Below are positions 1-64,000 of a stretch of 64,000 nucleotides of DNA, in pieces; the first letter of the stretch is position 1; each line of letters starts with the position of its first letter. The position numbers and the translations under genes are program-made. The DNA comes from Lachnospiraceae bacterium G41 (GTDB lineage: Bacteria; Bacillota; Clostridia; Lachnospirales; Lachnospiraceae): positions 1-64,000 of the forward strand of contig FNEU01000011.1 of assembly GCA_900100245.1 (NCBI GenBank), read 5' to 3'. The notes under the pieces are model-generated. The model saw nothing but the letters and a program-made list of their open reading frames with translations, was not told the origin of the DNA and did not search any database.

Positions 1-408
<408 letters not shown>

Positions 409-590
409 AATATGTTTGAATTTAATCCGTCCCGAATAAACTGCTTAGCTTATTCTTAACGTTTACTTTAGGTTTCTTTCTCTGAAATTAACCCCCAACC
501 TTTAAGAAGGGTTTTTAGAATTTTCAGGGTTGCATTGCTGTTTATTTGTCAAGGTTCTTTGTTGCTGCCTTTCTTGACGGCAACGAAAAG

Positions 591-619
591 ATTCTATCAC
601 TACCGCCAACGCTTGTCAA
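591..619 (-). promoter_or_regulatory. rRNA operon promoter, proximal
   Basis: On the minus strand TTGACA (614-619) is followed after exactly 17 bp by TAGAAT (591-596). It reads toward the 16S gene, leaving a leader of about 180 nt (409-585). A TTGACA further in (547-552) has no -10 at a useful distance. Confidence 0.75.
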
Positions 620-666
620 CAACTTTTTCAATATTTTTCCGCCTTTTTTAGAGGCGGTGGAATTTT

Positions 667-695
667 ATTTTAACATTGCCCATTTTTATTGTCAA
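667..695 (-). promoter_or_regulatory. rRNA operon promoter, distal
   Basis: On the minus strand TTGACA (690-695) is followed by a 17-bp spacer and TAAAAT (667-672). Together with the proximal promoter it forms the tandem arrangement usual for Firmicutes rRNA operons. It lies just beyond the terminator of tRNA-Ser. Confidence 0.7.
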
Positions 696-713
696 TGGAT
701 TAGAAATAAAGAG

Positions 714-748
714 CATAAAAAAACCACTTATGATTAAATAAGTGGTAA
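714..748 (-). terminator. Terminator of tRNA-Ser
   Basis: On the minus strand a perfect 9-bp stem (ACCACTTAT / ATAAGTGGT) with a short AT-rich loop is followed by a run of eight T. It lies about 10 bp behind the tRNA and separates it from the rRNA promoters. Confidence 0.85.
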
Positions 749-757
749 TTTTCAAAC

Positions 758-844
758 GGAGAAAGAGGGATTTGAACCCTCGCGCCGGTCACCCGACCTA
801 CACCCTTAGCAGGGGCGCCTCTTCAGCCTCTTGAGTATTTCTCC
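758..844 (-). tRNA. tRNA-Ser (anticodon GCT)
   Basis: The 87-nt gene has a GGAGAAA/TTTCTCC acceptor stem, a long variable arm as expected for a class II tRNA, and a GAGGG-TTCAAAT-CCCTC T-arm. The anticodon loop CTGCTAA gives anticodon GCT, reading AGC and AGU. CCA is not encoded. Confidence 0.96.
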
Positions 845-904
845 AAAGTCTTAAGTCTAACGCTTACCAATATGTGTAACGCACTTTTAAATGACGCAAG
901 TGTT

Positions 905-934
905 ATTATAAATGGACGCCTGTCTTTTGTCAAC
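905..934 (-). promoter_or_regulatory. Promoter of tRNA-Ser
   Basis: On the minus strand TTGACA (929-934) is followed by an 18-bp spacer and TATAAT (905-910), both perfect consensus boxes, about 60 bp before the mature tRNA. It starts just outside the stop codon of the DUF5662 gene. Confidence 0.8.
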
Positions 935-943
935 CAAAGTTTG

Positions 944-1585
944 CTACTCTGCTCTATCAATCTGCACTTCTTCTAGTCCCAGTTCTTCTGCGGTATAGTT
1001 GCTGCCCTTTGTAACCTTTAAAAGTTCTTTCATATATTTAAAAGCTGCATCCTCGCCTTCCTCTGCCATAATCGTTAATGCTTTCTCAAGAACCGCTCTG
1101 GTATCCTTGTGCATTATGATAAGATGTCTTGCCCTGCTGTAGTAATTCCAGGCATCGGCTTTTGTATATTCGTCGCGGTTATATGCAACGCATGCGGCGT
1201 ATCTGTCTGCAATCATTTCCGCTACATATTTAAGAGGCATTCTGCAGCCGAAAGCATATTCGTCGCTCGATGATGAATAATCAATCCAATATTCGAAGTG
1301 ATGTTTGTTTCTTCCTTTATGATGAAGCCATGCATAAGAAGCACCGTTTATCTTTCGGTCTACGGCGTTTGGCGAAAGGCGTCCGGAATAGTATTTTACA
1401 CTGGGTGCGAATTCTGTAAGCGAGAACTTGCTTAAGTCGTGAAAGATGCCCTGGAAGTAACGGCCCATTTTAAAACAGGCTCTGCAAACATATCTCTTGT
1501 GTTTTAAAACCGTACCGAGATGTCCGAAGAACCTTTGGAAAAAATTCTTTTCTTTATATAAATAGTATTTTTCTTCCTGAGTCAT
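944..1585 (-). CDS. DUF5662 family protein
   Basis: The 213-residue protein carries the histidine-rich signature I associate with DUF5662: HDLSKFSLTEF at residues 49-59 and HHKGRNKHHFEYW at 88-100. The spacing of His and Asp residues suggests a metal site of the HD type, but the function is not known. It has no signal peptide or membrane segment, so it is probably cytoplasmic. It is the last gene of the EFR1-fumarate hydratase group, 21 bp behind the beta subunit. No good Shine-Dalgarno is visible before this ATG, so translation may be weak. Confidence 0.8.
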   Translation of the reverse strand: MTQEEKYYLYKEKNFFQRFFGHLGTVLKHKRYVCRACFKMGRYFQGIFHDLSKFSLTEFAPSVKYYSGRLSPNAVDRKINGASYAWLHHKGRNKHHFEYWIDYSSSSDEYAFGCRMPLKYVAEMIADRYAACVAYNRDEYTKADAWNYYSRARHLIIMHKDTRAVLEKALTIMAEEGEDAAFKYMKELLKVTKGSNYTAEELGLEEVQIDRAE

Positions 1586-1606
1586 ATTTAATACTTTTTT
1601 AAATAA

Positions 1607-2131
1607 TTATTTATAAAGGCAGTTGCCCTTTGAGTCTGCAACAACTATTACGGGGAAATCTTTTACTTCAAGTTTTCTGATGGCCTCTGTGCCGAGATCG
1701 TCGTAAGCAACCACTTCACTCTTAACTATGGATTTGGATAAAAGCGCTCCCGCACCGCCTACGGCTGCGAAGTATACGCTCTTATTTCTTACAATTGCAT
1801 CCATTACGGCCTGCGTTCTTTTGCCCTTGCCAATCATTGCGCCAAGGCCCATATCAAGGAGTCCTGGTGTGTATTTATCCATACGTCCGGCTGTGGTGGG
1901 ACCTGCGGAACCGATTACCTTGCCTTCTCTCGCGGGTGAAGGACCCATGTAATAGATTATCTGATCCTTAATATCTATAGGAAGAGATTCTCCTTTGTCG
2001 AGACTCTCCTGCATTCTTTTATGAGCTGCATCACGAGCCGTATAAATCGTACCTGTAAGATATACGTAATCGCCTGCAACAAGTTCATGTTTTGTGTTAT
2101 CGTCCATCGGGACAGTGATGTTTTTGGTCAT
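1607..2131 (-). CDS. fumB: Fumarate hydratase class I, beta subunit
   Basis: This 174-residue protein is the small, C-terminal-type subunit of the Fe-S dependent fumarase/tartrate dehydratase family, which converts fumarate to L-malate. GPTTAGRMD at residues 77-85 and the following glycine-rich GKGKRT and GGAGAL segments are characteristic of the beta fold. In Clostridia the class I enzyme is commonly split into two genes, and the alpha subunit lies directly upstream (32-bp gap from its stop). A GGAG Shine-Dalgarno stands 5 bp before the ATG. Fumarase and the related L(+)-tartrate dehydratase cannot be separated with certainty by eye. Confidence 0.9.
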   Translation of the reverse strand: MTKNITVPMDDNTKHELVAGDYVYLTGTIYTARDAAHKRMQESLDKGESLPIDIKDQIIYYMGPSPAREGKVIGSAGPTTAGRMDKYTPGLLDMGLGAMIGKGKRTQAVMDAIVRNKSVYFAAVGGAGALLSKSIVKSEVVAYDDLGTEAIRKLEVKDFPVIVVADSKGNCLYK

Positions 2132-2163
2132 TTTATCTCCGAAATCTTTTATATATGAAGTCT

Positions 2164-3015
2164 TTAAATTACGCGCTCGATATGTCTGTTCACGTGACAG
2201 CAGATATTAACGGCTACGGGAAGTCCCGCAATATGTGTGGGATAGCTTTCGATATTGACCGCCATTGCGGTTACGCTGCCGCCAAGTCCCGCGGGACCGA
2301 TTTCAAGCGCATTGATCTTTTCAAGCATTTCCTCTTCGAGTTCTTTTATATATGGAACGTCCGAATGTGTGCCGGCTTTTCTCGTGAGGGCATGCTTTGA
2401 CATGAGTGCGCATTTTTCAAATGTTCCGCCGATACCGACGCCGATTACCATAGGAGGGCATGCGTTGGGGCCCGCATCTTTTACGGCCGAAAGGATTGCA
2501 TTCTTAACACCTTCGATACCGTCAGCCGGTTTTAACATGTAGACCTTGCTCATGTTTTCGCTGCCAAAGCCCTTGGGTGAAATCGTAATCTTAACCTTGT
2601 CTCCGGGAACAACCGAGTAATGAATGACTGCGGGAGTATTGTCCTTAGTGTTGTTTCTGATAATTGGATCGTCCACAACGGATTTTCTTAAAAATCCTTC
2701 GACATAGCCTTTTCTCACGCCTTCGTTAATTGCGTCTTCAAGGTTTCCGCCTTCGAAATGAACTTCCTGACCGATTTCCATAAAAACAACTGCCATTCCC
2801 GTGTCCTGACAGATAGGTATCATTTCTTCTTTTGCGATAACGAGGTTTTGCTTTAGCTGATCGAGGATCTGTTTGCCGAGCTCAGAACTTTCCTTGTTAA
2901 AAGCATCGTCGAGAGCACATCTCATATCCTCGGAAAGATTGTGATTTACTTCAATGCACATCGAAGCCACGGCTTCGGTTATTTCTTTTACGTTTATTTC
3001 ACGTATATTATTCAT
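2164..3015 (-). CDS. fumA: Fumarate hydratase class I, alpha subunit
   Basis: The 283-residue protein is the large, 4Fe-4S cluster-binding subunit of class I fumarase. ICQDTG around residue 69 supplies one of the cluster cysteines, and further conserved cysteines follow in NACPPMVIG and FEKCAL. The start at 3015 is preferred over 3024 because the Shine-Dalgarno (GAAGG) of the upstream gene's tail directly abuts the earlier ATG but is 9 bp from this one. The start overlaps the end of the EFR1 gene by 8 bp, which suggests translational coupling. The neighbouring ferredoxin gene is compatible with a redox-linked role of the operon. Confidence 0.9.
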   Translation of the reverse strand: MNNIREINVKEITEAVASMCIEVNHNLSEDMRCALDDAFNKESSELGKQILDQLKQNLVIAKEEMIPICQDTGMAVVFMEIGQEVHFEGGNLEDAINEGVRKGYVEGFLRKSVVDDPIIRNNTKDNTPAVIHYSVVPGDKVKITISPKGFGSENMSKVYMLKPADGIEGVKNAILSAVKDAGPNACPPMVIGVGIGGTFEKCALMSKHALTRKAGTHSDVPYIKELEEEMLEKINALEIGPAGLGGSVTAMAVNIESYPTHIAGLPVAVNICCHVNRHIERVI

Positions 3016-3784
3016 CTTTGTCATCCTTCTTCGCTTCGGTGTAAAGGTACTGACCGTTGCGTTTTGTGGTAGGTCCGTAAGTGATTGCGTTTACGGGGCA
3101 GCGATGGAGGCATCCAAGGCAGAGGCTGCACTTTTTGTTAACCCATACGGGCTTGCCGTAATCCATCGAAATGGCCTGAGTCGGACACTGCTTTGCGCAG
3201 ATGCCGCAGCCTATACAGTCTTCGGAAACCTTAAAAGGCGAAGTTGTTCTGGTAAGATTGTAAGCCACTCTGGTAACTTTTGAAGCAGGCCAAACTCCGC
3301 GCAGATGATTATGGTATCCGCCGATTTTATTGTTGATTAAAAAGAGAACGTTTTTGAGTTCTTCTTCAGCTTTAAGATTCTTGGCTGCATTTTTGTCGGA
3401 ATTTTTTACGTTAAAAACAAGCGTATAGTTATCCACCATTCTTAAGGAGAATGATGCATTAAGGCCAATGCCTCTTTTAGCAAGAAGCTTGGAAAGCTGT
3501 ATGTCGGCGCCACCGGTTGCAACACCGCAGGTAGCTACCGAGTATGAATAATGCTTGCCGTATTTTTCTATGGACAGTGATTTTACGAATTCTTCGACAA
3601 CCGAAGGAAGACTCCAGTAGTAGATGGGATATACAAATCCGATTCTTTCGCCCTTTTTAAGCTTGAAATCAAACTGCATTTTTTTAACGCAGTCAGCCAT
3701 CGATACAACCTGTTCGCCGGTTTTCTTTGCAATTTCGTCTGCCACATGTTTGCTGTTACCTGTAGCTGAAAAATAAAAGATCAT
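3008..3784 (-). CDS. EFR1-type flavodoxin/ferredoxin protein
   Basis: The 258-residue protein joins a flavodoxin-like domain (SATGNS FMN loop at residues 6-11) to two 4Fe-4S ferredoxin motifs, CIGCGICAKQCP at 190-201 and CSLCLGCLHRCP at 219-230. This is the architecture of EFR1 family proteins, which are thought to move electrons in anaerobes; the physiological partner is not known. It is first in a run with fumarate hydratase and DUF5662. The ATG is preceded by GAGAGGGA with a 5-bp gap. Its promoter region carries a perfect inverted repeat (see 3806-3852). Confidence 0.9.
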   Translation of the reverse strand: MIFYFSATGNSKHVADEIAKKTGEQVVSMADCVKKMQFDFKLKKGERIGFVYPIYYWSLPSVVEEFVKSLSIEKYGKHYSYSVATCGVATGGADIQLSKLLAKRGIGLNASFSLRMVDNYTLVFNVKNSDKNAAKNLKAEEELKNVLFLINNKIGGYHNHLRGVWPASKVTRVAYNLTRTTSPFKVSEDCIGCGICAKQCPTQAISMDYGKPVWVNKKCSLCLGCLHRCPVNAITYGPTTKRNGQYLYTEAKKDDKDE

Positions 3785-3805
3785 AATTGTCCCTCTCTAA
3801 ATTGT

Positions 3806-3852
3806 AAGACACTTTTCCCGTCTATTATAAAACAGGAAAAGTGTCTTGTCAT
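3806..3852 (-). promoter_or_regulatory. Promoter with 13-bp inverted repeat, EFR1-fumarase operon
   Basis: On the minus strand ATGACA (3847-3852) and a perfect TATAAT (3824-3829) are 17 bp apart. A perfect 13-bp inverted repeat (AAGACACTTTTCC at 3806-3818, its complement at 3835-3847) flanks the -10 box. One arm fills most of the spacer next to the -35 and the other covers the expected start point. This suits an operator. As RNA it could also act as a weak terminator for glgB, but no T-run follows it on the minus strand. Confidence 0.65.
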
Positions 3853-3859
3853 TAAAACA

Positions 3860-5764
3860 TTAAAATACAAATATTGCGGCGCCGTATGAAGGTAAGTCGA
3901 ATTCGATATGATAAGGTCTGCCGTCGCACTCGCCCTCTTCGGCTGTAATAACCGTAGGAATGTCTCCGCCGTTTCCGCCGAATCTCTTTTCGTCGCTGTT
4001 AAGGAGCAGTTTGTATTTGCCCTTGTTCGGAACGCCTACCCAGTAATTGTTTCTGCGCATGGGTGTCATGTTAAGAATTACAAGGATGGAGTTCTTGCCG
4101 GTTGAACTCTTTCTTAAGTAACTGTAAATACTTCTGTCGGCGTCGTCTGCGTTAACCCATTCGAAACCTTCCCAGCTTGCATCAAACTCATATAGAGCAG
4201 GGTATTTGCGGTAAATCTTTAAAAGTTCCTCGGTATAATCGAGCATTCCTCTGTTTAAATGGTTTTCAAGCAGGAACCAGTCGAGCTCTCTTTCTTCGCT
4301 CCACTCTCTTTCCTGTCCAAATTCCTGGCCCATGAAAAGAAGCTTCTTGCCTTCATGTGTGAACATGAATGTGTAGCCTACGCGGAGGTTTGCATATTTA
4401 TCAATCTGATATCCGGGCATCTTATTAACCATTGAACACTTAAGATGCACTACCTCATCATGCGAAAGAGGAAGGATATAATTCTCTGCCGAATTGTAGC
4501 TCATTGCAAAGGTGAGCTTGTTGTGATTGTTCTTTCTGAAATAAGGATCCAGCTTCATGTATTCGCAGAAATCATGCATCCAGCCCATATTCCATTTGAA
4601 AGTAAATCCGAGTCCGCCGTCTTCGGGTGCAGCCGTAACTTTAGGCCAAGCCGTAGACTCTTCCGCGATGGTGCATACTCCGGGGAAGCCTCCTCTGATG
4701 ATTGAATTTAAATGTTTAAAGAATTCAATGGCTTCGAGGTTTTCGTTTCCGCCGTATTTATTGGGAACCCAGCCGCCAGCCTGCTTGCCGTAATCAAGAT
4801 AAAGCATTGAAGCAACCGCATCCACGCGAAGACCGTCGATGTGATACTCTTTTATCCAGAATAAAGCATTGGCGATAAGGAAGTTTCTGACTTCGTTTTT
4901 ACCGTAGTTGAATATCTTGGTGCCCCAGTCGGGATGTTCACCGAGTCTGGGATCGGGATGTTCGTAAAGACAGGTGCCGTCAAATTCTGCAAGTCCGTGC
5001 GCATCTCTCGGGAAATGTGCGGGAACCCAGTCAAGGATGATTCCGATACCGTTTTTATGAAGAGTATTTACCAGATACTGGAAATCTTCGGGAGTACCGT
5101 ATCTTGAAGTGGGTGCATAATAACCCGTTACCTGATAGCCCCATGAACCGTCGAAAGGATGCTCTGCGATACCCATAAGCTCAACGTGAGTATATTTTAG
5201 GGCTTTTAAATATTTTACGATTCGATCGGCAAAATCCCTGTATGAATAGAAACCGTCCCTGTCGGGAATAGGATGCCTCATCCATGAACCGATGTGGCAT
5301 TCGTAAATAGCCATGGGCTCTTTGAAGAGATTTTTCGTCGCACGCGAATTCATCCATACGGTGTCACTCCACTTAAAATCGGAAATATCCGTAACAACGG
5401 ATGCGGTTCCGGGTCTTAACTCTGCGGCATTTGCATAAGGATCCGCCTTGTAAAGCTTGTGACCGTCATTCGTTAAAATTAGGAATTTATACATGTCACC
5501 CTTTTTAACATTTTTAATAAAGGTGGTATAAATTCCTATTTCTCCCATTCTTTCCATGGGATACTGATTTTCCTGCCATCCGTTAAAAGAACCGATGACA
5601 TATACTTCTTTTGCATTGGGTGCCCATACGGCAAAGAACACTCCCTGCTTGCCGCCTCTGGTGGTAATATGAGCACCGAGTTTTTTGTAAATATCGTAAT
5701 GTGTTCCTTTACCGAAAAGATATGCATCATCTTCGGATATAAACACGTTTTCCTCTTTAGCCAT
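3860..5764 (-). CDS. glgB: 1,4-alpha-glucan branching enzyme
   Basis: The 634-residue enzyme makes alpha-1,6 branches in glycogen. An N-terminal CBM48-like domain precedes a GH13 catalytic barrel. GLRVDAV holds the nucleophile aspartate, TIAEEST the acid/base glutamate, and LPLSHDEVVH the third conserved site; the usual C-terminal beta domain follows. I chose the ATG at 5764 because a GGGGG ribosome site lies 8 bp upstream; a TTG at 5779 would swallow it. No other glycogen gene is in the window. The start lies 19 bp behind the TPR/AAA-like gene, so the two are probably co-transcribed. Confidence 0.96.
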   Translation of the reverse strand: MAKEENVFISEDDAYLFGKGTHYDIYKKLGAHITTRGGKQGVFFAVWAPNAKEVYVIGSFNGWQENQYPMERMGEIGIYTTFIKNVKKGDMYKFLILTNDGHKLYKADPYANAAELRPGTASVVTDISDFKWSDTVWMNSRATKNLFKEPMAIYECHIGSWMRHPIPDRDGFYSYRDFADRIVKYLKALKYTHVELMGIAEHPFDGSWGYQVTGYYAPTSRYGTPEDFQYLVNTLHKNGIGIILDWVPAHFPRDAHGLAEFDGTCLYEHPDPRLGEHPDWGTKIFNYGKNEVRNFLIANALFWIKEYHIDGLRVDAVASMLYLDYGKQAGGWVPNKYGGNENLEAIEFFKHLNSIIRGGFPGVCTIAEESTAWPKVTAAPEDGGLGFTFKWNMGWMHDFCEYMKLDPYFRKNNHNKLTFAMSYNSAENYILPLSHDEVVHLKCSMVNKMPGYQIDKYANLRVGYTFMFTHEGKKLLFMGQEFGQEREWSEERELDWFLLENHLNRGMLDYTEELLKIYRKYPALYEFDASWEGFEWVNADDADRSIYSYLRKSSTGKNSILVILNMTPMRRNNYWVGVPNKGKYKLLLNSDEKRFGGNGGDIPTVITAEEGECDGRPYHIEFDLPSYGAAIFVF

Positions 5765-5782
5765 TAAGCCAACCCCCAAATA

Positions 5783-8254
5783 TTAATCAAAATCTTTTTC
5801 GCGAAGCATTATCATGCCGTTCTCGTCGATTAAATTGTTGGACATTTTTCTGAAGAGATTGGATACTCTTCTCTTCTTGTTGTATTCGATGGCTTCGTCT
5901 ACAATCTCTTTGACTTCGGCAATGGTAACCGAATGATTGCCGGCCTGTGCTTCACGGACTCTCTTGTGGAATGCCATGTTGGCAAATCCGTCATCGATGG
6001 AGTAGCCGAGGTTATTGGCATACTTCATACCGTAATCAACCAGAGCTGCTTCACTCATTGCGATAATATCAATCTTTATATTAAAGTAATCGGTCAAAGT
6101 GCGCTGTCTGTTAACCAGCTTTTTGATTTCTGCTCTGGTATCCACGAGGAAAATGAGAATTCCTCTCTCTTCCTGGTTGATTCCCTGTGTCAGTTTGATA
6201 AGTGCATTGTTGGAAAGCTTATTCGCATCGGTAATAACAAGTGCACCGTTATTTAATCTGTCGAGAATCTCGGGTATATTCTTAACATTAAAGTCCGTAG
6301 CGTCAATTCTGGACATTGCTCCGGAGAAATTGACATCTGCGAATTTAACAAATTTTACAATCGACTTGGCAAGAGCAAATCCGCTCTCGGTATTGTCCGT
6401 TGTGATGAGTACGTTGCCTACATATGCCGCAAGAGAGATATTCTCAAGAGCATTGGCAATCTGTGTTCTCATTGAACGGGGATGTAAGAACTGCGAGAAG
6501 AGTTTTCTTTCTTCGGGGCTTAAATCTTTTACGCCCTCGGTTTCCTTTTCATCCTCTTCTTCATCGTAGGAATCTTCTTTTTCGGTCTCTTCTTCGGAAG
6601 TTTCTTCAACTGCCTTCTCTGCTTTTTCTTCTTTGGCAGATGCGAGCATTTCTTCCTTTATCTCGGGTATAATCTTGGTTGCACCGTCAACAGTCTCTTC
6701 GGGTGAAGCAACGATTTCTTCCTCTTCATCAACCACTTCTTCACTAAATTCAAGAACATCGCTTTCTTCTGCTGCTTCTTCAGCAACTTCTTCAGTCTCT
6801 TCTGCAGCCTCTTCTGCGATTTCTTCTGCTGCCTCTGTAGCTTCTGCAGTCTCAGCTGTCTCTCCTACTGCCTGAGCAGCCTCTTCTGCGTTAATCTCCT
6901 CAAATTCAGGCTCGTCGGTTTCGGGCTCTATAGCAGGCTTTTCATCAAACTCAACCTCGGGCATTTCGCTCTTGGCTTCGGAAATCATTGCCTCTATTGA
7001 TTCCTGAGACATTTCGGAGAACTCGTCTTCAAGATCCGCAACTTCTTTCCAGATGCTGCCGGGCTCTTCTTCGGGCTCTTCCTCAACTTCTTTTTTCTTT
7101 TCAAAAATCTTTCCGGTAGACTCTACAAAATCCTCATGAATGCTCTTTCTGAGATTCTGGGTATTCTTTTCTTTTATCTTGGACCAGTCGGAAAGAAGAT
7201 CGTCCATTGTAATCTGGCCGGGAATATTGTCATCTTCGATATCATCAAAAGATGCATCGGTAAATGAAACCTGTCCGTCCTCGTCGCTGTATAAATGGTC
7301 GCCCATCTTTTCGAGTTCGGGATTTCTCTTTTTCTTGGGAGGTTTAACCTCTTTCATATCAGGATCGGAAGACTTCGGAAGATCATACTGTGTAAAGCTG
7401 ATATCCGCAGTTTTGTCTGAGAAAAATACTTCCTGTGTGCTGGGCGGAACCGTCTGCTCCAAAGATTTGGTGTTAAACTCAGGTCTTTTTCTTCTGACGG
7501 GAACATCGTCCTCGGATTTGAGTGTCTGAATATCTTTGGCAAGAGAGTTCTGAAGATTGAGCGCACTCATATCCATGGTATTCATGAGTTTAACGTTGCC
7601 TGTATTTTCGGTCGTTTCCTGATCGTTAATTCCGAGGCTTAATTTTCTTAAAAGAAGTTCCTGCTCTTCAGTAAGGGGAACGCAGCTTCTCTTAAGTTCA
7701 AGTGATTTCTTGGCATATTTGCCGTCGTCACCAAATAAAAGAACGAGCTCGTCGCATTCTGCGGCACATTCGGCATACTGTCTTGCCTGATTGTAAAGCT
7801 TGGCAAGCTCGTACCTGAACTGCTCTGCAGCGGGCTCTTTCTTCTTTAAGTCAACCAATATATCAATCTTTTCCGTAACGGGAAGATCGTAAGCAAGCGC
7901 TCTTTTATATTTGAGCGCATCATAATGCCAGTCGCTTCTGTCGGTCATGCTCTGGTATCTGTCGAGATAAACCTGAGCGGTAACAACATCCTTGCTCTCG
8001 AAATATGTCTCGCAGAGAAGATAAACAATCTTCTTGTTGTTGGGCTTTTTGTTGTGCGCCATTTTAAGAATATTAACCGCATCGTCATAACGGCGGGTTC
8101 TTCTGTACGCTTCCGCAGCCTGAATAAGACGCTTGATATCTTCTTCCTTGCGCCAGTCAACTTTATCTACAAGATATACGGCATCATTATATCTGCCGGC
8201 TTTCATCAATTTTTCAATTTGTTCACAATGAAGTCTGCTATCAGATTTATCCAA
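5783..8254 (-). CDS. TPR protein with long acidic linker and degenerate AAA-like domain
   Basis: The 823-residue protein has TPR-like helices in about residues 1-160, a very Glu-rich, probably disordered stretch at about 240-575, and a C-terminal alpha/beta domain from about 580 that resembles CbxX/SpoVK-type AAA+ ATPases. In that domain the Walker A position reads TTDNTESG without GKT, and the Walker B position reads ALVITDANKL with D-A instead of D-E, so ATP hydrolysis is unlikely. A scaffold or adaptor role is an inference. The TTG start at 8254 is preferred because GAGGTG lies 6 bp before it, whereas a GTG at 8263 overlaps that site. It has its own promoter and precedes glgB. Confidence 0.8.
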   Translation of the reverse strand: MDKSDSRLHCEQIEKLMKAGRYNDAVYLVDKVDWRKEEDIKRLIQAAEAYRRTRRYDDAVNILKMAHNKKPNNKKIVYLLCETYFESKDVVTAQVYLDRYQSMTDRSDWHYDALKYKRALAYDLPVTEKIDILVDLKKKEPAAEQFRYELAKLYNQARQYAECAAECDELVLLFGDDGKYAKKSLELKRSCVPLTEEQELLLRKLSLGINDQETTENTGNVKLMNTMDMSALNLQNSLAKDIQTLKSEDDVPVRRKRPEFNTKSLEQTVPPSTQEVFFSDKTADISFTQYDLPKSSDPDMKEVKPPKKKRNPELEKMGDHLYSDEDGQVSFTDASFDDIEDDNIPGQITMDDLLSDWSKIKEKNTQNLRKSIHEDFVESTGKIFEKKKEVEEEPEEEPGSIWKEVADLEDEFSEMSQESIEAMISEAKSEMPEVEFDEKPAIEPETDEPEFEEINAEEAAQAVGETAETAEATEAAEEIAEEAAEETEEVAEEAAEESDVLEFSEEVVDEEEEIVASPEETVDGATKIIPEIKEEMLASAKEEKAEKAVEETSEEETEKEDSYDEEEDEKETEGVKDLSPEERKLFSQFLHPRSMRTQIANALENISLAAYVGNVLITTDNTESGFALAKSIVKFVKFADVNFSGAMSRIDATDFNVKNIPEILDRLNNGALVITDANKLSNNALIKLTQGINQEERGILIFLVDTRAEIKKLVNRQRTLTDYFNIKIDIIAMSEAALVDYGMKYANNLGYSIDDGFANMAFHKRVREAQAGNHSVTIAEVKEIVDEAIEYNKKRRVSNLFRKMSNNLIDENGMIMLREKDFD

Positions 8255-8325
8255 AACAACCACCTCGTATGCTTATCAAAAAATAATACATATTGTGTTT
8301 TCTTACACAAAAAAACACCCTATAT

Positions 8326-8354
8326 AGTTTATCATAAGCATAGCAGAATGTCAA
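8326..8354 (-). promoter_or_regulatory. Promoter of the TPR/AAA-like gene
   Basis: On the minus strand TTGACA (8349-8354), a 17-bp spacer and TAAACT (8326-8331) stand directly behind the rsmA stop codon. A short GTGTTTT hairpin follows in the leader. Confidence 0.65.
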
Positions 8355-8357
8355 AAA

Positions 8358-9224
8358 TTATTGCGATAAAATGTCGGAAAGACGGGCAAATTCCTCAAGA
8401 GTCAGCTCTTCCCCGCGAATGTTAATGTTTTTGCCTATTTCAAGAAGTGCATTTTCGATATTTTTCTTGTCGGTATTGTATGCCGAAGAGTGTGAAAGTG
8501 CGTTTGTTAAGGTCTTTCTTCTCTGCTCGAATGCGCCTTTTATGATGCGAAACATCTCAGCCCTGTCATTAACTTTTACCGCGGGCTCTTTTAACTTATC
8601 AAGCCTGATTACCGCGCTGTCCACGTTCGGACGGGGGATAAAGCAGTTCGGAGAAACCGTCATCTTTACTTCCGCTTTTGAATAAAAGGCAACCGCCAGG
8701 GAAAGCGCGCCGTAATCCTTGCTGCCGGGTCCGGTCTGCATTCTCTCGGCCACTTCCTTTTGAATCATTACGGTAATACTCTCTATAGGAGCATCTTTTT
8801 CGAGAAGTTCCATGATTATGGGCGTGGTGATGTAATACGGAAGATTCGCCACAACCTTGGCGGAAGCGGCGCCGTTTTCTTTTAGGATCTGTACTATATC
8901 TGCTTTTAAAATATCCTGATTGATAACGGTCACATTATCAAAGTTCGCGAGCGTGTACTCAAGGACCGGAATCATGTTTTTATCAATTTCAACGCAGATA
9001 ACCTGTTTTGCGGCTTCTGCAAGATACTGCGTAAGCGTTCCGATTCCGGGGCCGATTTCAAGCACGGTGTCTTCCTTTGTAATGCCTGCGGAGGCCACGA
9101 TTTTCTCGAGAATATTCGCATCAATAAGGAAGTTCTGGCCGTATCTTTTCTGCGCCGAAATACCGAATTTGTTTAATACCTCACTTGTTTTGGAGGGATT
9201 TCCTAAGTAAGCTTTTAAGCTCAT
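8358..9224 (-). CDS. rsmA: 16S rRNA (adenine(1518)-N(6)/adenine(1519)-N(6))-dimethyltransferase
   Basis: The 288-residue enzyme (KsgA) dimethylates two adjacent adenines near the 3' end of 16S rRNA with SAM. RYGQNFLID near residue 28 starts the fold, EIGPGIGTLTQ is the SAM-binding loop, and NLPYYITTPI is the catalytic NLPY motif of N6-adenine methyltransferases. Length is normal for the family. Its first 44 bp overlap the 3' end of the TIR-domain gene. Homologues commonly begin with a similar LGNP-containing segment, so the start is probably right and the overlap real. Confidence 0.96.
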   Translation of the reverse strand: MSLKAYLGNPSKTSEVLNKFGISAQKRYGQNFLIDANILEKIVASAGITKEDTVLEIGPGIGTLTQYLAEAAKQVICVEIDKNMIPVLEYTLANFDNVTVINQDILKADIVQILKENGAASAKVVANLPYYITTPIIMELLEKDAPIESITVMIQKEVAERMQTGPGSKDYGALSLAVAFYSKAEVKMTVSPNCFIPRPNVDSAVIRLDKLKEPAVKVNDRAEMFRIIKGAFEQRRKTLTNALSHSSAYNTDKKNIENALLEIGKNINIRGEELTLEEFARLSDILSQ

Positions 9225-11676
9225 TTGTAAGTTTCCTTTTTCTTAAAGTAATGTTGTATTTATCAATTGTCTTCTGATCGGGTTCATAATCGCCTAAAAT
9301 TTCGTCGGCCTTTGCGATAACTTCTTTGTAGGATTTGATATCAACCCTAAAATAATCATGCTCCCCGTTCATTAATGCGATATCCTGTTTATCGTCATCC
9401 GTGCTTCCGTATACCTTTCCGTAGGGAAGTGATGTGTAGTATTTAAAGTTCCTGTCAAAGAAATATTCCTCATCGCTTCCGAACAGAACATAGCTCTTCT
9501 GTTTTTTAAGATAAACAAATCTGTAAGGGAAACCGTCGATATAAAGATTTTTTACCGCCTTATCTGTCTTTGCGTTATAAATCGTAAGTTCTCCGTCGTA
9601 GTTTAAAACCGCATAGTATTTTCCGTCGTCGGACTCTAATACCGTAAATGTCGTATCGACGGCATTCGGGTAATTTGCTTTGTCGACCGTGGAGTCTTCT
9701 TCAAACTCGTTTACACCGGTCTTCGAAAGTTTTGCGGCCCACTCTCCGCGCTTTAATTCAAATATCGAGATATAAGTCGCATCTTCTTTATGCTTGATAT
9801 ATAAGTTGCCGCTTCTTTGCATGACATCAATCAGTTTATGACCTGCTTTCTGAGGGAAGAGTTCGTCGGACATGATCATTCCCTCATAAAAGAAACTGTC
9901 TAAAAGAAAGATATCTTCGTTTTCATCGACCAGCGCGAATCCGTCATCGTACGAGAATACTTCCAATATCAAGTTGGCTCTTACCAAACTGGATAAAAGA
10001 TTTAAGTCGTAATCGAAAAGCATGGCTTCGTTGTTTCCGTAAACGCAGAGACCATAGTCATTTAGCGCAAGAAAATCCATGGAACCTGTTTCGATTAACC
10101 TTCCCTCTACTCCGTTTTTTGATGTGGCATTTGCAACATCATATCTTAAAAGATGAGTAAGGTTATGCAAAGTCTCTTCATCACGTCCGACAAAGGAGAC
10201 AAACACATAGTCCCCGCTGGTGGCAAGACCCGCGTAATCGGTAATATTTTTATCACGGATAAACATATCTATCTGACCTGTGGCGGTTTCAAACTGGCAT
10301 AGAATCGCGCCGTCAAAAGCCGGATCTTCCTTGAGTGCAAAGACGGCATATTCTCCGTCCTCGGAAAAAGCCACATCAAGGTATTCGCTGAATATATCGA
10401 ATTCGAGATCGTAATCGGAATACTTAATCTCATAAATGACCGTATCTTCCGAATAAGCTTTTACGCCGTCAATCGTAAATGTAAAGGTCATTCTTCCGTC
10501 ATCAGGTGTTTCGACATCAGACGGATATTCGTCAATAACTTTTGTATTTCCTGTTTTTATGTCAAGATATCTTGTCTGTGTATCATCGGTTATATATCCG
10601 ATGGAGTAAATTACACCGTCATTACCGCTGAAACTCATATCGTAAAGGCCATAGGCTTCGGTTTGACAGATAGTTTCTCCGCTTTCTATATCCACTACAT
10701 AAAGGATATCATCATGTCCGAAAAGTGCCATTCTTTTCCTGTCGGGTGAAACCTGATATGAAGTGATTGCACTCGGTATCTGTACGATTCCGGTCGGAAC
10801 ATAGGACTCCGACGCGCCGTAAACATTCATTGCATCAACAAGAGCTCTGTAGGCTTCTTCGTTATAGTCCTTTGTTTCTCTGTCGGGAAGCACGCTTCGT
10901 GCGGCATATATCGCATCAAGGCGTCTGCCGGTTTCGTAGAGATCTTTTGAGGCCGAAGCCATGGATGATGCGTATTTATCCTGAATGGTCTTATTCTGTT
11001 TCTGAATCTTGACCGTAAAAAGAACGCATACAAATGCAAAAATCGCAACTATCGCAAGGACAACTTCCATGGCGATAATACGTTTTTTGATCTGCTGCTC
11101 TCTCTTTCTTTGTTTTAAATCATCGTAATTGAGATTGAACATTGCCGCGCAGAGTTTGATGACGGCATTATCCATATTTTTAAGACGTTCTTTGTTGTTT
11201 TTGCCACGACAGTCTGCTGCAAGGGGTTCTCTCGTGCGACGGATAACAACGTCGTTGCCGTTTAAATCCTTTTCCGTTACGTCTTCGTATAAAAGAATCT
11301 CGGGGAAGGATTCGTCGGGCTCTCCTTCGGCAAGCACCAAAAGAACATGCTTTCTGTCGTGTATTTCGACGAAAGTTTCTATCTCTTTTTTACACCACTC
11401 GGACAAAGGGAGTCTCGGTGTACAGATAACTATAAGAAACTCCGCATTCTTAAGTGCGGCCATAATGGGTTCAGAAAGATTTTCCGATAAAGGAAGCTCC
11501 GCTTCATCGCGAAAAACTCTCTCAATCTTTTTCTTTTTTAAACCCATTTTCTTTAAGACGGATTTGGGAAGTTTGAAGTTTTCGAGTTTCTTATGAAGGC
11601 TTTCAGATACAAAAGAATCGAGCTCACAATGTCTGTAGCTGATAAAAGCATCATATTTTACATTTTCGAGTCCCAT
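9181..11676 (-). CDS. Membrane-anchored TIR-domain protein with C-terminal beta-propeller-like region
   Basis: The 831-residue protein begins with a TIR domain: YDAFISYRH at 8-16, FRDEAELPLS at about 55-64, and SEWCKKE at 92-98 with Glu98 at the position of the catalytic glutamate of TIR NADases. A basic stretch and a transmembrane helix (about 200-222) follow, then about 600 residues of repeated beta-strand blades resembling a WD40-like propeller, which would be outside the cell. Similar TIR-TM-repeat proteins are frequent in Lachnospiraceae. It sits 25 bp behind tatD and overlaps rsmA by 44 bp, where rnmV usually lies. Defence, NAD cleavage and signalling are all possible; none is proven. 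Confidence 0.88.
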   Translation of the reverse strand: MGLENVKYDAFISYRHCELDSFVSESLHKKLENFKLPKSVLKKMGLKKKKIERVFRDEAELPLSENLSEPIMAALKNAEFLIVICTPRLPLSEWCKKEIETFVEIHDRKHVLLVLAEGEPDESFPEILLYEDVTEKDLNGNDVVIRRTREPLAADCRGKNNKERLKNMDNAVIKLCAAMFNLNYDDLKQRKREQQIKKRIIAMEVVLAIVAIFAFVCVLFTVKIQKQNKTIQDKYASSMASASKDLYETGRRLDAIYAARSVLPDRETKDYNEEAYRALVDAMNVYGASESYVPTGIVQIPSAITSYQVSPDRKRMALFGHDDILYVVDIESGETICQTEAYGLYDMSFSGNDGVIYSIGYITDDTQTRYLDIKTGNTKVIDEYPSDVETPDDGRMTFTFTIDGVKAYSEDTVIYEIKYSDYDLEFDIFSEYLDVAFSEDGEYAVFALKEDPAFDGAILCQFETATGQIDMFIRDKNITDYAGLATSGDYVFVSFVGRDEETLHNLTHLLRYDVANATSKNGVEGRLIETGSMDFLALNDYGLCVYGNNEAMLFDYDLNLLSSLVRANLILEVFSYDDGFALVDENEDIFLLDSFFYEGMIMSDELFPQKAGHKLIDVMQRSGNLYIKHKEDATYISIFELKRGEWAAKLSKTGVNEFEEDSTVDKANYPNAVDTTFTVLESDDGKYYAVLNYDGELTIYNAKTDKAVKNLYIDGFPYRFVYLKKQKSYVLFGSDEEYFFDRNFKYYTSLPYGKVYGSTDDDKQDIALMNGEHDYFRVDIKSYKEVIAKADEILGDYEPDQKTIDKYNITLRKRKLTNELKSLLRKSLQNK

Positions 11677-11701
11677 TAAGTTCTCCTAAAATAAATGTTT
11701 T

Positions 11702-12472
11702 TTATTCGGATAGTCTGTACATTTCAAGTGCGTTTTTATATGTGATTTCTTTTACGGTTTCTGCGTCTGTTCCTTTTAAAAGAGCAATTTCGTCAACCAC
11801 GTATTCAAGATAGAGCGACGAATTTCTTTTAGCCCTGAAAGGTGTGGGCGCAAGATACGGGCAGTCGGTCTCAAGCACTATTTTTTCAAGAGGAATTCTT
11901 TCGACGGTTTCTTTTAGTTTCTTTGCGTTTTTAAAAGTAACCACTCCGCCGACTCCGATGTAAAAGCCCATTTTTATGGCTTCGAGGGCAATTTCGGGCG
12001 AATAGGAAAAGCAGTGTACGACTCCGCCAACTTTGCCTGCAGCATGTTCTGCAAGGATATCCATTGTGTCTTTGGCGGCTTCTCTTGAATGGACTATTAT
12101 AGGAAGAGAAAGCTCTTTGGCCAGTTCAATCTGTCTTATAAATGCGCTTTTCTGGATGTCGGGATTGTCTTTGTGCCAGTAGTAATCAAGGCCGATTTCT
12201 CCGATGGCAACGACTCTTTTTTCTTCGCACATTTTGCGAAGAGCATCTATGCCTGCATCATCGACTTCATCGCAGTCATCGGGATGAACTCCGACGGCAG
12301 CATAAAACAAATCGTATTTATTCGCCAGATCTATACTGTTTTTGCTCGTCTTAAGATTGGCTCCGACATTTACTATTCTTTTTACATCGCTTTCTCTAAG
12401 GGCTTTTATTATTTCTTCCCTGTCTTCATCAAACGCATCGTCGTCATAATGCGCATGTGTGTCAAAAATCAT
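11702..12472 (-). CDS. tatD: TatD family metal-dependent hydrolase (deoxyribonuclease)
   Basis: The 256-residue protein has the complete TIM-barrel metal site of the TatD/YcfH amidohydrolase group: DTHAHYDD at the N-terminus, GEIGLDYY in the middle, HSREA and HCFS, and ETDCPYLAP near the end. Members cut DNA from the 3' end or act in nucleic acid quality control. It leads the tatD-TIR-rsmA cluster; tatD with rsmA is a common Firmicutes pairing. Confidence 0.95.
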   Translation of the reverse strand: MIFDTHAHYDDDAFDEDREEIIKALRESDVKRIVNVGANLKTSKNSIDLANKYDLFYAAVGVHPDDCDEVDDAGIDALRKMCEEKRVVAIGEIGLDYYWHKDNPDIQKSAFIRQIELAKELSLPIIVHSREAAKDTMDILAEHAAGKVGGVVHCFSYSPEIALEAIKMGFYIGVGGVVTFKNAKKLKETVERIPLEKIVLETDCPYLAPTPFRAKRNSSLYLEYVVDEIALLKGTDAETVKEITYKNALEMYRLSE

Positions 12473-12532
12473 ATTTCATCTCCGTACGGCAAAAGCCAAA
12501 TACATTATATTATATATTTTTCAAAAAAAGTA

Positions 12533-12561
12533 TTGCAAAACAAAAAAACTTATAATATAAT
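12533..12561 (+). promoter_or_regulatory. Promoter of tRNA-Lys
   Basis: TTGCAA (12533-12538) is followed by a 17-bp spacer and a perfect TATAAT (12556-12561), 11 bp before the tRNA. No terminator is obvious behind the tRNA, so the transcript may continue into the next gene. Confidence 0.8.
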
Positions 12562-12572
12562 CTCTTATGTTC

Positions 12573-12645
12573 GCGCGATTAGCTCAGTTGGTAGAGCACC
12601 TGACTCTTAATCAGGGTGTCCAGGGTTCGAGCCCCTGATCGCGCA
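12573..12645 (+). tRNA. tRNA-Lys (anticodon CTT)
   Basis: The 73-nt gene has a GCGCGAT/ATCGCGC acceptor stem, a D-arm AGCTCAGTTGGTAGAGC and a CAGGG-TTCGAGC-CCCTG T-arm. The CCTGA/TCAGG anticodon stem encloses CTCTTAA, giving anticodon CTT (codon AAG). CCA is not encoded. Confidence 0.97.
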
Positions 12646-12726
12646 CTAAGTACTAATTTTGTGGACACAGGAGCCATGGGGTTGGTGCTTTTCTTTTTTT
12701 ACGGAGGTTTTAAGGAGGGGGTACTT

Positions 12727-13182
12727 ATGACAAGAAAAGAACTGGCAATGAATTATTTCAAAGAAGGTTACAACTGCGCACAGGCAGTCGTACTTGCTTT
12801 CGCGGATCTTACCGATCTGGATAAGTCCACTCTTTTAAGAGTCTCTTCGTCATTCGGCGGAGGATTCGGAAGAATGAGGGAAATATGCGGAAGCGTCAGT
12901 GGCATGGGAATTATACTCGGCATTCTTTACGGCGTGGATGATTCGTCGCAAAAAGAAGAAAAAGCCGCACATTATGCAAGAATTCAGGAAGTGGCAAAGA
13001 AGTTCGAAGAAAAGAACGGTTCCATCGTCTGCAGGGAACTTTTGGGTCTGTCACAGAAGCACGACAATCCCACACCCGAAGAGCGAACAGAGAGCTATTA
13101 CAAAAAGCGTCCGTGTGTTGAACTGGTCGGTGACTCAGCCGAGATTCTTGAAGAGTATATTGCAAAGAATCCCTACAAATAG
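12727..13182 (+). CDS. C_GCxxG_C_C family protein
   Basis: The 151-residue protein belongs to the small cysteine-rich family C_GCxxG_C_C: YNCAQAVV near the N-terminus, a glycine-rich FGGGFGRM loop, and REICGSVSGMG, with further cysteines at CRELLG and near the end. The conserved cysteines suggest metal or cluster binding; a redox role is only inferred. I chose the ATG at 12727 because GGAGG and AAGGAGGGG precede it; an upstream in-frame start would lie in the tRNA. It follows tRNA-Lys without a clear terminator. Confidence 0.9.
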   Translation: MTRKELAMNYFKEGYNCAQAVVLAFADLTDLDKSTLLRVSSSFGGGFGRMREICGSVSGMGIILGILYGVDDSSQKEEKAAHYARIQEVAKKFEEKNGSIVCRELLGLSQKHDNPTPEERTESYYKKRPCVELVGDSAEILEEYIAKNPYK

Positions 13183-13202
13183 TGTTTCTATGTGTAAAAA
13201 GA

Positions 13203-13237
13203 AAGACCGGAATCCGTTTGGATTTCGGTCTTATTTT
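13203..13237. terminator. Bidirectional terminator between convergent genes
   Basis: A stem AAGACCGGAATCC / GGATTTCGGTCTT with a GTTT loop is followed by ATTTTT on the plus strand and flanked by A-rich sequence on the other side. It can serve both the cysteine-rich gene (plus) and the antiporter gene (minus). Confidence 0.85.
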
Positions 13238-13253
13238 TCTTTTATGATTTCTT

Positions 13254-14327
13254 TTAGAACGCAAACTGATATACACAAAAGCCTGCATAAAGCAAAAGCA
13301 GTGTTATGCCCTGCCATCTGTAAAGCTTGCCTTTAACCAGTGCAGGCACCGTGAGGAAAAGCATTACGAAAAGCATCAGGGGTATTTCCACAACGAGTGA
13401 GGAGTTAAGTCCTGTGTTTAAGAACATCTTTTCAGTAGGTACTTCGAAGGGCTTGATGGTAATTGCCATACCGCTTACAAGCACGAGGTTGAAAAGGTTT
13501 GCGCCAATGATGTTGCCGAGCGATAATGAGCCGTGACCTTTGATAAGCGAAGTGATTGCAGTTACAAGTTCGGGAAGCGATGTTCCAAGCGCTACCACTG
13601 TAAGCGCGATAACCGAATCGGGAACGCCGACTTTCTTGGCAATAATTGTTCCGTTATCTACCAAAAGTGTTGCACCGAATGCAATGATTGCTGCGCCGAG
13701 TATAAGCAGAATGATTGCCACGAATATGGGCATGTCTTTCTCTTCTTTTTCTTCCGCGCCGGCTTCGTCCGGCTTGCCTTTACTTTTAAGAGCGGTAAGA
13801 ACCGTGATTACCATATAAACCACGAACATGCACAAAAGCACGATACCCGTGGTTCTGGTAAAATTGCCGGTTACGTATGCGGTGAATGTATATAAGCCTG
13901 CTGCCGTAAAGAAGAAAAGTACGGGTACAATCAGTGATTTTCTGTCTGCCTTGGCAGGTTTTACAGCCAGTGTAATGGCTGCGATTAAAGAAACATTACA
14001 GATGATGGAACCGATTGCGTTTCCGTAGGATATTGCACCGTTTCCTTTGGCCGCCGCCTGTGCGGAAACCATTACTTCGGGAAGCGTGGTACCGATGGAA
14101 ACAACGGTTGCGCCGATTAAAATCTCGGGAACTTTAAACTTTTCGGCAATTGCACTTGCGCCGTCAACAAACCAGTCGCCTCCTTTTATGAGAAGGAAAA
14201 ATCCTACAGCGAAAAGAATGAGCGCGGGAACAAGCGCGGTAATGTCTGCTTTATTGTTGTAAATAAAGCATCCGAGACCTGCAACAAACAGTATGATCGC
14301 AAAAATCAGATTTCCGTATTTTTTCAT
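13254..14327 (-). CDS. Calcium/sodium antiporter (CaCA family)
   Basis: The 357-residue membrane protein has about ten transmembrane helices in two inverted halves. Each half carries the alpha-repeat of the family: GATVVSIGTTLPEVMVS early and ALTVVALGTSLPELVTA late, the segments that line the ion path. A charged cytoplasmic loop (GKPDEAGAEEKEEKD) divides the halves. It probably exports Ca2+ in exchange for Na+ or H+ (YrbG-like). It is a single-gene unit, and the next gene, a DtxR-type regulator, is divergent. Confidence 0.92.
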   Translation of the reverse strand: MKKYGNLIFAIILFVAGLGCFIYNNKADITALVPALILFAVGFFLLIKGGDWFVDGASAIAEKFKVPEILIGATVVSIGTTLPEVMVSAQAAAKGNGAISYGNAIGSIICNVSLIAAITLAVKPAKADRKSLIVPVLFFFTAAGLYTFTAYVTGNFTRTTGIVLLCMFVVYMVITVLTALKSKGKPDEAGAEEKEEKDMPIFVAIILLILGAAIIAFGATLLVDNGTIIAKKVGVPDSVIALTVVALGTSLPELVTAITSLIKGHGSLSLGNIIGANLFNLVLVSGMAITIKPFEVPTEKMFLNTGLNSSLVVEIPLMLFVMLFLTVPALVKGKLYRWQGITLLLLYAGFCVYQFAF

Positions 14328-14544
14328 TATATTTACGTCCTTTCGAATAGGATTATTGTTTAATCAAATCAATGGTAGTCTATCAGTTTTTCAGGCAACG
14401 GTCAATAAGCATGATTTGCCAAAAACAGCCCTTTATTTTCTGCTTTTGTGCAAATTAAGATATTGTTTATTTTATTTTTACATTATGATATTATATATAA
14501 GAATTGATTAGATTCGTATAACCGCAAATGAGGGGGAATTACAT

Positions 14545-14922
14545 ATGGCACTTTATGAATCCGGCGAAATGTATCTTGAAACCATTTTGGTTTTATATAA
14601 AAGAGGCCTAGAGAGAGTACGTGCAATTGACATCGTAAAAGAAATGAACTTTTCCAAACCGAGTGTCAGCATCGCACTTTCAAATCTCAAAAAAGAGGGC
14701 TATGTTTCCGTTGATGCAAACGGCACCGTGGAATTAACCGATGCAGGCTTAAAAATAGCAAAGAAGATTTACGAACGCCACGTAATCTTAAGCCAGTTGC
14801 TCGTTGAGCTTGGTGTATCGGAAAAAACCGCTTCCGAAGATGCGTGCAGAATCGAGCATGTGATTTCGGACGAAACCTTCAAGGCAATTAAAAAACATTA
14901 TAAGACAAGATCAGAAAAATAA
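14545..14922 (+). CDS. DtxR/MntR-type metal-dependent transcriptional regulator, short form
   Basis: The 125-residue protein has the N-terminal winged helix (EMYLETIL near the start; KPSVSIALSNLKKEGYV as recognition region) and the metal-binding dimerisation helices (ERHVILSQLL, CRIEHVIS) of the DtxR/MntR family. It lacks the C-terminal SH3-like domain of IdeR/DtxR, as MntR does, and is slightly shorter than MntR. It probably represses metal transport genes when Mn2+ or Fe2+ is bound, but no obvious target lies beside it except the divergent antiporter. GAGGGGG stands 10 bp before the ATG. Confidence 0.88.
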   Translation: MALYESGEMYLETILVLYKRGLERVRAIDIVKEMNFSKPSVSIALSNLKKEGYVSVDANGTVELTDAGLKIAKKIYERHVILSQLLVELGVSEKTASEDACRIEHVISDETFKAIKKHYKTRSEK

Positions 14923-14928
14923 TTAAAG

Positions 14929-14954
14929 ACAGGCACTCACGGGTGCCTGTTTTA
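14929..14954 (+). terminator. Terminator of the DtxR-type gene
   Basis: ACAGGCAC and GTGCCTGT form an 8-bp stem with a 6-nt loop and are followed by TTTT. It begins 7 bp behind the stop codon. Confidence 0.8.
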
Positions 14955-14986
14955 TAATGGAAAAAAACCGGTTTGCGGGGGAAACT

Positions 14987-15484
14987 ATGGATAAAAGTTC
15001 AGGTCAAATCCTTGATCTTCTGGATGCCAAAAAGGCTTCGGAAAAAAATATTGATAAATTAGAGAAAAAACTCAGTAATGACCACACAAAAGCATACCTG
15101 CTTGGATTGCTCGGAATTCCGTTAGGATTCTTAGCATCAATTCTTATATATGCTTCAGCCATAGGAATTTTATGGCTTGTTTCGATAATTGAATCCGATA
15201 ATTATGTCTGGGGAAGTATTGACGGTTCTCCCATGCCCGGAATCGGAGCCATCGGAATATTATTGATGATTTTCTTATTCATTCCGTTATTCTTTATACT
15301 GTTTATAATTTCATCAGCCATCCTTTATTTTCTGATAACTATTATTGCTTATAAAATAATAGATTCAAGAGCAAACGGTAAGCATGCAGACAAATATGAA
15401 CCTCAAATGATTCAGGAACTGGTCAATCTGGAGAATATAAATCAGCAAATCGAAGAGATGCAACAACTAAATCCACAGGAATAA
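14987..15484 (+). CDS. Membrane protein of unknown function with coiled-coil ends
   Basis: The 165-residue protein has a charged, helical N-terminus (about 1-40), three hydrophobic segments (about 42-65, 85-110 and 110-130) and a charged helical tail with QQIEEMQQ. I do not recognise the family. The ATG at 14987 is preferred because GGGGG stands 5 bp upstream; an ATG at 14957 sits directly on the preceding terminator. It is convergent with the rhomboid gene, with only 5 bp between the stops. Confidence 0.65.
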   Translation: MDKSSGQILDLLDAKKASEKNIDKLEKKLSNDHTKAYLLGLLGIPLGFLASILIYASAIGILWLVSIIESDNYVWGSIDGSPMPGIGAIGILLMIFLFIPLFFILFIISSAILYFLITIIAYKIIDSRANGKHADKYEPQMIQELVNLENINQQIEEMQQLNPQE

Positions 15485-15489
15485 AAACT

Positions 15490-16167
15490 CTAATTTTCAA
15501 AAAACGAATTAATCGTCTTTCGATAAACAACAGTAAATATCACTCCGATAATTATAGCCGAAAGGTGAATAATCATAGAGGGCACTCCTGCCACGAAAGG
15601 ACTTATTGCTATATACAACGTTAATAACGAAAAAGGAATCAGAAAATAAAACGAAACCTGTTTAAACAACTTACCAAACCCGTATTTTTTTCCAAGAACA
15701 AATATCGCATACAACGCAAGCGGAACAAAGCAGAACGCTAAACCGGAAGCACCGTGACAGCCAAATTCTTCACCTTTTTTAGTAAAGTAAACGCCCATTA
15801 TTATACAGGCAATCAAATCTATCAACCATGATGCAACAAATATAGGTAACATCTTTTTAGTTCCAATTATCTTTTCAACCAGGATTCCGAAAGGCAGTAT
15901 CAGAAGTAAATTATATCCAAGATGACCTATTGTTAATCTTATACCATAATCAGACGGATATTCAGGCGGAATAAGAGCCTGAGGCGCTCCCTGAAGGAAA
16001 ATATGTGTAATAACCTGCCATGGATATTTAATCGGATAAACAAACAGAAAAGCCATATAAGTTGATACAATAAGCTGCGATATCAGTGTGATGATTATGC
16101 ATAATGCAGCAATCGTCAGGCAAAAAAACGGAATGCCTTTCTTAAAATAAATATTTCTGATTTTCAT
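15490..16167 (-). CDS. Rhomboid family intramembrane serine protease
   Basis: The 225-residue protein has about six transmembrane helices and the rhomboid signature residues: His82 and Asn86 in GHLGYN, the catalytic serine 141 in GASGLAF, and the catalytic histidine 201 in the last helix. It should cleave membrane proteins within the bilayer; the substrate is not known. I chose the ATG at 16167 because TAGGGGG lies 7 bp upstream; a TTG at 16188 has no such site. It starts 27 bp behind the XRE/TPR regulator, with which it probably forms a two-gene module. Confidence 0.88.
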   Translation of the reverse strand: MKIRNIYFKKGIPFFCLTIAALCIIITLISQLIVSTYMAFLFVYPIKYPWQVITHIFLQGAPQALIPPEYPSDYGIRLTIGHLGYNLLLILPFGILVEKIIGTKKMLPIFVASWLIDLIACIIMGVYFTKKGEEFGCHGASGLAFCFVPLALYAIFVLGKKYGFGKLFKQVSFYFLIPFSLLTLYIAISPFVAGVPSMIIHLSAIIIGVIFTVVYRKTINSFFEN

Positions 16168-16194
16168 ATAGAACCCCCTAAAGTTCAATTCTTT

Positions 16195-17262
16195 TTATTT
16201 GCTTAATTCTGTACACATAGCAGAGAATTTTTTATCATCAAGCATCTTTATAATCGTCTCTATAGCTTCAGCCGCTGTTCTGCCAAGTGTATTGTACGAA
16301 TTTATATTTGTCGGGAAATCGAACAGTTTGCAGATATTGAGATGAAAATTCGGAGATGAATCAAATTTCTCAGCCATTTCTTTTGCATTAAGAAACAATT
16401 CACGAGCCTTCTTTTCATCCCCGTCTTTTAGATAAGCAAAACTCTCCAGTGTAAGATATGTTACGGACATATAATCAAGGAACCCCGGTTCTTCGTTTTT
16501 CTGAAGACTTTTTATATATTCATCACCCCATCTGGTCAATTCTTTTATGCGTTCTGTTTCCCCGCGGTTTTTATAAAAGAAAAACAATCCCAGCGTTATA
16601 TTGATAAGCTGATTGGTATTGTCCCAAAAACTTAATGCCAGTAGTGACAGGCACTCTTCGCCCTTACCGCCATTAAGCGCCGACATAAAACCAATCTGAG
16701 AATCAAAAACTCCTGCCTCGTTATTCTTTTTTAACATTTCAAGAGCTTTGTCGTGTTCGTCGATTGCAAAATAGAGCTGAGCTATATTGCCAAAAATGTA
16801 TGTTCTTCCGTATTTGGGGTCCGCATCCAGAGGAACAATATTTGATGCCCTGTCAAAAAGATCGATTGCTCTAAGCACCAAATCTTTATTCTTCTCTTCC
16901 TGTCCGAAACCTGAATACATATGTGCGACGATCAGGAGTATGCCATAATCGTTTGGATATTTTACTAATGCTTTTTCAGCCTCGATTAGTCCCGATTTGT
17001 CTTTTTGGAATATGAACATGGTCAGCCTGTCCCTAATTGACTGTTTGCGGTTGTCGGCTGCTTCGTATCCGAGCATTGCATCCACCGAAGTGTCGAAAAG
17101 ATCTGCGATTCTAACCAGCATTTCTACTTCGGGAATCGAAAGATCGGCTTCCCATTTGTATACCGCTCCGACCGTTACTCCCAAAGCTTCAGCCAAAGCC
17201 TCCTGGGTAAGGGATCTTTCTTTTCTCATTTTCCTGATGTTTTCACCTAATTTAAATTTCAT
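16195..17262 (-). CDS. XRE-type regulator with TPR-like C-terminal region
   Basis: The 355-residue protein starts with a helix-turn-helix of the XRE/Cro type (GENIRKMRKERSLTQEALA, then VTVGAVYKWEADLSIP), followed by about 270 helical residues that look like TPRs. This layout resembles peptide- or partner-sensing regulators of the RRNPP type, but the ligand is unknown. The ATG at 17262 has AAAGGA upstream; an earlier ATG at 17310 does not. It lies directly before the rhomboid gene. A perfect palindrome TACTGACAGTA lies upstream of its promoter and may be its own operator. Confidence 0.9.
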   Translation of the reverse strand: MKFKLGENIRKMRKERSLTQEALAEALGVTVGAVYKWEADLSIPEVEMLVRIADLFDTSVDAMLGYEAADNRKQSIRDRLTMFIFQKDKSGLIEAEKALVKYPNDYGILLIVAHMYSGFGQEEKNKDLVLRAIDLFDRASNIVPLDADPKYGRTYIFGNIAQLYFAIDEHDKALEMLKKNNEAGVFDSQIGFMSALNGGKGEECLSLLALSFWDNTNQLINITLGLFFFYKNRGETERIKELTRWGDEYIKSLQKNEEPGFLDYMSVTYLTLESFAYLKDGDEKKARELFLNAKEMAEKFDSSPNFHLNICKLFDFPTNINSYNTLGRTAAEAIETIIKMLDDKKFSAMCTELSK

Positions 17263-17298
17263 AATAAACCGGTCCTTTTCTTTTTTTATGATAACAAA

Positions 17299-17365
17299 AA
17301 TATAATACATAAAGAACTAACTGCCAATACTAGTTGAAGATTTTATTTTCTACTGTCAGTATTGG
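17299..17365 (-). promoter_or_regulatory. Promoter and candidate operator of the XRE-rhomboid module
   Basis: On the minus strand TTGGCA (17322-17327) and TATATT (17299-17304) are 17 bp apart. Upstream lies a perfect 11-bp palindrome TACTGACAGTA (17351-17361), and a wider CCAATACT/AGTATTGG inverted repeat spans 17324-17365. The palindrome and its surroundings recur at 19595-19632. Confidence 0.6.
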
Positions 17366-17377
17366 TTTATATCATTA
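17341..17377. repeat. Duplicated 37-bp operator region, copy 1
   Basis: This AT-rich segment with the central palindrome TACTGTCAGTA matches 19595-19632 at nearly every position. It lies upstream of the intact XRE-rhomboid genes. Confidence 0.7.
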
Positions 17378-17403
17378 AAAAATGCGCCCGCAAGGCGCAT
17401 TTT
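17378..17403 (-). terminator. Terminator of the thioesterase gene
   Basis: AATGCGCC and GGCGCATT form a stem with a CGCA-type loop, flanked by A-runs and T-runs on both strands. It starts at the thioesterase stop codon. Confidence 0.85.
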
Positions 17404-18123
17404 TTAATGTATTCTTACCAAAGCCGAAGTTGAGCCGTCTTCTTTGACAATCTTTATATTCATGAAGTCTTCTTCTTTTTTTATATAAAAAGATATGGTC
17501 TCGCCTTCAAACGAAGGGTTTTTGTAGTGAATTTCAAGTTCCGATATCTTTAGTTCATCCAGTTCTTTTGATGAAAACAATCCTTCCACCGCTTTAATAT
17601 ATGCGACATTGTTCATATGTCTGCCATAGTCGGTGTCTATGCTTCTGACAGTATATCTGCCCTTAAGTTCTCCCTCAAAGTCATCTTTCATAACAGAAAA
17701 CGGTTCGGGGATGGCTGTTTTATCCGTGATTACAAGACCCTCCGGATATATGCCTTTGGCTTTCTGCGGAACATGAGTTTTCGCATCGATTATCGCCCAC
17801 TCTGTCTTGCCAAGTGCTATTATGCCGTTATCGTCGCTTATCTCATAATCTCGATTGCATTTAAGTATTCCGGCTTCTTCGGGCCAGGTGGATACTTTTA
17901 CGGTCTTAGCCATATCCGCTCTTCTTAAGATTTTTATCTTGGTTCTTGCAGCAATCCAGAAGAGTCCCCTCTCATTAAATCCCGTAAAACCCACGCCCAG
18001 AGTCTCGGCATGATACATGGCCGCATCCATAAAAAGCCCCGCGATTGCGGATATCGAAAGTTTGGCATTGTAGTCGCAAAGACTCGGCAGTATTATTTGT
18101 TCTTTTTCAAAAACTGATTCCAT
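17404..18123 (-). CDS. Acyl-ACP thioesterase
   Basis: The 239-residue protein is a double hot-dog acyl-ACP thioesterase of the bacterial FatA/FatB-like family, which releases fatty acids from acyl carrier protein. The first half has the hot-dog helix around LFMDAAMYHAETLGVG and the second half has DTDYGRHMNNVAYIKAV, where Asp, His and Asn match the catalytic region. Length is normal. AGAGGT stands 4 bp before the ATG. It begins 11 bp behind the zinc-ribbon gene and is probably co-transcribed with it, though no functional link is known. Confidence 0.92.
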   Translation of the reverse strand: MESVFEKEQIILPSLCDYNAKLSISAIAGLFMDAAMYHAETLGVGFTGFNERGLFWIAARTKIKILRRADMAKTVKVSTWPEEAGILKCNRDYEISDDNGIIALGKTEWAIIDAKTHVPQKAKGIYPEGLVITDKTAIPEPFSVMKDDFEGELKGRYTVRSIDTDYGRHMNNVAYIKAVEGLFSSKELDELKISELEIHYKNPSFEGETISFYIKKEEDFMNIKIVKEDGSTSALVRIH

Positions 18124-18134
18124 ATTTACCTCTT

Positions 18135-19364
18135 TTACCAGTCACTGCTCCAGTCTGAAGAGCCCGAATCCCACGAATCGGACGAACTCCACGAATAATC
18201 CGAAGAGTCGTTTGAGCTCCACGAATCATCGCTGCTTGAATAGCTGCTTTGTCTTTCCGCTTCCTGATCTCTCTCGTATTGAGCATAATATTCGGTATCC
18301 TTGAAATCGGTTATCTGTGTATCCGAATTCCAGTTTGGAACATAATAAAAATCTTTGGCATCATACTGATTGGTGAGTGCCTCCGGAACATCCGATGACG
18401 ATACGCTTCTCCAGTCATCATACTCGTCGGAGTATACATACCAGCTGGATGTATCATACGAATCCATGCGATAGTATTCGTTATCGTCGTAGCTGTAATA
18501 ACCGGTGGTAACATATCCCGGCTTATATGAGTTGTCGTAATAAAGCCTTGTATCGCTGATAGTCGGGAAATCGTAATCGTTTGAATAATCCCGTGATAAA
18601 TAATAATCTTTTGCTTTTCTGTTTTTCTTAAATTCGGGAATGGCAGATACATCGGCTGTCTCCCATTCACCGCTTGCTGTATTGTAAACGGCCCATCTGT
18701 CAGAGTCATCGACATATGAATAATCTCCGAAAGAATAGTATGTATTGCCGTTATAGGAATAATATCCTTTTTCGGGAACACCGCGTCCTTCACCTAAAAT
18801 TAAGCCAAAAAGTGCAGTCGGTCCGAAAATCTGAACGGCCAAATATATTCCTATTATGGTTAATGCAGTTCTTAAAGCCTTTCTGCCTCCAGGGTTGGAT
18901 CTGCCGCCCGAAGAACGTCTTGCATGGTAACTGTCGTAATACTTCTGGGCATCCGCAGGCGATGTGTCGGTATTTCGCTGCGCGGAAGCGTTTCTTGATT
19001 TCTGTTCGATTATCTCCTGCTTAAGACGCATAAAAAGCTCATTTACAGCATACGCCTCGTCGCTTCCTTCATACCTTACAGCTCTCTGGCCATTGTCTTT
19101 GTTTTTATAAACTATAAAATTGCCGGTATTTTCATCCTTGTAAATACCGAAAGCTCGGGGATATTTGTAATCGATACCGATAAAGAATCTCGTGGTTTCA
19201 TAGGGAGGAAGTCCCTTGGATTCATACCATTCTTTAAGCCCTTCGATGGTGGTGGGCTGATCGGCGGTACTTCTTCTGACATTTTGATTCGGTGCACCGC
19301 AGGACGGACATTTTTCCAAAGTGTCATCAAACATGGAGCCACAGTATTCGCATTTGATTTTCAT
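18135..19364 (-). CDS. Zinc-ribbon membrane protein with duplicated Tyr-rich domain and Ser/Asp/Trp tail
   Basis: The 409-residue protein has an N-terminal zinc ribbon (CEYCG...CPSCG), a cytoplasmic domain of about 100 residues (ETTRFFIGIDYKYPRAFG), one hydrophobic segment near 160-190, and then two similar units of about 85 residues, each starting GYYSY and containing a KDYY/KDFYY motif. It ends in a low-complexity Ser/Asp/Trp tail. I do not recognise the repeated domain; it would be outside the cell. The ATG at 19364 has GGAGGG 7 bp upstream. Confidence 0.72.
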   Translation of the reverse strand: MKIKCEYCGSMFDDTLEKCPSCGAPNQNVRRSTADQPTTIEGLKEWYESKGLPPYETTRFFIGIDYKYPRAFGIYKDENTGNFIVYKNKDNGQRAVRYEGSDEAYAVNELFMRLKQEIIEQKSRNASAQRNTDTSPADAQKYYDSYHARRSSGGRSNPGGRKALRTALTIIGIYLAVQIFGPTALFGLILGEGRGVPEKGYYSYNGNTYYSFGDYSYVDDSDRWAVYNTASGEWETADVSAIPEFKKNRKAKDYYLSRDYSNDYDFPTISDTRLYYDNSYKPGYVTTGYYSYDDNEYYRMDSYDTSSWYVYSDEYDDWRSVSSSDVPEALTNQYDAKDFYYVPNWNSDTQITDFKDTEYYAQYERDQEAERQSSYSSSDDSWSSNDSSDYSWSSSDSWDSGSSDWSSDW

Positions 19365-19489
19365 AAGCATTCCCTCCGTTTTGAATTGTACCATATTTCC
19401 TGACTATATAGTATCTCCAAAGGGAATATTTTAAAAATCCAACTATGGAAAAATATCCGTTTTAATTGGTTTATTTTAAAAAAATACGG

Positions 19490-19587
19490 TTAACTCTCAA
19501 AGAAATCGTTAAAAGTCTTTCGGAAAATAAACGCAAATACCACTCAGACTGGCATTAATGCAAAAGCAGACCCGATGCTCCGTGGCC
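19490..19587 (-). pseudogene. Remnant of a second rhomboid protease gene
   Basis: On the minus strand 19587 onward encodes GHGASGLLLH, matching the catalytic-serine segment of the intact rhomboid protein. After a stop and shift, the last 18 codons read VVFAFIFRKTFNDFFES and a stop, matching the rhomboid C-terminus GVIFTVVYRKTINSFFEN. Everything between these parts and everything before GASG is missing. A copy of the XRE promoter region (19595-19632) stands directly before it. Confidence 0.75.
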
Positions 19588-19594
19588 GGCTACT

Positions 19595-19632
19595 ATTTCA
19601 TTTTCTACTGTCAGTATGGGTTGATATCATAA
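19595..19632. repeat. Duplicated operator region, copy 2
   Basis: The sequence repeats 17341-17377 with only a few changes and keeps the perfect palindrome TACTGTCAGTA (19606-19616). It lies beside the rhomboid remnant, as expected if a whole XRE-rhomboid unit was once here. The rest of 19365-19717 holds no gene that I can support. Confidence 0.7.
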
Positions 19633-19661
19633 AAGAATGGATGCCAAACGACACCCATTCT
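19628..19661 (-). terminator. Terminator of the GNAT / GNAT-RsgA genes
   Basis: On the minus strand AGAATGGGTG and CATCCATTCT form a 10-bp stem (one G-T pair) with an 8-nt loop, followed by TTTT. It lies about 55 bp behind the acetyltransferase stop codon. Confidence 0.75.
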
Positions 19662-19717
19662 GTAATGTTGCAGATATTTTGTTTAGTTTCATAATTTTCC
19701 TCGTTTCAAGTCTAAGC

Positions 19718-20242
19718 TTATTCTTTGGTTAATACATAAAATCTGTACAGTTCTTCTTCCTCATCATAAATGTCTTTGTACATTTTCGTTTCAATCAGTT
19801 TGAAGCCTGATTTTTCTGCAGTTTTGTAAGATTGTTCATTATTTGCTTTTATTGTTGCAATGATTTCTTTTTCATTGTAATGATCGAAGAAATAATCCGT
19901 ATATGCTTTTACCGCTTCTGCCGCATAACCTTTTCTTCTGTAATCGGCTCCGATAAAATAGCAGATTCCAATCTTGTCTGTATCTTCATAATATGTACAG
20001 CCGACATTTCCGATGATTTCGTTTGTTGCTTTATCTACAACGGTGCAGGGAATGTAATCCACTCTCGGATTGTCGTTTGCCGTAAGTTCAAGTGCTTCTT
20101 CAATCCACTCGCCCATCCATTCCGCACAGTTTACGTCAAATCCGACTTCATCAAGGCTTCCGTCCTCCGCCATCTTGGCATATACAAGTTCGTCGCCTCT
20201 TTCAAGCGATCTGACTATTAATCTTTCTGTTTCTATATTCAT
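19718..20242 (-). CDS. GNAT family N-acetyltransferase (RimJ/RimL-like)
   Basis: The 174-residue protein is a GNAT acetyltransferase of the RimJ/RimL group: MNIETERLIVRSLERGDE at the start, IGNVGCTYYEDTDKIGICYFIG in the core, and the acetyl-CoA loop DYRRKGYAAEAVKA near residue 110. ANNEQSYKTAEKSGFKLI is the typical C-terminal element. The substrate cannot be predicted. It lies 13 bp behind the GNAT-RsgA gene and shares its transcript and terminator. Confidence 0.9.
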   Translation of the reverse strand: MNIETERLIVRSLERGDELVYAKMAEDGSLDEVGFDVNCAEWMGEWIEEALELTANDNPRVDYIPCTVVDKATNEIIGNVGCTYYEDTDKIGICYFIGADYRRKGYAAEAVKAYTDYFFDHYNEKEIIATIKANNEQSYKTAEKSGFKLIETKMYKDIYDEEEELYRFYVLTKE

Positions 20243-20255
20243 TTTTTTATCTCCT

Positions 20256-21842
20256 TTAATCCCAGTTGTTGTTTTTGTCTTTAAACTTTTTCATTTCTTT
20301 GGCCCATCTTGAGATTTCTTTTTTCATAGCGTAATTGCGGGTATTCTCGGCGCCAAGATTTACATAGAGTTCGTATCTCTCACGCGAGAGTTCTCCGCTT
20401 TCAAGTGCTGCTTTTATGGCACAGCCGGGCTCGGTATCGTGACGGCAGTTGCTGAATTTGCATCTGCCTATAAGTTCGACGATATCCGAAAAAGTATCAT
20501 CAATTCCATCCTGCGTATTGGCCATTCCAATCTCACGCATACCCGGAGTATCAATGATGAAAACGCCTTCTTTAACTTCAATAAGCTGCCTGTGCGTCGT
20601 AGTGTGTCTTCCCTTGGAATCGTCTTCTCTGATCTCGGAAGTTTTCATTACTTCGCTGCCGACAATCGAATTTATAAGTGTTGATTTTCCGGCACCCGAT
20701 GAGCCCATAAGACATATTGTTGTTCCCGGTGTGAAGTATTCTTCCAGTTCATCAAGCCCAATATCAAGCAAAGCAGAAACCGCATGTACGCGGATGTTTT
20801 CAGAGATCGATTCCACTTCCCTTACATATCTTCCCACGTTGTTGCAAAGATCCGATTTGGTGAGGATTGCAACCGGTATCGAATTGCCCTGAAGTGCCAC
20901 GCTAGCATATCTCGCTATTCTGTTAAAAGAATAATCATCGTTTAACGAAGTCACTATAAAAGTGTAATCAACGTTTGCGACCATATGCTGCATAACACCT
21001 GTTTTAGCCTGGTCCGGTCTTTGTAAAAAACTCGATCTTTCGCAGACCGTAAGAATCGTGCACTCTCCGTTAGGGTTATAAAGAAATGTTACGTAATCAC
21101 CCACAACAGGCCACTTCTCTGAGTCTTCCTCATAAAAGCTACCTTTAAGCTTGGCCGGTAATTCCTGCTCGAAGAAACGTATCTTAAAACTGTTCTTTTG
21201 AACTTCGGATATTCTTCCGAGCTTCTCAACGTGTAGCCACTGGCATGAAAGTTTAAGCGGTTTGTAATACGGAAATTCTTTTGTAAACTCTTCAATTTCA
21301 GCCTCATCTTCGCAAGTTTCAAATACAGGTGCTTCATAATATGTGCCGTGTATTTCCTCGAAACCGTCGTTTAACGGATAGGCCATAAAAGCATCGGAAT
21401 TGCCGAATGCAGGATGAACGATTCCGAAATTATCACAGGTTTTAAATCCGTGCTTCGGATAATATTCAGGTTCGCCACAGATAACGATACCTTTGTAGCC
21501 TGCTTCTTTTGAAAGGGCTAGCGTTTCTTTTAGGAGCTTTGCTCCAATTCCCATATTAAAGCAGGTCGGCTCAACCGCGAGCGGTCCGAAGGTAAGTACT
21601 TCATGCTCCGTGTCGCCGTCAGCCACCTTTGCCTTTGAATAAAAGATCGCTCCGACAATTCTGCCGTCAAGTTCGGCCACTCTGCTTAACTCAGGCAGAT
21701 AATCTTCGCTTTCTCTTAATTTATGAACAAGCAAATGCTCATTGCATCCCGGACCGTGCAGATTCCAGAACGCGCGCATTGTCATATGTTCGGTATCGTA
21801 AAAATCTTCTTTTGTTTCTTTTCTTAAAATAATATTATTCAA
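20256..21842 (-). CDS. rsgA: Fusion of a GNAT acetyltransferase with the ribosome-assembly GTPase RsgA
   Basis: The 528-residue protein has an N-terminal GNAT domain (about 1-170, acetyl-CoA loop NMGIGAKLLKETL at 96-108) and a complete RsgA from about 205. RsgA parts are an OB-fold (about 208-270), the circularly permuted GTPase with G4 TKSD at 328-331, G1 GSSGAGKST at 380-388 and G3 DTPG at 431-434, and a zinc site formed by Cys461, Cys466, His468 and Cys474. RsgA helps the 30S subunit mature. The reading frame is continuous through the junction, so this is a fusion and not two genes. What the acetyltransferase modifies is unknown. Confidence 0.92.
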   Translation of the reverse strand: MNNIILRKETKEDFYDTEHMTMRAFWNLHGPGCNEHLLVHKLRESEDYLPELSRVAELDGRIVGAIFYSKAKVADGDTEHEVLTFGPLAVEPTCFNMGIGAKLLKETLALSKEAGYKGIVICGEPEYYPKHGFKTCDNFGIVHPAFGNSDAFMAYPLNDGFEEIHGTYYEAPVFETCEDEAEIEEFTKEFPYYKPLKLSCQWLHVEKLGRISEVQKNSFKIRFFEQELPAKLKGSFYEEDSEKWPVVGDYVTFLYNPNGECTILTVCERSSFLQRPDQAKTGVMQHMVANVDYTFIVTSLNDDYSFNRIARYASVALQGNSIPVAILTKSDLCNNVGRYVREVESISENIRVHAVSALLDIGLDELEEYFTPGTTICLMGSSGAGKSTLINSIVGSEVMKTSEIREDDSKGRHTTTHRQLIEVKEGVFIIDTPGMREIGMANTQDGIDDTFSDIVELIGRCKFSNCRHDTEPGCAIKAALESGELSRERYELYVNLGAENTRNYAMKKEISRWAKEMKKFKDKNNNWD

Positions 21843-21917
21843 TGTCTTAATCTCCTTTTGGTAAATGTTTCAATTAACAGCTGTGATTATTTATTGTATG
21901 GAGACCTTGAAATCAAA

Positions 21918-21950
21918 TATAAAAAACCGCGACAAGAAATGCCACGGTTT
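21918..21950 (-). terminator. Terminator behind the hydrolase and its micro-ORFs
   Basis: On the minus strand AAACCGTGGC and GTCGCGGTTT form a 10-bp stem (two G-T pairs) with a 7-nt loop, followed by TTTTT. It lies 250 bp behind the hydrolase stop, so both micro-ORFs would be in the same transcript. Confidence 0.75.
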
Positions 21951-21985
21951 AAATGCATATATAAGTATCTGTCGGACATACCAAA

Positions 21986-22051
21986 CTAGATACGATTAAC
22001 CGAGGTCATCATACAATATTTACTTACAATATCCAATTTTTCAAAACGCAT
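21986..22051 (-). CDS. Candidate 21-residue micro-ORF
   Basis: ATG at 22051 opens a 21-codon frame (MRFEKLDIVSKYCMMTSVNR and one more residue) with GAGAGG 8 bp upstream. It has no hydrophobic segment. Only the ribosome site and the position between a gene and its terminator support it. Confidence 0.3.
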   Translation of the reverse strand: MRFEKLDIVSKYCMMTSVNRI

Positions 22052-22095
22052 AAAAATGACCTCTCTTTCTTTTAGAATTTATCATCATGTGTATT

Positions 22096-22173
22096 CTAAC
22101 AAACAGTGCTTAAAGTTGTCAACAGAATCAATATCGCCACTATCGTAAGAATTATCATATTCCTTAAAGGCAT
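22096..22173 (-). CDS. Candidate 25-residue hydrophobic peptide
   Basis: ATG at 22173 opens a 25-codon frame with a perfect AGAGGAG ribosome site 6 bp upstream, 25 bp behind the hydrolase stop. The peptide starts MPLRN, has a run of about 17 hydrophobic residues rich in Ile and Leu, and ends with Cys. It could be a small membrane protein. Size and hydrophobicity also fit type I toxin-like peptides, but no antisense RNA was identified. Confidence 0.5.
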   Translation of the reverse strand: MPLRNMIILTIVAILILLTTLSTVC

Positions 22174-22198
22174 ATTAACTCCTCTGAAACAAATATTA

Positions 22199-23812
22199 TC
22201 AATTAAATGTAATTACATGTTTACACACATCAAGAAACCTTTTTATCGCCTGACAAAATTCTTCCGGTAATTGTCCTTGAGGAGAATGTCCGCACCCATC
22301 AACGAGATACATTTCCTTTTGGGGAGCAGTTATTACATCGTAGTATTCTTCTATCGGTCCAACAGGGCAAGACCAGTCGTCCGAACCGGATATAAAAAGA
22401 ACCGGCATCTGAAAATCAGTATTTCTTTTATATGCATTAAAATCCAATAAATAATCTATCAACGGTTTCTCCAAATCTTCGTATGCTGTATTGCCGGTTA
22501 GCGCTGATAAAATAACCCAATACCACCTTGCATCATCAACTCCAAAATAAGGCGAGAAGATTGTAGCAGTTGTCGATACGTCTTCTGTTACTCTCGGCGA
22601 ATGATACTTAAGCGTACTGTTGCTAAGCGCAGACATATTTGCTACCGTGGGATTATTTATAAGGTTCTCATACGCATTCTCCATTTCGCCGGTATCATCA
22701 CCGGCCTCCCTTGCTTTTGCCAGCGCATCATTATAATCATAGGTATATGCATACAAATCTTCTTCGATTACTTCCTGGCCTATTCCTATATAGGCAGAAA
22801 CTTTTTCAGGATGATCAAGAACATACTGGCTTCCGAGCAGACTTCCATATGAATGTCCCATAATAATCACCTTATCCTGCTTATATGTATTTCGAGCATA
22901 CTCAACCAGAGCATCTAAGTCATTCATGGCCTGTTCGAATGAAACCGTGCTGTTATCAGGATCTGTATTCACATTATGATAATATGTCCTGCCGCATCCT
23001 CGTTGATCCCAGCTAATAACAGTATAATCATCTGTCAGATAGTCTATCCAGCAATAGTCAGTAATTGTACTGGGTGCTCCCGGGCCGCCGTGGAGACTGA
23101 TGATAACAGGATTTGATATATCATGTCCCATTGTAAGGATATACTGTTCCTGACCATTTAACATTACATATTCTGACTTATTAATTCCGTCGCTATAATC
23201 TATTACACGCTTAATCTGATTTATATTTCTGCCAATAATTACTACGACAAAGAATCCAAGAACGATTATCAGAACCATCGAAACAATTACTTTTGGAATA
23301 CCGATTAATATTCTTTTTACAATATGCTTTTTGGCTCCTGGTTCAATCACTTCTTTCTTATGAGCGAGATGTATTCCAATGTGACCGATTCCAAGCATGA
23401 CCGAGCCAAGAATCATTAAGCCATTTCCGCCATATATTCCAAGAAGAAAGAATGCGATGACTGGAAGCGTGGCTCCGGCAACAGGTATTCCTAAAAGATT
23501 TTTGTAGAAATCCTTCATGGTTTTATCACTTCTGAAATAGCGTATCCAATATATCTCATAAAGCACCATGCAGATTAAGGAGATAATCAATACCGGGCAC
23601 CAAAAGTTCCACCCCTTGAAATTAAAATCAGAGAGCACAAGCGCCACCGACGTAACAACAAACTGCCCTGCACGTTCAAAAATAAGCAATACTTTGTTCT
23701 CATTATGAACATACTCTTCGTAATCCTTTGGCTTGTTCTTCGTCCAAATAAAATTCGGAACGAGAAGCATGATCAACCATATCAATCCTATGTACGAAAA
23801 TCCAAAACGCAT
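22199..23812 (-). CDS. Membrane-anchored alpha/beta hydrolase (prolyl-aminopeptidase-like)
   Basis: The 537-residue protein has about five transmembrane helices in residues 1-200 and an alpha/beta hydrolase domain from about 225. That domain has the HGGPG oxyanion motif and SWDQRGCGRTY typical of peptidase family S33 (proline iminopeptidase-like), the nucleophile elbow GHSYG, an acid in SGSDDWSCP, and the catalytic histidine in DGCGHSP. The membrane part probably anchors the hydrolase outside. The substrate is unknown. It is a single gene followed by two micro-ORFs. Confidence 0.85.
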   Translation of the reverse strand: MRFGFSYIGLIWLIMLLVPNFIWTKNKPKDYEEYVHNENKVLLIFERAGQFVVTSVALVLSDFNFKGWNFWCPVLIISLICMVLYEIYWIRYFRSDKTMKDFYKNLLGIPVAGATLPVIAFFLLGIYGGNGLMILGSVMLGIGHIGIHLAHKKEVIEPGAKKHIVKRILIGIPKVIVSMVLIIVLGFFVVVIIGRNINQIKRVIDYSDGINKSEYVMLNGQEQYILTMGHDISNPVIISLHGGPGAPSTITDYCWIDYLTDDYTVISWDQRGCGRTYYHNVNTDPDNSTVSFEQAMNDLDALVEYARNTYKQDKVIIMGHSYGSLLGSQYVLDHPEKVSAYIGIGQEVIEEDLYAYTYDYNDALAKAREAGDDTGEMENAYENLINNPTVANMSALSNSTLKYHSPRVTEDVSTTATIFSPYFGVDDARWYWVILSALTGNTAYEDLEKPLIDYLLDFNAYKRNTDFQMPVLFISGSDDWSCPVGPIEEYYDVITAPQKEMYLVDGCGHSPQGQLPEEFCQAIKRFLDVCKHVITFN

Positions 23813-24022
23813 AACTCAAAAGTCCTTTAACGATTTATTATAGATTTGAACAAAGTATATAATTATTTCTTCAGGAAATCTTTAATTGAAGCCTGTATAA
23901 TTCTTATTCATTTCTTAACTAGTTCAATTTCTATACTCATTCATTAATTCATGCATCAATGTTCCATTAGTTTTTCAATAATAGTAAATAACTCTTGTGC
24001 ATTTTACTGAAAGATAATCTGT

Positions 24023-24499
24023 CTATTTAGAAAAATTGTATTGCATGAAATTTCCGTTATGCTTAAATCCATAGGATTCGTATAGCTTTACACCGACGTC
24101 CGATGCTGTAATATAAATTGTTCCGCACCCATAGTCTTCGGCTTCCTTTACCACTCTGTCAAGCAAATTTGTGGCGATTCCCATCCTCCTGTAATTCGGA
24201 TCGGTATACATACTGGAGAGGATGCCTACTTTACCCGAAGGGCACGCGAAGTATGGCGGCTTTTCCGCGAACGACATACCGCTTGTTCCGACGATTCTTT
24301 CTCCATCAAATGCCAGCCAGGAAACATACGTGCCGGCAGCCAAATTTCTTTTATAAAAATCCATCAATGCCGATTCAAGATCCACGCCCTCCGGAGCACT
24401 TTTGCCTGACGATGTGTATTCTTCCTTCAACTGGTCAATTCTCATTTCGATAATTCTGCTCAATTCATTCTCCGACAGTTTTTTATAAACAATTTCCAT
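24023..24499 (-). CDS. GNAT family N-acetyltransferase
   Basis: The 158-residue protein has the GNAT fold: VSWLAFDGERIVGTSGMSF in the core, then GILSSMYTDPNYRRMGIATNLLDRVV with the acetyl-CoA loop RRMGIA, and VKLYESYGFK at the end. The substrate is not predictable. I chose the ATG at 24499 because AAAGGGAAG precedes it; an earlier ATG at 24562 would overlap the upstream gene by 11 bp. It follows the NimA-like gene. Confidence 0.88.
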   Translation of the reverse strand: MEIVYKKLSENELSRIIEMRIDQLKEEYTSSGKSAPEGVDLESALMDFYKRNLAAGTYVSWLAFDGERIVGTSGMSFAEKPPYFACPSGKVGILSSMYTDPNYRRMGIATNLLDRVVKEAEDYGCGTIYITASDVGVKLYESYGFKHNGNFMQYNFSK

Positions 24500-24551
24500 T
24501 TTATTCTTCCCTTTCGTACATTCATTTATTCGAGAAATCATAAAAGAATCG

Positions 24552-25028
24552 CTAAGCCTCATTTACAATTTTACCCGTTATACATTCAGGTTTTAACGCA
24601 AACATAAGAGTTCGCGGGCCTGCATTGATAAGTTCGTGTTCAATATATTCCTCATCATCGGTAAACTTATAACTTAAAAGTCTAGAAATTTTAAGGACCT
24701 TTTCCGTATCTTCCACAATTTCAATCCTGCCAAAAACAATGACACTACGAATATTTAAAGCCCATTCTCCCGGATTGCGAAAGCCCTGATCATATACGCA
24801 GAAAGATGCTTTGTCATGGCGCTTGATCGCATCAACCTTATGCCCTTGTTTCCCTCCGTGAAAATATATTTTTCCATCATCTTCGCAGTAATAATGATTA
24901 AGCGGCATACCGTAGGGATAGTCATCATCACCCAGTACAGACAGCACTCCGCGAGGTTCTTTTATTAATATTTCAATGCATTCTTCTATCGGTAAAGCCT
25001 GTTTTTTTCTGGCTACTTCTCTAAACAT
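24552..25028 (-). CDS. Pyridoxamine 5'-phosphate oxidase family protein (NimA-like flavoprotein)
   Basis: The 158-residue protein has the split-barrel flavin-binding fold of the pyridoxamine 5'-phosphate oxidase family. GVLSVLGDDDYPYGMPLNHYY, IYFHGGKQGHKVDAIKRHDKASF and SVIVFGRIEIVED are the usual landmarks of the NimA-like subgroup, which includes nitroimidazole reductases. Whether this one reduces drugs is unknown. It lies upstream of the GNAT gene on the same strand. Confidence 0.88.
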   Translation of the reverse strand: MFREVARKKQALPIEECIEILIKEPRGVLSVLGDDDYPYGMPLNHYYCEDDGKIYFHGGKQGHKVDAIKRHDKASFCVYDQGFRNPGEWALNIRSVIVFGRIEIVEDTEKVLKISRLLSYKFTDDEEYIEHELINAGPRTLMFALKPECITGKIVNEA

Positions 25029-25139
25029 ATATTTCTCCTAACCACTTTAATTAATGCCTGATATTATTATGCGCGAATATCTTACTCCTAGAATAGCATA
25101 TTTTGATAATTAATGGGTATTTATTTACATATGATTGCA

Positions 25140-25155
25140 GGGATTTGAACCCACG
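25140..25155 (-). repeat. 16-bp copy of the tRNA-Pro T-arm
   Basis: GGGATTTGAACCCACG here is identical to 25203-25218 inside tRNA-Pro. The rest of a tRNA is missing. It may be an old attachment-site scar or a tRNA fragment; no integrase is nearby. Confidence 0.6.
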
Positions 25156-25160
25156 GTATG

Positions 25161-25190
25161 AAAAAAAAGACACCGAATGGTGTCTTTTTT
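25161..25190 (-). terminator. Terminator of tRNA-Pro
   Basis: AAGACACC and GGTGTCTT form a stem with a GAAT-type loop, flanked by A8 and T7 so that it is symmetrical. It starts 3 bp behind the tRNA. Confidence 0.85.
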
Positions 25191-25192
25191 TA

Positions 25193-25266
25193 TCGGCGCG
25201 ACGGGATTTGAACCCACGACCTCTGCGTCCCGAACGCAGCGCTCTACCAAGCTGAGCCACGCGCCG
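25193..25266 (-). tRNA. tRNA-Pro (anticodon CGG)
   Basis: The 74-nt gene has a CGGCGCG/CGCGCCG acceptor stem, a GTGGG-TTCAAAT-CCCGT T-arm region, and a CTGCG/CGCAG anticodon stem around TTCGGGA, giving anticodon CGG (codon CCG). CCA is not encoded. Confidence 0.96.
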
Positions 25267-25326
25267 TAACGTTATAAATAATATATCATTTTCAAATCAG
25301 TGTCAATAAAACTGTTTTCGCGTATT

Positions 25327-25779
25327 TTACAGTTTTTTGTTCATTCGAACGCAATCAAAATTTCCGCTCTTTTTAACCGAATCATCCAGATGGGAATAGC
25401 CTAATTTCTCATAAAAAGAAACGACTTCCACGCGACTGTCTATAACAACTTCTTCGTAAGCCAGCTCTTTTATCCACTCTTCTGCAGCCTTAACCACAAT
25501 ACTTCCTAAATTGTGATTACGATACTCCGGTAAAACAACCAGACGACCAAGTATTACTCTTTTAGGATCTATTTCATAAAAACGGCAGGTCGCCACAGGA
25601 TATCCGTCATCGAGCACAACTATATACTTCGTATCGCCAAAATCATGCTCGTCAAATTCCTCGCGTAACGATATATGATACTGGCGATTCATACCCTCTA
25701 TTCTGACCGAATATGCTCCTGTTTTCTGCCAGTCCTCTGTGGCTCTGACTATCTCAAAATTTTCATTTTGTGTATTCAT
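25327..25779 (-). CDS. GNAT family N-acetyltransferase
   Basis: The 150-residue protein is a GNAT acetyltransferase: YPVATCRFYEIDPKRVILGRL in the core, VLPEYRNHNLGSIVVKAAEEW with the acetyl-CoA loop, and SFYEKLGYSHLDD near the end. TAGGGG lies 6 bp before the ATG. It is divergent from the HAD phosphatase gene and appears to be a single-gene unit. Substrate unknown. Confidence 0.88.
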   Translation of the reverse strand: MNTQNENFEIVRATEDWQKTGAYSVRIEGMNRQYHISLREEFDEHDFGDTKYIVVLDDGYPVATCRFYEIDPKRVILGRLVVLPEYRNHNLGSIVVKAAEEWIKELAYEEVVIDSRVEVVSFYEKLGYSHLDDSVKKSGNFDCVRMNKKL

Positions 25780-25862
25780 AGAATCCCCTACCTAATCATT
25801 TTTCACTCATAGCGTAGTATACCACATTTTTGCCAATGTTTCCCATGAATCCGCTTTTTTTC

Positions 25863-25891
25863 GTGACAGAGCCTGCTTTCAAGTTTATAAT
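25863..25891 (+). promoter_or_regulatory. Promoter of the HAD-tcdA pair
   Basis: GTGACA (25863-25868), a 17-bp spacer and a perfect TATAAT (25886-25891) lie 46 bp before the HAD start codon. Confidence 0.75.
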
Positions 25892-25937
25892 AAAGAAGAT
25901 CTTTAAGGGAAAATAAACAGAAACGGATAAATGTCTT

Positions 25938-26555
25938 ATGATTAAAAACATTGTATTTGATATCGGAAACGTGCTCGTCGATTTTGCATGGAAAGCTACC
26001 ATGGAAGAGCTCGGTTTTGACAAAGAATGCATCGATACACTGGATAAAGGTTTTATTAACAACGATTTGTGGGACGAGATGGACCGCGGAGTGTTAAGTT
26101 TCAATGAGGTTGTTAAGCTGGCAACAGATAAAATGCCCGCATACGGAAAGGAAATCCGCCTCTTTGTCGATAATCTGATACTCACCATCAGACCTTTCGA
26201 CTACAGTGAAAACTGGGTAAAAGATTTAAAGAGCAAAGGATTCAATGTCTATTTATGCACCAATTACCCTGATTCAACCTTTGAAGAAAGTGTTAACCGC
26301 GGACTCTTTCCTTTTTACCCTTACATAGACGGCAAGATTGTTTCTTCGCGAGTTCATCTTCTTAAGCCGAGTGTCGAGATATTCAACGCACTCTTTGATA
26401 AGTACAATCTCAAAGCCGGGGAATGTGTTTTCTTCGACGACAAGCAGCGAAACGTAAACGGCGCCATTAAAGCCGGAATGAATGCCTTTGTTTTCGAGGG
26501 CTATGAAAAAGCATGCAAAGATTTGCAAGGACTGGTTGAAAGCCTGAATAAATAG
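25938..26555 (+). CDS. HAD family hydrolase (YihX-like phosphatase)
   Basis: The 205-residue protein is a HAD superfamily phosphatase. Motif I is FDIGNVLVDF near residue 7, motif III includes KPSVEIF, and motif IV is FFDDKQRNV. The variant motif I with DIGN is typical of the YihX/epoxide-hydrolase-like branch, which includes sugar phosphate phosphatases; the substrate is not known. It is followed after 1 bp by tcdA, so the two are probably translated together. Confidence 0.88.
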   Translation: MIKNIVFDIGNVLVDFAWKATMEELGFDKECIDTLDKGFINNDLWDEMDRGVLSFNEVVKLATDKMPAYGKEIRLFVDNLILTIRPFDYSENWVKDLKSKGFNVYLCTNYPDSTFEESVNRGLFPFYPYIDGKIVSSRVHLLKPSVEIFNALFDKYNLKAGECVFFDDKQRNVNGAIKAGMNAFVFEGYEKACKDLQGLVESLNK

Positions 26556-26556
26556 C

Positions 26557-27321
26557 ATGAACGTAAAAGACGAACGCTTCTCGCGCCTTATACCCATCTT
26601 TGGCGAAGAAGGTATTGAAAAACTTAATAAGTCGCATGTTGCGGTTTTCGGAATAGGCGGAGTGGGCGGATTTGTCTGCGAGGCTCTGGTTCGTGGCGGA
26701 ATCGGCGAAATAACCATCGTCGATCACGATACCGTGGCAGAGTCCAATCTTAACAGACAGATTATCGCTCTTTCTTCAAATATCGGAGAGCAGAAAACCA
26801 CTGTCATGAAGGAACGTCTTTTAAGCATCAATCCCGACGTCATCGTTCATGAAAAGCCTGTTTTTTATCTGCCTGAAACCGCGGATAAGTTTGACTTTTC
26901 AGACTTTGATTATGTGGTAGATGCAGTTGATACGGTTACCGCCAAAAAACTTATTATCCTTCGCTGCAAAGAAGCGGGAGTTCCCGTTATTTCATCCATG
27001 GGAACGGGCAATAAAACCGATGCGAGTGCTTTTAGGGTTGCAGACATTTTCTCAACTAAGGTCTGTCCTCTCGCAAAAGTAATGCGCCATGAACTTAAGA
27101 AACTTAACATCGATTCTTTGAAAGTCGTTTACTCCGAAGAGGAGCCCAAAACGCAGAACCGAAGCCGGACACCCTTCGGGAGTCAGGCACCGACAGATAC
27201 AGATTCTACCAATCTTTCCAATAAAAAAACTGCCCCGGCGAGCGCATCTTTTGTGCCCGGAGTGGCAGGTTTAATCATTGCGGGTGAAGTCATAAAAGAC
27301 CTCTCCTATTCTATTGTCTGA
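26557..27321 (+). CDS. tcdA: tRNA threonylcarbamoyladenosine dehydratase
   Basis: The 254-residue protein is an E1-like ThiF-fold enzyme that cyclises t6A at position 37 of tRNAs (TcdA/YgdL). GIGGVGG at 32-38 is the nucleotide-binding loop, DHDTVAESNLNRQ follows, and FVPGVAGLIIAGEVIKDL closes the domain. In the loop between VVYSEEEP and the last segment an extra 31-bp repeat (27161-27191) is read in frame as about ten residues around TPFGSQAP. Its 3' end overlaps the convergent membrane protein gene by 16 bp. Confidence 0.93.
   Translation: MNVKDERFSRLIPIFGEEGIEKLNKSHVAVFGIGGVGGFVCEALVRGGIGEITIVDHDTVAESNLNRQIIALSSNIGEQKTTVMKERLLSINPDVIVHEKPVFYLPETADKFDFSDFDYVVDAVDTVTAKKLIILRCKEAGVPVISSMGTGNKTDASAFRVADIFSTKVCPLAKVMRHELKKLNIDSLKVVYSEEEPKTQNRSRTPFGSQAPTDTDSTNLSNKKTAPASASFVPGVAGLIIAGEVIKDLSYSIV
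27161..27191 (+). repeat. 31-bp dispersed repeat, copy A (inside tcdA)
   Basis: The copy begins GAAGCCGGACAC and ends GAGTCAGGCACC. It is related to 31565-31595 (reverse orientation) and 63051-63081. The centre can form GACACCC / GGGAGTC with a TTC loop. It is part of the tcdA reading frame. Confidence 0.7.
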
Positions 27322-27932
27322 AGATTCACGGGATAGTAATAATTTCCATATCCGAATTCCGGTTCCTTTTTGCATAATACAATGCATGTAATAGGGAAAA
27401 CAATCGGAACGAAGAGACTTATTATTCCAAGGAAAATCGCTAATCCTTTTTCATCTTTTTTCATATACAAATCCAAAAGATCAATCATCATTATTGCTTT
27501 TCCTATGAACCCGGCAACTATTAAAGTCAGGTTTATTAACTGAATTACCATTGCGATAAGAATTGCTATAAAAGGAATAACCGATAAAATTGTTCCCACT
27601 ATTCCTATGGCTAAGGGCCCTATCCATCTTACTATCATATACAAAAGGAATCCGTTTTTCCTTTCGTATGTCTTATACATACCTATGTAATTGTATTCCT
27701 TCATCGGAAGAATATGCATCAGGTAGTAATTGGCAAAAGGAATAAACGCAAGGAAAGGATATGCGTATCCTGCCTTGTCGGCCATTATATACAAAGGCAC
27801 CGCCAAAAGAAAATGATGGATAATCAGCGCAAGGAAAACGATGAGCCAGAACATGCCATATAAGGCAACAAAAGCCCATAAAATCAAATCATCATATGAA
27901 TATGCGTTGTTAAAAGAATTAAGAAAACTCAT
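27306..27932 (-). CDS. Polytopic membrane protein of unknown function
   Basis: The 208-residue protein has about five hydrophobic segments. MADKAGYAYPFLAFIPFANYYLM resembles the loop of several small uncharacterised membrane families, but I cannot name this one with confidence. Its gene overlaps the end of tcdA by 16 bp on the opposite strand. It starts 23 bp behind the MFS transporter gene, so the two may share a transcript. Confidence 0.7.
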   Translation of the reverse strand: MSFLNSFNNAYSYDDLILWAFVALYGMFWLIVFLALIIHHFLLAVPLYIMADKAGYAYPFLAFIPFANYYLMHILPMKEYNYIGMYKTYERKNGFLLYMIVRWIGPLAIGIVGTILSVIPFIAILIAMVIQLINLTLIVAGFIGKAIMMIDLLDLYMKKDEKGLAIFLGIISLFVPIVFPITCIVLCKKEPEFGYGNYYYPVNLQTIE

Positions 27933-27955
27933 TTATTTGTTTCACTTTATTTTAT

Positions 27956-29239
27956 TTAGTCATCGACGTCAAAATGTTCCAAAAGGGACTTCTTTTGACC
28001 GGTCACAATATCGCCGTGTTTAACCTGCGACATTGTAAAGAATGCAAGTGCTGCAAAAACAACTCCGTAAGGGAACAGCGATTTGTAGGATACATACTGA
28101 AGGAATACGCCGGAAAGTACGGGTGTAAGAACCTGTGCAGCCATTGAGAATGTGTAATAGTATCCCGTATATCTTCCCTCGTCACCGTCCGATGCGATTT
28201 CAACTGCCATCGGGAATGAATTGACGTTAATTGCGCCCCACGAAATTCCGACTATACCAAAGAGGACATATAAAAGCGGACCTCCGCCTTTTACGAACGT
28301 ACAGGCAAGGAAAGCGACTGCAAGACCTACAACGCCGGCCATAATGACTTTTTTACGGCCGAACTTGCTGGAAATAATTCCGATGGGCAGATAGCTTATT
28401 ACCGCAATAACGGTAGCCACGAGCATGTATGTAGCATAACTTCCGTCCTTCATTTTGAGGACTTCAATTGAATATCTTGAGAAAGCGGTGTTTACCGCAT
28501 TATATGACATGTACCATAAAAATACGGAGAGCAGGATAAAGATTAAACTCTTTAATTTTTCTTTTGAAATCTTCTTTCCCGCATTCTGGTTTTCAGCCTT
28601 TTCTTCGGGTGTCTCGTTGTCCTTAACTTCTTTGGACCACTTGTTTTCGGGAACCGTTAATACCAGAATCAACGTACCTATAAACATGAAAGCCATCATA
28701 GATAAGAATAACGGCATATAGTTAGGTGTCTCGGCTCCTTCGGGAGTTTTTACGAGCACTTTTATCATTATCATTGAATAGATAACACCTGCCGTACCCA
28801 TTAACATGATTACGGCATTACCTTTACTTCTTAATTCTCTCGGAGTGATGTCGGGCATAAGAGCAACTGCGGGAGATCTGTAAAACGACATCGAAAGAAG
28901 AACTGCGCCCGTTGAAACAAGGAACAGTATAAGGTTTCTTTCATTATCCGCAAAAGGCATGAAAAACATGGAGATAACCGCAATAAGGGTTCCGATTGCA
29001 ATAAACGGCATTCTTTTACCGAATTTTGTGTTTGTTTTATCCGACCATATTCCGAAAAGCGGAAGCAGGATAATTGCAAACACATTGTCCATTGCCATTA
29101 CGACGCCGTTTAAAACTTCGTTTAAGTGGAACGAATTCTTAAGAATTAACGGTGTTACCGCATCGTACATTCCCCAGAATCCCGATATCGTCATAAATGC
29201 CAGACCGGCAAGTATCGTTCTCTTGTAATTTAATTTCAT
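27956..29239 (-). CDS. MFS transporter (SLC45/GPH-like)
   Basis: The 427-residue protein has twelve predicted membrane helices and the MFS loop LFGIWSDKTNTKFGKRMPFI between helices 2 and 3, with the matching IISSKFGRKKVIMAG in the second half. The N-terminus (GFWGMYDAVTPLIL) resembles the SLC45/GPH sugar-cation group. A sugar or glycoside is a reasonable guess, but no catabolic gene lies beside it. Confidence 0.85.
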   Translation of the reverse strand: MKLNYKRTILAGLAFMTISGFWGMYDAVTPLILKNSFHLNEVLNGVVMAMDNVFAIILLPLFGIWSDKTNTKFGKRMPFIAIGTLIAVISMFFMPFADNERNLILFLVSTGAVLLSMSFYRSPAVALMPDITPRELRSKGNAVIMLMGTAGVIYSMIMIKVLVKTPEGAETPNYMPLFLSMMAFMFIGTLILVLTVPENKWSKEVKDNETPEEKAENQNAGKKISKEKLKSLIFILLSVFLWYMSYNAVNTAFSRYSIEVLKMKDGSYATYMLVATVIAVISYLPIGIISSKFGRKKVIMAGVVGLAVAFLACTFVKGGGPLLYVLFGIVGISWGAINVNSFPMAVEIASDGDEGRYTGYYYTFSMAAQVLTPVLSGVFLQYVSYKSLFPYGVVFAALAFFTMSQVKHGDIVTGQKKSLLEHFDVDD

Positions 29240-29346
29240 TTTCAGTATCCCTTTTTACACTTTTTCCCTGCGTGAAATAAGTTTTTATCTACGCTCAAAA
29301 TCAAGTATACAACATTTATGTGCCTTTTGGAAATAATTTTATATTA

Positions 29347-29375
29347 TTGAATTTTCTTCGGAAAAATTGTACTAT
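29347..29375 (+). promoter_or_regulatory. Promoter of plsY
   Basis: TTGAAT (29347-29352), a 17-bp spacer and TACTAT (29370-29375) stand 32 bp before the plsY ATG. Confidence 0.65.
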
Positions 29376-29407
29376 TAACAGGTAAAAATACTTATTTCGG
29401 AGAAGCT

Positions 29408-30019
29408 ATGTACGTATACATTCTTGGCGCATTAATTGCATATCTTATCGGCAGTTTCAGCACCGCTTTTTTCCTTGCAAAAATCCTAAAAAAAGATATC
29501 AGAAGCGGCGGAACCGGAAACCTTGGCGCATCCAACACAACCCTGACCTTAGGCTGGAAATGGGGCGTCCTTGTAGGTGCGGTAGATATTTTCAAAGGTT
29601 TTATAGTGGTTTTCGTTGCCAGAATGTTTTTTAAGGATTATGAGTATCTTCCCTACATAGTTGCTTCAATGGCCATCATCGGACACATTTTCCCGTTCTA
29701 TCTTAAGTTTAAAGGCGGAAAAGGTTTCGCAACATTAATGGGCTGTATTTTAGGATATAATCCGATTGTGTTTGTAATCGCCGGCATCCTCGTTATTATC
29801 ATCACTTTCGCTACAGATTACATAGTTTTTGCAACACTTACAATGCTCATCGCTTTCCCCGTTTTTGTCGGAATATACACGCACAACATTATTTATGCAC
29901 TAATCCTTGCGGTCGGAAGCCTCTGCATTCTCACAAAGCATTCCGAAAATATCAAAAAAATCATAAAAAAAGAAGAAATCGGTATACGTTCTTCTTTTAC
30001 AAAGAAGCATCGTATATGA
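29408..30019 (+). CDS. plsY: Acyl-phosphate glycerol-3-phosphate acyltransferase
   Basis: The 203-residue membrane enzyme makes lysophosphatidic acid from acyl-phosphate and glycerol-3-phosphate, the first acylation of phospholipid synthesis in Gram-positive bacteria. It has about five to six transmembrane helices and the PlsY motifs: GSFSTAFFLAK then RSGGTGNLGASNT near residue 35, and HIFPFYLKFKGGKGFAT near residue 95. It appears to be a single gene with its own promoter. Confidence 0.95.
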   Translation: MYVYILGALIAYLIGSFSTAFFLAKILKKDIRSGGTGNLGASNTTLTLGWKWGVLVGAVDIFKGFIVVFVARMFFKDYEYLPYIVASMAIIGHIFPFYLKFKGGKGFATLMGCILGYNPIVFVIAGILVIIITFATDYIVFATLTMLIAFPVFVGIYTHNIIYALILAVGSLCILTKHSENIKKIIKKEEIGIRSSFTKKHRI

Positions 30020-30025
30020 TATAAT
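29996..30025 (+). promoter_or_regulatory. Promoter of reverse rubrerythrin
   Basis: TTTACA (29996-30001), an 18-bp spacer and a perfect TATAAT (30020-30025) overlap the end of plsY and lie 46 bp before the ATG. Confidence 0.7.
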
Positions 30026-30071
30026 TAATCTCAACCTAAAATAAAAATACTCAAAAGGAGGGTTATGTAAT

Positions 30072-30611
30072 ATGAAATATGTATGTCAGGTTTGCGGTTA
30101 TGTTCACGAAGGTGATCCCATTCCCGAAAAATGTCCCGTTTGCGGCGCTCCCGCTTCCAAATTTGCTCCCATGTCCGAGGAAATGTCCTGGGCTGCAGAG
30201 CATGTAGTAGGTGTAGCAAGTGATGCTCCCGAAGATATCAAGAACGATTTAAGAGCAAACTTCAACGGCGAATGCTCAGAAGTCGGTATGTACCTTGCAA
30301 TGTCCAGAGTAGCTTTCAGAGAAGGCTATCCCGAAGTTGGTTTATACTGGGAAAAGGCAGCTTTTGAAGAAGCTGAACATGCTGCTAAATTCGCAGAGCT
30401 TCTCGGCGAAGTTTTAACAGACTCCACCAAGAAGAATCTCGAGATGAGAATCGAAGCAGAAAACGGCGCTACAGCAGGAAAGACAGATCTTGCAAAGCGT
30501 GCTAAAGCATTAAACCTTGATGCAATCCATGATACAGTTCATGAGATGGCTCGTGACGAAGCTAGACACGGCAAAGCTTTCAAGGGACTTTACGAAAGAT
30601 ATTTTAAATAA
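30072..30611 (+). CDS. Reverse rubrerythrin (NADH peroxidase component)
   Basis: The 179-residue protein has an N-terminal rubredoxin-like iron site (Cys5, Cys8, Cys21, Cys24) followed by a ferritin-like di-iron domain with the EXXH motifs [10 protein letters not shown] and DEARHGKAF. This order is the reverse of classical rubrerythrin and matches the clostridial peroxide-reducing enzymes. It probably protects the anaerobe from H2O2 and oxygen. AAGGAGGG 9 bp before the ATG indicates strong translation, and codon use looks highly biased, as for an abundant protein. Confidence 0.94.
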
Positions 30612-30621
30612 GATAATCACT

Positions 30622-30655
30622 GTGCCGGAACCTCAGGGTTTCCGGCACTTTTTTT
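30622..30655 (+). terminator. Terminator of reverse rubrerythrin
   Basis: GTGCCGGAAACC-like arms (GTGCCGGAA / TTCCGGCAC) form a strong stem, followed by T7. Confidence 0.9.
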
Positions 30656-30661
30656 AATGTT

Positions 30662-31564
30662 ATGATTTGTACACTCTGTCCGAGACAATGTAATATCGAC
30701 CGCTCTGTTAATAAAGGCTTTTGCAACGTTAACGATTCCGTAATGCTTGCAAGGGCTGCTTTGCATTTTTATGAGGAACCTTCCATTAGTGGAAAAGAAG
30801 GCAGTGGTGCGGTATTCTTTTCAGGCTGTAATCTAAAATGTGTGTTCTGCCAGAACGAAAAGATTTCAAGAGGCTTAATCGGAAAAGAAGTCTCGGTTGA
30901 AAAGCTCGCAGATATATTCTTATCACTGGAAACGCAGGGCGCAAACAACATCAATCTCGTCACACCGTCACACTTCATACCGCAGATAAAAGAAGCATTA
31001 ATCCTGGCAAAAGAAAAAGGGCTTTCGCTTCCCATAGTCTATAATTCATCCGCATACGAACTTCCTGAGGCTCTAAAAATGTTAGAAGGTCTCGTGGACG
31101 TGTATCTGCCTGATTTTAAATACTTTGACGAAGATATGGCATTAAACTACTCAAAGGCAAAAAATTATCCCGAGGTAGCCAAGGCTGCAATTGCCGAAAT
31201 GTATCGCCAGGTCGGCGAGCCTATTTTTGATTCGCGCGGAATCATGAAAAAAGGTGTCATTGTAAGGCATCTCTTGCTTCCGGGTGGAGTTAAAAATGCC
31301 AAAAACGTGGTTTCATATCTTCATGAAACCTATGGCGATTCTGTTTATATTTCTCTAATGAATCAATACACTCCGCTAGATACAGCGTCCCTAAAAGAAG
31401 CAGGCGAAAAATATCCGGCCCTTCTTAGAAAAGTAACAAAAAGAGAGTACGACCGTCTTTTAGACTATGTACTCTCACTTGATATCAAAAACGCATATTT
31501 TCAGGAAGGCGATACCGCCTCTGAATCTTTTATACCGGAGTTTGATTATACCGGTGTCGAATAA
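30662..31564 (+). CDS. PflX-like radical SAM protein
   Basis: The 300-residue protein has an N-terminal cysteine cluster CTLCPRQC...GFC and then the radical SAM motif CNLKCVFCQN with Cys56, Cys60 and Cys63. Together these match the PflX group related to pyruvate formate-lyase activating enzymes (COG1313). The substrate is unknown. The gene begins directly behind the rubrerythrin terminator. Its stop codon touches one copy of the 31-bp repeat that fills the gap to the convergent dut gene. Confidence 0.9.
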   Translation: MICTLCPRQCNIDRSVNKGFCNVNDSVMLARAALHFYEEPSISGKEGSGAVFFSGCNLKCVFCQNEKISRGLIGKEVSVEKLADIFLSLETQGANNINLVTPSHFIPQIKEALILAKEKGLSLPIVYNSSAYELPEALKMLEGLVDVYLPDFKYFDEDMALNYSKAKNYPEVAKAAIAEMYRQVGEPIFDSRGIMKKGVIVRHLLLPGGVKNAKNVVSYLHETYGDSVYISLMNQYTPLDTASLKEAGEKYPALLRKVTKREYDRLLDYVLSLDIKNAYFQEGDTASESFIPEFDYTGVE

Positions 31565-31595
31565 GGTGCCTGGCTCGTGTAGCGTGTCCGGCTCC
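31565..31595 (-). repeat. 31-bp dispersed repeat, copy B (between pflX-like gene and dut)
   Basis: Read on the minus strand it begins GGAGCCGGACAC and ends GAGCCAGGCACC. It fills the whole gap between the two stop codons of convergent genes, including the last base of the dut stop. Its central hairpin is imperfect compared with copies A and C. Confidence 0.75.
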
Positions 31596-32038
31596 TAATA
31601 TTTTCCCGTCGATCCGAATCCGCCCTCGCCTCTTTCGGTGTCTTCAAGATTTTCCACAACCTCAAAATCAGCCTTAAGATAAGGAACTATGGATATCTGT
31701 GCTATTCTCTCACCGTTATCTACCGTTAATGCATCTCCCGAGCCGTTGTGATTGTGAAGCGCAACCTTAATCTCGCCTCTGTAATCGCTGTCGATGACAC
31801 CTACTTTATTGGCGGGAGCAAGGCCTTTTTTACATGCAAGTCCGGAACGAGCGAATACAAGTCCTACGTAACCTGTGGGAATTTCCATGGCAATGCCCGT
31901 ACCAATCATTTTGGTCTCGCCGCAGCCGATTGAAACCGGCTCTTCTATGCAGGCATAAAGATCGGCGCCTGCCGCAAAGTCTGTTCCGTATGTCGGAACA
32001 ACTGCATTTTCGGATAATTTTTTAATTCTGACTTTCAT
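31595..32038 (-). CDS. dut: dUTP diphosphatase
   Basis: The 147-residue trimeric dUTPase hydrolyses dUTP to dUMP, keeping uracil out of DNA. The five family motifs are visible: GTDFAAGADLYA, GLVFARSGLA, GVIDSDYRGEIKV, GERIAQISI and RGEGGFGSTGKY at the end. The ATG at 32038 has GGAAAAG upstream; a TTG at 32050 lies inside that site. It is convergent with the PflX-like gene. Confidence 0.95.
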   Translation of the reverse strand: MKVRIKKLSENAVVPTYGTDFAAGADLYACIEEPVSIGCGETKMIGTGIAMEIPTGYVGLVFARSGLACKKGLAPANKVGVIDSDYRGEIKVALHNHNGSGDALTVDNGERIAQISIVPYLKADFEVVENLEDTERGEGGFGSTGKY

Positions 32039-32101
32039 ATTCTTTTCCAATCGTAAAATTAATAAATGGATGTTTCATAATCGAAACATCCATTCACTAT
32101 C

Positions 32102-33289
32102 TTATAAATATTTCTTTAAAACGTCAACCTTGTCAAGCTGCTCCCAAGGAAGATTTAAATCGTTTCTTCCGAAATGTCCGTATGCTGCGGTCTGCTTGTA
32201 GATAGGTCTTCTCAAATCAAGCATTTTGATGATTCCTGCAGGACGAAGGTCAAAGTTTTCTCTTACGATATCAACGATTTTTTCATCCGCAATCTTACCT
32301 GTGCCGAATGTATCTACCATGATTGATGTAGGCTTTGCAACGCCGATAGCATATGAAAGCTGAATCTCGCACTTGTCTGCAAGGCCTGAAGCTACAATGT
32401 TCTTTGCAACATATCTTGCTGCGTAAGCTGCACTACGGTCAACCTTGGTACAGTCCTTACCTGAGAATGCTCCGCCGCCGTGACGAGCATATCCGCCGTA
32501 AGTATCAACGATTATTTTACGACCTGTAAGACCTGCATCACCGTGAGGTCCGCCGATTACGAAACGTCCTGTGGGATTGATAAAATACTTGGTGTTTTCA
32601 TCAACCATTTCCTTTGGAAGAACTTCGTCGAAAACATATTTTTTAATATCTGCATGAATCTGTTCCTGAGTAACGTCATCATCATGCTGTGTTGAAAGAA
32701 CAACCGCATCGAATCTTACGGGCTTGCCGTTGTCATCATATTCTACCGATACCTGGCTCTTTCCGTCGGGACGAAGATATTTAAGTGTTCCGTCCTTACG
32801 AACCTTAGTAAGCTGACGGCAAAGCTTGTGTGCGTAGTAAATGGGATAAGGCATATATTCTTCGGTCTCGTTTGTAGCATAACCAAACATCATACCCTGA
32901 TCGCCTGCACCGATTGCTTCAATTTCCGCATCGCTCATTTCCGCATTTCTTGCTTCAAGCGCCTTGTCAACGCCCATAGCGATATCTGCAGACTGTGTAT
33001 CCATTGCAACGAATACTGCACATGTGTTTCCGTCGAAGCCTGTCTTTGCATCGTTATATCCGATTTCATTAACTGTCTCTCTGACTATCTTCTGATAATC
33101 AAGCTGAGCCTTGGTTGTAATCTCGCCTGTAACAAGTACAAAACCTGTACAAACTGTTGTCTCACATGCTACACGGCTCATGGGATCTGCCGCCATGCAC
33201 GCATCAAGTATGGCATCCGAAACCGCATCACAGACTTTGTCGGGATGGCCTTCGGTAACCGATTCTGAAGTGAAAATTTTTCTTTCCAT
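32102..33289 (-). CDS. metK: S-adenosylmethionine synthetase
   Basis: The 395-residue enzyme makes SAM from methionine and ATP. The family motifs are GHPDKVCD near the start, [12 protein letters not shown] for ATP binding and [22 protein letters not shown] for the phosphate loop. Length is normal. Expression is controlled by the SAM-I riboswitch directly upstream, so high SAM shuts the gene off. Confidence 0.97.
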
Positions 33290-33339
33290 TTTGTTCTCCT
33301 TTTTTTATGATTAACAACGATACACGGATTTTTTATCCG

Positions 33340-33498
33340 TAATAAAAAGAATAAGCCCGCTCCTTAAAAGGACCGGGCATTTAAACCATATACCATAGTC
33401 CTCTTATTGTTCGATTTCTCGCTCAGGTTGGCACCTTCCTTGTAGGGGTTGCCGTGGCTTCACAGGTCCTATGTACCTCCACCACTCTGAATAAGAGA
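33340..33498 (-). promoter_or_regulatory. SAM-I riboswitch (S-box) with terminator, before metK
   Basis: The aptamer spans about 33401-33498 on the minus strand. P1 is CTCTTATT / AATAAGAG, and the core contains AGAGTGGTGGAGG, GAAGCCACGGCAACC and AAGGTGCCAA as in S-box RNAs. Behind it an expression-platform hairpin (GCCCGGTCC / GGAGCGGGC, 33355-33378) is followed by a T-rich run (33340-33354). Bound SAM should favour this terminator. A further short stem ACGGAT/ATCCGT lies at 33324-33340. Confidence 0.95.
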
Positions 33499-33561
33499 CT
33501 TATTTTTTTATCATATATAAATTACTCTATATAACGCTTTATGTCAATAGAAATTATTTTC

Positions 33562-33777
33562 TTAACACACCTGCATAAATGCAGCATCCTCATAAAAGTC
33601 CGGTTGTTCCGATACAAAACGAACAACATCAGATGATTTAACTGTTGGATTTGCTTTTATATATTCCAACAATATTTCTAGTCGTGAAGGTGATTTTTGC
33701 GCGTAATGGCAAATTGCATCAACAAAATCTTTATACGAATCTTCTATGTGTTCCAATAATTCTTTTAACTCTGTCAT
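33562..33777 (-). CDS. Small protein of unknown function, second of a pair
   Basis: The 71-residue protein is mostly helical and acidic (MTELKELLEHIEDSYKDF at the start) and has no membrane segment. I do not recognise it. Its GGGAGG ribosome site overlaps the end of the preceding gene and the two genes are 2 bp apart, so translation is probably coupled. A toxin-antitoxin or immunity-like pair is conceivable but not shown. Confidence 0.7.
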   Translation of the reverse strand: MTELKELLEHIEDSYKDFVDAICHYAQKSPSRLEILLEYIKANPTVKSSDVVRFVSEQPDFYEDAAFMQVC

Positions 33778-33779
33778 AT

Positions 33780-33992
33780 TTAATCCTCCCGAATTGCTAT
33801 TCGCATATAAATATTATAATCTCCATACCCATGATTTTCAAAGAAATACCAATACGCTCGATTATCTATTCCGTACGAGGCATGTACTGCAAACGGAATA
33901 TTTATATATTTAAAATAATTGGTGCTAATCTCTCCATAAATCTTTGCATACTCTCTTTTGCTCATCAAGAAAGTATTATAAATGAACGCCAT
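33780..33992 (-). CDS. Small protein of unknown function, first of a pair
   Basis: The 70-residue protein is rich in aromatic residues (KIYGEISTNYFKYINIPF, then SYGIDNRAYWYFFENHG) and has no clear signal or membrane helix. I do not recognise the family. An AGGAGG ribosome site stands 4 bp before the ATG. The transcript has a structured leader in which this ribosome site may be masked (see 33993-34118). Confidence 0.7.
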   Translation of the reverse strand: MAFIYNTFLMSKREYAKIYGEISTNYFKYINIPFAVHASYGIDNRAYWYFFENHGYGDYNIYMRIAIRED

Positions 33993-34118
33993 TCAACCTC
34001 CTTCTGCAGGAGTTCGGCTCTTCTCCTGCTAATATTCTATTTGATTGTTAGCAGGAAAAACCGATAAACGGGCTATATTATCGGTGTCGTGAACCCGACG
34101 ATAGAAAATCCTGAATTT
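33993..34118 (-). promoter_or_regulatory. Structured leader RNA with alternative hairpins before the small gene pair
   Basis: Read on the minus strand, the leader holds a GTCG/CGAC stem (34086-34099), then ACCGATAA / TTATCGGT followed by TTTT (34060-34085, terminator-like). Next, segment 1 CCTGCTAA (34048-34055) can pair with segment 2 TTAGCAGG (34025-34032). Segment 2 extended as GCAGGAG (34023-34029) can instead pair with segment 3 CTCCTGC (34006-34012). Segment 3 can also pair as CTCCT with AGGAG (33998-34002), the ribosome site. Pairings 1:2 plus 3:4 would hide the site and 2:3 would free it. This is inferred from sequence only. Confidence 0.5.
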
Positions 34119-34124
34119 GATTGT

Positions 34125-34153
34125 ATCGTAACATCCGAAATAGCTTTATTCAA
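34125..34153 (-). promoter_or_regulatory. Candidate promoter of the small gene pair
   Basis: On the minus strand TTGAAT (34148-34153), a 17-bp spacer and TACGAT (34125-34130) would start a leader of about 126 nt. Confidence 0.5.
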
Positions 34154-34202
34154 TCCTAAAAGAGCAAAAAAATAAAGTTTGTGAAATATCACGAAAAGCA
34201 TC

Positions 34203-34261
34203 AAAAAAAGACACCCAAAAAGTCCTGTAAAGCATTGCAATTACTTACTTTTTTGAGTGTC
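34203..34261 (-). terminator. Long-hairpin terminator of the nadE-cysE genes
   Basis: GACACTCAAAAAAGT and ACTTTTTGGGTGTC (minus strand) form a stem of about 14 bp with a 23-nt loop, followed by T7. It ends the nadE-cysE transcript. Confidence 0.8.
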
Positions 34262-34302
34262 AAAGACTTGATGATTCAGTGGTGTCTAGCCCTTATGTTT
34301 TT

Positions 34303-35076
34303 TTATTCTTTCGTAAAGATTTCGTTTCGCTCATGTGCGGCTAGAACGGTATTGCCGGCATCAACGGAATGAGTGAGCCATACGTTACCACCGATTACAC
34401 AGTTGTCGCCAATCTGAGTATTACCGCCGAGAATTGTAGCACCTGCGTAAATGACTACATTGTTGCCGATGTCGGGATGACGCTTGATACCCTTTACGAG
34501 GGTTCCGTCAGGGTTAACTGCGAAGCTCTTCGCACCAAGCGTAACGCCCTGATAAAGCTTTACATGTTCGCCGATTGTAGTCGTCTCACCGATTACAACG
34601 CCCGTACCGTGGTCGATGAAGAAGAAAGGTCCGATGGTTGCGCCGGGATGAATGTCGATACCTGTATTTTTATGAGCGTATTCAGTCATCATTCTGGGCA
34701 GAATAGGAACTTTCAGCTCATAAAAGACATGCGCGATTCTGAATATACTGATTGCTTCAAACGCAGGATATGCAAGCATAACTTCCTTGGTTGACTTGGC
34801 TGCGGGGTCGCCCTCGTATGCAGCCTGAACGTCGGTATCAAGAAGCTTTTTGATATCGGGAATACTCTCGAAATATTTCTTTGCAATTGCCTCGCAGTCG
34901 GTATCGTCTTCGAATACCGTGGCAAGTGTATCGCAAAGCACCGAATTTGCTTCAGACTTTAAAGCTTCGGTTGACTTATATCCCATCTCTCCGAAGATTT
35001 CGGGATAAAGCAGACTCCTTAAATATCCAATCAGTTCGATAACCTGTTGTTTTAAATTGACATATCCGTTGTTCAT
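34303..35076 (-). CDS. cysE: Serine O-acetyltransferase
   Basis: The 257-residue enzyme acetylates L-serine with acetyl-CoA, the first step of cysteine synthesis. A helical N-terminal part (about 1-130) precedes the left-handed beta-helix with hexapeptide repeats: GIDIHPGATIGPFFFIDHGTG, VVIGETTTIGEHVKL and KRHPDIGNNVVIYAGATILGG. The conserved His and Asp of the active site are present in IDHGTG and KRHPDIG. It starts 18 bp behind nadE on the same strand. Confidence 0.94.
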   Translation of the reverse strand: MNNGYVNLKQQVIELIGYLRSLLYPEIFGEMGYKSTEALKSEANSVLCDTLATVFEDDTDCEAIAKKYFESIPDIKKLLDTDVQAAYEGDPAAKSTKEVMLAYPAFEAISIFRIAHVFYELKVPILPRMMTEYAHKNTGIDIHPGATIGPFFFIDHGTGVVIGETTTIGEHVKLYQGVTLGAKSFAVNPDGTLVKGIKRHPDIGNNVVIYAGATILGGNTQIGDNCVIGGNVWLTHSVDAGNTVLAAHERNEIFTKE

Positions 35077-35094
35077 GTTTTTTCTCTTTCTAAA

Positions 35095-35856
35095 TTAATC
35101 CCACTTGGGCTCGTATGAAGGCATTACTTCGAGTTTAAACAAATTCATTTTGTGCTTGTAATCAATGAGTTTCTTTGTTTCCTCGTTTTCGATCTCACCT
35201 GTTCTGATGTATTTATCAAGCACTGCGTATGTGAAACCTAAATTGTCTTCGTCCGTTTTGCCGCAGAGTCCGTCGCTCGGCGCTTTTTCTATAAGTACTT
35301 CGGGAAGGCCGAGAATTCTGCCGATTTCCTTTACTTCCTGAACGGTGAAATGTGAGCAGGGTGAAAAATCGCCTACGGAATCGCCGTATCTCGTTGAATA
35401 TCCAACCCAGTCTTCCGAAAGATTACATGTATTGGCTACACGTCCGTTCACGCTCTGTGAAACCGCATACACTGTACTCATTCTGATTCTGGGAGACAAA
35501 TTGATTCTCGCCTGATTGCTCATTTTTAATTCTTCGGGGAAAGCATTCTTGATGCCTTCAACTGCATCTTTTATGTTGATCACATAATATTTGATGCCAA
35601 GATGGTCTACCAAAAGGTGAGCCATATCGATATCAGCCTGTTCGCCGTTAGGCATAAGTACGCCGATTACTCTGTCTTTGCCGAGCGCTTCCACAAGAAG
35701 TGCCGCAACAACCGATGAATCCTTGCCTCCGGAAATACCCAAAACCGCATTGCAGCCTTTTCCGTTTTCCTCAAAGAACTCTCTGATCCATTCGATACAG
35801 CCGTTCATAGCCTTTGTTAATTTTTCTCTTTCCAATGTGCCGCTTATTCTCTCCAT
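35095..35856 (-). CDS. nadE: NAD+ synthetase, ammonia-dependent
   Basis: The 253-residue enzyme converts deamido-NAD+ to NAD+ using ATP and ammonia. GISGGKDSSVVAALL is the PP-loop of the adenylating N-type ATPase, and the length shows that the glutaminase domain of the larger NadE forms is absent. NLSEDWVGYSTRYGDSVGDFSP and KAPSDGLCGKTDEDNLGF are further landmarks. It is followed by cysE. Confidence 0.95.
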   Translation of the reverse strand: MERISGTLEREKLTKAMNGCIEWIREFFEENGKGCNAVLGISGGKDSSVVAALLVEALGKDRVIGVLMPNGEQADIDMAHLLVDHLGIKYYVINIKDAVEGIKNAFPEELKMSNQARINLSPRIRMSTVYAVSQSVNGRVANTCNLSEDWVGYSTRYGDSVGDFSPCSHFTVQEVKEIGRILGLPEVLIEKAPSDGLCGKTDEDNLGFTYAVLDKYIRTGEIENEETKKLIDYKHKMNLFKLEVMPSYEPKWD

Positions 35857-35918
35857 GATTTTCCTCTCCTGTCTTTAAAATCTGAAAAATCATCCTTAAT
35901 AGTCATAACGACAAAGAC

Positions 35919-35947
35919 ATTATATATTAATTCTTCTTCGTTTTCAA
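35919..35947 (-). promoter_or_regulatory. Promoter of nadE-cysE
   Basis: On the minus strand TTGAAA (35942-35947), a 17-bp spacer and a perfect TATAAT (35919-35924) stand 62 bp before the nadE start. Confidence 0.75.
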
Positions 35948-35974
35948 ACCATCCGCTCATAAAAGAATTATCTT

Positions 35975-36295
35975 TTATAAAACAAATTTCTGCGCCAGTT
36001 CCACGAGCAGTACCGCCACGCACGATGAAATCGCAACGGTCAAAAGTCCTTTTTCAAATAAAGCCACAATTACCGCTACCACCAGGCCTGCTATTGCACT
36101 GTAGATATTGTCCGTTGCAAAAAGAATTGCAGGGATCGTCATAGCCGCAAGCACGGTGTATGGAACGTATAAAAGAAACGATTTAAAAAACTTATTCTTT
36201 ACTTCCTTACGCATAAAAATGTAAGGAAGAACTCTGATTAAATATGTCACGCCCGCCATCACAAGGAGGTATGTTAAGAATTCAAGCCAGTTCAT
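35975..36295 (-). CDS. azlD: Branched-chain amino acid exporter, small subunit (AzlD)
   Basis: The 106-residue membrane protein has four hydrophobic segments and the AzlD hallmark VTYLIRVLPYIFMRKE. With AzlC it forms a branched-chain amino acid exporter. The gene overlaps azlC by 4 bp (ATGA), as usual. A weak hairpin follows the stop. Confidence 0.93.
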   Translation of the reverse strand: MNWLEFLTYLLVMAGVTYLIRVLPYIFMRKEVKNKFFKSFLLYVPYTVLAAMTIPAILFATDNIYSAIAGLVVAVIVALFEKGLLTVAISSCVAVLLVELAQKFVL

Positions 36296-37017
36296 TCGCT
36301 ACCTCCTTCACTCTTTGCGCTCTTTTTTTCTTCATCAATCGGAAATACAATTGCACCGAAAAGCGAAGCGACCACTGCGCAGATTATGATTGCAAATCCC
36401 GAGGACACATCTTTTAGGAGCGGTACAAACTTAAAGCAAATCGACAGAGCAACCGCAATTGCAACTACAATGCTTATCTTCCACGAATGCTTCATCGGCG
36501 GAACAACGATTGCGATAAACATACCGTATAATGCCACGCCGAGCGCGCTTACTACCATTGCGGGAAGTATTTCGCCGCAGACTGCTCCGAGGAAGGTTCC
36601 TAAGGACCAGCCTATGTAAGGCGCTATGATAACTCCTAGGAAATATTTCCTGCCGAGTTTCTCGGGGCGTCCCATAGATACCGCAAATATTTCATCCGTG
36701 TGAAACTCTCCGAAAAACAGCTTCTGCGGAAGCTTCATAGTTTTATCTATATGCTGCGAAAGTGAAATCGACATCAAAGAATATCTCAGATTGATGATAA
36801 ACTGCGAGATAATCATCTCGACGATACTTCCGCCCGAAATCATAATAGTGAGGCCTGCAAACTGTCCTGCGCTCGTTAAATTGGTCATCGAAATAAGAGT
36901 TGCCTGCCAGACATTCAGTCCGCCTGAAACCGCGAGTATACCAAAAGAAAAGGATACTGCCAAATATCCCAGACCAATCGGTATTCCGTCTGTAAATCCT
37001 TTTCTGAAACTGCTCAT
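36292..37017 (-). CDS. azlC: Branched-chain amino acid exporter, large subunit (AzlC)
   Basis: The 241-residue membrane protein matches AzlC: GFTDGIPIGLGYLAVSFSFG near the start, the segment SAGQFAGL, and RYSLMSISLSQH in the middle, with about seven helices. It is the large subunit of the AzlCD exporter for branched-chain amino acids. It is the first gene of the pair. Confidence 0.94.
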   Translation of the reverse strand: MSSFRKGFTDGIPIGLGYLAVSFSFGILAVSGGLNVWQATLISMTNLTSAGQFAGLTIMISGGSIVEMIISQFIINLRYSLMSISLSQHIDKTMKLPQKLFFGEFHTDEIFAVSMGRPEKLGRKYFLGVIIAPYIGWSLGTFLGAVCGEILPAMVVSALGVALYGMFIAIVVPPMKHSWKISIVVAIAVALSICFKFVPLLKDVSSGFAIIICAVVASLFGAIVFPIDEEKKSAKSEGGSE

Positions 37018-37102
37018 AACACACCTTTTAAAAAACCTTGCTAATTATATCACATTAAAAATCACTTCACTACACAACTCTTGGGCAATTTGTATTTTTC
37101 AT

Positions 37103-37131
37103 AAAAAAACAGAGAGTATAAACTCTCTGTT
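37103..37131 (-). terminator. Terminator of the MacAB-like operon
   Basis: ACAGAGAG and CTCTCTGT form a stem with a short loop, followed on the minus strand by T7. It lies 34 bp behind the last permease gene. Confidence 0.85.
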
Positions 37132-37164
37132 ATAAAGGGGATGAATTGTATGAAAAAGCAAAAG

Positions 37165-38406
37165 TTATCTTCTTCGAAGAGCCTCGATGGGGCTTAACTT
37201 TGCTGCTTTTCTGGCAGGGTAAATTCCAAAGAACACACCAATCGACATTGAGAAAAGTGCTATTCCAAGGATGAAAAACGGATTAAAATCGGCCACCAAT
37301 GTTGAAGTGGTAAGGTTTGAGATAAGGAAGCATATGAATTCTGCTCCCGCAAGTCCCAAAATAATTCCGATTACACCGCCGAGTAAGGATATCGATGCAG
37401 CTTCTACCAAAAACTGTGTAAGCACCGAGCCAGTTCTCGCACCGAGTGCTTTTCTTATACCGATTTCACGCGTTCGTTCCGTCACGGATACGAGCATGAT
37501 ATTCATTACTCCGATACCGCCTACGAAGAGCGATATTCCCGCGACAAGCATTATAAGAAGCGTAACCAATGTAAGTGATGCGCTGATGGTCTGGAAGATT
37601 GCATTATAGTCAATAACCAGTATCTGGCTCTCGCCACGAATATCATGTCTTGCTTCAAGAATCGCTCTTACATGAGAGAGTACGTCACTCGCATTTTTGG
37701 CATCATCAAGGATGATAACCAGATCGTAATATCCGATATTGTATCCGGATAGTCCTATTGCATCGATGAATGACGGGAACGGGCATTCGGCTTTAACATC
37801 GTAACTTCCGCTGCCCATGATCAAGTCTGCCATCTGCGATGAGTTGTCATCTCTTACTCCAATAATTCTGAATGTACCGCCTCTTTTATTATTACCATAA
37901 AAGAGATCAACGGTCATTCCGACAACATCTTCGTGTCCGAACAGTTTTCTGGCGGAGCTCTTGGTTATGATGCAGACTTTTTCCTTATGCTCGTATTCTT
38001 CTTTCGTAAAATATCTGCCGTAAATAAGATCGTATTTCGAAGCCTGATCCATCAGTTCGTTGCCTATTTTTATCTCTGCGGAATATGACGGCATGTCCTT
38101 ATATGCTGCTTCTCCGCCGAGTGTAATAACCGGTGTGACTCCAAGGATATGTTTATCTTTTTTCATCAGGGCTTCAAGGTCAGAATCGTCGAAGTCGGTA
38201 TCACCCATGGAATATACTTCAAGAGTGTTGCCGGCCAGATTCGAAAGTTCCTTATCAATGGCTTTCTTAAATCCGCTGCCCAAACTAACAATCGCTACCA
38301 CCGAAGATATACCGATAATAATTCCGAGCATCGTCAGAAAGGCTCTGACTTTATTCGATTTTATGTTGAAAAATGCAATTTTGCAGTATTCTAAAAATTT
38401 ACTCAT
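37165..38406 (-). CDS. MacB-like ABC transporter permease
   Basis: The 413-residue permease has an N-terminal membrane helix after SNKVRAFLTMLGIIIGISSVV, an extracellular MacB core domain of about 200 residues, and three C-terminal helices with the FtsX-type signature GIGVMNIMLVSVTERTREIGIRKALGAR. It is a paralogue of the permease directly upstream (1-bp gap) and the last gene of the efflux operon. It probably pairs with the other permease as a heterodimer. Confidence 0.93.
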   Translation of the reverse strand: MSKFLEYCKIAFFNIKSNKVRAFLTMLGIIIGISSVVAIVSLGSGFKKAIDKELSNLAGNTLEVYSMGDTDFDDSDLEALMKKDKHILGVTPVITLGGEAAYKDMPSYSAEIKIGNELMDQASKYDLIYGRYFTKEEYEHKEKVCIITKSSARKLFGHEDVVGMTVDLFYGNNKRGGTFRIIGVRDDNSSQMADLIMGSGSYDVKAECPFPSFIDAIGLSGYNIGYYDLVIILDDAKNASDVLSHVRAILEARHDIRGESQILVIDYNAIFQTISASLTLVTLLIMLVAGISLFVGGIGVMNIMLVSVTERTREIGIRKALGARTGSVLTQFLVEAASISLLGGVIGIILGLAGAEFICFLISNLTTSTLVADFNPFFILGIALFSMSIGVFFGIYPARKAAKLSPIEALRRR

Positions 38407-38407
38407 A

Positions 38408-39640
38408 TTATTCCTGTCTGAGTGCCTCTATAGGGCTTAATGTTGCAGCTTTTCTGGCGGGGAATATTCCGAAGAACAGTCCGACTGCCGCAGAAAAGAG
38501 TGCCGCGCCCAGGGCCACAATTATATTTACCGAAATATGCACCGATATCTTTGCAACAGCGCTTACCAGAAGGCAGAGTGCTTCGGCACCGGCGTAGCCT
38601 GCTATAACTCCGATTACTCCGCCTACCAGGGTAATCATTCCGGCTTCCGCCAAGAACTGGGTCATAATTGAGCCCGTTCTCGCACCGAGTGCTTTTCTTA
38701 TTCCAATTTCGGAGGTTCTCTCAGTAACGGATACAAGCATGATGTTCATAACGCCGATACCGCCGACCAAAAGTGAAATCGCGGATACAAACCCTACAAA
38801 AAGTGTGACATATCCGATAACCTGATTGATTTTTTCCATATAAGAATCAAAAGAGTCGATGGTAAAACAGTCTTCTCCTCTGACATCATGTCTGGCTTCA
38901 AGTATCGAAACAATTCTTTTAAGTGTTTCGTTTATATCAGGAGAGTCGGAAGAAATAAGCATGGAGTATATTCCCTCTATTGGCCACGTTTCTCCCGTTG
39001 CATTTACAAAGTGCATATAAGGTACTTCCAGCTTAATGGATGTTCCGTTCATCATATTAGCCATATTCATAATTACCGAATCTTTGGCTTTTCTGACACC
39101 GATGATACGATAATCAAGCTGATAGCCATATAAATCCACCATAATTGTCTGGCCGACCACATCCGTGCTTCCGAAAAATGCCTGGGCTCCTTCCTCACTG
39201 ATAACAGCAACGTTGTCGCCTCTGTCACATTCTTCTTCAGTAAAATATCTTCCGTGCAAAAGTCCTTCGACGGCATATTTTTCATATGTTTCATTTACCA
39301 TGTAATATTCAACATTGAAATCGCCTTTAACAGATGTTGCTGTTCCGCCCATATACTCTTCGATGGAACATACTGCCAGATCCGGTACAGTGTCCTTGAT
39401 GTACTCGATATCATTTACCGTTATGCATTCATCTCCGGCATAGCCATAGATATATGTCTGTCCTTTGAAAAGATCTCCGAGTGCCCCGTCAAGTGCATTT
39501 TTTACACCGCTTCCGAGACCTGTAATCATTATGACGGAAGATATACCTATAATGATTCCGAGCATGGTTAAAAACGTACGGCCTTTATTGGAAGTAATAC
39601 TCTTATATGCAATTTTTACGTATTCTAAAAATTGTCCCAT
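38408..39640 (-). CDS. MacB-like ABC transporter permease
   Basis: The 410-residue protein has the same layout as its downstream paralogue: SNKGRTFLTMLGIIIGISSVI at the start, a MacB-type core, and GIGVMNIMLVSVTERTSEIG near 290. I chose the ATG at 39640 because AGGA lies 6 bp upstream; a TTG at 39655 overlaps that site. It is the third gene of the operon. Confidence 0.93.
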   Translation of the reverse strand: MGQFLEYVKIAYKSITSNKGRTFLTMLGIIIGISSVIMITGLGSGVKNALDGALGDLFKGQTYIYGYAGDECITVNDIEYIKDTVPDLAVCSIEEYMGGTATSVKGDFNVEYYMVNETYEKYAVEGLLHGRYFTEEECDRGDNVAVISEEGAQAFFGSTDVVGQTIMVDLYGYQLDYRIIGVRKAKDSVIMNMANMMNGTSIKLEVPYMHFVNATGETWPIEGIYSMLISSDSPDINETLKRIVSILEARHDVRGEDCFTIDSFDSYMEKINQVIGYVTLFVGFVSAISLLVGGIGVMNIMLVSVTERTSEIGIRKALGARTGSIMTQFLAEAGMITLVGGVIGVIAGYAGAEALCLLVSAVAKISVHISVNIIVALGAALFSAAVGLFFGIFPARKAATLSPIEALRQE

Positions 39641-39667
39641 TTGTTTTCCTGTCAATAAATCTTTTTA

Positions 39668-41317
39668 TTAGTTAGTGACGGTTATTCCTATATTGCTGCC
39701 GATTCCGCCCATAGCAGAAGTCAGGTCATCGCCTTCAATAGGAACTACAATAGCGCCTTCCTTAACTACGGATGTAACATAGGTTACAACCTTATCGTCA
39801 CTTGTTATGCCTTCCAAGATTTCTGTACGGTCTTCACTTGATACGCCGACTTCAACAGGTTTCTTTTCAACCATGTTCATGTCGTTTACTGTGTATACAA
39901 AGAATCCGTCACTGTCAACGTTAATGGATTCGGAAGGAAGAGTTAAGCAACTGTCTTTATGAGCCGTAACGATTACATTCTTTGCTTCAACACCAAGGTA
40001 AATATCATCGTCGGGATTTTTAATCTTAATGACTGCAGAAACGCTTGTTGTACCGCCACCCGAGATTGCCACACGAGAGATTCTTGAAATCTCACCTTCA
40101 TAATCCTTGTCAAGAATTGTAACCTTTACATCCTGACCTTCTTTAATCTTTTCAATATCTTTTTTGCTTATGTTAATAGCAACGCTTACGTCATTAATAC
40201 TTGAGAACTCGATGATTTCGGCACCTGCAAGCGATGTGGTCATACCTTCGCTGACATATGAAGCTGTAACAATTCCGTCAAAAGGAGCTATAAGACAACC
40301 GTCTTTGTATTTCTGAAGTTCTTCATATTCACTGCCGGACTTAAGCGTGTTGAGTTCACCCTGAAGCTGAAGGTTTTCTCTGTCGTAGTCGTTTCCGGCC
40401 GATGCTTTGTAGGATTCAACCTGTGCCTTTGCGGTCTCAAGCTTTGACTGTGCCTCTGCAAGTTTCTGCTTTGCTTCCGCAAGACTTTCGGATTTGTCTG
40501 AAAGCATTCCGCTTACGTTCTTAATAACCGTATTGGAGTATGCGATTTTTTCACGAAGTGCTTTTACATCTGCAAGCTGTTCGAAATTCTTTTCAGCCTG
40601 CTCTGCATCGCCCTGGCTTAATGAATCATAGCCAATCTGAATCTTGTAAGCTACCCAAAGATTTTCGATTTCTGCTTCGCAGTATGCGATATTGCCCTGC
40701 TCCATAGCAATCTGAGTCTGAACGTCTTTGTTTAACTTGTTCATTGAATCATTGTCACCGTAATTGTCAACTGCTGCCTGCTTTTCGTTAACCTCAGCCT
40801 GATATTTTGCAACATCTGCCTGAGCCTGTGCGAGTTTGCTTAAAACCGTGTTGTTGCTTGCAACATTACTCTGGAAGTTGTTCTCGGTGATCTTGTCGTT
40901 TAACTCAACTTGCTTTAATGCAAGTTCATAAGATTCCTTGTCAAATTTGACAATCGGATCGCCCTTCTTAACGAATGTTCCGATTTCAACTACGCTTTCA
41001 ACCTTGATAGCCGTAGGTGAGTAGAAATGCTGAACATTGTCACTCTGAACAGTTCCGCTAAGCTTAACTTCCTGCGTGATTTCCTGGTCTTCTGCGTGTG
41101 TTACATTAACCATCTGACCCTTTGCTTTTTTAGCAGCCATAATTCCGATTACTAAACCTGCTACAGCAATAACAGCCACGAGAATAACTGCTATAACGAT
41201 TATTCTTATAACTACTTTCTTTCTCTTTTGTTTCTTTCTCTTCTGTGCAGCTGCTTCAAGCTGTGCATCGAGATTTTCTCTGTCGAGTGATAATTGTGGG
41301 TTATTCTTCCTGCTCAT
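39668..41317 (-). CDS. Efflux adaptor protein (HlyD/MacA-like)
   Basis: The 549-residue protein has a short basic N-terminus, a transmembrane helix near residues 40-62, a lipoyl-like barrel half, a long coiled-coil hairpin (about 120-320, rich in Ala, Glu and Lys), and the second half with DGIVTASYVSEGM. This is the layout of MacA/HlyD adaptors, and Gram-positive versions work with MacB-type permeases. Its start overlaps the ATPase gene by 17 bp, and GGAGAG lies 7 bp before the ATG. Confidence 0.9.
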   Translation of the reverse strand: MSRKNNPQLSLDRENLDAQLEAAAQKRKKQKRKKVVIRIIVIAVILVAVIAVAGLVIGIMAAKKAKGQMVNVTHAEDQEITQEVKLSGTVQSDNVQHFYSPTAIKVESVVEIGTFVKKGDPIVKFDKESYELALKQVELNDKITENNFQSNVASNNTVLSKLAQAQADVAKYQAEVNEKQAAVDNYGDNDSMNKLNKDVQTQIAMEQGNIAYCEAEIENLWVAYKIQIGYDSLSQGDAEQAEKNFEQLADVKALREKIAYSNTVIKNVSGMLSDKSESLAEAKQKLAEAQSKLETAKAQVESYKASAGNDYDRENLQLQGELNTLKSGSEYEELQKYKDGCLIAPFDGIVTASYVSEGMTTSLAGAEIIEFSSINDVSVAINISKKDIEKIKEGQDVKVTILDKDYEGEISRISRVAISGGGTTSVSAVIKIKNPDDDIYLGVEAKNVIVTAHKDSCLTLPSESINVDSDGFFVYTVNDMNMVEKKPVEVGVSSEDRTEILEGITSDDKVVTYVTSVVKEGAIVVPIEGDDLTSAMGGIGSNIGITVTN

Positions 41318-42203
41318 TCTGATTCTCTCCATTCATCAAATGTAAATCTATATTGTTGTCGTTAATTTCCAAATCATAATCGTCAGCCGAAGGTTCATAT
41401 GTCGGTTCAATCTCTTCAGTCTGATTTAATTCAGGCGCTTCTGATGAACTCTCTTTATTTGATTCATACATCGTGGAATTGCCTCTAATCTCTTCAGCAA
41501 TGTCCTCTCTGCTTAAACCTTCATTTGCTGAGTCCGAAGTGATTCGGCCGTCCTCTATGTGAATAATTCGCTTTGCATTTGCCGCAATGTCGTTATCATG
41601 CGTGATGACTATAACCGTTCTTCCTTCGGCATGAAGCGTCTTTAGGATATTCATTATTTCCTGAGACGAATGCGAGTCGAGGTTACCTGTAGGCTCATCC
41701 GCCAGAATTACAGGCGGTGCCTGGGCAATCGCACGCGCTATCGCAACTCTCTGCTGCTGACCGCCGGACATTTCGGAAGGCTTGTGAGTCATTCTGTTTT
41801 CAAGTCCGACTTTTCTTAACGCTTCCTTTGCCAGATGTGTTCGCTCTCTTTTAGAAACTCCTCTGTATATAAGGGGCAGTTCTACGTTTTCGAAAGCCGT
41901 AAGGTTTGATATCAGATTGAAGCCCTGGAAGATAAAGCCTATCTCCTGGTTTCTGATATCCGACAGCTCATCATCGGTTAATAGCGATACATCCGAACCG
42001 TGTAAAAGATATATTCCACTGGTAGGAACATCGAGACATCCCAACATATTCATGAGTGTCGATTTTCCGGATCCGGAATGACCGATGATGGCAACAAATT
42101 CGTTTTCTCCGATGGAAAGGGATACGTGATCGAGCGCCCTTACTTCATTCTCGCCCGGATTGTAAATCTTACACATATTCCTGATTTCAATTAATGAAGC
42201 CAT
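41301..42203 (-). CDS. MacB/LolD-like ABC transporter ATPase with acidic C-terminal tail
   Basis: The 300-residue protein has the Walker A GHSGSGKST, the Q-loop FQGFN, the signature MSGGQQQRVAIARA, and Walker B VILADEPTGNLD of the LolD/MacB family. The last 70 residues are an unusual acidic, Asn/Glu-rich tail that is not part of the ATPase fold. It is the first gene of the four-gene efflux operon (ATPase, adaptor, two permeases). The substrate could be a peptide or an antibiotic. Confidence 0.93.
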   Translation of the reverse strand: MASLIEIRNMCKIYNPGENEVRALDHVSLSIGENEFVAIIGHSGSGKSTLMNMLGCLDVPTSGIYLLHGSDVSLLTDDELSDIRNQEIGFIFQGFNLISNLTAFENVELPLIYRGVSKRERTHLAKEALRKVGLENRMTHKPSEMSGGQQQRVAIARAIAQAPPVILADEPTGNLDSHSSQEIMNILKTLHAEGRTVIVITHDNDIAANAKRIIHIEDGRITSDSANEGLSREDIAEEIRGNSTMYESNKESSSEAPELNQTEEIEPTYEPSADDYDLEINDNNIDLHLMNGENQNEQEE

Positions 42204-42245
42204 TTTCTCTCTTTTCTTTCTGTTATTTTTTTAACAAACACCAAT

Positions 42246-42292
42246 ACTATACCAGATTTTTTTCTTTTATACAACATATACCAATGTGGTAT
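42246..42292 (-). promoter_or_regulatory. Promoter of the MacAB-like operon with TGGTAT repeats
   Basis: On the minus strand TTGTAT (42269-42274), a 17-bp spacer and TATAGT (42246-42251) with TGG in front form an extended -10 promoter. ATACCA-CAT-TGGTAT (about 42278-42292) is a palindrome just upstream, and TGGTAT occurs again at the -10. This may bind a regulator; which one is not known. Confidence 0.6.
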
Positions 42293-42969
42293 CAGTATTC
42301 TTTCCTTTGAATAACCGCCAGACTTATTAGGAATGACGTTATAAATAATACGAACGAAGCTGCGATTCCGCCTGCTATTATCAGGCCGTAGGATAAGGTA
42401 TTTCTGATCCCGAAGGTAACTACTTCAACCGTGAGATTCTCATCATACACAGCTACACCGAATGAAGGTGCCAGTGCAAGTACTCCGCCGATTGCAAATA
42501 CTATGCCCATGATTGTAAACATCACGATTCGGCTTCTTGCCTGTCCGAATTTTAAAAGAATCGGAATCATTACTGTCGGTATTAAGAAGAGCGGAATAAT
42601 AAATGTTAAAGCTCCGTTTAAAAATTCTGCACCGATGGGTTTCTTTAAAAATACAATCTGTGATATTGCGGCAATTACCGTACTTATCGACCAGCCTGCA
42701 ATTCCGGCTGCAATCGAGAAGAGATATTTTTCCAAAACATAGGCTTTTCTTGAATACGGGAGAGTTAAAAGAAACGACATTCCGTGATTTAAATCATCGT
42801 ATGCGCAGGTGGTTGTTCCCAGCATTCCGCATAAAAGAGTCGCATATCCTATGATAAAAGCCGTATCTTTCATCGTGAACAGACAGATAATTCCGCATCC
42901 TGCCATGAGAAGGAGCAGGACTTTTTGCTGTGAAGCTATTCTTAAATCTTTTATGAGAAGTCCTTTCAT
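42292..42969 (-). CDS. ABC-2 type transporter permease
   Basis: The 225-residue membrane protein has about six helices (MAGCGIICLFTMKDTAFIIGY, then further hydrophobic blocks to the end). MKGLLIKDLRIASQQK at the N-terminus is typical of ABC-2 permeases of the YtrC/D or bacitracin type. It overlaps the ATPase gene by 4 bp and probably forms the exporter with it. Confidence 0.88.
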   Translation of the reverse strand: MKGLLIKDLRIASQQKVLLLLMAGCGIICLFTMKDTAFIIGYATLLCGMLGTTTCAYDDLNHGMSFLLTLPYSRKAYVLEKYLFSIAAGIAGWSISTVIAAISQIVFLKKPIGAEFLNGALTFIIPLFLIPTVMIPILLKFGQARSRIVMFTIMGIVFAIGGVLALAPSFGVAVYDENLTVEVVTFGIRNTLSYGLIIAGGIAASFVLFITSFLISLAVIQRKEY

Positions 42970-43817
42970 AGTTTCTCTCCTTTGATGAGAATCATCATCA
43001 TTTCATCCACGCTCATCTTTTCAACAACCATTGACGGATAATTTTCGATGTAAAAATCTCTCGCATCCGTCAGGCATTCGATACCGTACTTTTCTTTTCT
43101 GTAAGCTTTTACATGGGATTTATCCATTGTGGCAAAGGTTTCTTCATCCACCTTAAGTGCCGCATACTCACTTAAAAGTTTATCGGTATCATCGTTAAAT
43201 ACTATCTTTCCGTCGTGAATCATGTATGTCGTATCGCAGAGTTTTTCGATGTCCGATGAAATGTGCGAACTGATTAATACCGTACGGTTTTCGTCTTTTT
43301 CCATGTAGTCTCTGATCTCGCCCAGGATATCATCTCTTGCAACAACATCAAGGCCTACCGTGGGCTCGTCCAAGATAAGAACATCGGTGTCGTGTGAAAG
43401 CGCCGTAAGAACTTTAAGCTTCGCCTTCATACCGTTTGAAAACTCTTTGATCATCTTATCTGTCGGAAGTTTGTACTGCTCGCATTTTTTATAAAAAGCA
43501 GCTTCATCAAAAGATTTGTATGTGGCTTTTAAAATCTTTGCCACATCTTTAATCTTAAAAGACTCCGAGAAAAACGAATCCGTCATTACACAGCCTATGC
43601 GTTCTTTGTCTTCGTATTTGAAGTCTTTTATGTTTTTATCATTTATAAATATTTCGCCCTCTTTGTAGGAGATTAATCCGAGGATCGCCTTAAAGGTGGT
43701 ACTCTTGCCGGCTCCGTTTGTGCCGACCAAGCCGTTAATGGTACCGGGCTTTAAATCGAGCGAAACATCAAGATTAAAATCTTTATAATTCTTTTTAAGT
43801 CCGTCTATCCTAATCAT
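42966..43817 (-). CDS. ABC transporter ATPase (ABC-2 exporter)
   Basis: The 283-residue ATPase has Walker A GTNGAGKSTT, the signature FSNGMKAKLKVLTAL in place of the standard LSGGQ, and Walker B VLILDEPTVGLD. The altered signature is common in the YtrB-type group, and the C-terminal about 80 residues form a regulatory extension. It follows the GntR gene by 12 bp and pairs with the ABC-2 permease. Confidence 0.92.
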   Translation of the reverse strand: MIRIDGLKKNYKDFNLDVSLDLKPGTINGLVGTNGAGKSTTFKAILGLISYKEGEIFINDKNIKDFKYEDKERIGCVMTDSFFSESFKIKDVAKILKATYKSFDEAAFYKKCEQYKLPTDKMIKEFSNGMKAKLKVLTALSHDTDVLILDEPTVGLDVVARDDILGEIRDYMEKDENRTVLISSHISSDIEKLCDTTYMIHDGKIVFNDDTDKLLSEYAALKVDEETFATMDKSHVKAYRKEKYGIECLTDARDFYIENYPSMVVEKMSVDEMMMILIKGEKL

Positions 43818-43829
43818 TTTGATTCCTCT

Positions 43830-44201
43830 CTACTCTTCGGTCAGCATGTCAAACATTTCAAACAGTTCTTCCCTGGTAATGCCGTACATGTTCGCAATTT
43901 CTACTGCCTTCCTCAGATCGTCTTCGATTTCTTTTAGACGGCTTTCCCTGATGTACTCCGAATTGTTGCCGTTCACATATGTTCCTTTGCCGTGAACTGT
44001 GATTACAAATCCGTTTGCTTCGAGTTCATCGTAAGCCTTTTTGACGGTGAGCGCCGAAATATTAAGATCTTTGGATAATGCCCTGACCGATGGCAGCGCA
44101 TCGTTTTCCTTAAGCGTTCCGTCCGCTATCTGAGCCTTAATCTGCTGAATAATCTGACTGTAGATAGGTATCATTGAAGAATTATTGACTATAATCTTCA
44201 T
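43830..44201 (-). CDS. GntR family regulator (YtrA subfamily)
   Basis: The 123-residue protein has the winged helix of the GntR family (PIYSQIIQQIKAQIADGTLKE, then LPSVRALSKDLNISALTVKKAYDELEANGF) and a short C-terminal helical part, as in the YtrA group. These usually control the ABC transporter genes behind them. The ATG at 44201 has GGGAG 8 bp upstream; an ATG at 44336 would read through the promoter and its repeats. Confidence 0.92.
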   Translation of the reverse strand: MKIIVNNSSMIPIYSQIIQQIKAQIADGTLKENDALPSVRALSKDLNISALTVKKAYDELEANGFVITVHGKGTYVNGNNSEYIRESRLKEIEDDLRKAVEIANMYGITREELFEMFDMLTEE

Positions 44202-44224
44202 TCTGTAGTCTCCCAAACCTTTTA

Positions 44225-44311
44225 CCAACCATGTTACTTTCCAACTGTTATACTGTGCGATAAACACCTTATAACAGTAAACACTATATAACAGTGTATA
44301 ACACTTGTCAA
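44225..44311 (-). promoter_or_regulatory. Promoter and operator-like repeats of the GntR-ABC operon
   Basis: On the minus strand TTGACA (44306-44311), a 17-bp spacer and TATAGT (44283-44288) precede the GntR gene. The region contains several TGTTATA / TATAACA repeats, among them the palindrome GTGTTATACAC within the spacer, ACACTGTTATATAGTGT across the -10, and a further CAGTATAACAG copy near 44226-44240. This suggests autoregulation by the GntR protein. Confidence 0.7.
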
Positions 44312-44341
44312 TACATTTTTTAAAAATTTTTCTCATAAAAG

Positions 44342-44371
44342 AAAAACTCCGCTTTAAATGCGGAGTTTTTC
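44342..44371. terminator. Bidirectional terminator
   Basis: AAAAACTCCGC and GCGGAGTTTTT form a symmetrical stem with a short loop. It ends the zinc-ribbon/small membrane protein transcript on the minus strand. Confidence 0.85.
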
Positions 44372-44378
44372 GTGTATT

Positions 44379-44621
44379 TTAATAGATTCTTGTAGTTGTA
44401 TTATCCCTTGGGGTTTCCTCGTTCGAATAAGATTTGCTTTTCACCTCAATGTTCTTGGCAACGCAGTTGTACTTGATGCCGTAGAGGTTGAATTCATCTT
44501 CTTCGGCTTCGGTTTTTTTGCCCGGGAGCGAGGTAAGCTTTGCTAAAAAGTAGCAGGCTATAAAAGCCGCGAAGAACGCAAGTATTAAACTACATATTAA
44601 AATTATTAATATCTTCGGCAA
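44379..44621 (-). CDS. Small membrane protein with TTG start
   Basis: The 80-residue protein has one membrane helix near residues 5-28 (PKILIILICSLILAFFAAF) and a polar tail. I chose the TTG at 44621 because AGGAGGTGA, a perfect match to the 16S 3' end, lies 6 bp before it. The upstream part of the frame is hidden in the preceding gene, which it overlaps by 32 bp. I do not recognise the family. Confidence 0.7.
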   Translation of the reverse strand: MPKILIILICSLILAFFAAFIACYFLAKLTSLPGKKTEAEEDEFNLYGIKYNCVAKNIEVKSKSYSNEETPRDNTTTRIY

Positions 44622-46242
44622 TTGCGTCACCTCCTCTTCTCTTAAGATGTGCGGGTTTTCTGGTAGCCAGGTCATTATGATAAAGCACAAGATCGAATAT
44701 CGTAAGGAATGCACCTGCGCATAAAAGAATGCTACTTATGAGACTCAGTATCACACTCTGTGCATTAATCAACTGTATACCGAGAACCGATATCGTTAAG
44801 ATACCGCCCAAAAGTGCTCCGTAATAGTTCGAGCTGTTTTTAAGTTTACCTGCTCTGATATAACCTATCACGGCCAGTATGAGGTTTCCGACAATGAGAA
44901 AAATTCTAAACACTCCGGACATTGCACCTACACTAAATAATTTTCCCCGGCTCGAAATATTAAGAATAAAAGGAACTTCCCACAGAATCATTCCGACATA
45001 GAATACACCCATTACGATATCGATGATACTTTGTCTTATATACTGTTTTAAAAGTTCATTTTTATCTTTATTTTTTATATATACTACTTTCGTCTTCTGA
45101 TAGAATCGTCCCGCATCTTCCGAGCCCGAGTCTTTTATCTGCAATATCTTCATCTGAACGTAGTAGATGATATATGAAGCACACGACAGCATCAGAGCCA
45201 GATCTAGAGTCGCAAATGCGGTTCTTTTTGGGAACAGGTACACCGTAAGCAATGCAAGCGGGAAGAAAAGCAGTGTTAAAAGAAGCACTCCGATAAAAAA
45301 CTTTCTTTTTGAAATAGGAAAATCGCTCGCCGCCTTGCCGGTCTGACCGTTGACCGTCATATAGGCCACTTTCTTTTCGTTCTTAAAAGACATAAACCAT
45401 ATCGGGAAGAGCGCTCTCTTTGCACTCACAGCAGTGTTAAACTGTTTTGTGGCTTCGTCGTTTGATAAGTATATCTTCATGTTTTTGTATTCGCCCTTGC
45501 AGGATGCATTCGATACGACTTCCCTTGCAACATCGTTGGCAAGTTCTTCCGCCTCATGTTCATACACGATGCTGTCGACATCCGAAATATCTGCATAAAA
45601 TCCGCTAAGGTACGAAGGGTAAAACTTCTTTTTGCCTTCGGTAAAAAACGGTGCGATTCTCTCTCCGAGATCGTCCGAGAATGAATATGACGCATCCCTG
45701 CAGATACCTTCAAATTCACCTTTTATATATCCGTTTACATCAAAATAATACGATGTGACAAAATCTGCGGTTTTATGAATCTCTGCTCCGCTGACTCTGA
45801 AAATTCCTTCCTGATTCACTTCATAAAACCAGTAAGGAACATATATCGCCCTGAACTTATCAAGTACCTTCGGATCCTTTAATTCGCTCGGTGCAAATAT
45901 TGCTTTCTTGGTAATCTTCTTAAATTCGCCGATGCACTCCTCTTTGGTCTTTTCAAAAGGAATGATGTAATCGGGCTTTTTCTCTTTGGAAATTCTGGAA
46001 GTAAGAACTGTAGATGAAGCACAGTATGTACAGAAACTCGAAGCCTCATTGTCTTCACACATGATCTCGGCGCCGCACTGAGGACATGTAAAAACAGTGG
46101 TTTCGAAATAATCGTAATCCACTGAATCGTTTTCCTTAGTTACGCTCTCGGGTGCATAAGATGAGTTACATTTATTGCAGACAAGGCTTTTTGACTTGAT
46201 GTCATATATGATATTTCCGCCACAGTTTTTGCAGGCAAACAT
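44590..46242 (-). CDS. TFIIB-type zinc-ribbon membrane protein
   Basis: The 550-residue protein begins with two zinc ribbons (CKNCGG...CNKC and CPQCGAEIMC...CTYC), followed by a domain of about 230 residues (DYIIPFEKTKEECIGEFKKI, then RAIYVPYWFYEV) and about six membrane helices in the C-terminal half. The family is common in Firmicutes and annotated only as TFIIB-type zinc-ribbon protein; its role is unknown. It shares the transcript with the small membrane protein behind it. Confidence 0.85.
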   Translation of the reverse strand: MFACKNCGGNIIYDIKSKSLVCNKCNSSYAPESVTKENDSVDYDYFETTVFTCPQCGAEIMCEDNEASSFCTYCASSTVLTSRISKEKKPDYIIPFEKTKEECIGEFKKITKKAIFAPSELKDPKVLDKFRAIYVPYWFYEVNQEGIFRVSGAEIHKTADFVTSYYFDVNGYIKGEFEGICRDASYSFSDDLGERIAPFFTEGKKKFYPSYLSGFYADISDVDSIVYEHEAEELANDVAREVVSNASCKGEYKNMKIYLSNDEATKQFNTAVSAKRALFPIWFMSFKNEKKVAYMTVNGQTGKAASDFPISKRKFFIGVLLLTLLFFPLALLTVYLFPKRTAFATLDLALMLSCASYIIYYVQMKILQIKDSGSEDAGRFYQKTKVVYIKNKDKNELLKQYIRQSIIDIVMGVFYVGMILWEVPFILNISSRGKLFSVGAMSGVFRIFLIVGNLILAVIGYIRAGKLKNSSNYYGALLGGILTISVLGIQLINAQSVILSLISSILLCAGAFLTIFDLVLYHNDLATRKPAHLKRRGGDAIAEDINNFNM

Positions 46243-46256
46243 ATTTCTCTCCCTAT

Positions 46257-46297
46257 TAAAAAACTCCGATAATATAAAGTATATCCTCTCGGAGTTT
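46257..46297 (-). terminator. Terminator of the polysaccharide operon
   Basis: On the minus strand AAACTCCGA and TCGGAGTTT form a 9-bp stem with a 19-nt loop, followed by TTTT. It stands behind the membrane protein gene that closes the rfbA operon. Confidence 0.7.
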
Positions 46298-46330
46298 CGA
46301 GTCTATGTCGTTTACAGCAATAATTTAAAT

Positions 46331-46906
46331 TTATTTTGTCTTTTTCGGCAAATTAGCGTTTTTCTTTTCTAAACTTTTTATGATGGTTAAAAACTCAAGT
46401 ATCACAGTCGGAATGATATTAATGACGATAAGGAAGTTCTGTAAAATTTTTAAATCTTTTCCTGTGGTTAAGAGGTCAAGCTCTGAGCCGTTTAAAATCG
46501 AATCGGTTAAATATTCATCCTCATATACCTGCCAGTCACCGCTTAAAATTATGAGTTTAAGAATAAATGAAAGCACTACAAAAATTGCGGCAAATGCAAG
46601 CACAAGTTGGAGCGTGACTTTACATCCGTTTATCTTGCCGATAAAGAGCACGGTTATAAACGGAAGAGCCAGTTCGATAATATTTATGATGATTCCGATC
46701 GTAAAATAAAAGGATTTGATATCTGCAAAAATATATATGCAAATGTAAAGAATCCATTCCGAAACAATCTGAAGAATTAAAGAAATTAAGGGGATTACTA
46801 TCGTTAAAACAATCGTCTTTTTATTCGGCTTCGGATTGATTTTAAGAGCAAATATTAAGATTATAAAGCTAACATATATGATTAAAGCAAATAAGTAATT
46901 GAGCAT
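46331..46906 (-). CDS. Membrane protein of unknown function
   Basis: The 191-residue protein has about five hydrophobic segments, Ile/Leu-rich throughout, with a short polar loop near residues 120-140 (WQVYEDEYLTDSILNGSE). I do not recognise it. It follows the second glycosyltransferase by 23 bp, so it is likely part of the surface polysaccharide operon. Confidence 0.65.
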   Translation of the reverse strand: MLNYLFALIIYVSFIILIFALKINPKPNKKTIVLTIVIPLISLILQIVSEWILYICIYIFADIKSFYFTIGIIINIIELALPFITVLFIGKINGCKVTLQLVLAFAAIFVVLSFILKLIILSGDWQVYEDEYLTDSILNGSELDLLTTGKDLKILQNFLIVINIIPTVILEFLTIIKSLEKKNANLPKKTK

Positions 46907-46929
46907 TTTTTATTCTTCCAAAATATAGA

Positions 46930-48786
46930 TTAACAAACCGAGTAATCAAGACTTTCTTTGGTAAGATTATCGTTGTAATAAGGATCTCCGTCTTCAAGTT
47001 CCTTTGCGAATTTTCTCTTAAAGGTTTCAAGGTCTTTCATGTAGGCTTCATCGTCACATCCTAAAAGAATCTGAGGCTTGTCGCTTACCCCTTCAGCATA
47101 TGGATCAAATACATTTAAAAGACCTATTCTTCTTAAGTTAAGGCACAAAGAAATATCCGAAAAGGCTTTCTCAAAGCTTTCGTCAAAGCCGCCCGCTTTT
47201 TCAAAGTCACTTTTCTTTAACATAAGCATATCGGAAACAACTGCGCTTGTATCCTGAATGTAACAGAGTCTTCCCATGTAGCCGATGTATTTTTTGTCAA
47301 ACCCGTTATGAACGAGGCCTGCTGCCTTATCTTTCCCTATACCGATTACAACTGATGCGTGTTCAATCTTGCCTGCGGAATTAATAATCTTGCCACCGAC
47401 TGCGCCGACATCTTCCCTTTGCGCAATCGATAATAGTTCTCTTACTATATCCGGTGAGCAGACTTTCAAAGAACCGTCAAGGAAGAATAAAACTTCACCC
47501 TTTGCTTTCTTTGCAAGAGCATTTTTCTTTGCAAAGATATTCTTGTCTGCAATTTCGTTAGCAAAGTCTGATTCTTTTATGATTTCAATATTTGAATACG
47601 TGTTGAAGTTTTCAAGCGCATGGGAACAATCCTTTGTGTCGTCCGTTATGATAACGGAAACCAAAGGCTCACCCGTAACCGCATATTTTAATCTGAAAAT
47701 GGTCTCAAATGCTCTTGAAGAAGTGATGCTTGTATTGTAAATGCCGTTCGTTTTAAGATGGTCAGAAACGGCACGCTTTGCTGCATCTATTGCATAGGTC
47801 TTCGCGTTAATATTCTGTGCCACGCTGCCTGCGTGTGCTCTCCAGTAATAATAAATACCCGACACGTGAACGACCTTTTTGGCAAGCGAAGTTAAGCGCA
47901 GAATCATATCGTGATCCTGGCTTCCGTCATACTCTGTTCTGAAGAGTTCGGTTTCGTTTAGGAGTTCTTTTTTGAATACCGAGAAATGGCAGATATAATT
48001 GTTGGCGCGAAGATTGTCGATTGCAAAATCCGGCTTGAAATGAACGGTAATCATTTTGTTGATATCACCGTCCGTAAAAGTTGCCTCGTCGCAGTAAATG
48101 TAATCCGCACCCTCATCTATCGCTTCTCTGTATTTGAAAAGTGCGCTTGGATGCAGCACATCGTCATGATCGAAGAGGCCGATATAATCGCCCGTTGCCA
48201 TTTTGTAGCAGGCATTGGTATTGCCGGAAATGCCTTCGTTTTTCTCTAACTTTTTGTATACTACTCTTTTGTCGTTTTCAGAATATTTCTTACAGATGTC
48301 TCCTACGTAGGAATGCTCGGCATCGGAGCCGTCCGCAAGACAGAGTTCCCAGTATTTGTAAGTCTGGTTTACTACCGAATCTATCATTTCTTTTAGGAAG
48401 TCTTCGGGAGTATTATAAAGCGGAACAAGAATGGAAATAACAATTCTTTCGTCGAATTCCTTTCCTTCTTCTGCAAGTCTCTTGTCTTTGTCGGGGAAAG
48501 AAAGTGTTCCGAGTTCTTTGTATCTTTTCTTTAATCTGTTTTTGCTTTTTACCTTGTCGGAAACTGCCGATACGGAGCCGTACTGTGTGACTCTTTTAAC
48601 CTGTGAGCGAACATATCTTAAAGGCTTTGAAAGCTTGTATGCCTTGCTCGATTTGATGCGGTCGAGATTGTCTTTAATCTCTTCCTTTTCGTCCTCAAGC
48701 TCGGTTATTCGGCCTGAGAGTTCCATATTTTTTCTCTTGGTTTCCTCAAGTTCTTTTTTTAATTCTTCAAGTTCTCTGTTTTCCAT
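46930..48786 (-). CDS. Glycosyltransferase with coiled-coil and two GT2-like domains
   Basis: The 618-residue protein starts with a coiled-coil (about 1-50). A GT2 domain follows: ISILVPLYNTPEDFLKEMIDSV and the metal-binding FDHDD near residue 210. A second GT2-like domain begins near VSVIITDD (about 370); its DXD position reads FFLDGSL, so it may lack metal binding. It lies 15 bp behind the other glycosyltransferase gene. A role in surface polysaccharide or rhamnan assembly is likely, given the rfb genes. Confidence 0.88.
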   Translation of the reverse strand: MENRELEELKKELEETKRKNMELSGRITELEDEKEEIKDNLDRIKSSKAYKLSKPLRYVRSQVKRVTQYGSVSAVSDKVKSKNRLKKRYKELGTLSFPDKDKRLAEEGKEFDERIVISILVPLYNTPEDFLKEMIDSVVNQTYKYWELCLADGSDAEHSYVGDICKKYSENDKRVVYKKLEKNEGISGNTNACYKMATGDYIGLFDHDDVLHPSALFKYREAIDEGADYIYCDEATFTDGDINKMITVHFKPDFAIDNLRANNYICHFSVFKKELLNETELFRTEYDGSQDHDMILRLTSLAKKVVHVSGIYYYWRAHAGSVAQNINAKTYAIDAAKRAVSDHLKTNGIYNTSITSSRAFETIFRLKYAVTGEPLVSVIITDDTKDCSHALENFNTYSNIEIIKESDFANEIADKNIFAKKNALAKKAKGEVLFFLDGSLKVCSPDIVRELLSIAQREDVGAVGGKIINSAGKIEHASVVIGIGKDKAAGLVHNGFDKKYIGYMGRLCYIQDTSAVVSDMLMLKKSDFEKAGGFDESFEKAFSDISLCLNLRRIGLLNVFDPYAEGVSDKPQILLGCDDEAYMKDLETFKRKFAKELEDGDPYYNDNLTKESLDYSVC

Positions 48787-48801
48787 TTTCTTTTCCGGTA
48801 A

Positions 48802-50841
48802 TTAAATATCGATGTTTAAGAATGTATCTGTAATAATCTCTCTTACATTGCCGTGATCCTTGGCGTACATGTAAATCCTGTAATTTCCTTCCTCAAGATT
48901 ATCAACTGATACTCTTAAGTCAATTCCGCAAAGCTCGGTATTTTCGCTTCCGTTAAATCTTCCTGCAAGATCCGGACGAAGACTTCTCTCGGTCAGTATT
49001 ACAAACTGTTTGCCGTCCTTTTGTAAGATTACGTCAAAATCAAATCTCATATTGTCGATGCCCGGTACAACCGCATAGCCTTTGACAACAAGGATTTTAT
49101 GTTCGTCTTCTGTGATCTTTACTTCAAACTTTTCGAAGGAGAAGTAAACCCATCCTTCTTCATCGTTTGATTTTCTGCTTTCAAACTTACCGCTTGCGTT
49201 GATGCTTAAGTCTTCTTTTTCTTTTTCAAATTTAAGTTTGAAATCTGCGGAGCCACCCTCGTAAGGGTCAACTATCATAAGTGACGGATGACGGTTCTTA
49301 AGAATGGCTTTCTCGTAGGAGAGACGCTCGCTCTTAACTTTGTTCTTTGCATCCACACCTCTCGAAACAGATTCGTGATGAATGAGCTTAATATCGTTTA
49401 ACAGAACATTTCTGTAGCCGTTTTCGTACAGGTTCATGCAAAGATCCACGTCATTGTATCCGACCTTAAGCTCTTCGTATAAACCACCTACTCTGTCGTA
49501 AAGTTCTTTTCTAACGGCCAGGCATGCGCCTGTTACTGCAAGAACATTCTTGTTTACAAGATTATCACCTGCACCCGCCTTGACGGAATCTTCTTCGCCC
49601 ATAAACTTATGTGCGGGACCGTCTATGCCTGCGGATATTCCGACATGCTGAATCTTTCCGTCGGGATATAAAAGCTTGCAGCCGACACATCCGACACCCT
49701 TATTCGTAGCATAGGATGCCATTGTTCTAATCCATTCATATCCTTCAGCTTCGATGTCATCGTTTAAAAGGAGCAATACTTCACCTCTTGCAACCTTCGC
49801 ACCGACGTTGTTCATCTTGGAATAATTGAATTCTTCGACCGCATAAATATATTTGTATTCAAAGTCGCATTTTTCTAAGAAAGCTTCGACCTTGGCTTTG
49901 TTTTCCTCACTTGAACCGTTATCAACTATGATTACTTCAATCTTTTTAAGTCCCGCGAGATTAAGCTTGCCTATAAGCGAAGTAAGCATATCGGGATTGT
50001 CTTTTGACGGAATAATAACCGAAACGGTGATATCGGTTTCAACAGGGATTAATTTTAATTTTTCTTTTGCCTTTTTTCTGATTGCTGCATATTTATCGTC
50101 CGAAAGTGCAGGAATTATTTTCTGATATTCGGGATAAAGAAGCGCACCTGTTTCAAAGGATTCGCTTATTTCTTTTTCATCCGTATCAATTTCGATGCCT
50201 TTTGAAACAAGCACTGCAGGGATGTGGCAGATAAGATCTTCTCTCCTGTCCGCTCTTAGTTTTGCGCATGCCTCCACGGTCAGTTCATACATCATTCCCG
50301 TGTAATAAATCGATGCGGATAACATCTCTGTACTTGCAAGAAGGTCATTTAAGAAACTGCCTTCAATGGCAAACGCGTTGATATAATCAAACGATGCCAA
50401 TGTCTCGGGGCTGAATACAGGTTTGTAGTATCTGAAGGCCCTTCTTGCCTTGTATAATTCCTCTTCCTTAAAATCCGCAGATAATGCAAAATAATCCTCA
50501 TCGCCGTAGATTAATACTGCGTAAGGATTATCCAAAAGATATTCATAAATCAGGCGCTCGCTCTCTTTTCGTAAGATTCCGAAGGTAGGATCATAAATGA
50601 TATAGAATCTCGACTCATCATAAACAACATGGTTTTTAAGATTCTTTACCAAAGTTTCCATGCTCAGTCTTTCGACCACCTTCGCAGTCTCTTCTTCCAC
50701 TTCCTTTGAGGAAACGTAGTTGAAAACCGCAAGACTCTGATCTTCGTATTCTTTCAGAAGACGAATGTAATCTTTTTCATATTGTTTTTTTCTCGGCATC
50801 AGCAAAGCATTTTGCACTGCCTTTTTGAAGTTTTGTGCCAT
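48802..50841 (-). CDS. Large family 2 glycosyltransferase
   Basis: The 679-residue protein has a GT2 catalytic domain from about 270: VSVIIPSKDNPDMLTSLIGKL, VIIVDNGSSEENK, and the metal-binding LLLNDDIEAEGYEW, with the later VGGLYEELKVGYNDVDLCMNL. About 260 N-terminal residues resemble a second, divergent transferase-like or accessory part, and a beta-rich domain of about 120 residues follows the catalytic core. It is third in the rfbA-rfbC-GT-GT operon, 17 bp behind rfbC. Confidence 0.88.
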   Translation of the reverse strand: MAQNFKKAVQNALLMPRKKQYEKDYIRLLKEYEDQSLAVFNYVSSKEVEEETAKVVERLSMETLVKNLKNHVVYDESRFYIIYDPTFGILRKESERLIYEYLLDNPYAVLIYGDEDYFALSADFKEEELYKARRAFRYYKPVFSPETLASFDYINAFAIEGSFLNDLLASTEMLSASIYYTGMMYELTVEACAKLRADRREDLICHIPAVLVSKGIEIDTDEKEISESFETGALLYPEYQKIIPALSDDKYAAIRKKAKEKLKLIPVETDITVSVIIPSKDNPDMLTSLIGKLNLAGLKKIEVIIVDNGSSEENKAKVEAFLEKCDFEYKYIYAVEEFNYSKMNNVGAKVARGEVLLLLNDDIEAEGYEWIRTMASYATNKGVGCVGCKLLYPDGKIQHVGISAGIDGPAHKFMGEEDSVKAGAGDNLVNKNVLAVTGACLAVRKELYDRVGGLYEELKVGYNDVDLCMNLYENGYRNVLLNDIKLIHHESVSRGVDAKNKVKSERLSYEKAILKNRHPSLMIVDPYEGGSADFKLKFEKEKEDLSINASGKFESRKSNDEEGWVYFSFEKFEVKITEDEHKILVVKGYAVVPGIDNMRFDFDVILQKDGKQFVILTERSLRPDLAGRFNGSENTELCGIDLRVSVDNLEEGNYRIYMYAKDHGNVREIITDTFLNIDI

Positions 50842-50858
50842 ATGAATTACCTTCTTTT

Positions 50859-51404
50859 TTATAATTCACTAAGTTTTGGCCAGTTCCTGTCTCTCTCTAT
50901 GATGTTTAATAATGTCTCGTCCTTAACAGGCCAGTCAATACCGACTTCGGGGTCGTTCCAAACCAGTCCGCCTTCATCGTTGGGATGATAAAAGTCACTC
51001 ACTTTATAGAAGAATTCAGCCGTATCGGAAAGTACCAAAAATCCGTGTGCAAAACCCTTCGGTATAAAGAGCTGCTTTCTGTTTTCGGCTGATAAAACAA
51101 CTCCGAAAGATTTGCCGTATGTCGGCGAACCTTTTCTTAAATCAACTACCACATCGAATACTTCGCCGGAAATTACTCTGACTAATTTATCCTGCGGGAA
51201 ATTAATCTGGTAATGCATTCCTCTTAACACTCCCTTGGTCGAGGATGACTGGTTGTCCTGAACGAAAACGGTATCAATGCCCATTTCCTTAAAATCATTT
51301 GCCTGATAGGACTCCATAAAATATCCTCTCTGATCTCCGAAAGCTGTAGGCGTGATTACCTTAAGTCCTTCAATTTCGCATGTCTCCACGCTGAATTTGC
51401 CCAT
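50859..51404 (-). CDS. rfbC: dTDP-4-dehydrorhamnose 3,5-epimerase
   Basis: The 181-residue enzyme (RfbC/RmlC) epimerises dTDP-4-keto-6-deoxyglucose in the dTDP-L-rhamnose path. FMESYQANDF near the N-terminus, the catalytic histidine segment GVLRGMHYQ, and IPKGFAHGFLVLSD are the family motifs. It follows rfbA by 32 bp. The two other genes of the path (rfbB and rfbD) are not in the window. Confidence 0.95.
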   Translation of the reverse strand: MGKFSVETCEIEGLKVITPTAFGDQRGYFMESYQANDFKEMGIDTVFVQDNQSSSTKGVLRGMHYQINFPQDKLVRVISGEVFDVVVDLRKGSPTYGKSFGVVLSAENRKQLFIPKGFAHGFLVLSDTAEFFYKVSDFYHPNDEGGLVWNDPEVGIDWPVKDETLLNIIERDRNWPKLSEL

Positions 51405-51436
51405 TTTTCTTCTCCTAAATCCTTTATAGTAATTAA

Positions 51437-52306
51437 TTAAAGTCCGTTAGCAACCTCTACGAGATACTGTCCGTAAGCGGTTTTCATAAGAGGCTCTGCG
51501 AGTGCAAGAAGCTGCTCTTTGTTTATGAAGCCTCTCTTAAAAGCGATTTCCTCTATGCAGGAAATATATAAGCCCTGCCTTTTCTGGAATGCAGCAACGA
51601 AATCAGAAGCATCAAGAAGTGCATCGTGGTTTCCTGTATCAAGCCATGCAAAACCGCGTCCCAGTGTCTCCACATAAAGCTTGCCCCTTCTTAAATATTC
51701 GTTGTTTACACTTGTAATCTCTATCTCACCACGTGCCGAAGGCTTTACGTTCTTTGCGATTTCAACTACGTCGTTATCATAAAAGTAAAGTCCCGGAACA
51801 GCATAATTGCTCTTCGGATGTTCAGGCTTTTCTTCAATTGAAATTGCCTTGCCATTCTCATCAAATTCTACAACGCCGTATTCTCTCGGATCTCTTACGT
51901 AGTATCCGAAGATGGTAGCACAGTCTTTTCTGGATGCAACTTCTCTTAAAACCTTTGAAAAGCTCTGACCATAAAATATATTATCTCCCAAAATCAATGC
52001 AACCGAATCATCACCTATAAATTCTTCGCCGACTATAAATGCATCTGCAAGGCCTCTGGGTGTTTCCTGAATTGCATAATTCATATTAAGGCCAAGCTGT
52101 GAACCGTCGCCGAATAAATCTTTAAAAACAGGCAGATCTCTCGGTGTGGATATTATGAGAATATCTCTGATGCCTGCAAGCATCAGTATCGAAAGCGGAT
52201 AATAAATCATCGGCTTGTCATAAACCGGCATAATCTGCTTTGAAATTGCTTTTGTCAAAGGATAAAGTCTTGTTCCCGAACCGCCTGCTAATATAATTCC
52301 TTTCAT
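51437..52306 (-). CDS. rfbA: Glucose-1-phosphate thymidylyltransferase
   Basis: The 289-residue enzyme (RfbA/RmlA) makes dTDP-glucose from glucose-1-phosphate and d[20 protein letters not shown] at the start is the nucleotide-binding loop, and LGDNIFYG and [12 protein letters not shown] are further conserved stretches. It is the first gene of a likely five-gene operon (rfbA, rfbC, two glycosyltransferases, membrane protein). Confidence 0.96.
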
Positions 52307-52380
52307 TCTTCCTCCGTCAGTAAATAACTTTTATTTGCTCAAAATTATTTAAGTATATATCTCAATTCATAGTTAGGTTT

Positions 52381-52409
52381 ATTATACCATATTTTTCTGT
52401 TTTTATCCA
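52381..52409 (-). promoter_or_regulatory. Promoter of the rfbA operon
   Basis: On the minus strand TGGATA (52404-52409), a 17-bp spacer and TATAAT (52381-52386) with TGG in front (extended -10) lie 75 bp before rfbA. It stands back to back with the pseC promoter. Confidence 0.65.
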
Positions 52410-52415
52410 CAAAGA

Positions 52416-52444
52416 TTGGCGCTCACTAATCAATATGCTATAAT
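52416..52444 (+). promoter_or_regulatory. Promoter of the pseC-like gene
   Basis: TTGGCG (52416-52421), a 17-bp spacer and a perfect TATAAT (52439-52444) stand 35 bp before the ATG. Confidence 0.75.
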
Positions 52445-52479
52445 AACAAAGTCAGTTGAATTTCTTTTAGGAGAAAAAC

Positions 52480-53676
52480 ATGGAAGAACTTGCAATTAAC
52501 GGCGGAAAGCCGGTTAGAGAAAAAAAGATATACTACGGCAGACAGTGTGTCGATGAAGCGGACGTAAAGGCTGTCAGCGAGGTTTTAACAAGCGATTTTA
52601 TTACATGCGGTCCGAAGGTGGCCGAGCTTGAAAAGAAACTCGCGGATTACACAGGGGCTAAATACGCCGTAGCGGTTTCAAACGGAACGGCAGCGCTTCA
52701 CTGTGCATGTATTGCGGCAGGATTAAAGGCAGGCGACGAAGTAATTGTTACTCCGCTCACATTTGCGGCAAGCGCTAACTGCATTCTATATGTCGGCGCA
52801 ACGCCCGTATTCGCGGATATAAATCCCGAGACATACAATATCGACCCTAAAAGCATCAAGAAAAAAATAACAGAGAAAACCAAAGCGATTGTAGCCGTCG
52901 ATTTTACCGGCCAGTGCGTGGAAAATGCCGAAATCCGTGCCATCTGCGACGAATACAATCTTATCTTTATCGAAGATGCCGCACATGCAATCGGTTCTGC
53001 GTATAACGGAAAGAAAGTCGGTTCACTCGCCGATATGACATGTTTCTCCTTCCACCCCGTAAAAACAATCACATGCGGTGAAGGCGGAGCGGTAACTACT
53101 AACAACGAAGAGTTTTATAAGAAACTAGTACTTGCGCATACCCACGGAATAACTCATGACGAAGAGCTGATGGAAGATGCACCTCACGAAGGCATATGGG
53201 TATACGAGCAGGTTTCTCTCGGATACAATTACAGACTGACGGATTTCCAGGCAGCAATGCTTATCAGTCAGTTGTCAAAGCTTGAAGATTTCAAGGCCAA
53301 AAGACAGGCAATCGTAAAAAAATACGACGAGGCATTTAAAGATATTCCCGAGATAATCGTTCAAAAAGAAATACCCGAGTCCGATACGTGCAGACACCTG
53401 TATATTATAAGACTTGCGCTTGACAAACTTAACTGCACGAGACGAGAATTCTTCGATGCCATGAGTGCGGAAAACATTCAGTGTCAGGTTCATTATGTTC
53501 CGACATATTATTTCCCTTATTACAGGCATTTGGGATATGGCGGCGGTCTTTGTCCGAATGCAGAGGAAGTTTATAAAGGAATTATGAGTATTCCTCTTTA
53601 TCCGACATTAACCGAAAGCGATACTGACGATGTAATAAAAGCCGTAAAAAAGATTGTCGAGTATTACAGAAAATAG
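52480..53676 (+). CDS. pseC: PseC-like nucleotide-sugar aminotransferase (DegT/DnrJ family)
   Basis: The 398-residue PLP enzyme is of the DegT/DnrJ/EryC1 family. KPVREKKIYYGRQCVDEADV, then TSDFITCGPKV, resembles PseC, which transfers an amino group to a UDP-4-keto-6-deoxy sugar. FHPVKTITCGEGG holds the PLP lysine, and EDAAHAIGS the PLP ring contact. No other pseudaminic acid gene is in the window, so the sugar product is uncertain. It is a single gene, divergent from the rfb operon. Confidence 0.88.
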   Translation: MEELAINGGKPVREKKIYYGRQCVDEADVKAVSEVLTSDFITCGPKVAELEKKLADYTGAKYAVAVSNGTAALHCACIAAGLKAGDEVIVTPLTFAASANCILYVGATPVFADINPETYNIDPKSIKKKITEKTKAIVAVDFTGQCVENAEIRAICDEYNLIFIEDAAHAIGSAYNGKKVGSLADMTCFSFHPVKTITCGEGGAVTTNNEEFYKKLVLAHTHGITHDEELMEDAPHEGIWVYEQVSLGYNYRLTDFQAAMLISQLSKLEDFKAKRQAIVKKYDEAFKDIPEIIVQKEIPESDTCRHLYIIRLALDKLNCTRREFFDAMSAENIQCQVHYVPTYYFPYYRHLGYGGGLCPNAEEVYKGIMSIPLYPTLTESDTDDVIKAVKKIVEYYRK

Positions 53677-53690
53677 TTTAAACGCATTTA

Positions 53691-53724
53691 AAAAGCGATT
53701 GGAAAAATCCAATCGCTTTTTTTA
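53691..53724. terminator. Bidirectional terminator between pseC-like gene and GH25 gene
   Basis: AAAAGCGATTGG and CCAATCGCTTTT form a 12-bp stem with a 6-nt loop, flanked by A-run and T7. Confidence 0.9.
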
Positions 53725-53740
53725 TTTCTTTTATGATGTT

Positions 53741-56700
53741 TTAGTATCCGAGGTAACTGATATCAAGATCGACATTACCCTTGATACCGCTTACTTGGCC
53801 TTTGGATGTATGCTGCCATAAATCATATTTTCCGGAATAATCCGTCTCGCCACAATAATGAGCAAGCCATATTTTATATGAATTCAACTGACTGACGTCA
53901 AGTTTGTTGTAATACCAGGATTTGGAAGCATATACACCCGGAGTGTAACCTGCTGATTTAATTGTCTCACAGAATGCCCTACACACTGCCGTTCTGGTAC
54001 CTTTGTCGAGTCCGTCGGCTCGGCCGTTGTGATTTCCGTTGGAATACTCACTGTCGATAAAAATCGGATAAGAGATACGATATCCCTGTGCGAGGTTTAC
54101 ACAAAGAGAAGCTTCTTCTACAGCCTCTTTTTCGTTAACTGCCTGCGAGAATATATACAATCCGACTTTAAGTCCGGCTGATGTGGCGCCCTGAATATAG
54201 GATTTATATTTCGAGTCTAAAATCAGACCACCCTGAGTGTATCCTCTGAATCCGCATCGAATGATTACAAATGAAATACCGGAATTCTTTACAGCTGTCC
54301 AATCTATTGTTCCCTGATATGCGGATACATCAATTCCTCTTGACCCGCTATCTTTGACAAGACTTCCGTCGGAAGCAAAATTATATTTTGCGCCACCGAT
54401 AACCTGTTCTCCTGTAACCTTCTTTCCTTCTTCCGTAAAGTAATAAACACTTCCTTCAAGAGTCTGCCATCCGGTATACTTATATTCTACTTCACCTTTA
54501 ATATAAAACTCGTTGTATTTATAGTAATCAGCCCATTTGGCTTCAACATATTTATTATCAGATGTCTTATAATACAACTGATATTCTTTTCCGTCTTTAG
54601 TGAGTTTCAAAGGCTGAGTAGTATTCTTTGTGGGATCGTTCTTAACAGTTACCGACACAGTTTTTGTAATCTGTTTTCCGTCAGCGCCCTTTTCAACCGT
54701 TGTTATACTGATATCTGATGTTCCTTCTTTGACTGCTGTAATAAGGCCTGTTGCCGAAACAGTTACGCAGTCATTTGATGCAGCATATTTTACGTTAGCA
54801 TCTGACTGATATCCTTCTACCTTGGAAACTAACTGAAGAGTCTGTTCAACATAAAGTTCTGTCTTGCCGGTAATCTCTTTTCCGTCCGGACCGGTTACGG
54901 TTAATTTAAGAGCCGATGCAGCTTTTACCGTAATATTTACAGATGCGGCTTTACCACTTCCGTCTGCTGCCGTTGCAGTAATGGTAGCAGTTCCCGGAGC
55001 AACTCCGGTAACATTTCCCGAATCGTCAACTGTTGCCACCGCCTGATCCGAACTGGACCAAGTGATGCCTCTATTTGAAGCGTTCTCGGGAGAAGCGGTT
55101 GCTTTTAATGCAATTGTCTGATTTACTTGAACCTCGGAAGTACTGCTTTCAATCTTTACATCAGAAACTAAAACACTTGCATCATCAATATTAAACCCTT
55201 CGGATCCACTAATTCCACTTCCATCATCTGCAACCGCAATAACCGATACGGTACCTTTTTTATTTCCTGTAACAACACAGGTATTATCATCGTTTGCACT
55301 AATGCTTGCAACGCCTTCGTCGCATATAAGATTCCAATTTACTTTCTTATTTGTCGCGTCTTCAGGAGAAACCGCTGCACTAAGAGTAAGTGATTCTCCA
55401 ACAGTTATATCTTTCTTGCCTATAATAGTTATGCTCGCAACCTTTATATCCACAGGTGTATTATCCACAACGGTAACATTCCATGACTTTGGCTCGCCCG
55501 GAGTGCCGTCATCCTTAGTGGTTGTAGAAACCAGCACCCCAGTTCCGGCCGCAACTCCCTTGATACTGCCGCTAGTATCTGCAGTAACAACTCCATTAGC
55601 ACCCGAAACATCCCAACTTACGGTTTCTCCCGGCTGAAGAATTACCGGGGTTTTCGTTTCTCCTACATTTAATGTTATATCGTCAACTCTTCTAAATCCT
55701 CCCCAGATAAAGGCACTCGCTAGAGTCTTAGGATCTTTTATCTCATTCTTGTTAACCTTTACGAATCCATCCTTACCGTCTATAGGAGTTGCTGTGGACT
55801 CAACCAGTTTAACAGTATCCTGAAGGACCTTTCCCTCGTCAACTTCCTTAACCTGATTCTCTTCTTGTGCCAGATTAACCTGACTCATATCAACGGCTTC
55901 TTCTATAACATTGATAACCTGATATACTACGGTATCCTGAACCTTTACAATGGTTGCCGTTTCAGGGAATTCATATGGTTCTACCGAAATAACCCTTACT
56001 TCGTAGTTACCTGCTTCAAGATTATCTACATATATAACTCCGTCTAAATCGGTATCCACCCAGTTGAATGTTTTACCGTTCGGTCCCTTCGCCGATACTT
56101 CAAAACGGACTCCTGTCACTAGCTTACCGGTATTTTTATCTACAAATTTTATCTTTAAATCTTTTTCAATCGAAGAAAAGTTTACCGAAATAGGAGCAAC
56201 CTCTTCTTTTTCATCCTCCTCTTCCTCCTCACCTTCCTCTTTTTCTTCAGCAGAAACATCATCTTTTATTTCCTCTGCCGAAACAGTAATACTGTCCAAA
56301 TAAGCTTTTGTGCCTATAGCTTCAATTCCTTCGTTTCCGACAGTGTCTATATCCGAAAACAGCACACCGATGGATGCAAATTGGGCTACATCTTCTTTAT
56401 GAAGTTTTTCTTTAAACATTTTGGTTCCTAAAACTGCCAAGAGTACAATAAGAGCAACCGCAATAAGCACTCCGACAAATTCAAAAAAGCCAAAACCGCC
56501 TTCGGAATCTTCATCCCTATGTCTTTTTGCTTTTCTTTTCTTTTTATTCTTCGCTTTGTTATTACTGATATTCTTCGAAGACTTTTCTGTTTTTGCCTTA
56601 TTAAACTTTTCTCTGTTTTTCTTTCCCGGGTCCTCTTCTTCGAAATCGTAGGATTCGTCTTCTTCGAGTTTTTTAATTTCTTCAGATCCGCTTACACCAA

Positions 56701-57301
56701 AAATACCTTCTGCGGGAACAGCTTCTTGATATTCTTCTTCTGCCTGTTCTTCAGACTCGTCTAAAGTCATTTCATATTCGGGCTCTTCAGATTCTTCAGC
56801 CACTTCCGAATCTTCATCAGCTACGGCATATTCTGTATTATCCTCTGCATATTCTTCGGTTTCGACTTCTTCAGCATACTCAAGTCCATCGGAATTTTCT
56901 TCTGATGATTCCTCATACTGTGCTTCCTCGGAAACTGCCTCGTTCAATTCACCGGAAAAAGTATCTGTTCCCTGTTCGCTTTCAGGCACTTCGTAAACTT
57001 CCTCGTTTACAGTCTCTGCAACTTCATCGTCACTTAAAAAGCCCTCAACTTCCTCCACGGAATCGATGACTCTGGTCTGTCCCAAATCAAGTCCCATATC
57101 TTCCACTGCGTTCTTTTCAAGCGCCTTTTCTATATCATCGGACGAAAAAACTTGAGTTTCTTTCATAACCATATTTATATCATTACTGAGTTCCGGATTG
57201 GGTGAACCAAGTTCCTCATAACGAAATTCAAGATCCCCTATGGAATCAAGATCTATCATTTCTATCTCAGTATCAAATATGTTTTTCTTCTTATTATTCA
57301 T
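53741..57301 (-). CDS. Very large membrane-anchored GH25 lysozyme with Ig-like domains
   Basis: The 1186-residue protein has a strongly acidic N-terminus (about 1-230), a Lys/Arg-rich stretch, and one membrane helix near 268-293 (FFEFVGVLIAVALIVLLAVL). Outside follow an acidic linker, a SpaA/prealbumin-like fold (about 377-444), four Ig-like Big2-type domains (about 540-884), a wall-binding-like repeat region (about 900-980), and the GH25 muramidase from about 985 (SRGIDVSAYQG, then PIFIDSEY with the acidic residues). It probably cuts peptidoglycan while staying anchored in the membrane, with a long cytoplasmic acidic tail of unknown purpose. GAGGTGA precedes the ATG. Confidence 0.9.
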   Translation of the reverse strand: MNNKKKNIFDTEIEMIDLDSIGDLEFRYEELGSPNPELSNDINMVMKETQVFSSDDIEKALEKNAVEDMGLDLGQTRVIDSVEEVEGFLSDDEVAETVNEEVYEVPESEQGTDTFSGELNEAVSEEAQYEESSEENSDGLEYAEEVETEEYAEDNTEYAVADEDSEVAEESEEPEYEMTLDESEEQAEEEYQEAVPAEGIFGVSGSEEIKKLEEDESYDFEEEDPGKKNREKFNKAKTEKSSKNISNNKAKNKKKRKAKRHRDEDSEGGFGFFEFVGVLIAVALIVLLAVLGTKMFKEKLHKEDVAQFASIGVLFSDIDTVGNEGIEAIGTKAYLDSITVSAEEIKDDVSAEEKEEGEEEEEDEKEEVAPISVNFSSIEKDLKIKFVDKNTGKLVTGVRFEVSAKGPNGKTFNWVDTDLDGVIYVDNLEAGNYEVRVISVEPYEFPETATIVKVQDTVVYQVINVIEEAVDMSQVNLAQEENQVKEVDEGKVLQDTVKLVESTATPIDGKDGFVKVNKNEIKDPKTLASAFIWGGFRRVDDITLNVGETKTPVILQPGETVSWDVSGANGVVTADTSGSIKGVAAGTGVLVSTTTKDDGTPGEPKSWNVTVVDNTPVDIKVASITIIGKKDITVGESLTLSAAVSPEDATNKKVNWNLICDEGVASISANDDNTCVVTGNKKGTVSVIAVADDGSGISGSEGFNIDDASVLVSDVKIESSTSEVQVNQTIALKATASPENASNRGITWSSSDQAVATVDDSGNVTGVAPGTATITATAADGSGKAASVNITVKAASALKLTVTGPDGKEITGKTELYVEQTLQLVSKVEGYQSDANVKYAASNDCVTVSATGLITAVKEGTSDISITTVEKGADGKQITKTVSVTVKNDPTKNTTQPLKLTKDGKEYQLYYKTSDNKYVEAKWADYYKYNEFYIKGEVEYKYTGWQTLEGSVYYFTEEGKKVTGEQVIGGAKYNFASDGSLVKDSGSRGIDVSAYQGTIDWTAVKNSGISFVIIRCGFRGYTQGGLILDSKYKSYIQGATSAGLKVGLYIFSQAVNEKEAVEEASLCVNLAQGYRISYPIFIDSEYSNGNHNGRADGLDKGTRTAVCRAFCETIKSAGYTPGVYASKSWYYNKLDVSQLNSYKIWLAHYCGETDYSGKYDLWQHTSKGQVSGIKGNVDLDISYLGY

Positions 57302-57335
57302 AATATGTCACCTCATAAGACCCCATACAAAGTTT

Positions 57336-57364
57336 ATAGTACCATATTTTGCCCGATTGTTCAA
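57336..57364 (-). promoter_or_regulatory. Promoter of the GH25 gene
   Basis: On the minus strand TTGAAC (57359-57364), a 17-bp spacer and TACTAT (57336-57341) with TGG in front lie 35 bp before the start codon. Confidence 0.65.
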
Positions 57365-57459
57365 TATATACGCCGTTTGTTTGCAATTATCCACAATATA
57401 ATGTAATATAGTATGTAACTTGAATGGTTGTGGCCTATGGATTTAAAACGGAGATAAAA

Positions 57460-58530
57460 ATGCAGAATAATAGATCAAATCATAAAAGACCGTCAAGTGC
57501 AAAAGGCGGTTCTCATAAAAAAAGAAGAGTCCCCAACTACCCCCGTATTATCGGCTGGAGTATGGGTCTTATTCTTGTGATTGCAGTAATTGCAATTGTC
57601 CTTCGTATCTGTATATGGGACAAGGGCAAAGAATACGTAATGACTGCCGAGGACTATGAACGTATCAACCTTGATACCATCGACAATGTTATTCTCTGGC
57701 CATCAGAACAGATAAATCCCGAATATGACGGAGTAACCGATGTTCTTGTGTTCGGAAACGATTCTTTCCGTGAGGGAAGTGATAAGGGCGAGAGCATCAT
57801 GGATATGTTTAAGAAAGAAGTCGAAAGCGACAAAGTCAAAATCTACGACTGCTGTCTGCCGGGTTCTTATCTGACCAGTTTCAATGAGACCGAAGAATCC
57901 CCCGAGAAATGTCCGGAGGATTACTTTACTCTGTTCTGGCTGATACTTAATACAAAATCGAAGGATTTTTCCAAGCAGAACACCGCGCTTAATTATCTTG
58001 ATTCATCCAAGTACGACATCGACAGATACAAAGAAGTTCTCGGCATTCTTGAAGGCGTAAACTTCGATAAAATCGATGTAATAATGCTCTGCTACGACGG
58101 ACATGATTATCTCTTCGGCAAGAAACCGATTAACTACAACATCGACAATCCCGACAATGCGCAGACCGAGAATGTTGCCACAGAGCTCGGTGCCCTCTAC
58201 GTACTTGTCAACTTTATAAACAACATCAACCCGAATATCCAGTTCGTATTTGTTTCGCCCGCCTTCTGTTATGCAAAGAACGAAAACGGCAAGTTGGTTT
58301 CGAGCGCGAAATACGATACAGGCTACGGAACAATCGGCGAATATATTTATACCGCAAGATATACCATCAACAATTACTATCCGATGTCATACGTTGATAT
58401 CTACAACGGCGTTCTTATAAATGAAGATAACGGAAAACATTACCTTGAAAATGACGGAATTACACCAAAAGAAACGGCCCGCAAAATGATTGCGAACCGT
58501 CTCATATATCTTTTAAAGGAAAGACTTTAG
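57460..58530 (+). CDS. SGNH-like membrane-anchored protein, probably lacking the catalytic histidine
   Basis: The 356-residue protein has a basic N-terminus, one membrane helix (about 33-55, GWSMGLILVIAVIAIVL) and an outer domain that begins VLVFGNDSFREG, close to the GDS block of SGNH hydrolases. The region where block V should give DXXH reads ENDGITPKETA, without the histidine. It may be a non-catalytic relative. The ATG at 57460 has GGAG 6 bp upstream. Its stop overlaps that of the convergent membrane protein gene by 4 bp. Confidence 0.7.
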   Translation: MQNNRSNHKRPSSAKGGSHKKRRVPNYPRIIGWSMGLILVIAVIAIVLRICIWDKGKEYVMTAEDYERINLDTIDNVILWPSEQINPEYDGVTDVLVFGNDSFREGSDKGESIMDMFKKEVESDKVKIYDCCLPGSYLTSFNETEESPEKCPEDYFTLFWLILNTKSKDFSKQNTALNYLDSSKYDIDRYKEVLGILEGVNFDKIDVIMLCYDGHDYLFGKKPINYNIDNPDNAQTENVATELGALYVLVNFINNINPNIQFVFVSPAFCYAKNENGKLVSSAKYDTGYGTIGEYIYTARYTINNYYPMSYVDIYNGVLINEDNGKHYLENDGITPKETARKMIANRLIYLLKERL

Positions 58531-59861
58531 TTATTCTCTTTATTTTCAAACCAGATAAAAGATGAAAGCAAAACCCAAACTATTGTCGAACCGATGCTCG
58601 ATACAAAGGAAGTTCCTTCCAGTGCGAAGAGCGTCTGTACGACGGTCCAGGAAATACCGAGGCAGAGTACCAAAACTACTGCCTCTATTTTTTTATGCTT
58701 GCCTTCTTCGGGCTTTAACTGCTGCTTTAATGCGGACATTCTGATAACCGCCATCACGAGAGCCTGACCTAAAATGATAAGCGCTGTTACAAAAAGGCCT
58801 TTCAGTCCGAAACTGAAATATGAATCAGCCAATTTCGGACAGTTCTCTTCAAACGCCGCATAGTAGTAGCCGTGATGTGTTACCAGGGTTTCCGACTTCA
58901 TTTCGCTTCCCACAAGAAGCGGTGCGAACACTCCTCTTGCCACATCTCTTATATATCTCTTGGCAATTGTCTTTTTATATCTGTAATAAGCATTTGTGTA
59001 AAGGTTCTTCCAAATGACATCCATGTCAAGATTGTCTTCTTCGTATCTGTGAATAATCTTCTTGAAGTTTCTGTAGGAATGGCCCGAATCGTAATCGGCA
59101 TTTCTTATTACTCCTAAAAGATACTCTTCGTTCTTTTCATCCTTTTCGTAATCAAGATAAGGAATAATCACTCTCGCAGCAATCTGCTCTTTTGTGGGCT
59201 GATGATAAAGCGTGTGGTTGATATTGTTGTATGTAAAATACTGAGGCATCAGCATTATTATCACAAGTATGCAGAAAAGAAGAAGCGTATTTCTCCAGGA
59301 CTTATCTGCCATGTTTCTGCCCTTAATTCCGATATTTCTGATAAGTGTAATTGTAAGGAACAAAAAGGTAATGAACACACCGATCCAGAATGCACCTCTG
59401 TTTAAGTAGGATAAAACCACAAGGAGCGCAAATATGCCGATAAGACACCAAAGTCTTCTGGTATGATCACCATAAAAGTATCTTAATGCAAAGAACACCA
59501 AGAGCATCAGAAGTGATACGCAAATAGCATAAAGTGTTGCATTGAAGTTGACACTTAAAACCGTAGGAAGCGTCATTACATATAAAACAACCGTACCGTA
59601 ACAGAAAAACTTTGTCTTACTTCCCGCAACCTTTTTAACAATGGTCATAGTAAGAATGAAAACCACTGCTGCCATAAGAACGAAACTTCCTGTTTCCTTG
59701 TAGTGGAAATAAAATTCCTTTCCGTTCTTAGGAGCAAAGATATTTTTTGCTAGCCAGGAAAGTGCAAAGACAGTCTGAACGAGTGTAAGCGCACAGAAAG
59801 CAGCAATGCCTGCGGTATTTAAATATTCTAAAAAGTATTTGGTTTTAGTCTTTTTATCCAT
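58527..59861 (-). CDS. Polytopic membrane protein of unknown function
   Basis: The 444-residue protein has about ten helices with a large extracellular loop of about 150 residues between the last two groups (QYFTYNNINHTLYHQPTKEQ to SYFSFG). The overall form resembles glycosyltransferase-C-type or polymer-assembly membrane proteins, but I see no clear motif. Its start overlaps the stop of the SGNH hydrolase gene by 1 bp (TGATG), so the two are coupled and probably act together. Confidence 0.7.
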   Translation of the reverse strand: MDKKTKTKYFLEYLNTAGIAAFCALTLVQTVFALSWLAKNIFAPKNGKEFYFHYKETGSFVLMAAVVFILTMTIVKKVAGSKTKFFCYGTVVLYVMTLPTVLSVNFNATLYAICVSLLMLLVFFALRYFYGDHTRRLWCLIGIFALLVVLSYLNRGAFWIGVFITFLFLTITLIRNIGIKGRNMADKSWRNTLLLFCILVIIMLMPQYFTYNNINHTLYHQPTKEQIAARVIIPYLDYEKDEKNEEYLLGVIRNADYDSGHSYRNFKKIIHRYEEDNLDMDVIWKNLYTNAYYRYKKTIAKRYIRDVARGVFAPLLVGSEMKSETLVTHHGYYYAAFEENCPKLADSYFSFGLKGLFVTALIILGQALVMAVIRMSALKQQLKPEEGKHKKIEAVVLVLCLGISWTVVQTLFALEGTSFVSSIGSTIVWVLLSSFIWFENKENN

Positions 59862-60715
59862 CAGTTAATTTCTCCGATAAAATCAGCAAGTGCGGAAGCA
59901 TAAACTTCCTTTCCCGCATCGTTTAAATGAATTCCGTCGCTTAAGTACTGATCGTAATTATCTTTATTTATTTCATTTCTTTCGCTGAAATCAAAGTAGT
60001 ATACATTTTCGTATTCGTCCGCTAATTTTTTAAGTTCTGCATTGTATGCGGTTCTGTATTCTTCAGTAACCTGATCGAAATAATCATCTCTCTCGCCATA
60101 GTAAATCAGCGTCGAATAAGTAACTTCGGGAAGAACGATCTTTAAATCGGGATATTCGTGAACGATTCTTTCAATACCGCATCTGATCGCACCGGCATAT
60201 GTGAATTCATCATATTTGTCATTTGAAACCGCAGGTACTCTCAAATGCGCATCGTTGACACCGTAGTTGACAATCAGTATTTCCTCTTTGTCAAAATTCG
60301 TTCCTGCCAATAGTTTTGCCTTCTGGAAACCATCGTTAATGGCTGCTGATAATCTCCTTACATTATCCGATACCGAAGCTTTGTTGCCTGTGCAGATAAT
60401 GTTTGAAATATTGTAAAAACAAAGCTTGTCGGAATAATAATCCGGCTCGCCGCCGTCATTTAATTTGGATGCACAGGTTCCGCCGATGGAGCAGTTTAAC
60501 ATTTCACAGTCAAGCTTGCTTTCAAGGATTTCTGCCAGATTTCTTTCGCCGTTTTTATTGCAGAATAAACTGTCTCCTACAATCGCAATATTAAGCTTGT
60601 TTTCGTACAAAGGAAAAGTATATTTCTTCCTCGGAACCACAAAAATGGCAAGTACTGCAAAAAGCAAAACAAAAACAATAAATGAAATTAAAAATACCGT
60701 TTTTTTCTTCTTCAC
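59861..60715 (-). CDS. SGNH/GDSL family hydrolase, membrane-anchored
   Basis: The 284-residue protein has an N-terminal membrane anchor (about 6-28) and an SGNH hydrolase domain outside. NIAIVGDSLF is block I with the catalytic serine, NYGVNDAHLR gives the Asn block, and DGIHLNDAGKEVYA is block V with Asp and His. Such proteins often add or remove acyl groups on surface glycans. It lies 10 bp behind murE and is coupled to the downstream membrane protein, which may be its partner. Confidence 0.87.
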   Translation of the reverse strand: MKKKKTVFLISFIVFVLLFAVLAIFVVPRKKYTFPLYENKLNIAIVGDSLFCNKNGERNLAEILESKLDCEMLNCSIGGTCASKLNDGGEPDYYSDKLCFYNISNIICTGNKASVSDNVRRLSAAINDGFQKAKLLAGTNFDKEEILIVNYGVNDAHLRVPAVSNDKYDEFTYAGAIRCGIERIVHEYPDLKIVLPEVTYSTLIYYGERDDYFDQVTEEYRTAYNAELKKLADEYENVYYFDFSERNEINKDNYDQYLSDGIHLNDAGKEVYASALADFIGEIN

Positions 60716-60725
60716 TGATTTTTCC

Positions 60726-62186
60726 TTAATGGTTTTTCATATATTCTTTGATAACTTCTTCTTCGGAAAAGTGTCTCTTTACACCCTTTACTTCCTGATA
60801 GGTCTCGTGGCCTTTACCGATTAGCGCAACGATTTCGCCGGGCTTTGAAATGTCCAAAAGATGCTCGATGGCTTCCTTGCGGTCATAGATAACTTCATAC
60901 GGGCAGTCATGCTCTTTTATGCCTTCGATAATCGATTTGTTGATATCATCAATCTCTTCGAATCTCGGATTGTCCTCGGTCAGAATGATGTAATCCGCGA
61001 ATCTGGATGCGGCTTCACCCATATCGTGACGTCTTGCAACGGGCTTGTTTCCACCGCCTCCGAAAAGAACTGTGAGCTTCTTCGGATTGTAAGCACGAAG
61101 GGTAGACAGAACGCTCTCTGTTGAAATCGCATTGTGTGCGTAATCAATGATAAATGTGCCTTTAGGCAGCGCTTCTTTTACGAGCTGTGTTCTGCCCTTG
61201 ATATGAATGTTTATAAGGCCGTTTACAATGTCGCTGTCATCCGCTCCTAAAAGATGCGTAACTTCAGCCGCAATAAGTGCATTGTCGACATTGTGGATGC
61301 CGGGAATTCCGATTGTGATGTCTTTATTTACATCGCCGTGCATCAGGAAGGAAACGCCGATGATATCGTCTTCCCAGGTGTTCTTAATGTCGGTTGCGTA
61401 AAGATATGCTTCACCCTTTACGGAAACGGTTCTAAGGTTGGGAGCATATTCCGCCATCTCCAAACCGTATTCGTCATCCACGTTGATGACTGCAGTTTCG
61501 ACCTGCTTAAAGAATGCCTTTTTGCAGTTTTTGTATTCTTCGAAATCTTCATGCTCGCCGGGTCCGATATGGTCGGGTGAAAGATTCGTAAAAGCTCCGA
61601 TTGCAAAATGAATGCCTGCAATTCTGTCAAGCTTTACGGCCTGCGAGGAAACCTCCATGAAGACAACCTTGCAGCCGGCATCAGCCATCTTTTTAAAGAG
61701 TCCCTGTATCTCAAAGGATTCGGGTGTGGTGTTCTTGGTCTCGATATATTCGTTACCTACATATGCGCCGATGGTTCCGATCATTCCGACCTTAACGCCG
61801 GATACTTCCATAATGCTCTTGCACATATGCGTGGTAGTGGTTTTTCCTTTGGTTCCGGTCACACCGACAATAACGAGTTTGTCCGCGGGATTGTCAAAAT
61901 AGTTTGCCGCAATTTTAGATAATGCAACTCTTGAATTAACAACCTTTAAAACGGTAACACCTTCTTTTTTTACATCAACATCTTTTTCAACTACTAAAAG
62001 AGCCGCACCCTTTTCAATCGCAGAATCGATATATGCATGTCCGTCGGTATTAAAACCTGTGAGGCATACAAATGCACTGCCCTCAGTCACTTTTCTTGAA
62101 TCGTAAACGACATCTTTTATTTCTTTATCAAGTGTTCCGGAGAGGACTTCATAAAGAATTCCTTCCATCAGTTTCTCAATTGTCAT
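60726..62186 (-). CDS. murE: UDP-N-acetylmuramoyl-tripeptide synthetase (meso-DAP adding)
   Basis: The 486-residue Mur ligase adds the third amino acid to the peptidoglycan stem. GVTGTKGKTTTTHMCKS is the ATP-binding loop, and EDNPRFEE carries the DNPR motif that marks meso-diaminopimelate specificity, which fits dapF directly upstream. The ATG at 62186 has GGGG 9 bp upstream and overlaps dapF by 11 bp. The operon continues with the SGNH hydrolase. Confidence 0.94.
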   Translation of the reverse strand: MTIEKLMEGILYEVLSGTLDKEIKDVVYDSRKVTEGSAFVCLTGFNTDGHAYIDSAIEKGAALLVVEKDVDVKKEGVTVLKVVNSRVALSKIAANYFDNPADKLVIVGVTGTKGKTTTTHMCKSIMEVSGVKVGMIGTIGAYVGNEYIETKNTTPESFEIQGLFKKMADAGCKVVFMEVSSQAVKLDRIAGIHFAIGAFTNLSPDHIGPGEHEDFEEYKNCKKAFFKQVETAVINVDDEYGLEMAEYAPNLRTVSVKGEAYLYATDIKNTWEDDIIGVSFLMHGDVNKDITIGIPGIHNVDNALIAAEVTHLLGADDSDIVNGLINIHIKGRTQLVKEALPKGTFIIDYAHNAISTESVLSTLRAYNPKKLTVLFGGGGNKPVARRHDMGEAASRFADYIILTEDNPRFEEIDDINKSIIEGIKEHDCPYEVIYDRKEAIEHLLDISKPGEIVALIGKGHETYQEVKGVKRHFSEEEVIKEYMKNH

Positions 62187-63030
62187 AAATGTATTCCCCT
62201 TCAAAAACGACATGACTCGGACCTTTCATATGAACCAGTCCTTTCTCGTCCCATTTTACTTCAAGCGGTCCGCCTATCTGCATAACGGTGGCTTCCCTGT
62301 CGCAAAGCCCTAATCTGTTCGCAAACACAAGTGCCGTACAACAGCCGGTGCCACAGCCTATCGTCTCGCCGCAGCCTCGCTCCCATTCACGGATTTGAAT
62401 GTTCTTTCTGTCAACGACACGCGCAAAAGTCACGTTGGTTCTCTTCGTAAAAAGAGGATGTGTCTCTATCGCCGGTCCGATGGTTTCGATATCCAGGTTT
62501 TCCAGATCGTCCGTAAAAATCACGGTATGCGGATTGCCCCATGAAAGAGAGGACATCCTAACATTCATTATTCTGCCGCCCGCATTTACCTTAACGCTCT
62601 CGTTAAAGAACTCTTCTTTTTCAAAGTCCACGGGAATGGCCGCGGGATTAAATATCGGCTCTCCGATTTCCGCTTCGATATTCTTAACCTCTCCGTCTTC
62701 CACGGATAAATAGAGATTTTTGATACCGCCGAGGGTCTCGATTTTAATTTCGGTCTTGTCAGTAAGCTTGTGGTAATATGCAAACATTGCCACGCTTCTT
62801 ACGGCATTTCCGCACATCTCGGCCTCGGTTCCGTCGGGGTCAAATATGCGCATCCTGAAGTCGGCTTTATCTGACGGACATACGAGCACAAGTCCGTCCC
62901 CACCAACGCCAAAATGGCGATCAGAAATCTGAATCGCCACTTCATTCCAGTTTAAATCCGGCAGTCCGGCCACATTTACATATACGTAATCGTTGCCGTA
63001 TGCCTGCATTTTTGTAAACGGTATTTTCAT
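62176..63030 (-). CDS. dapF: Diaminopimelate epimerase
   Basis: The 284-residue enzyme turns LL-DAP into meso-DAP for lysine and peptidoglycan. Both catalytic cysteines are visible, in EMCGNAVRS and ETIGCGTGCCTA. MKIPFTKMQAYGNDYVYVN is the typical start. The ATG at 63030 has AGAGGTG 4 bp upstream; an ATG at 63048 does not. It lies between the PLP enzyme and murE. Confidence 0.95.
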   Translation of the reverse strand: MKIPFTKMQAYGNDYVYVNVAGLPDLNWNEVAIQISDRHFGVGGDGLVLVCPSDKADFRMRIFDPDGTEAEMCGNAVRSVAMFAYYHKLTDKTEIKIETLGGIKNLYLSVEDGEVKNIEAEIGEPIFNPAAIPVDFEKEEFFNESVKVNAGGRIMNVRMSSLSWGNPHTVIFTDDLENLDIETIGPAIETHPLFTKRTNVTFARVVDRKNIQIREWERGCGETIGCGTGCCTALVFANRLGLCDREATVMQIGGPLEVKWDEKGLVHMKGPSHVVFEGEYIYDN

Positions 63031-63050
63031 TAAACACCTCTGCGTCATTT

Positions 63051-63081
63051 GGAGCCAGGCACACTTCGTGAGCCAGGCACC
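63051..63081 (+). repeat. 31-bp dispersed repeat, copy C (before dapF)
   Basis: It begins GGAGCCAGGCAC and ends GAGCCAGGCACC, so it contains a near-direct repeat of GAGCCAGGCAC. The centre can form GGCACAC / GTGAGCC with a TTC loop. It lies between the PLP enzyme stop and the dapF ribosome site. Confidence 0.75.
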
Positions 63082-63087
63082 ATTATT

Positions 63088-64000
63088 TTATGAGTTTAAT
63101 GCCTGTTCAAGGTCATCGATGATATCCTGCGGATCTTCGATTCCGACAGAGATTCTAATAAATGCTTCGTTGATTCCGAGCGCTCTTCTGATGTCATCGG
63201 GAACATCCTCATGAGTCTGCGTAATCGGATATGTTACGAGCGTTTCGGTTCCGCCGAGGCTCTCCGCAAAGAGAACCATCTTTACGTTGGATAAAAGCTT
63301 TCTTGCGCTCTCCTCGCTGTCGAGTTCGAACGAAATCATTCCGCCGAAGCCCGAAGCCTGCGAGAGGTTCATTTCATATCCGGGATGATCTTCAAAGCCT
63401 ACATAGTAAACTTTCTTTACCTTGGGATGGTTTCTTAACCACTCGGCTACAATCTTCGCATTTTCGTTATGCTTCTTCATTCTTAAGGAAAGCGTTTTGA
63501 TTCCTCTTATGATAAGCCAGCTGTCCATGGGTCCGAGGCCCGAACCGAGGCTCTTTAACTGAATGTGGAAATGATGCGAAAGCGCTTCATCCTTAATAAC
63601 CACCATACCTGCCACAACATCGTTGTGACCGCAGAGATACTTCGTTCCGCTGTGAACGACGATATCGGCGCCGAGCGTCAAAGGTCTCTGGAAATACGGT
63701 GTCATAAAAGTGTTGTCTACGACAAAGAGTGCGCCTGCTGCATGAGCTATCTTTGCAATGCCCTTGATGTCGCCGACCTTCATCATGGGGTTGGTCGGAG
63801 TCTCAAGGAAAACCATCTTGGTGTTAGGCTGAATCGCCTTTTTGACATTCTCAAGATCAAACATATCGACATAGGAAATCTCGATTCCGTTTACCTTGAA
63901 GATATCTTCGACGATTCTGTGTGTACCGCCGTACAAATCGTCGCATAAAAGACAGTGCTCACCGCGCTTTAAATAATCAAATACGGACATGCTGGCTGCC
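63088..64000 (-). CDS. Cystathionine gamma-synthase/beta-lyase type PLP enzyme (5' end outside window)
   Basis: The visible 304 codons are the C-terminal three quarters of a Cys/Met-metabolism PLP enzyme. VVHSGTKYLCGHNDVVAG carries the PLP lysine, and AESLGGTETLVTYP is the usual substrate-binding loop. The family includes cystathionine gamma-synthase, beta-lyase and methionine gamma-lyase; these cannot be told apart from the visible part. The frame stays open to the right edge, so the start lies outside. It precedes dapF on the same strand. Confidence 0.9.
   Translation of the reverse strand, partial: AASMSVFDYLKRGEHCLLCDDLYGGTHRIVEDIFKVNGIEISYVDMFDLENVKKAIQPNTKMVFLETPTNPMMKVGDIKGIAKIAHAAGALFVVDNTFMTPYFQRPLTLGADIVVHSGTKYLCGHNDVVAGMVVIKDEALSHHFHIQLKSLGSGLGPMDSWLIIRGIKTLSLRMKKHNENAKIVAEWLRNHPKVKKVYYVGFEDHPGYEMNLSQASGFGGMISFELDSEESARKLLSNVKMVLFAESLGGTETLVTYPITQTHEDVPDDIRRALGINEAFIRISVGIEDPQDIIDDLEQALNS

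What the first reader, a model, noticed from the sequence alone, without database searches (positions are those of the whole stretch)
33993..34118. Leader RNA with mutually exclusive hairpins that can hide or free a ribosome binding site
Seen in the sequence: on the minus strand CCTGCTAA (34048-34055) is complementary to TTAGCAGG (34025-34032). GCAGGAG inside and next to the latter (34023-34029) is also complementary to CTCCTGC (34006-34012), and CTCCT is complementary to AGGAG of the ribosome site (33998-34002). A terminator-like stem (34060-34085, followed by TTTT) lies in front. This four-segment design is that of known riboswitches and attenuators (established), but it does not match a class I recognise. 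That it controls the small gene pair is inference.
Basis: partly seen in the sequence, partly recalled or inferred. Interest (0 to 1): 0.75.

Follow-up and report, generated by a model that had tools for sequence, protein, structure and literature searches.

The report
Two-state leader RNA hiding a start site
A stretch of RNA in front of a small bacterial gene pair can be folded, by calculation and comparison, in two mutually exclusive ways that hide or expose the ribosome's landing site, and it belongs to an apparently undescribed family of leaders that usually sits in front of Rpn-type nuclease genes, a group whose E. coli members are toxins used against phages.

Summary
Confirmed and enlarged. 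I found a fifth segment, CAGGA (34109-34113), pairing with segment 1. Two states follow: 1:2+3:4 hides the ribosome site (computed minimum, -42.6 kcal/mol); 0:1+2:3 frees it (-33.0). The leader recurs: of 34 sense copies examined in its genus (at least five incomplete), 23 precede Rpn/YhgA-like genes and three go with this small gene pair (one remnant). The same five-part logic with other letters precedes Rpn-like genes in 26 other genomes of the family (28 of 77 upstream regions); that model, built without this genus, finds the window's copy (E 0.0044). Pairing tests support all four helices, 0:1 least. No Rfam family matches. Leader and pair lie in a ~740-bp insertion between a cysE-like gene and the metK SAM riboswitch; five of eleven relatives compared have the empty site. 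Best reading: a default-OFF translational switch of Rpn-type toxins, here attached to another gene pair. Trigger unknown; all evidence is computational. The 'terminator-like' stem is not supported as a terminator.

The parts
33988..34118 (-). leader RNA from the inferred transcription start to the start codon region
   Evidence: fold z -4.05; CM R1/R2 hits 33989-34114 (the window copy was in both training sets); CM R3, built without this genus, hits 33990-34117, E 0.0044
34125..34153 (-). candidate promoter TTGAAT-17-TACGAT
   Evidence: read from sequence, similar in paralogous copies; below the consensus scan's threshold, not reported by it
34109..34113 (-). segment 0, CAGGA, pairs with segment 1
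   Evidence: genus alignment 98.4% of cells paired, no double change; counterpart AAAGCAU in other genera
34086..34099 (-). hairpin P1, GTCGGGTTCACGAC
   Evidence: UA to CG double change in 7 of 25 distinct sequences
   Evidence: inverted repeat I8; not called a terminator
34048..34060 (-). segment 1, TTTTTCCTGCTAA
34021..34032 (-). segment 2, TTAGCAGGAGAA, pairs with segment 1 or segment 3
34006..34012 (-). segment 3, CTCCTGC, pairs with segment 2 or segment 4
33997..34002 (-). segment 4, AGGAGG, ribosome binding site
33780..33992 (-). ORF1, 70 aa, starts ATGGC; alpha-beta-beta-beta model, no assigned family
33562..33777 (-). ORF2, 71 aa, all-helical model, own ribosome site GGGAGG, no assigned family
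34203..34261 (-). terminator-like inverted repeat GACACTCAAAAAAGT...ACTTTTTGGGTGTC + T run near the left edge of the unit
   Evidence: left edge of homology at 34264 shared with six other loci (L048-L050, L059, L062, L066) besides the G006 copy
33559..34299 (.). insertion of about 740 bp between the cysE-like gene and the metK SAM-riboswitch region
   Evidence: empty site in L267-L271, five of eleven relatives compared

Best explanation
It is a cis-acting, bistable leader RNA that controls translation start. In the default state segments 1:2 and 3:4 pair and the ribosome site (4) is closed. If the 5' domain formed by 0:1 around hairpins P1/P2 is held, segment 2 is released from 1, captures 3, and 4 opens. 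The leader is a member of a leader family of Lachnospiraceae whose usual downstream gene is an Rpn/YhgA-like nuclease; there it would keep the full-length toxin closed while an internal start of a short antitoxin part stays open. In the window the same leader, riding on a mobile ~740-bp unit, is attached to ORF1 of a small two-gene cassette. Shown by computation: the pairings, their conservation, family membership by model, gene association, insertion. Inferred: that the RNA switches in cells, that OFF is the default, that 0:1 is the sensing domain, that these Rpn relatives are toxins with a short product, and that ORF1/ORF2 behave like toxin/antitoxin. Unknown: the trigger.
For: Genus alignment of 26 copies (25 distinct): P1+1:2+3:4 95.9% of cells paired, six pairs with double changes (shuffle mean 3.9, 12/500 as high), slid controls 38-63%; P1+0:1+2:3 96.9% paired, slid controls 36-56%. 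L079 carries CCTGTC / GACGGGAGA / TCTCCTGTC, so both 1:2 and 2:3 are kept. Other genera: own-versus-swapped pairing energy, against shuffles of one region, z = -8.1 (3:4, n=41), -17.1 (1:2, n=41), -10.1 (2:3, n=33), -4.8 (0:1, n=41), 0/100 as low each. Chains of two linked helices at p<=0.01: 31 of 74 Rpn-like upstreams versus 0 of 39 other genes of the window; three helices 30/74 versus 0/39. R3 finds the window copy and 28 of 77 Rpn-like upstreams, all in the gene's direction (six of the 28 were in its training set). G-U in 15 of 32 pairs versus A-C in 5 of 32 (22 versus 11 cells), as expected for this strand as RNA. State energies closed/open -42.6/-33.0 (window), -46.5/-35.9, -48.9/-41.1; 0:1 is the minimum of the nascent transcript once segment 1 is out. 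Internal start codon with ribosome-site-like sequence in the 3' half of 9 of 10 Rpn-type genes scanned, ATG in 7 of 10 (no chance expectation computed).
Against: No expression or probing data. The open state lies 7.8-10.6 kcal/mol above the closed one, so opening needs a strong stabiliser or kinetics. For P1+0:1+2:3 the number of pairs with double changes does not exceed shuffles (3 versus 2.0, 124/500), and 7 of its 11 double-change cells are in P1; likewise in other genera (2 versus 1.3, 130/500). 0:1 has no double change in the genus and one such pair elsewhere. A-C is not rarer than G-U in 0:1 (2 versus 1) and 2:3 (7 versus 5). In the cross-genus alignment a slide by -1 comes close to 1:2+3:4 on covariation (0.130 versus 0.135). 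P1/P2 are poorly conserved between genera, unlike a classical aptamer. 37 of 74 Rpn-like upstreams have no four-helix chain and 43 of 74 do not reach p<=0.05; canonical TIGR01784 genes rarely have it (three helices p<=0.01 in 3 of 29); four-helix chains also occur in 4 of 39 control genes, 3 of them p<=0.01. 49 of 77 Rpn-like upstreams are not found by R3 at E<=0.01, and R3 found 10 of 22 genus leader sources tested at E<=0.01, 19 of 22 at E<=1. The 3:4 swap without composition control is also positive in Rpn-like upstreams lacking the segment pattern. Related sequences inflate shuffle-based covariation.
Confidence: 0.75

Rival explanations
1. Kinetic safety device rather than a sensor: successive hairpins form during transcription and the RNA ends closed, as in type I toxin mRNAs; nothing is sensed in the leader itself, and opening would come from RNA processing or a trans partner.
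For: Truncation series of three leaders: 0:1 first, then 1:2, ending in 1:2+3:4. The region between 0 and 1 is not conserved across genera. AapA3 toxin mRNA of H. pylori uses metastable ribosome-site hairpins (passages of PMC6733600).
Against: A pure lock does not need 2:3, yet 2:3 is kept through changes.
Confidence: 0.3
2. Riboswitch or protein-binding leader proper: P1/P2 closed by 0:1 bind a small molecule, or the Rpn protein itself (autoregulation).
For: Layout: a helix-closed multi-hairpin domain followed by an expression platform; P1 covaries.
Against: No conserved unpaired core outside the genus; no Rfam match. In the window no Rpn gene follows.
Confidence: 0.25
3. DNA-level repeats: the complementary blocks are recognition sites of the nuclease or part of a mobile repeat, and the RNA fold is a by-product.
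For: Multi-copy, linked to PD-(D/E)XK 'transposase' genes, mobile unit; three copies are broken just after segment 1 (L084, L085, L096).
Against: Segment 4 is the ribosome site directly before the start codon and its region covaries with the bases before it; all 28 R3 hits in Rpn-like upstreams have the gene's direction; G-U exceeds A-C overall on this strand, though not in 0:1 and 2:3.
Confidence: 0.1
4. Transcription attenuator: the P2 stem terminates transcription.
For: T run after P2 in the window.
Against: Not called a terminator; T run short in the aligned copies; the conserved pairing target is the ribosome site.
Confidence: 0.05

Closest known systems
Type I toxin mRNAs with metastable ribosome-site hairpins (AapA3, H. 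pylori; PMC6733600, passages seen)
   Same: sequential hairpins in a toxin mRNA that hide the ribosome site
   Different: in AapA3 the final lock is a 5'-3' long-distance interaction and an antisense RNA is the antitoxin; here the lock is local to the leader and alternates along a five-segment chain; no antisense RNA was looked for
Translational riboswitches and amino-acid attenuators (1:2/2:3/3:4 layout; recalled)
   Same: mutually exclusive helices that end on the ribosome site
   Different: no known aptamer, no leader peptide in the window copy, no Rfam family hit
rpn toxin genes with intragenic antitoxin (PMC10327210; abstract, outline and passages seen)
   Same: the usual cargo is Rpn/YhgA-like, and an internal start with ribosome-site-like sequence lies in the 3' half of 9 of 10 genes scanned
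   Different: a word search of that paper for leader, hairpin, untranslated and riboswitch found none
Mobile/repeat sequence candidates of PMC11109978 (passages seen)
   Same: multi-copy motif near transposase-like genes
   Different: here the motif keeps one orientation to its gene and ends on the start codon

Membership tests
Lachnospiraceae Rpn-leader family (defined here) | segments 0-4 in order, each able to pair with the next, segment 4 = ribosome site | tested here: met
   window chain, score 56.0 versus shuffle maximum 43.0 of 50
Lachnospiraceae Rpn-leader family (defined here) | found by a model built from other genera | tested here: met
   R3, E 0.0044 in 173,448 bases, the only window hit at E<=1; in the stricter genome-wide search the window's genome gave no R3 match at E<=0.001
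Lachnospiraceae Rpn-leader family (defined here) | Rpn/YhgA-like gene directly downstream | tested here: not met
   the window has ORF1/ORF2 without a family match; 23 of 34 examined genus copies have one. It is therefore filed by RNA features only.
any Rfam 15 family | match at gathering score | tested here: not met
   (window). Relaxed searches of six and twelve loci: one match overlapped a leader, U6 in L122, 20.7 bits, far below its cut-off of 44, E 0.54
riboswitch | ligand binding by a conserved aptamer | not testable with these tools
   no conserved core seen between genera
transcription attenuator | intrinsic terminator | tested here: not met
leader-peptide attenuator | conserved short ORF in the leader | tested here: not met
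   by eye, an ATG ORF between segments 2 and 3 occurs in L007, L048, L049, L050 but not in the window copy
type I toxin-antitoxin | antisense RNA antitoxin | not tested
   -

The most novel reading that the evidence does not exclude
A family-wide RNA switch class that keeps phage-defence Rpn nucleases translationally silent until infection or stress disturbs transcription or the 5' domain, and that spreads with its promoter as a reusable 'safety catch' onto unrelated toxin-like genes, as in this window.
Probability: 0.3. Interest if true: 0.85.

Novelty: new variant of a known kind. Interest (0 to 1): 0.66.

Why it matters
It would show how a large group of self-toxic defence nucleases in Lachnospiraceae is kept off, add an RNA layer to the intragenic toxin-antitoxin design described for rpn genes, and offer a natural alternating five-segment switch. 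The leader may also serve as a marker for finding toxin-like genes of unknown family, such as ORF1 here.

Tried and rejected
Terminator/attenuator reading of P2. Leader peptide: absent from the window copy. Known Rfam class: none. Function of the small pair: Pfam, NCBIfam, PHROGs and PADLOC without usable match; AlphaFold models without PDB match at E<=0.001. ORF1 relatives in viral contigs: none; in genome contigs one, the near-identical G006 copy; the unit in plasmids and phages: none.

Class-wide search with R3: 1 of 391 genomes (G057, five copies), with strict filters that also missed the three leaders of the window's own genome, so it says little about absence elsewhere. MAFFT alignment of both subclasses together misplaced segment 2 and was not used for counts. 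Of 33 R2 rows in the family search I judged by eye 20 to be leaders, 11 chance or unclear (L104, L109, L111, L112, L115-L121), and 2 (G014:C7) were not examined. In one search, L126 and L127 were judged not to be leaders, antisense echoes of true leaders appear among the weak rows, and G022:C2, G029:C139 and other rows at E above about 1e-4 were not examined. L114 was kept in alignment A7 although its segment 1 is misplaced there. L255 (123 bases) was left out and three loci without a start codon (L189, L230, L264) out; L255 also was too short.

Literature: searches and word searches in PMC10327210, PMC5350276, PMC11109978, PMC2864571 found no leader of rpn genes; Weinberg et al. 2017 was not held, so absence from print is not established.

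Full report
Observation. The leader is more stable than its shuffles (z -4.05) and the chained helices exceed all 50 shuffles. A candidate promoter, TTGAAT-17-TACGAT at 34153-34125, would start the RNA near 34118; it is read by eye, similar in paralogous copies, and falls below the consensus scan's threshold.

Source. 

Recurrence. blastn of 34160-33985 in 31 genomes of the genus gave matches at E<1e-7 in 10, up to four per genome, among them a second in the window's own genome (C14, 89%). Reading them showed one architecture: TCAGGA, hairpin GYCGG-ATTC-CCGRC, a variable hairpin, TTCCTGC, TTAGCAGGAGA, TCTCCTGC, AGGAGG, start codon; a subclass has GCAGGAA / TTCCTGC / AAGGA. Covariance model R1 found it in 20 of 195 relatives (19 of 31 in the genus). 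R2 gave rows in 25 of 397 family genomes, of which I accept by eye 14 genomes: two of the genus and twelve outside it; in several of the twelve the contig ends before a gene can be read. The own genome holds three: C19 (window), C14, C20.

Cargo. Of 34 sense copies examined in the genus (at least five incomplete: L084, L085, L087, L095, L096), 23 precede an Rpn/YhgA-like gene, 2 more begin such a gene at a contig end, 1 is cut by a contig end, 2 precede Rpn remnants, 3 carry the small pair (G000, G006; in G029 only ORF2 and the tail of ORF1 remain, behind a leader cut after segment 1), 3 precede others (RadC-like, weak; BrnT toxin; DUF4160; the last two behind leaders cut after segment 1). Profiles assign TIGR01784, PF12784 or PF04754 to part of them. 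The L048 type has no Pfam or NCBIfam hit of its own and is linked by profile comparison only (hhalign probability 94%; two of seven relatives match PF04754 weakly). The rest were assigned by eye from similarity.

Structure. On 26 copies aligned to R1 (A4; fitted to 1:2 and 3:4, not to 0:1 and 2:3), both conformations are 96-97% paired against 36-63% when slid. Pairs with double changes: P1 one, 1:2 four, 3:4 one, 2:3 two, 0:1 none. For the 1:2+3:4 set 12 of 500 shuffles reach that number; for the 0:1+2:3 set 124 of 500 do, so there the case rests on cells paired and on other tests. L079 changes segments 1, 2 and 3 together and keeps both alternatives.

Across the family. The L048 protein has relatives in 133 of 299 family genomes. 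From the printed, capped list I picked by hand 78 genes with the N-terminus present, one or two per genome, and fetched their upstream regions. Start codons were set for 75. The pattern AGCA[TGA] ... [AC]TGCTT was present in 41 of 83 (the 75 plus 8 model hits). Chains of linked helices, 74 tested: two helices p<=0.01 in 31, three in 30, four found in 37; control genes of the window 0, 0 and 4 of 39 (3 of those 4 also p<=0.01, so the four-helix p-value does not discriminate). The swap test, corrected for composition by shuffling, supports every helix, weakest 0:1. In a 17-sequence alignment (A7) 0:1+2:3 is 96.1% paired, slid controls 35-49%; the long form of 1:2 with 3:4 is 79.6% paired with eight double-change pairs (0/500 shuffles), though a slide by -1 comes close on covariation. 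Model R3 from A7, with no sequence of the window's genus, matches 28 of 77 of the upstream regions, in 26 genomes, all in the gene's direction (six of the 28 were in A7), and finds the window leader at the right place and strand. A class-wide search with R3 found 1 of 391 genomes, but missed the window's own leaders.

Energetics. For the window, a paralog and a distant leader, the closed state is the computed minimum and the open state 7.8-10.6 kcal/mol higher; the ribosome site is unpaired with probability 0.00-0.03. In truncated transcripts 0:1 forms first.

Mobility. Eleven relatives with a full match to the cysE-like gene end were compared (L267-L277). Five (G006, G020, G013, G003, G023) have it followed directly, within about a dozen bases, by the SAM-riboswitch region, where the window has 34299-33559 in between; five (G009, G015, G010, G029, G016) have 1.2-1.4 kb of other sequence there, not examined; in one (G008) no riboswitch match lies in the stretch held. 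G006 has the unit (34264-33562, 88%) after another gene (yvcK-like by recall), and the 369 bases held after that gene in the window's genome lack it by eye. The left edge 34264, next to a terminator-like inverted repeat, is shared with Rpn-bearing units L048-L050, L059, L062, L066.

Mechanism. In E. coli, Rpn proteins are toxins neutralised by their own separately translated C-terminal part, and one protects against certain phages (PMC10327210, abstract). Nine of ten leader-linked genes scanned have an internal start codon with a ribosome-site-like sequence in the 3' half; in seven it is an ATG at codon 217-254 (chance rate not computed). A leader that closes only the first start would keep the toxin low and leave the antitoxin on: inference. 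The window fits the same plan: ORF1 closed by the leader, ORF2 with its own site; and the G029 copy lost ORF1, not ORF2. A single case, so weak.

Verdict. By comparative evidence a real two-state ribosome-site switch, of an apparently undescribed leader family, in an unusual setting. The trigger and all cellular behaviour are open.

Noticed in passing
33559-34299: About 740-bp insertion holding leader and gene pair between a cysE-like gene and the metK SAM riboswitch; empty site in five of eleven relatives compared, 1.2-1.4 kb of other sequence in five more.
   Followed up: partly
33401-33497: SAM riboswitch (RF00162) in front of metK, directly downstream of the insertion.
   Followed up: no
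L084, L085, L096: Three leader copies break just after segment 1 (TTCCTG) and run into a different small gene (ORF2, BrnT, DUF4160): possible recombination point.
   Followed up: partly
L063 and L087: Decayed copies in which the leader's 3' part and the Rpn N-terminus are missing but the C-terminal part with its internal start is kept, as if the antitoxin were retained.
   Followed up: partly
34203-34261; L066:2120-2237 and 3359-3445: Terminator-like inverted repeat near the shared left edge of the mobile units; L066 has a second copy in inverted orientation on the other side of its Rpn gene.
   Followed up: partly
L077, L078, L079, L085, L096 just before segment 0: Several copies have an additional short hairpin at the very 5' end of the leader that the window copy lacks.
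   Followed up: no
L059:1603-1845: T-box leader slightly below Rfam's gathering score (88.2 versus 93 bits) near one of the leaders.
   Followed up: no
L113:1743-1779: abiF RNA (RF03085) just below its gathering score (36.7 versus 37 bits), about 60 bases upstream of the leader on the same strand.
   Followed up: no
G000:C11:82219 and C21:98389 (L002, L003): Two diverged paralogs of the small gene pair in the same genome without the leader.
   Followed up: partly
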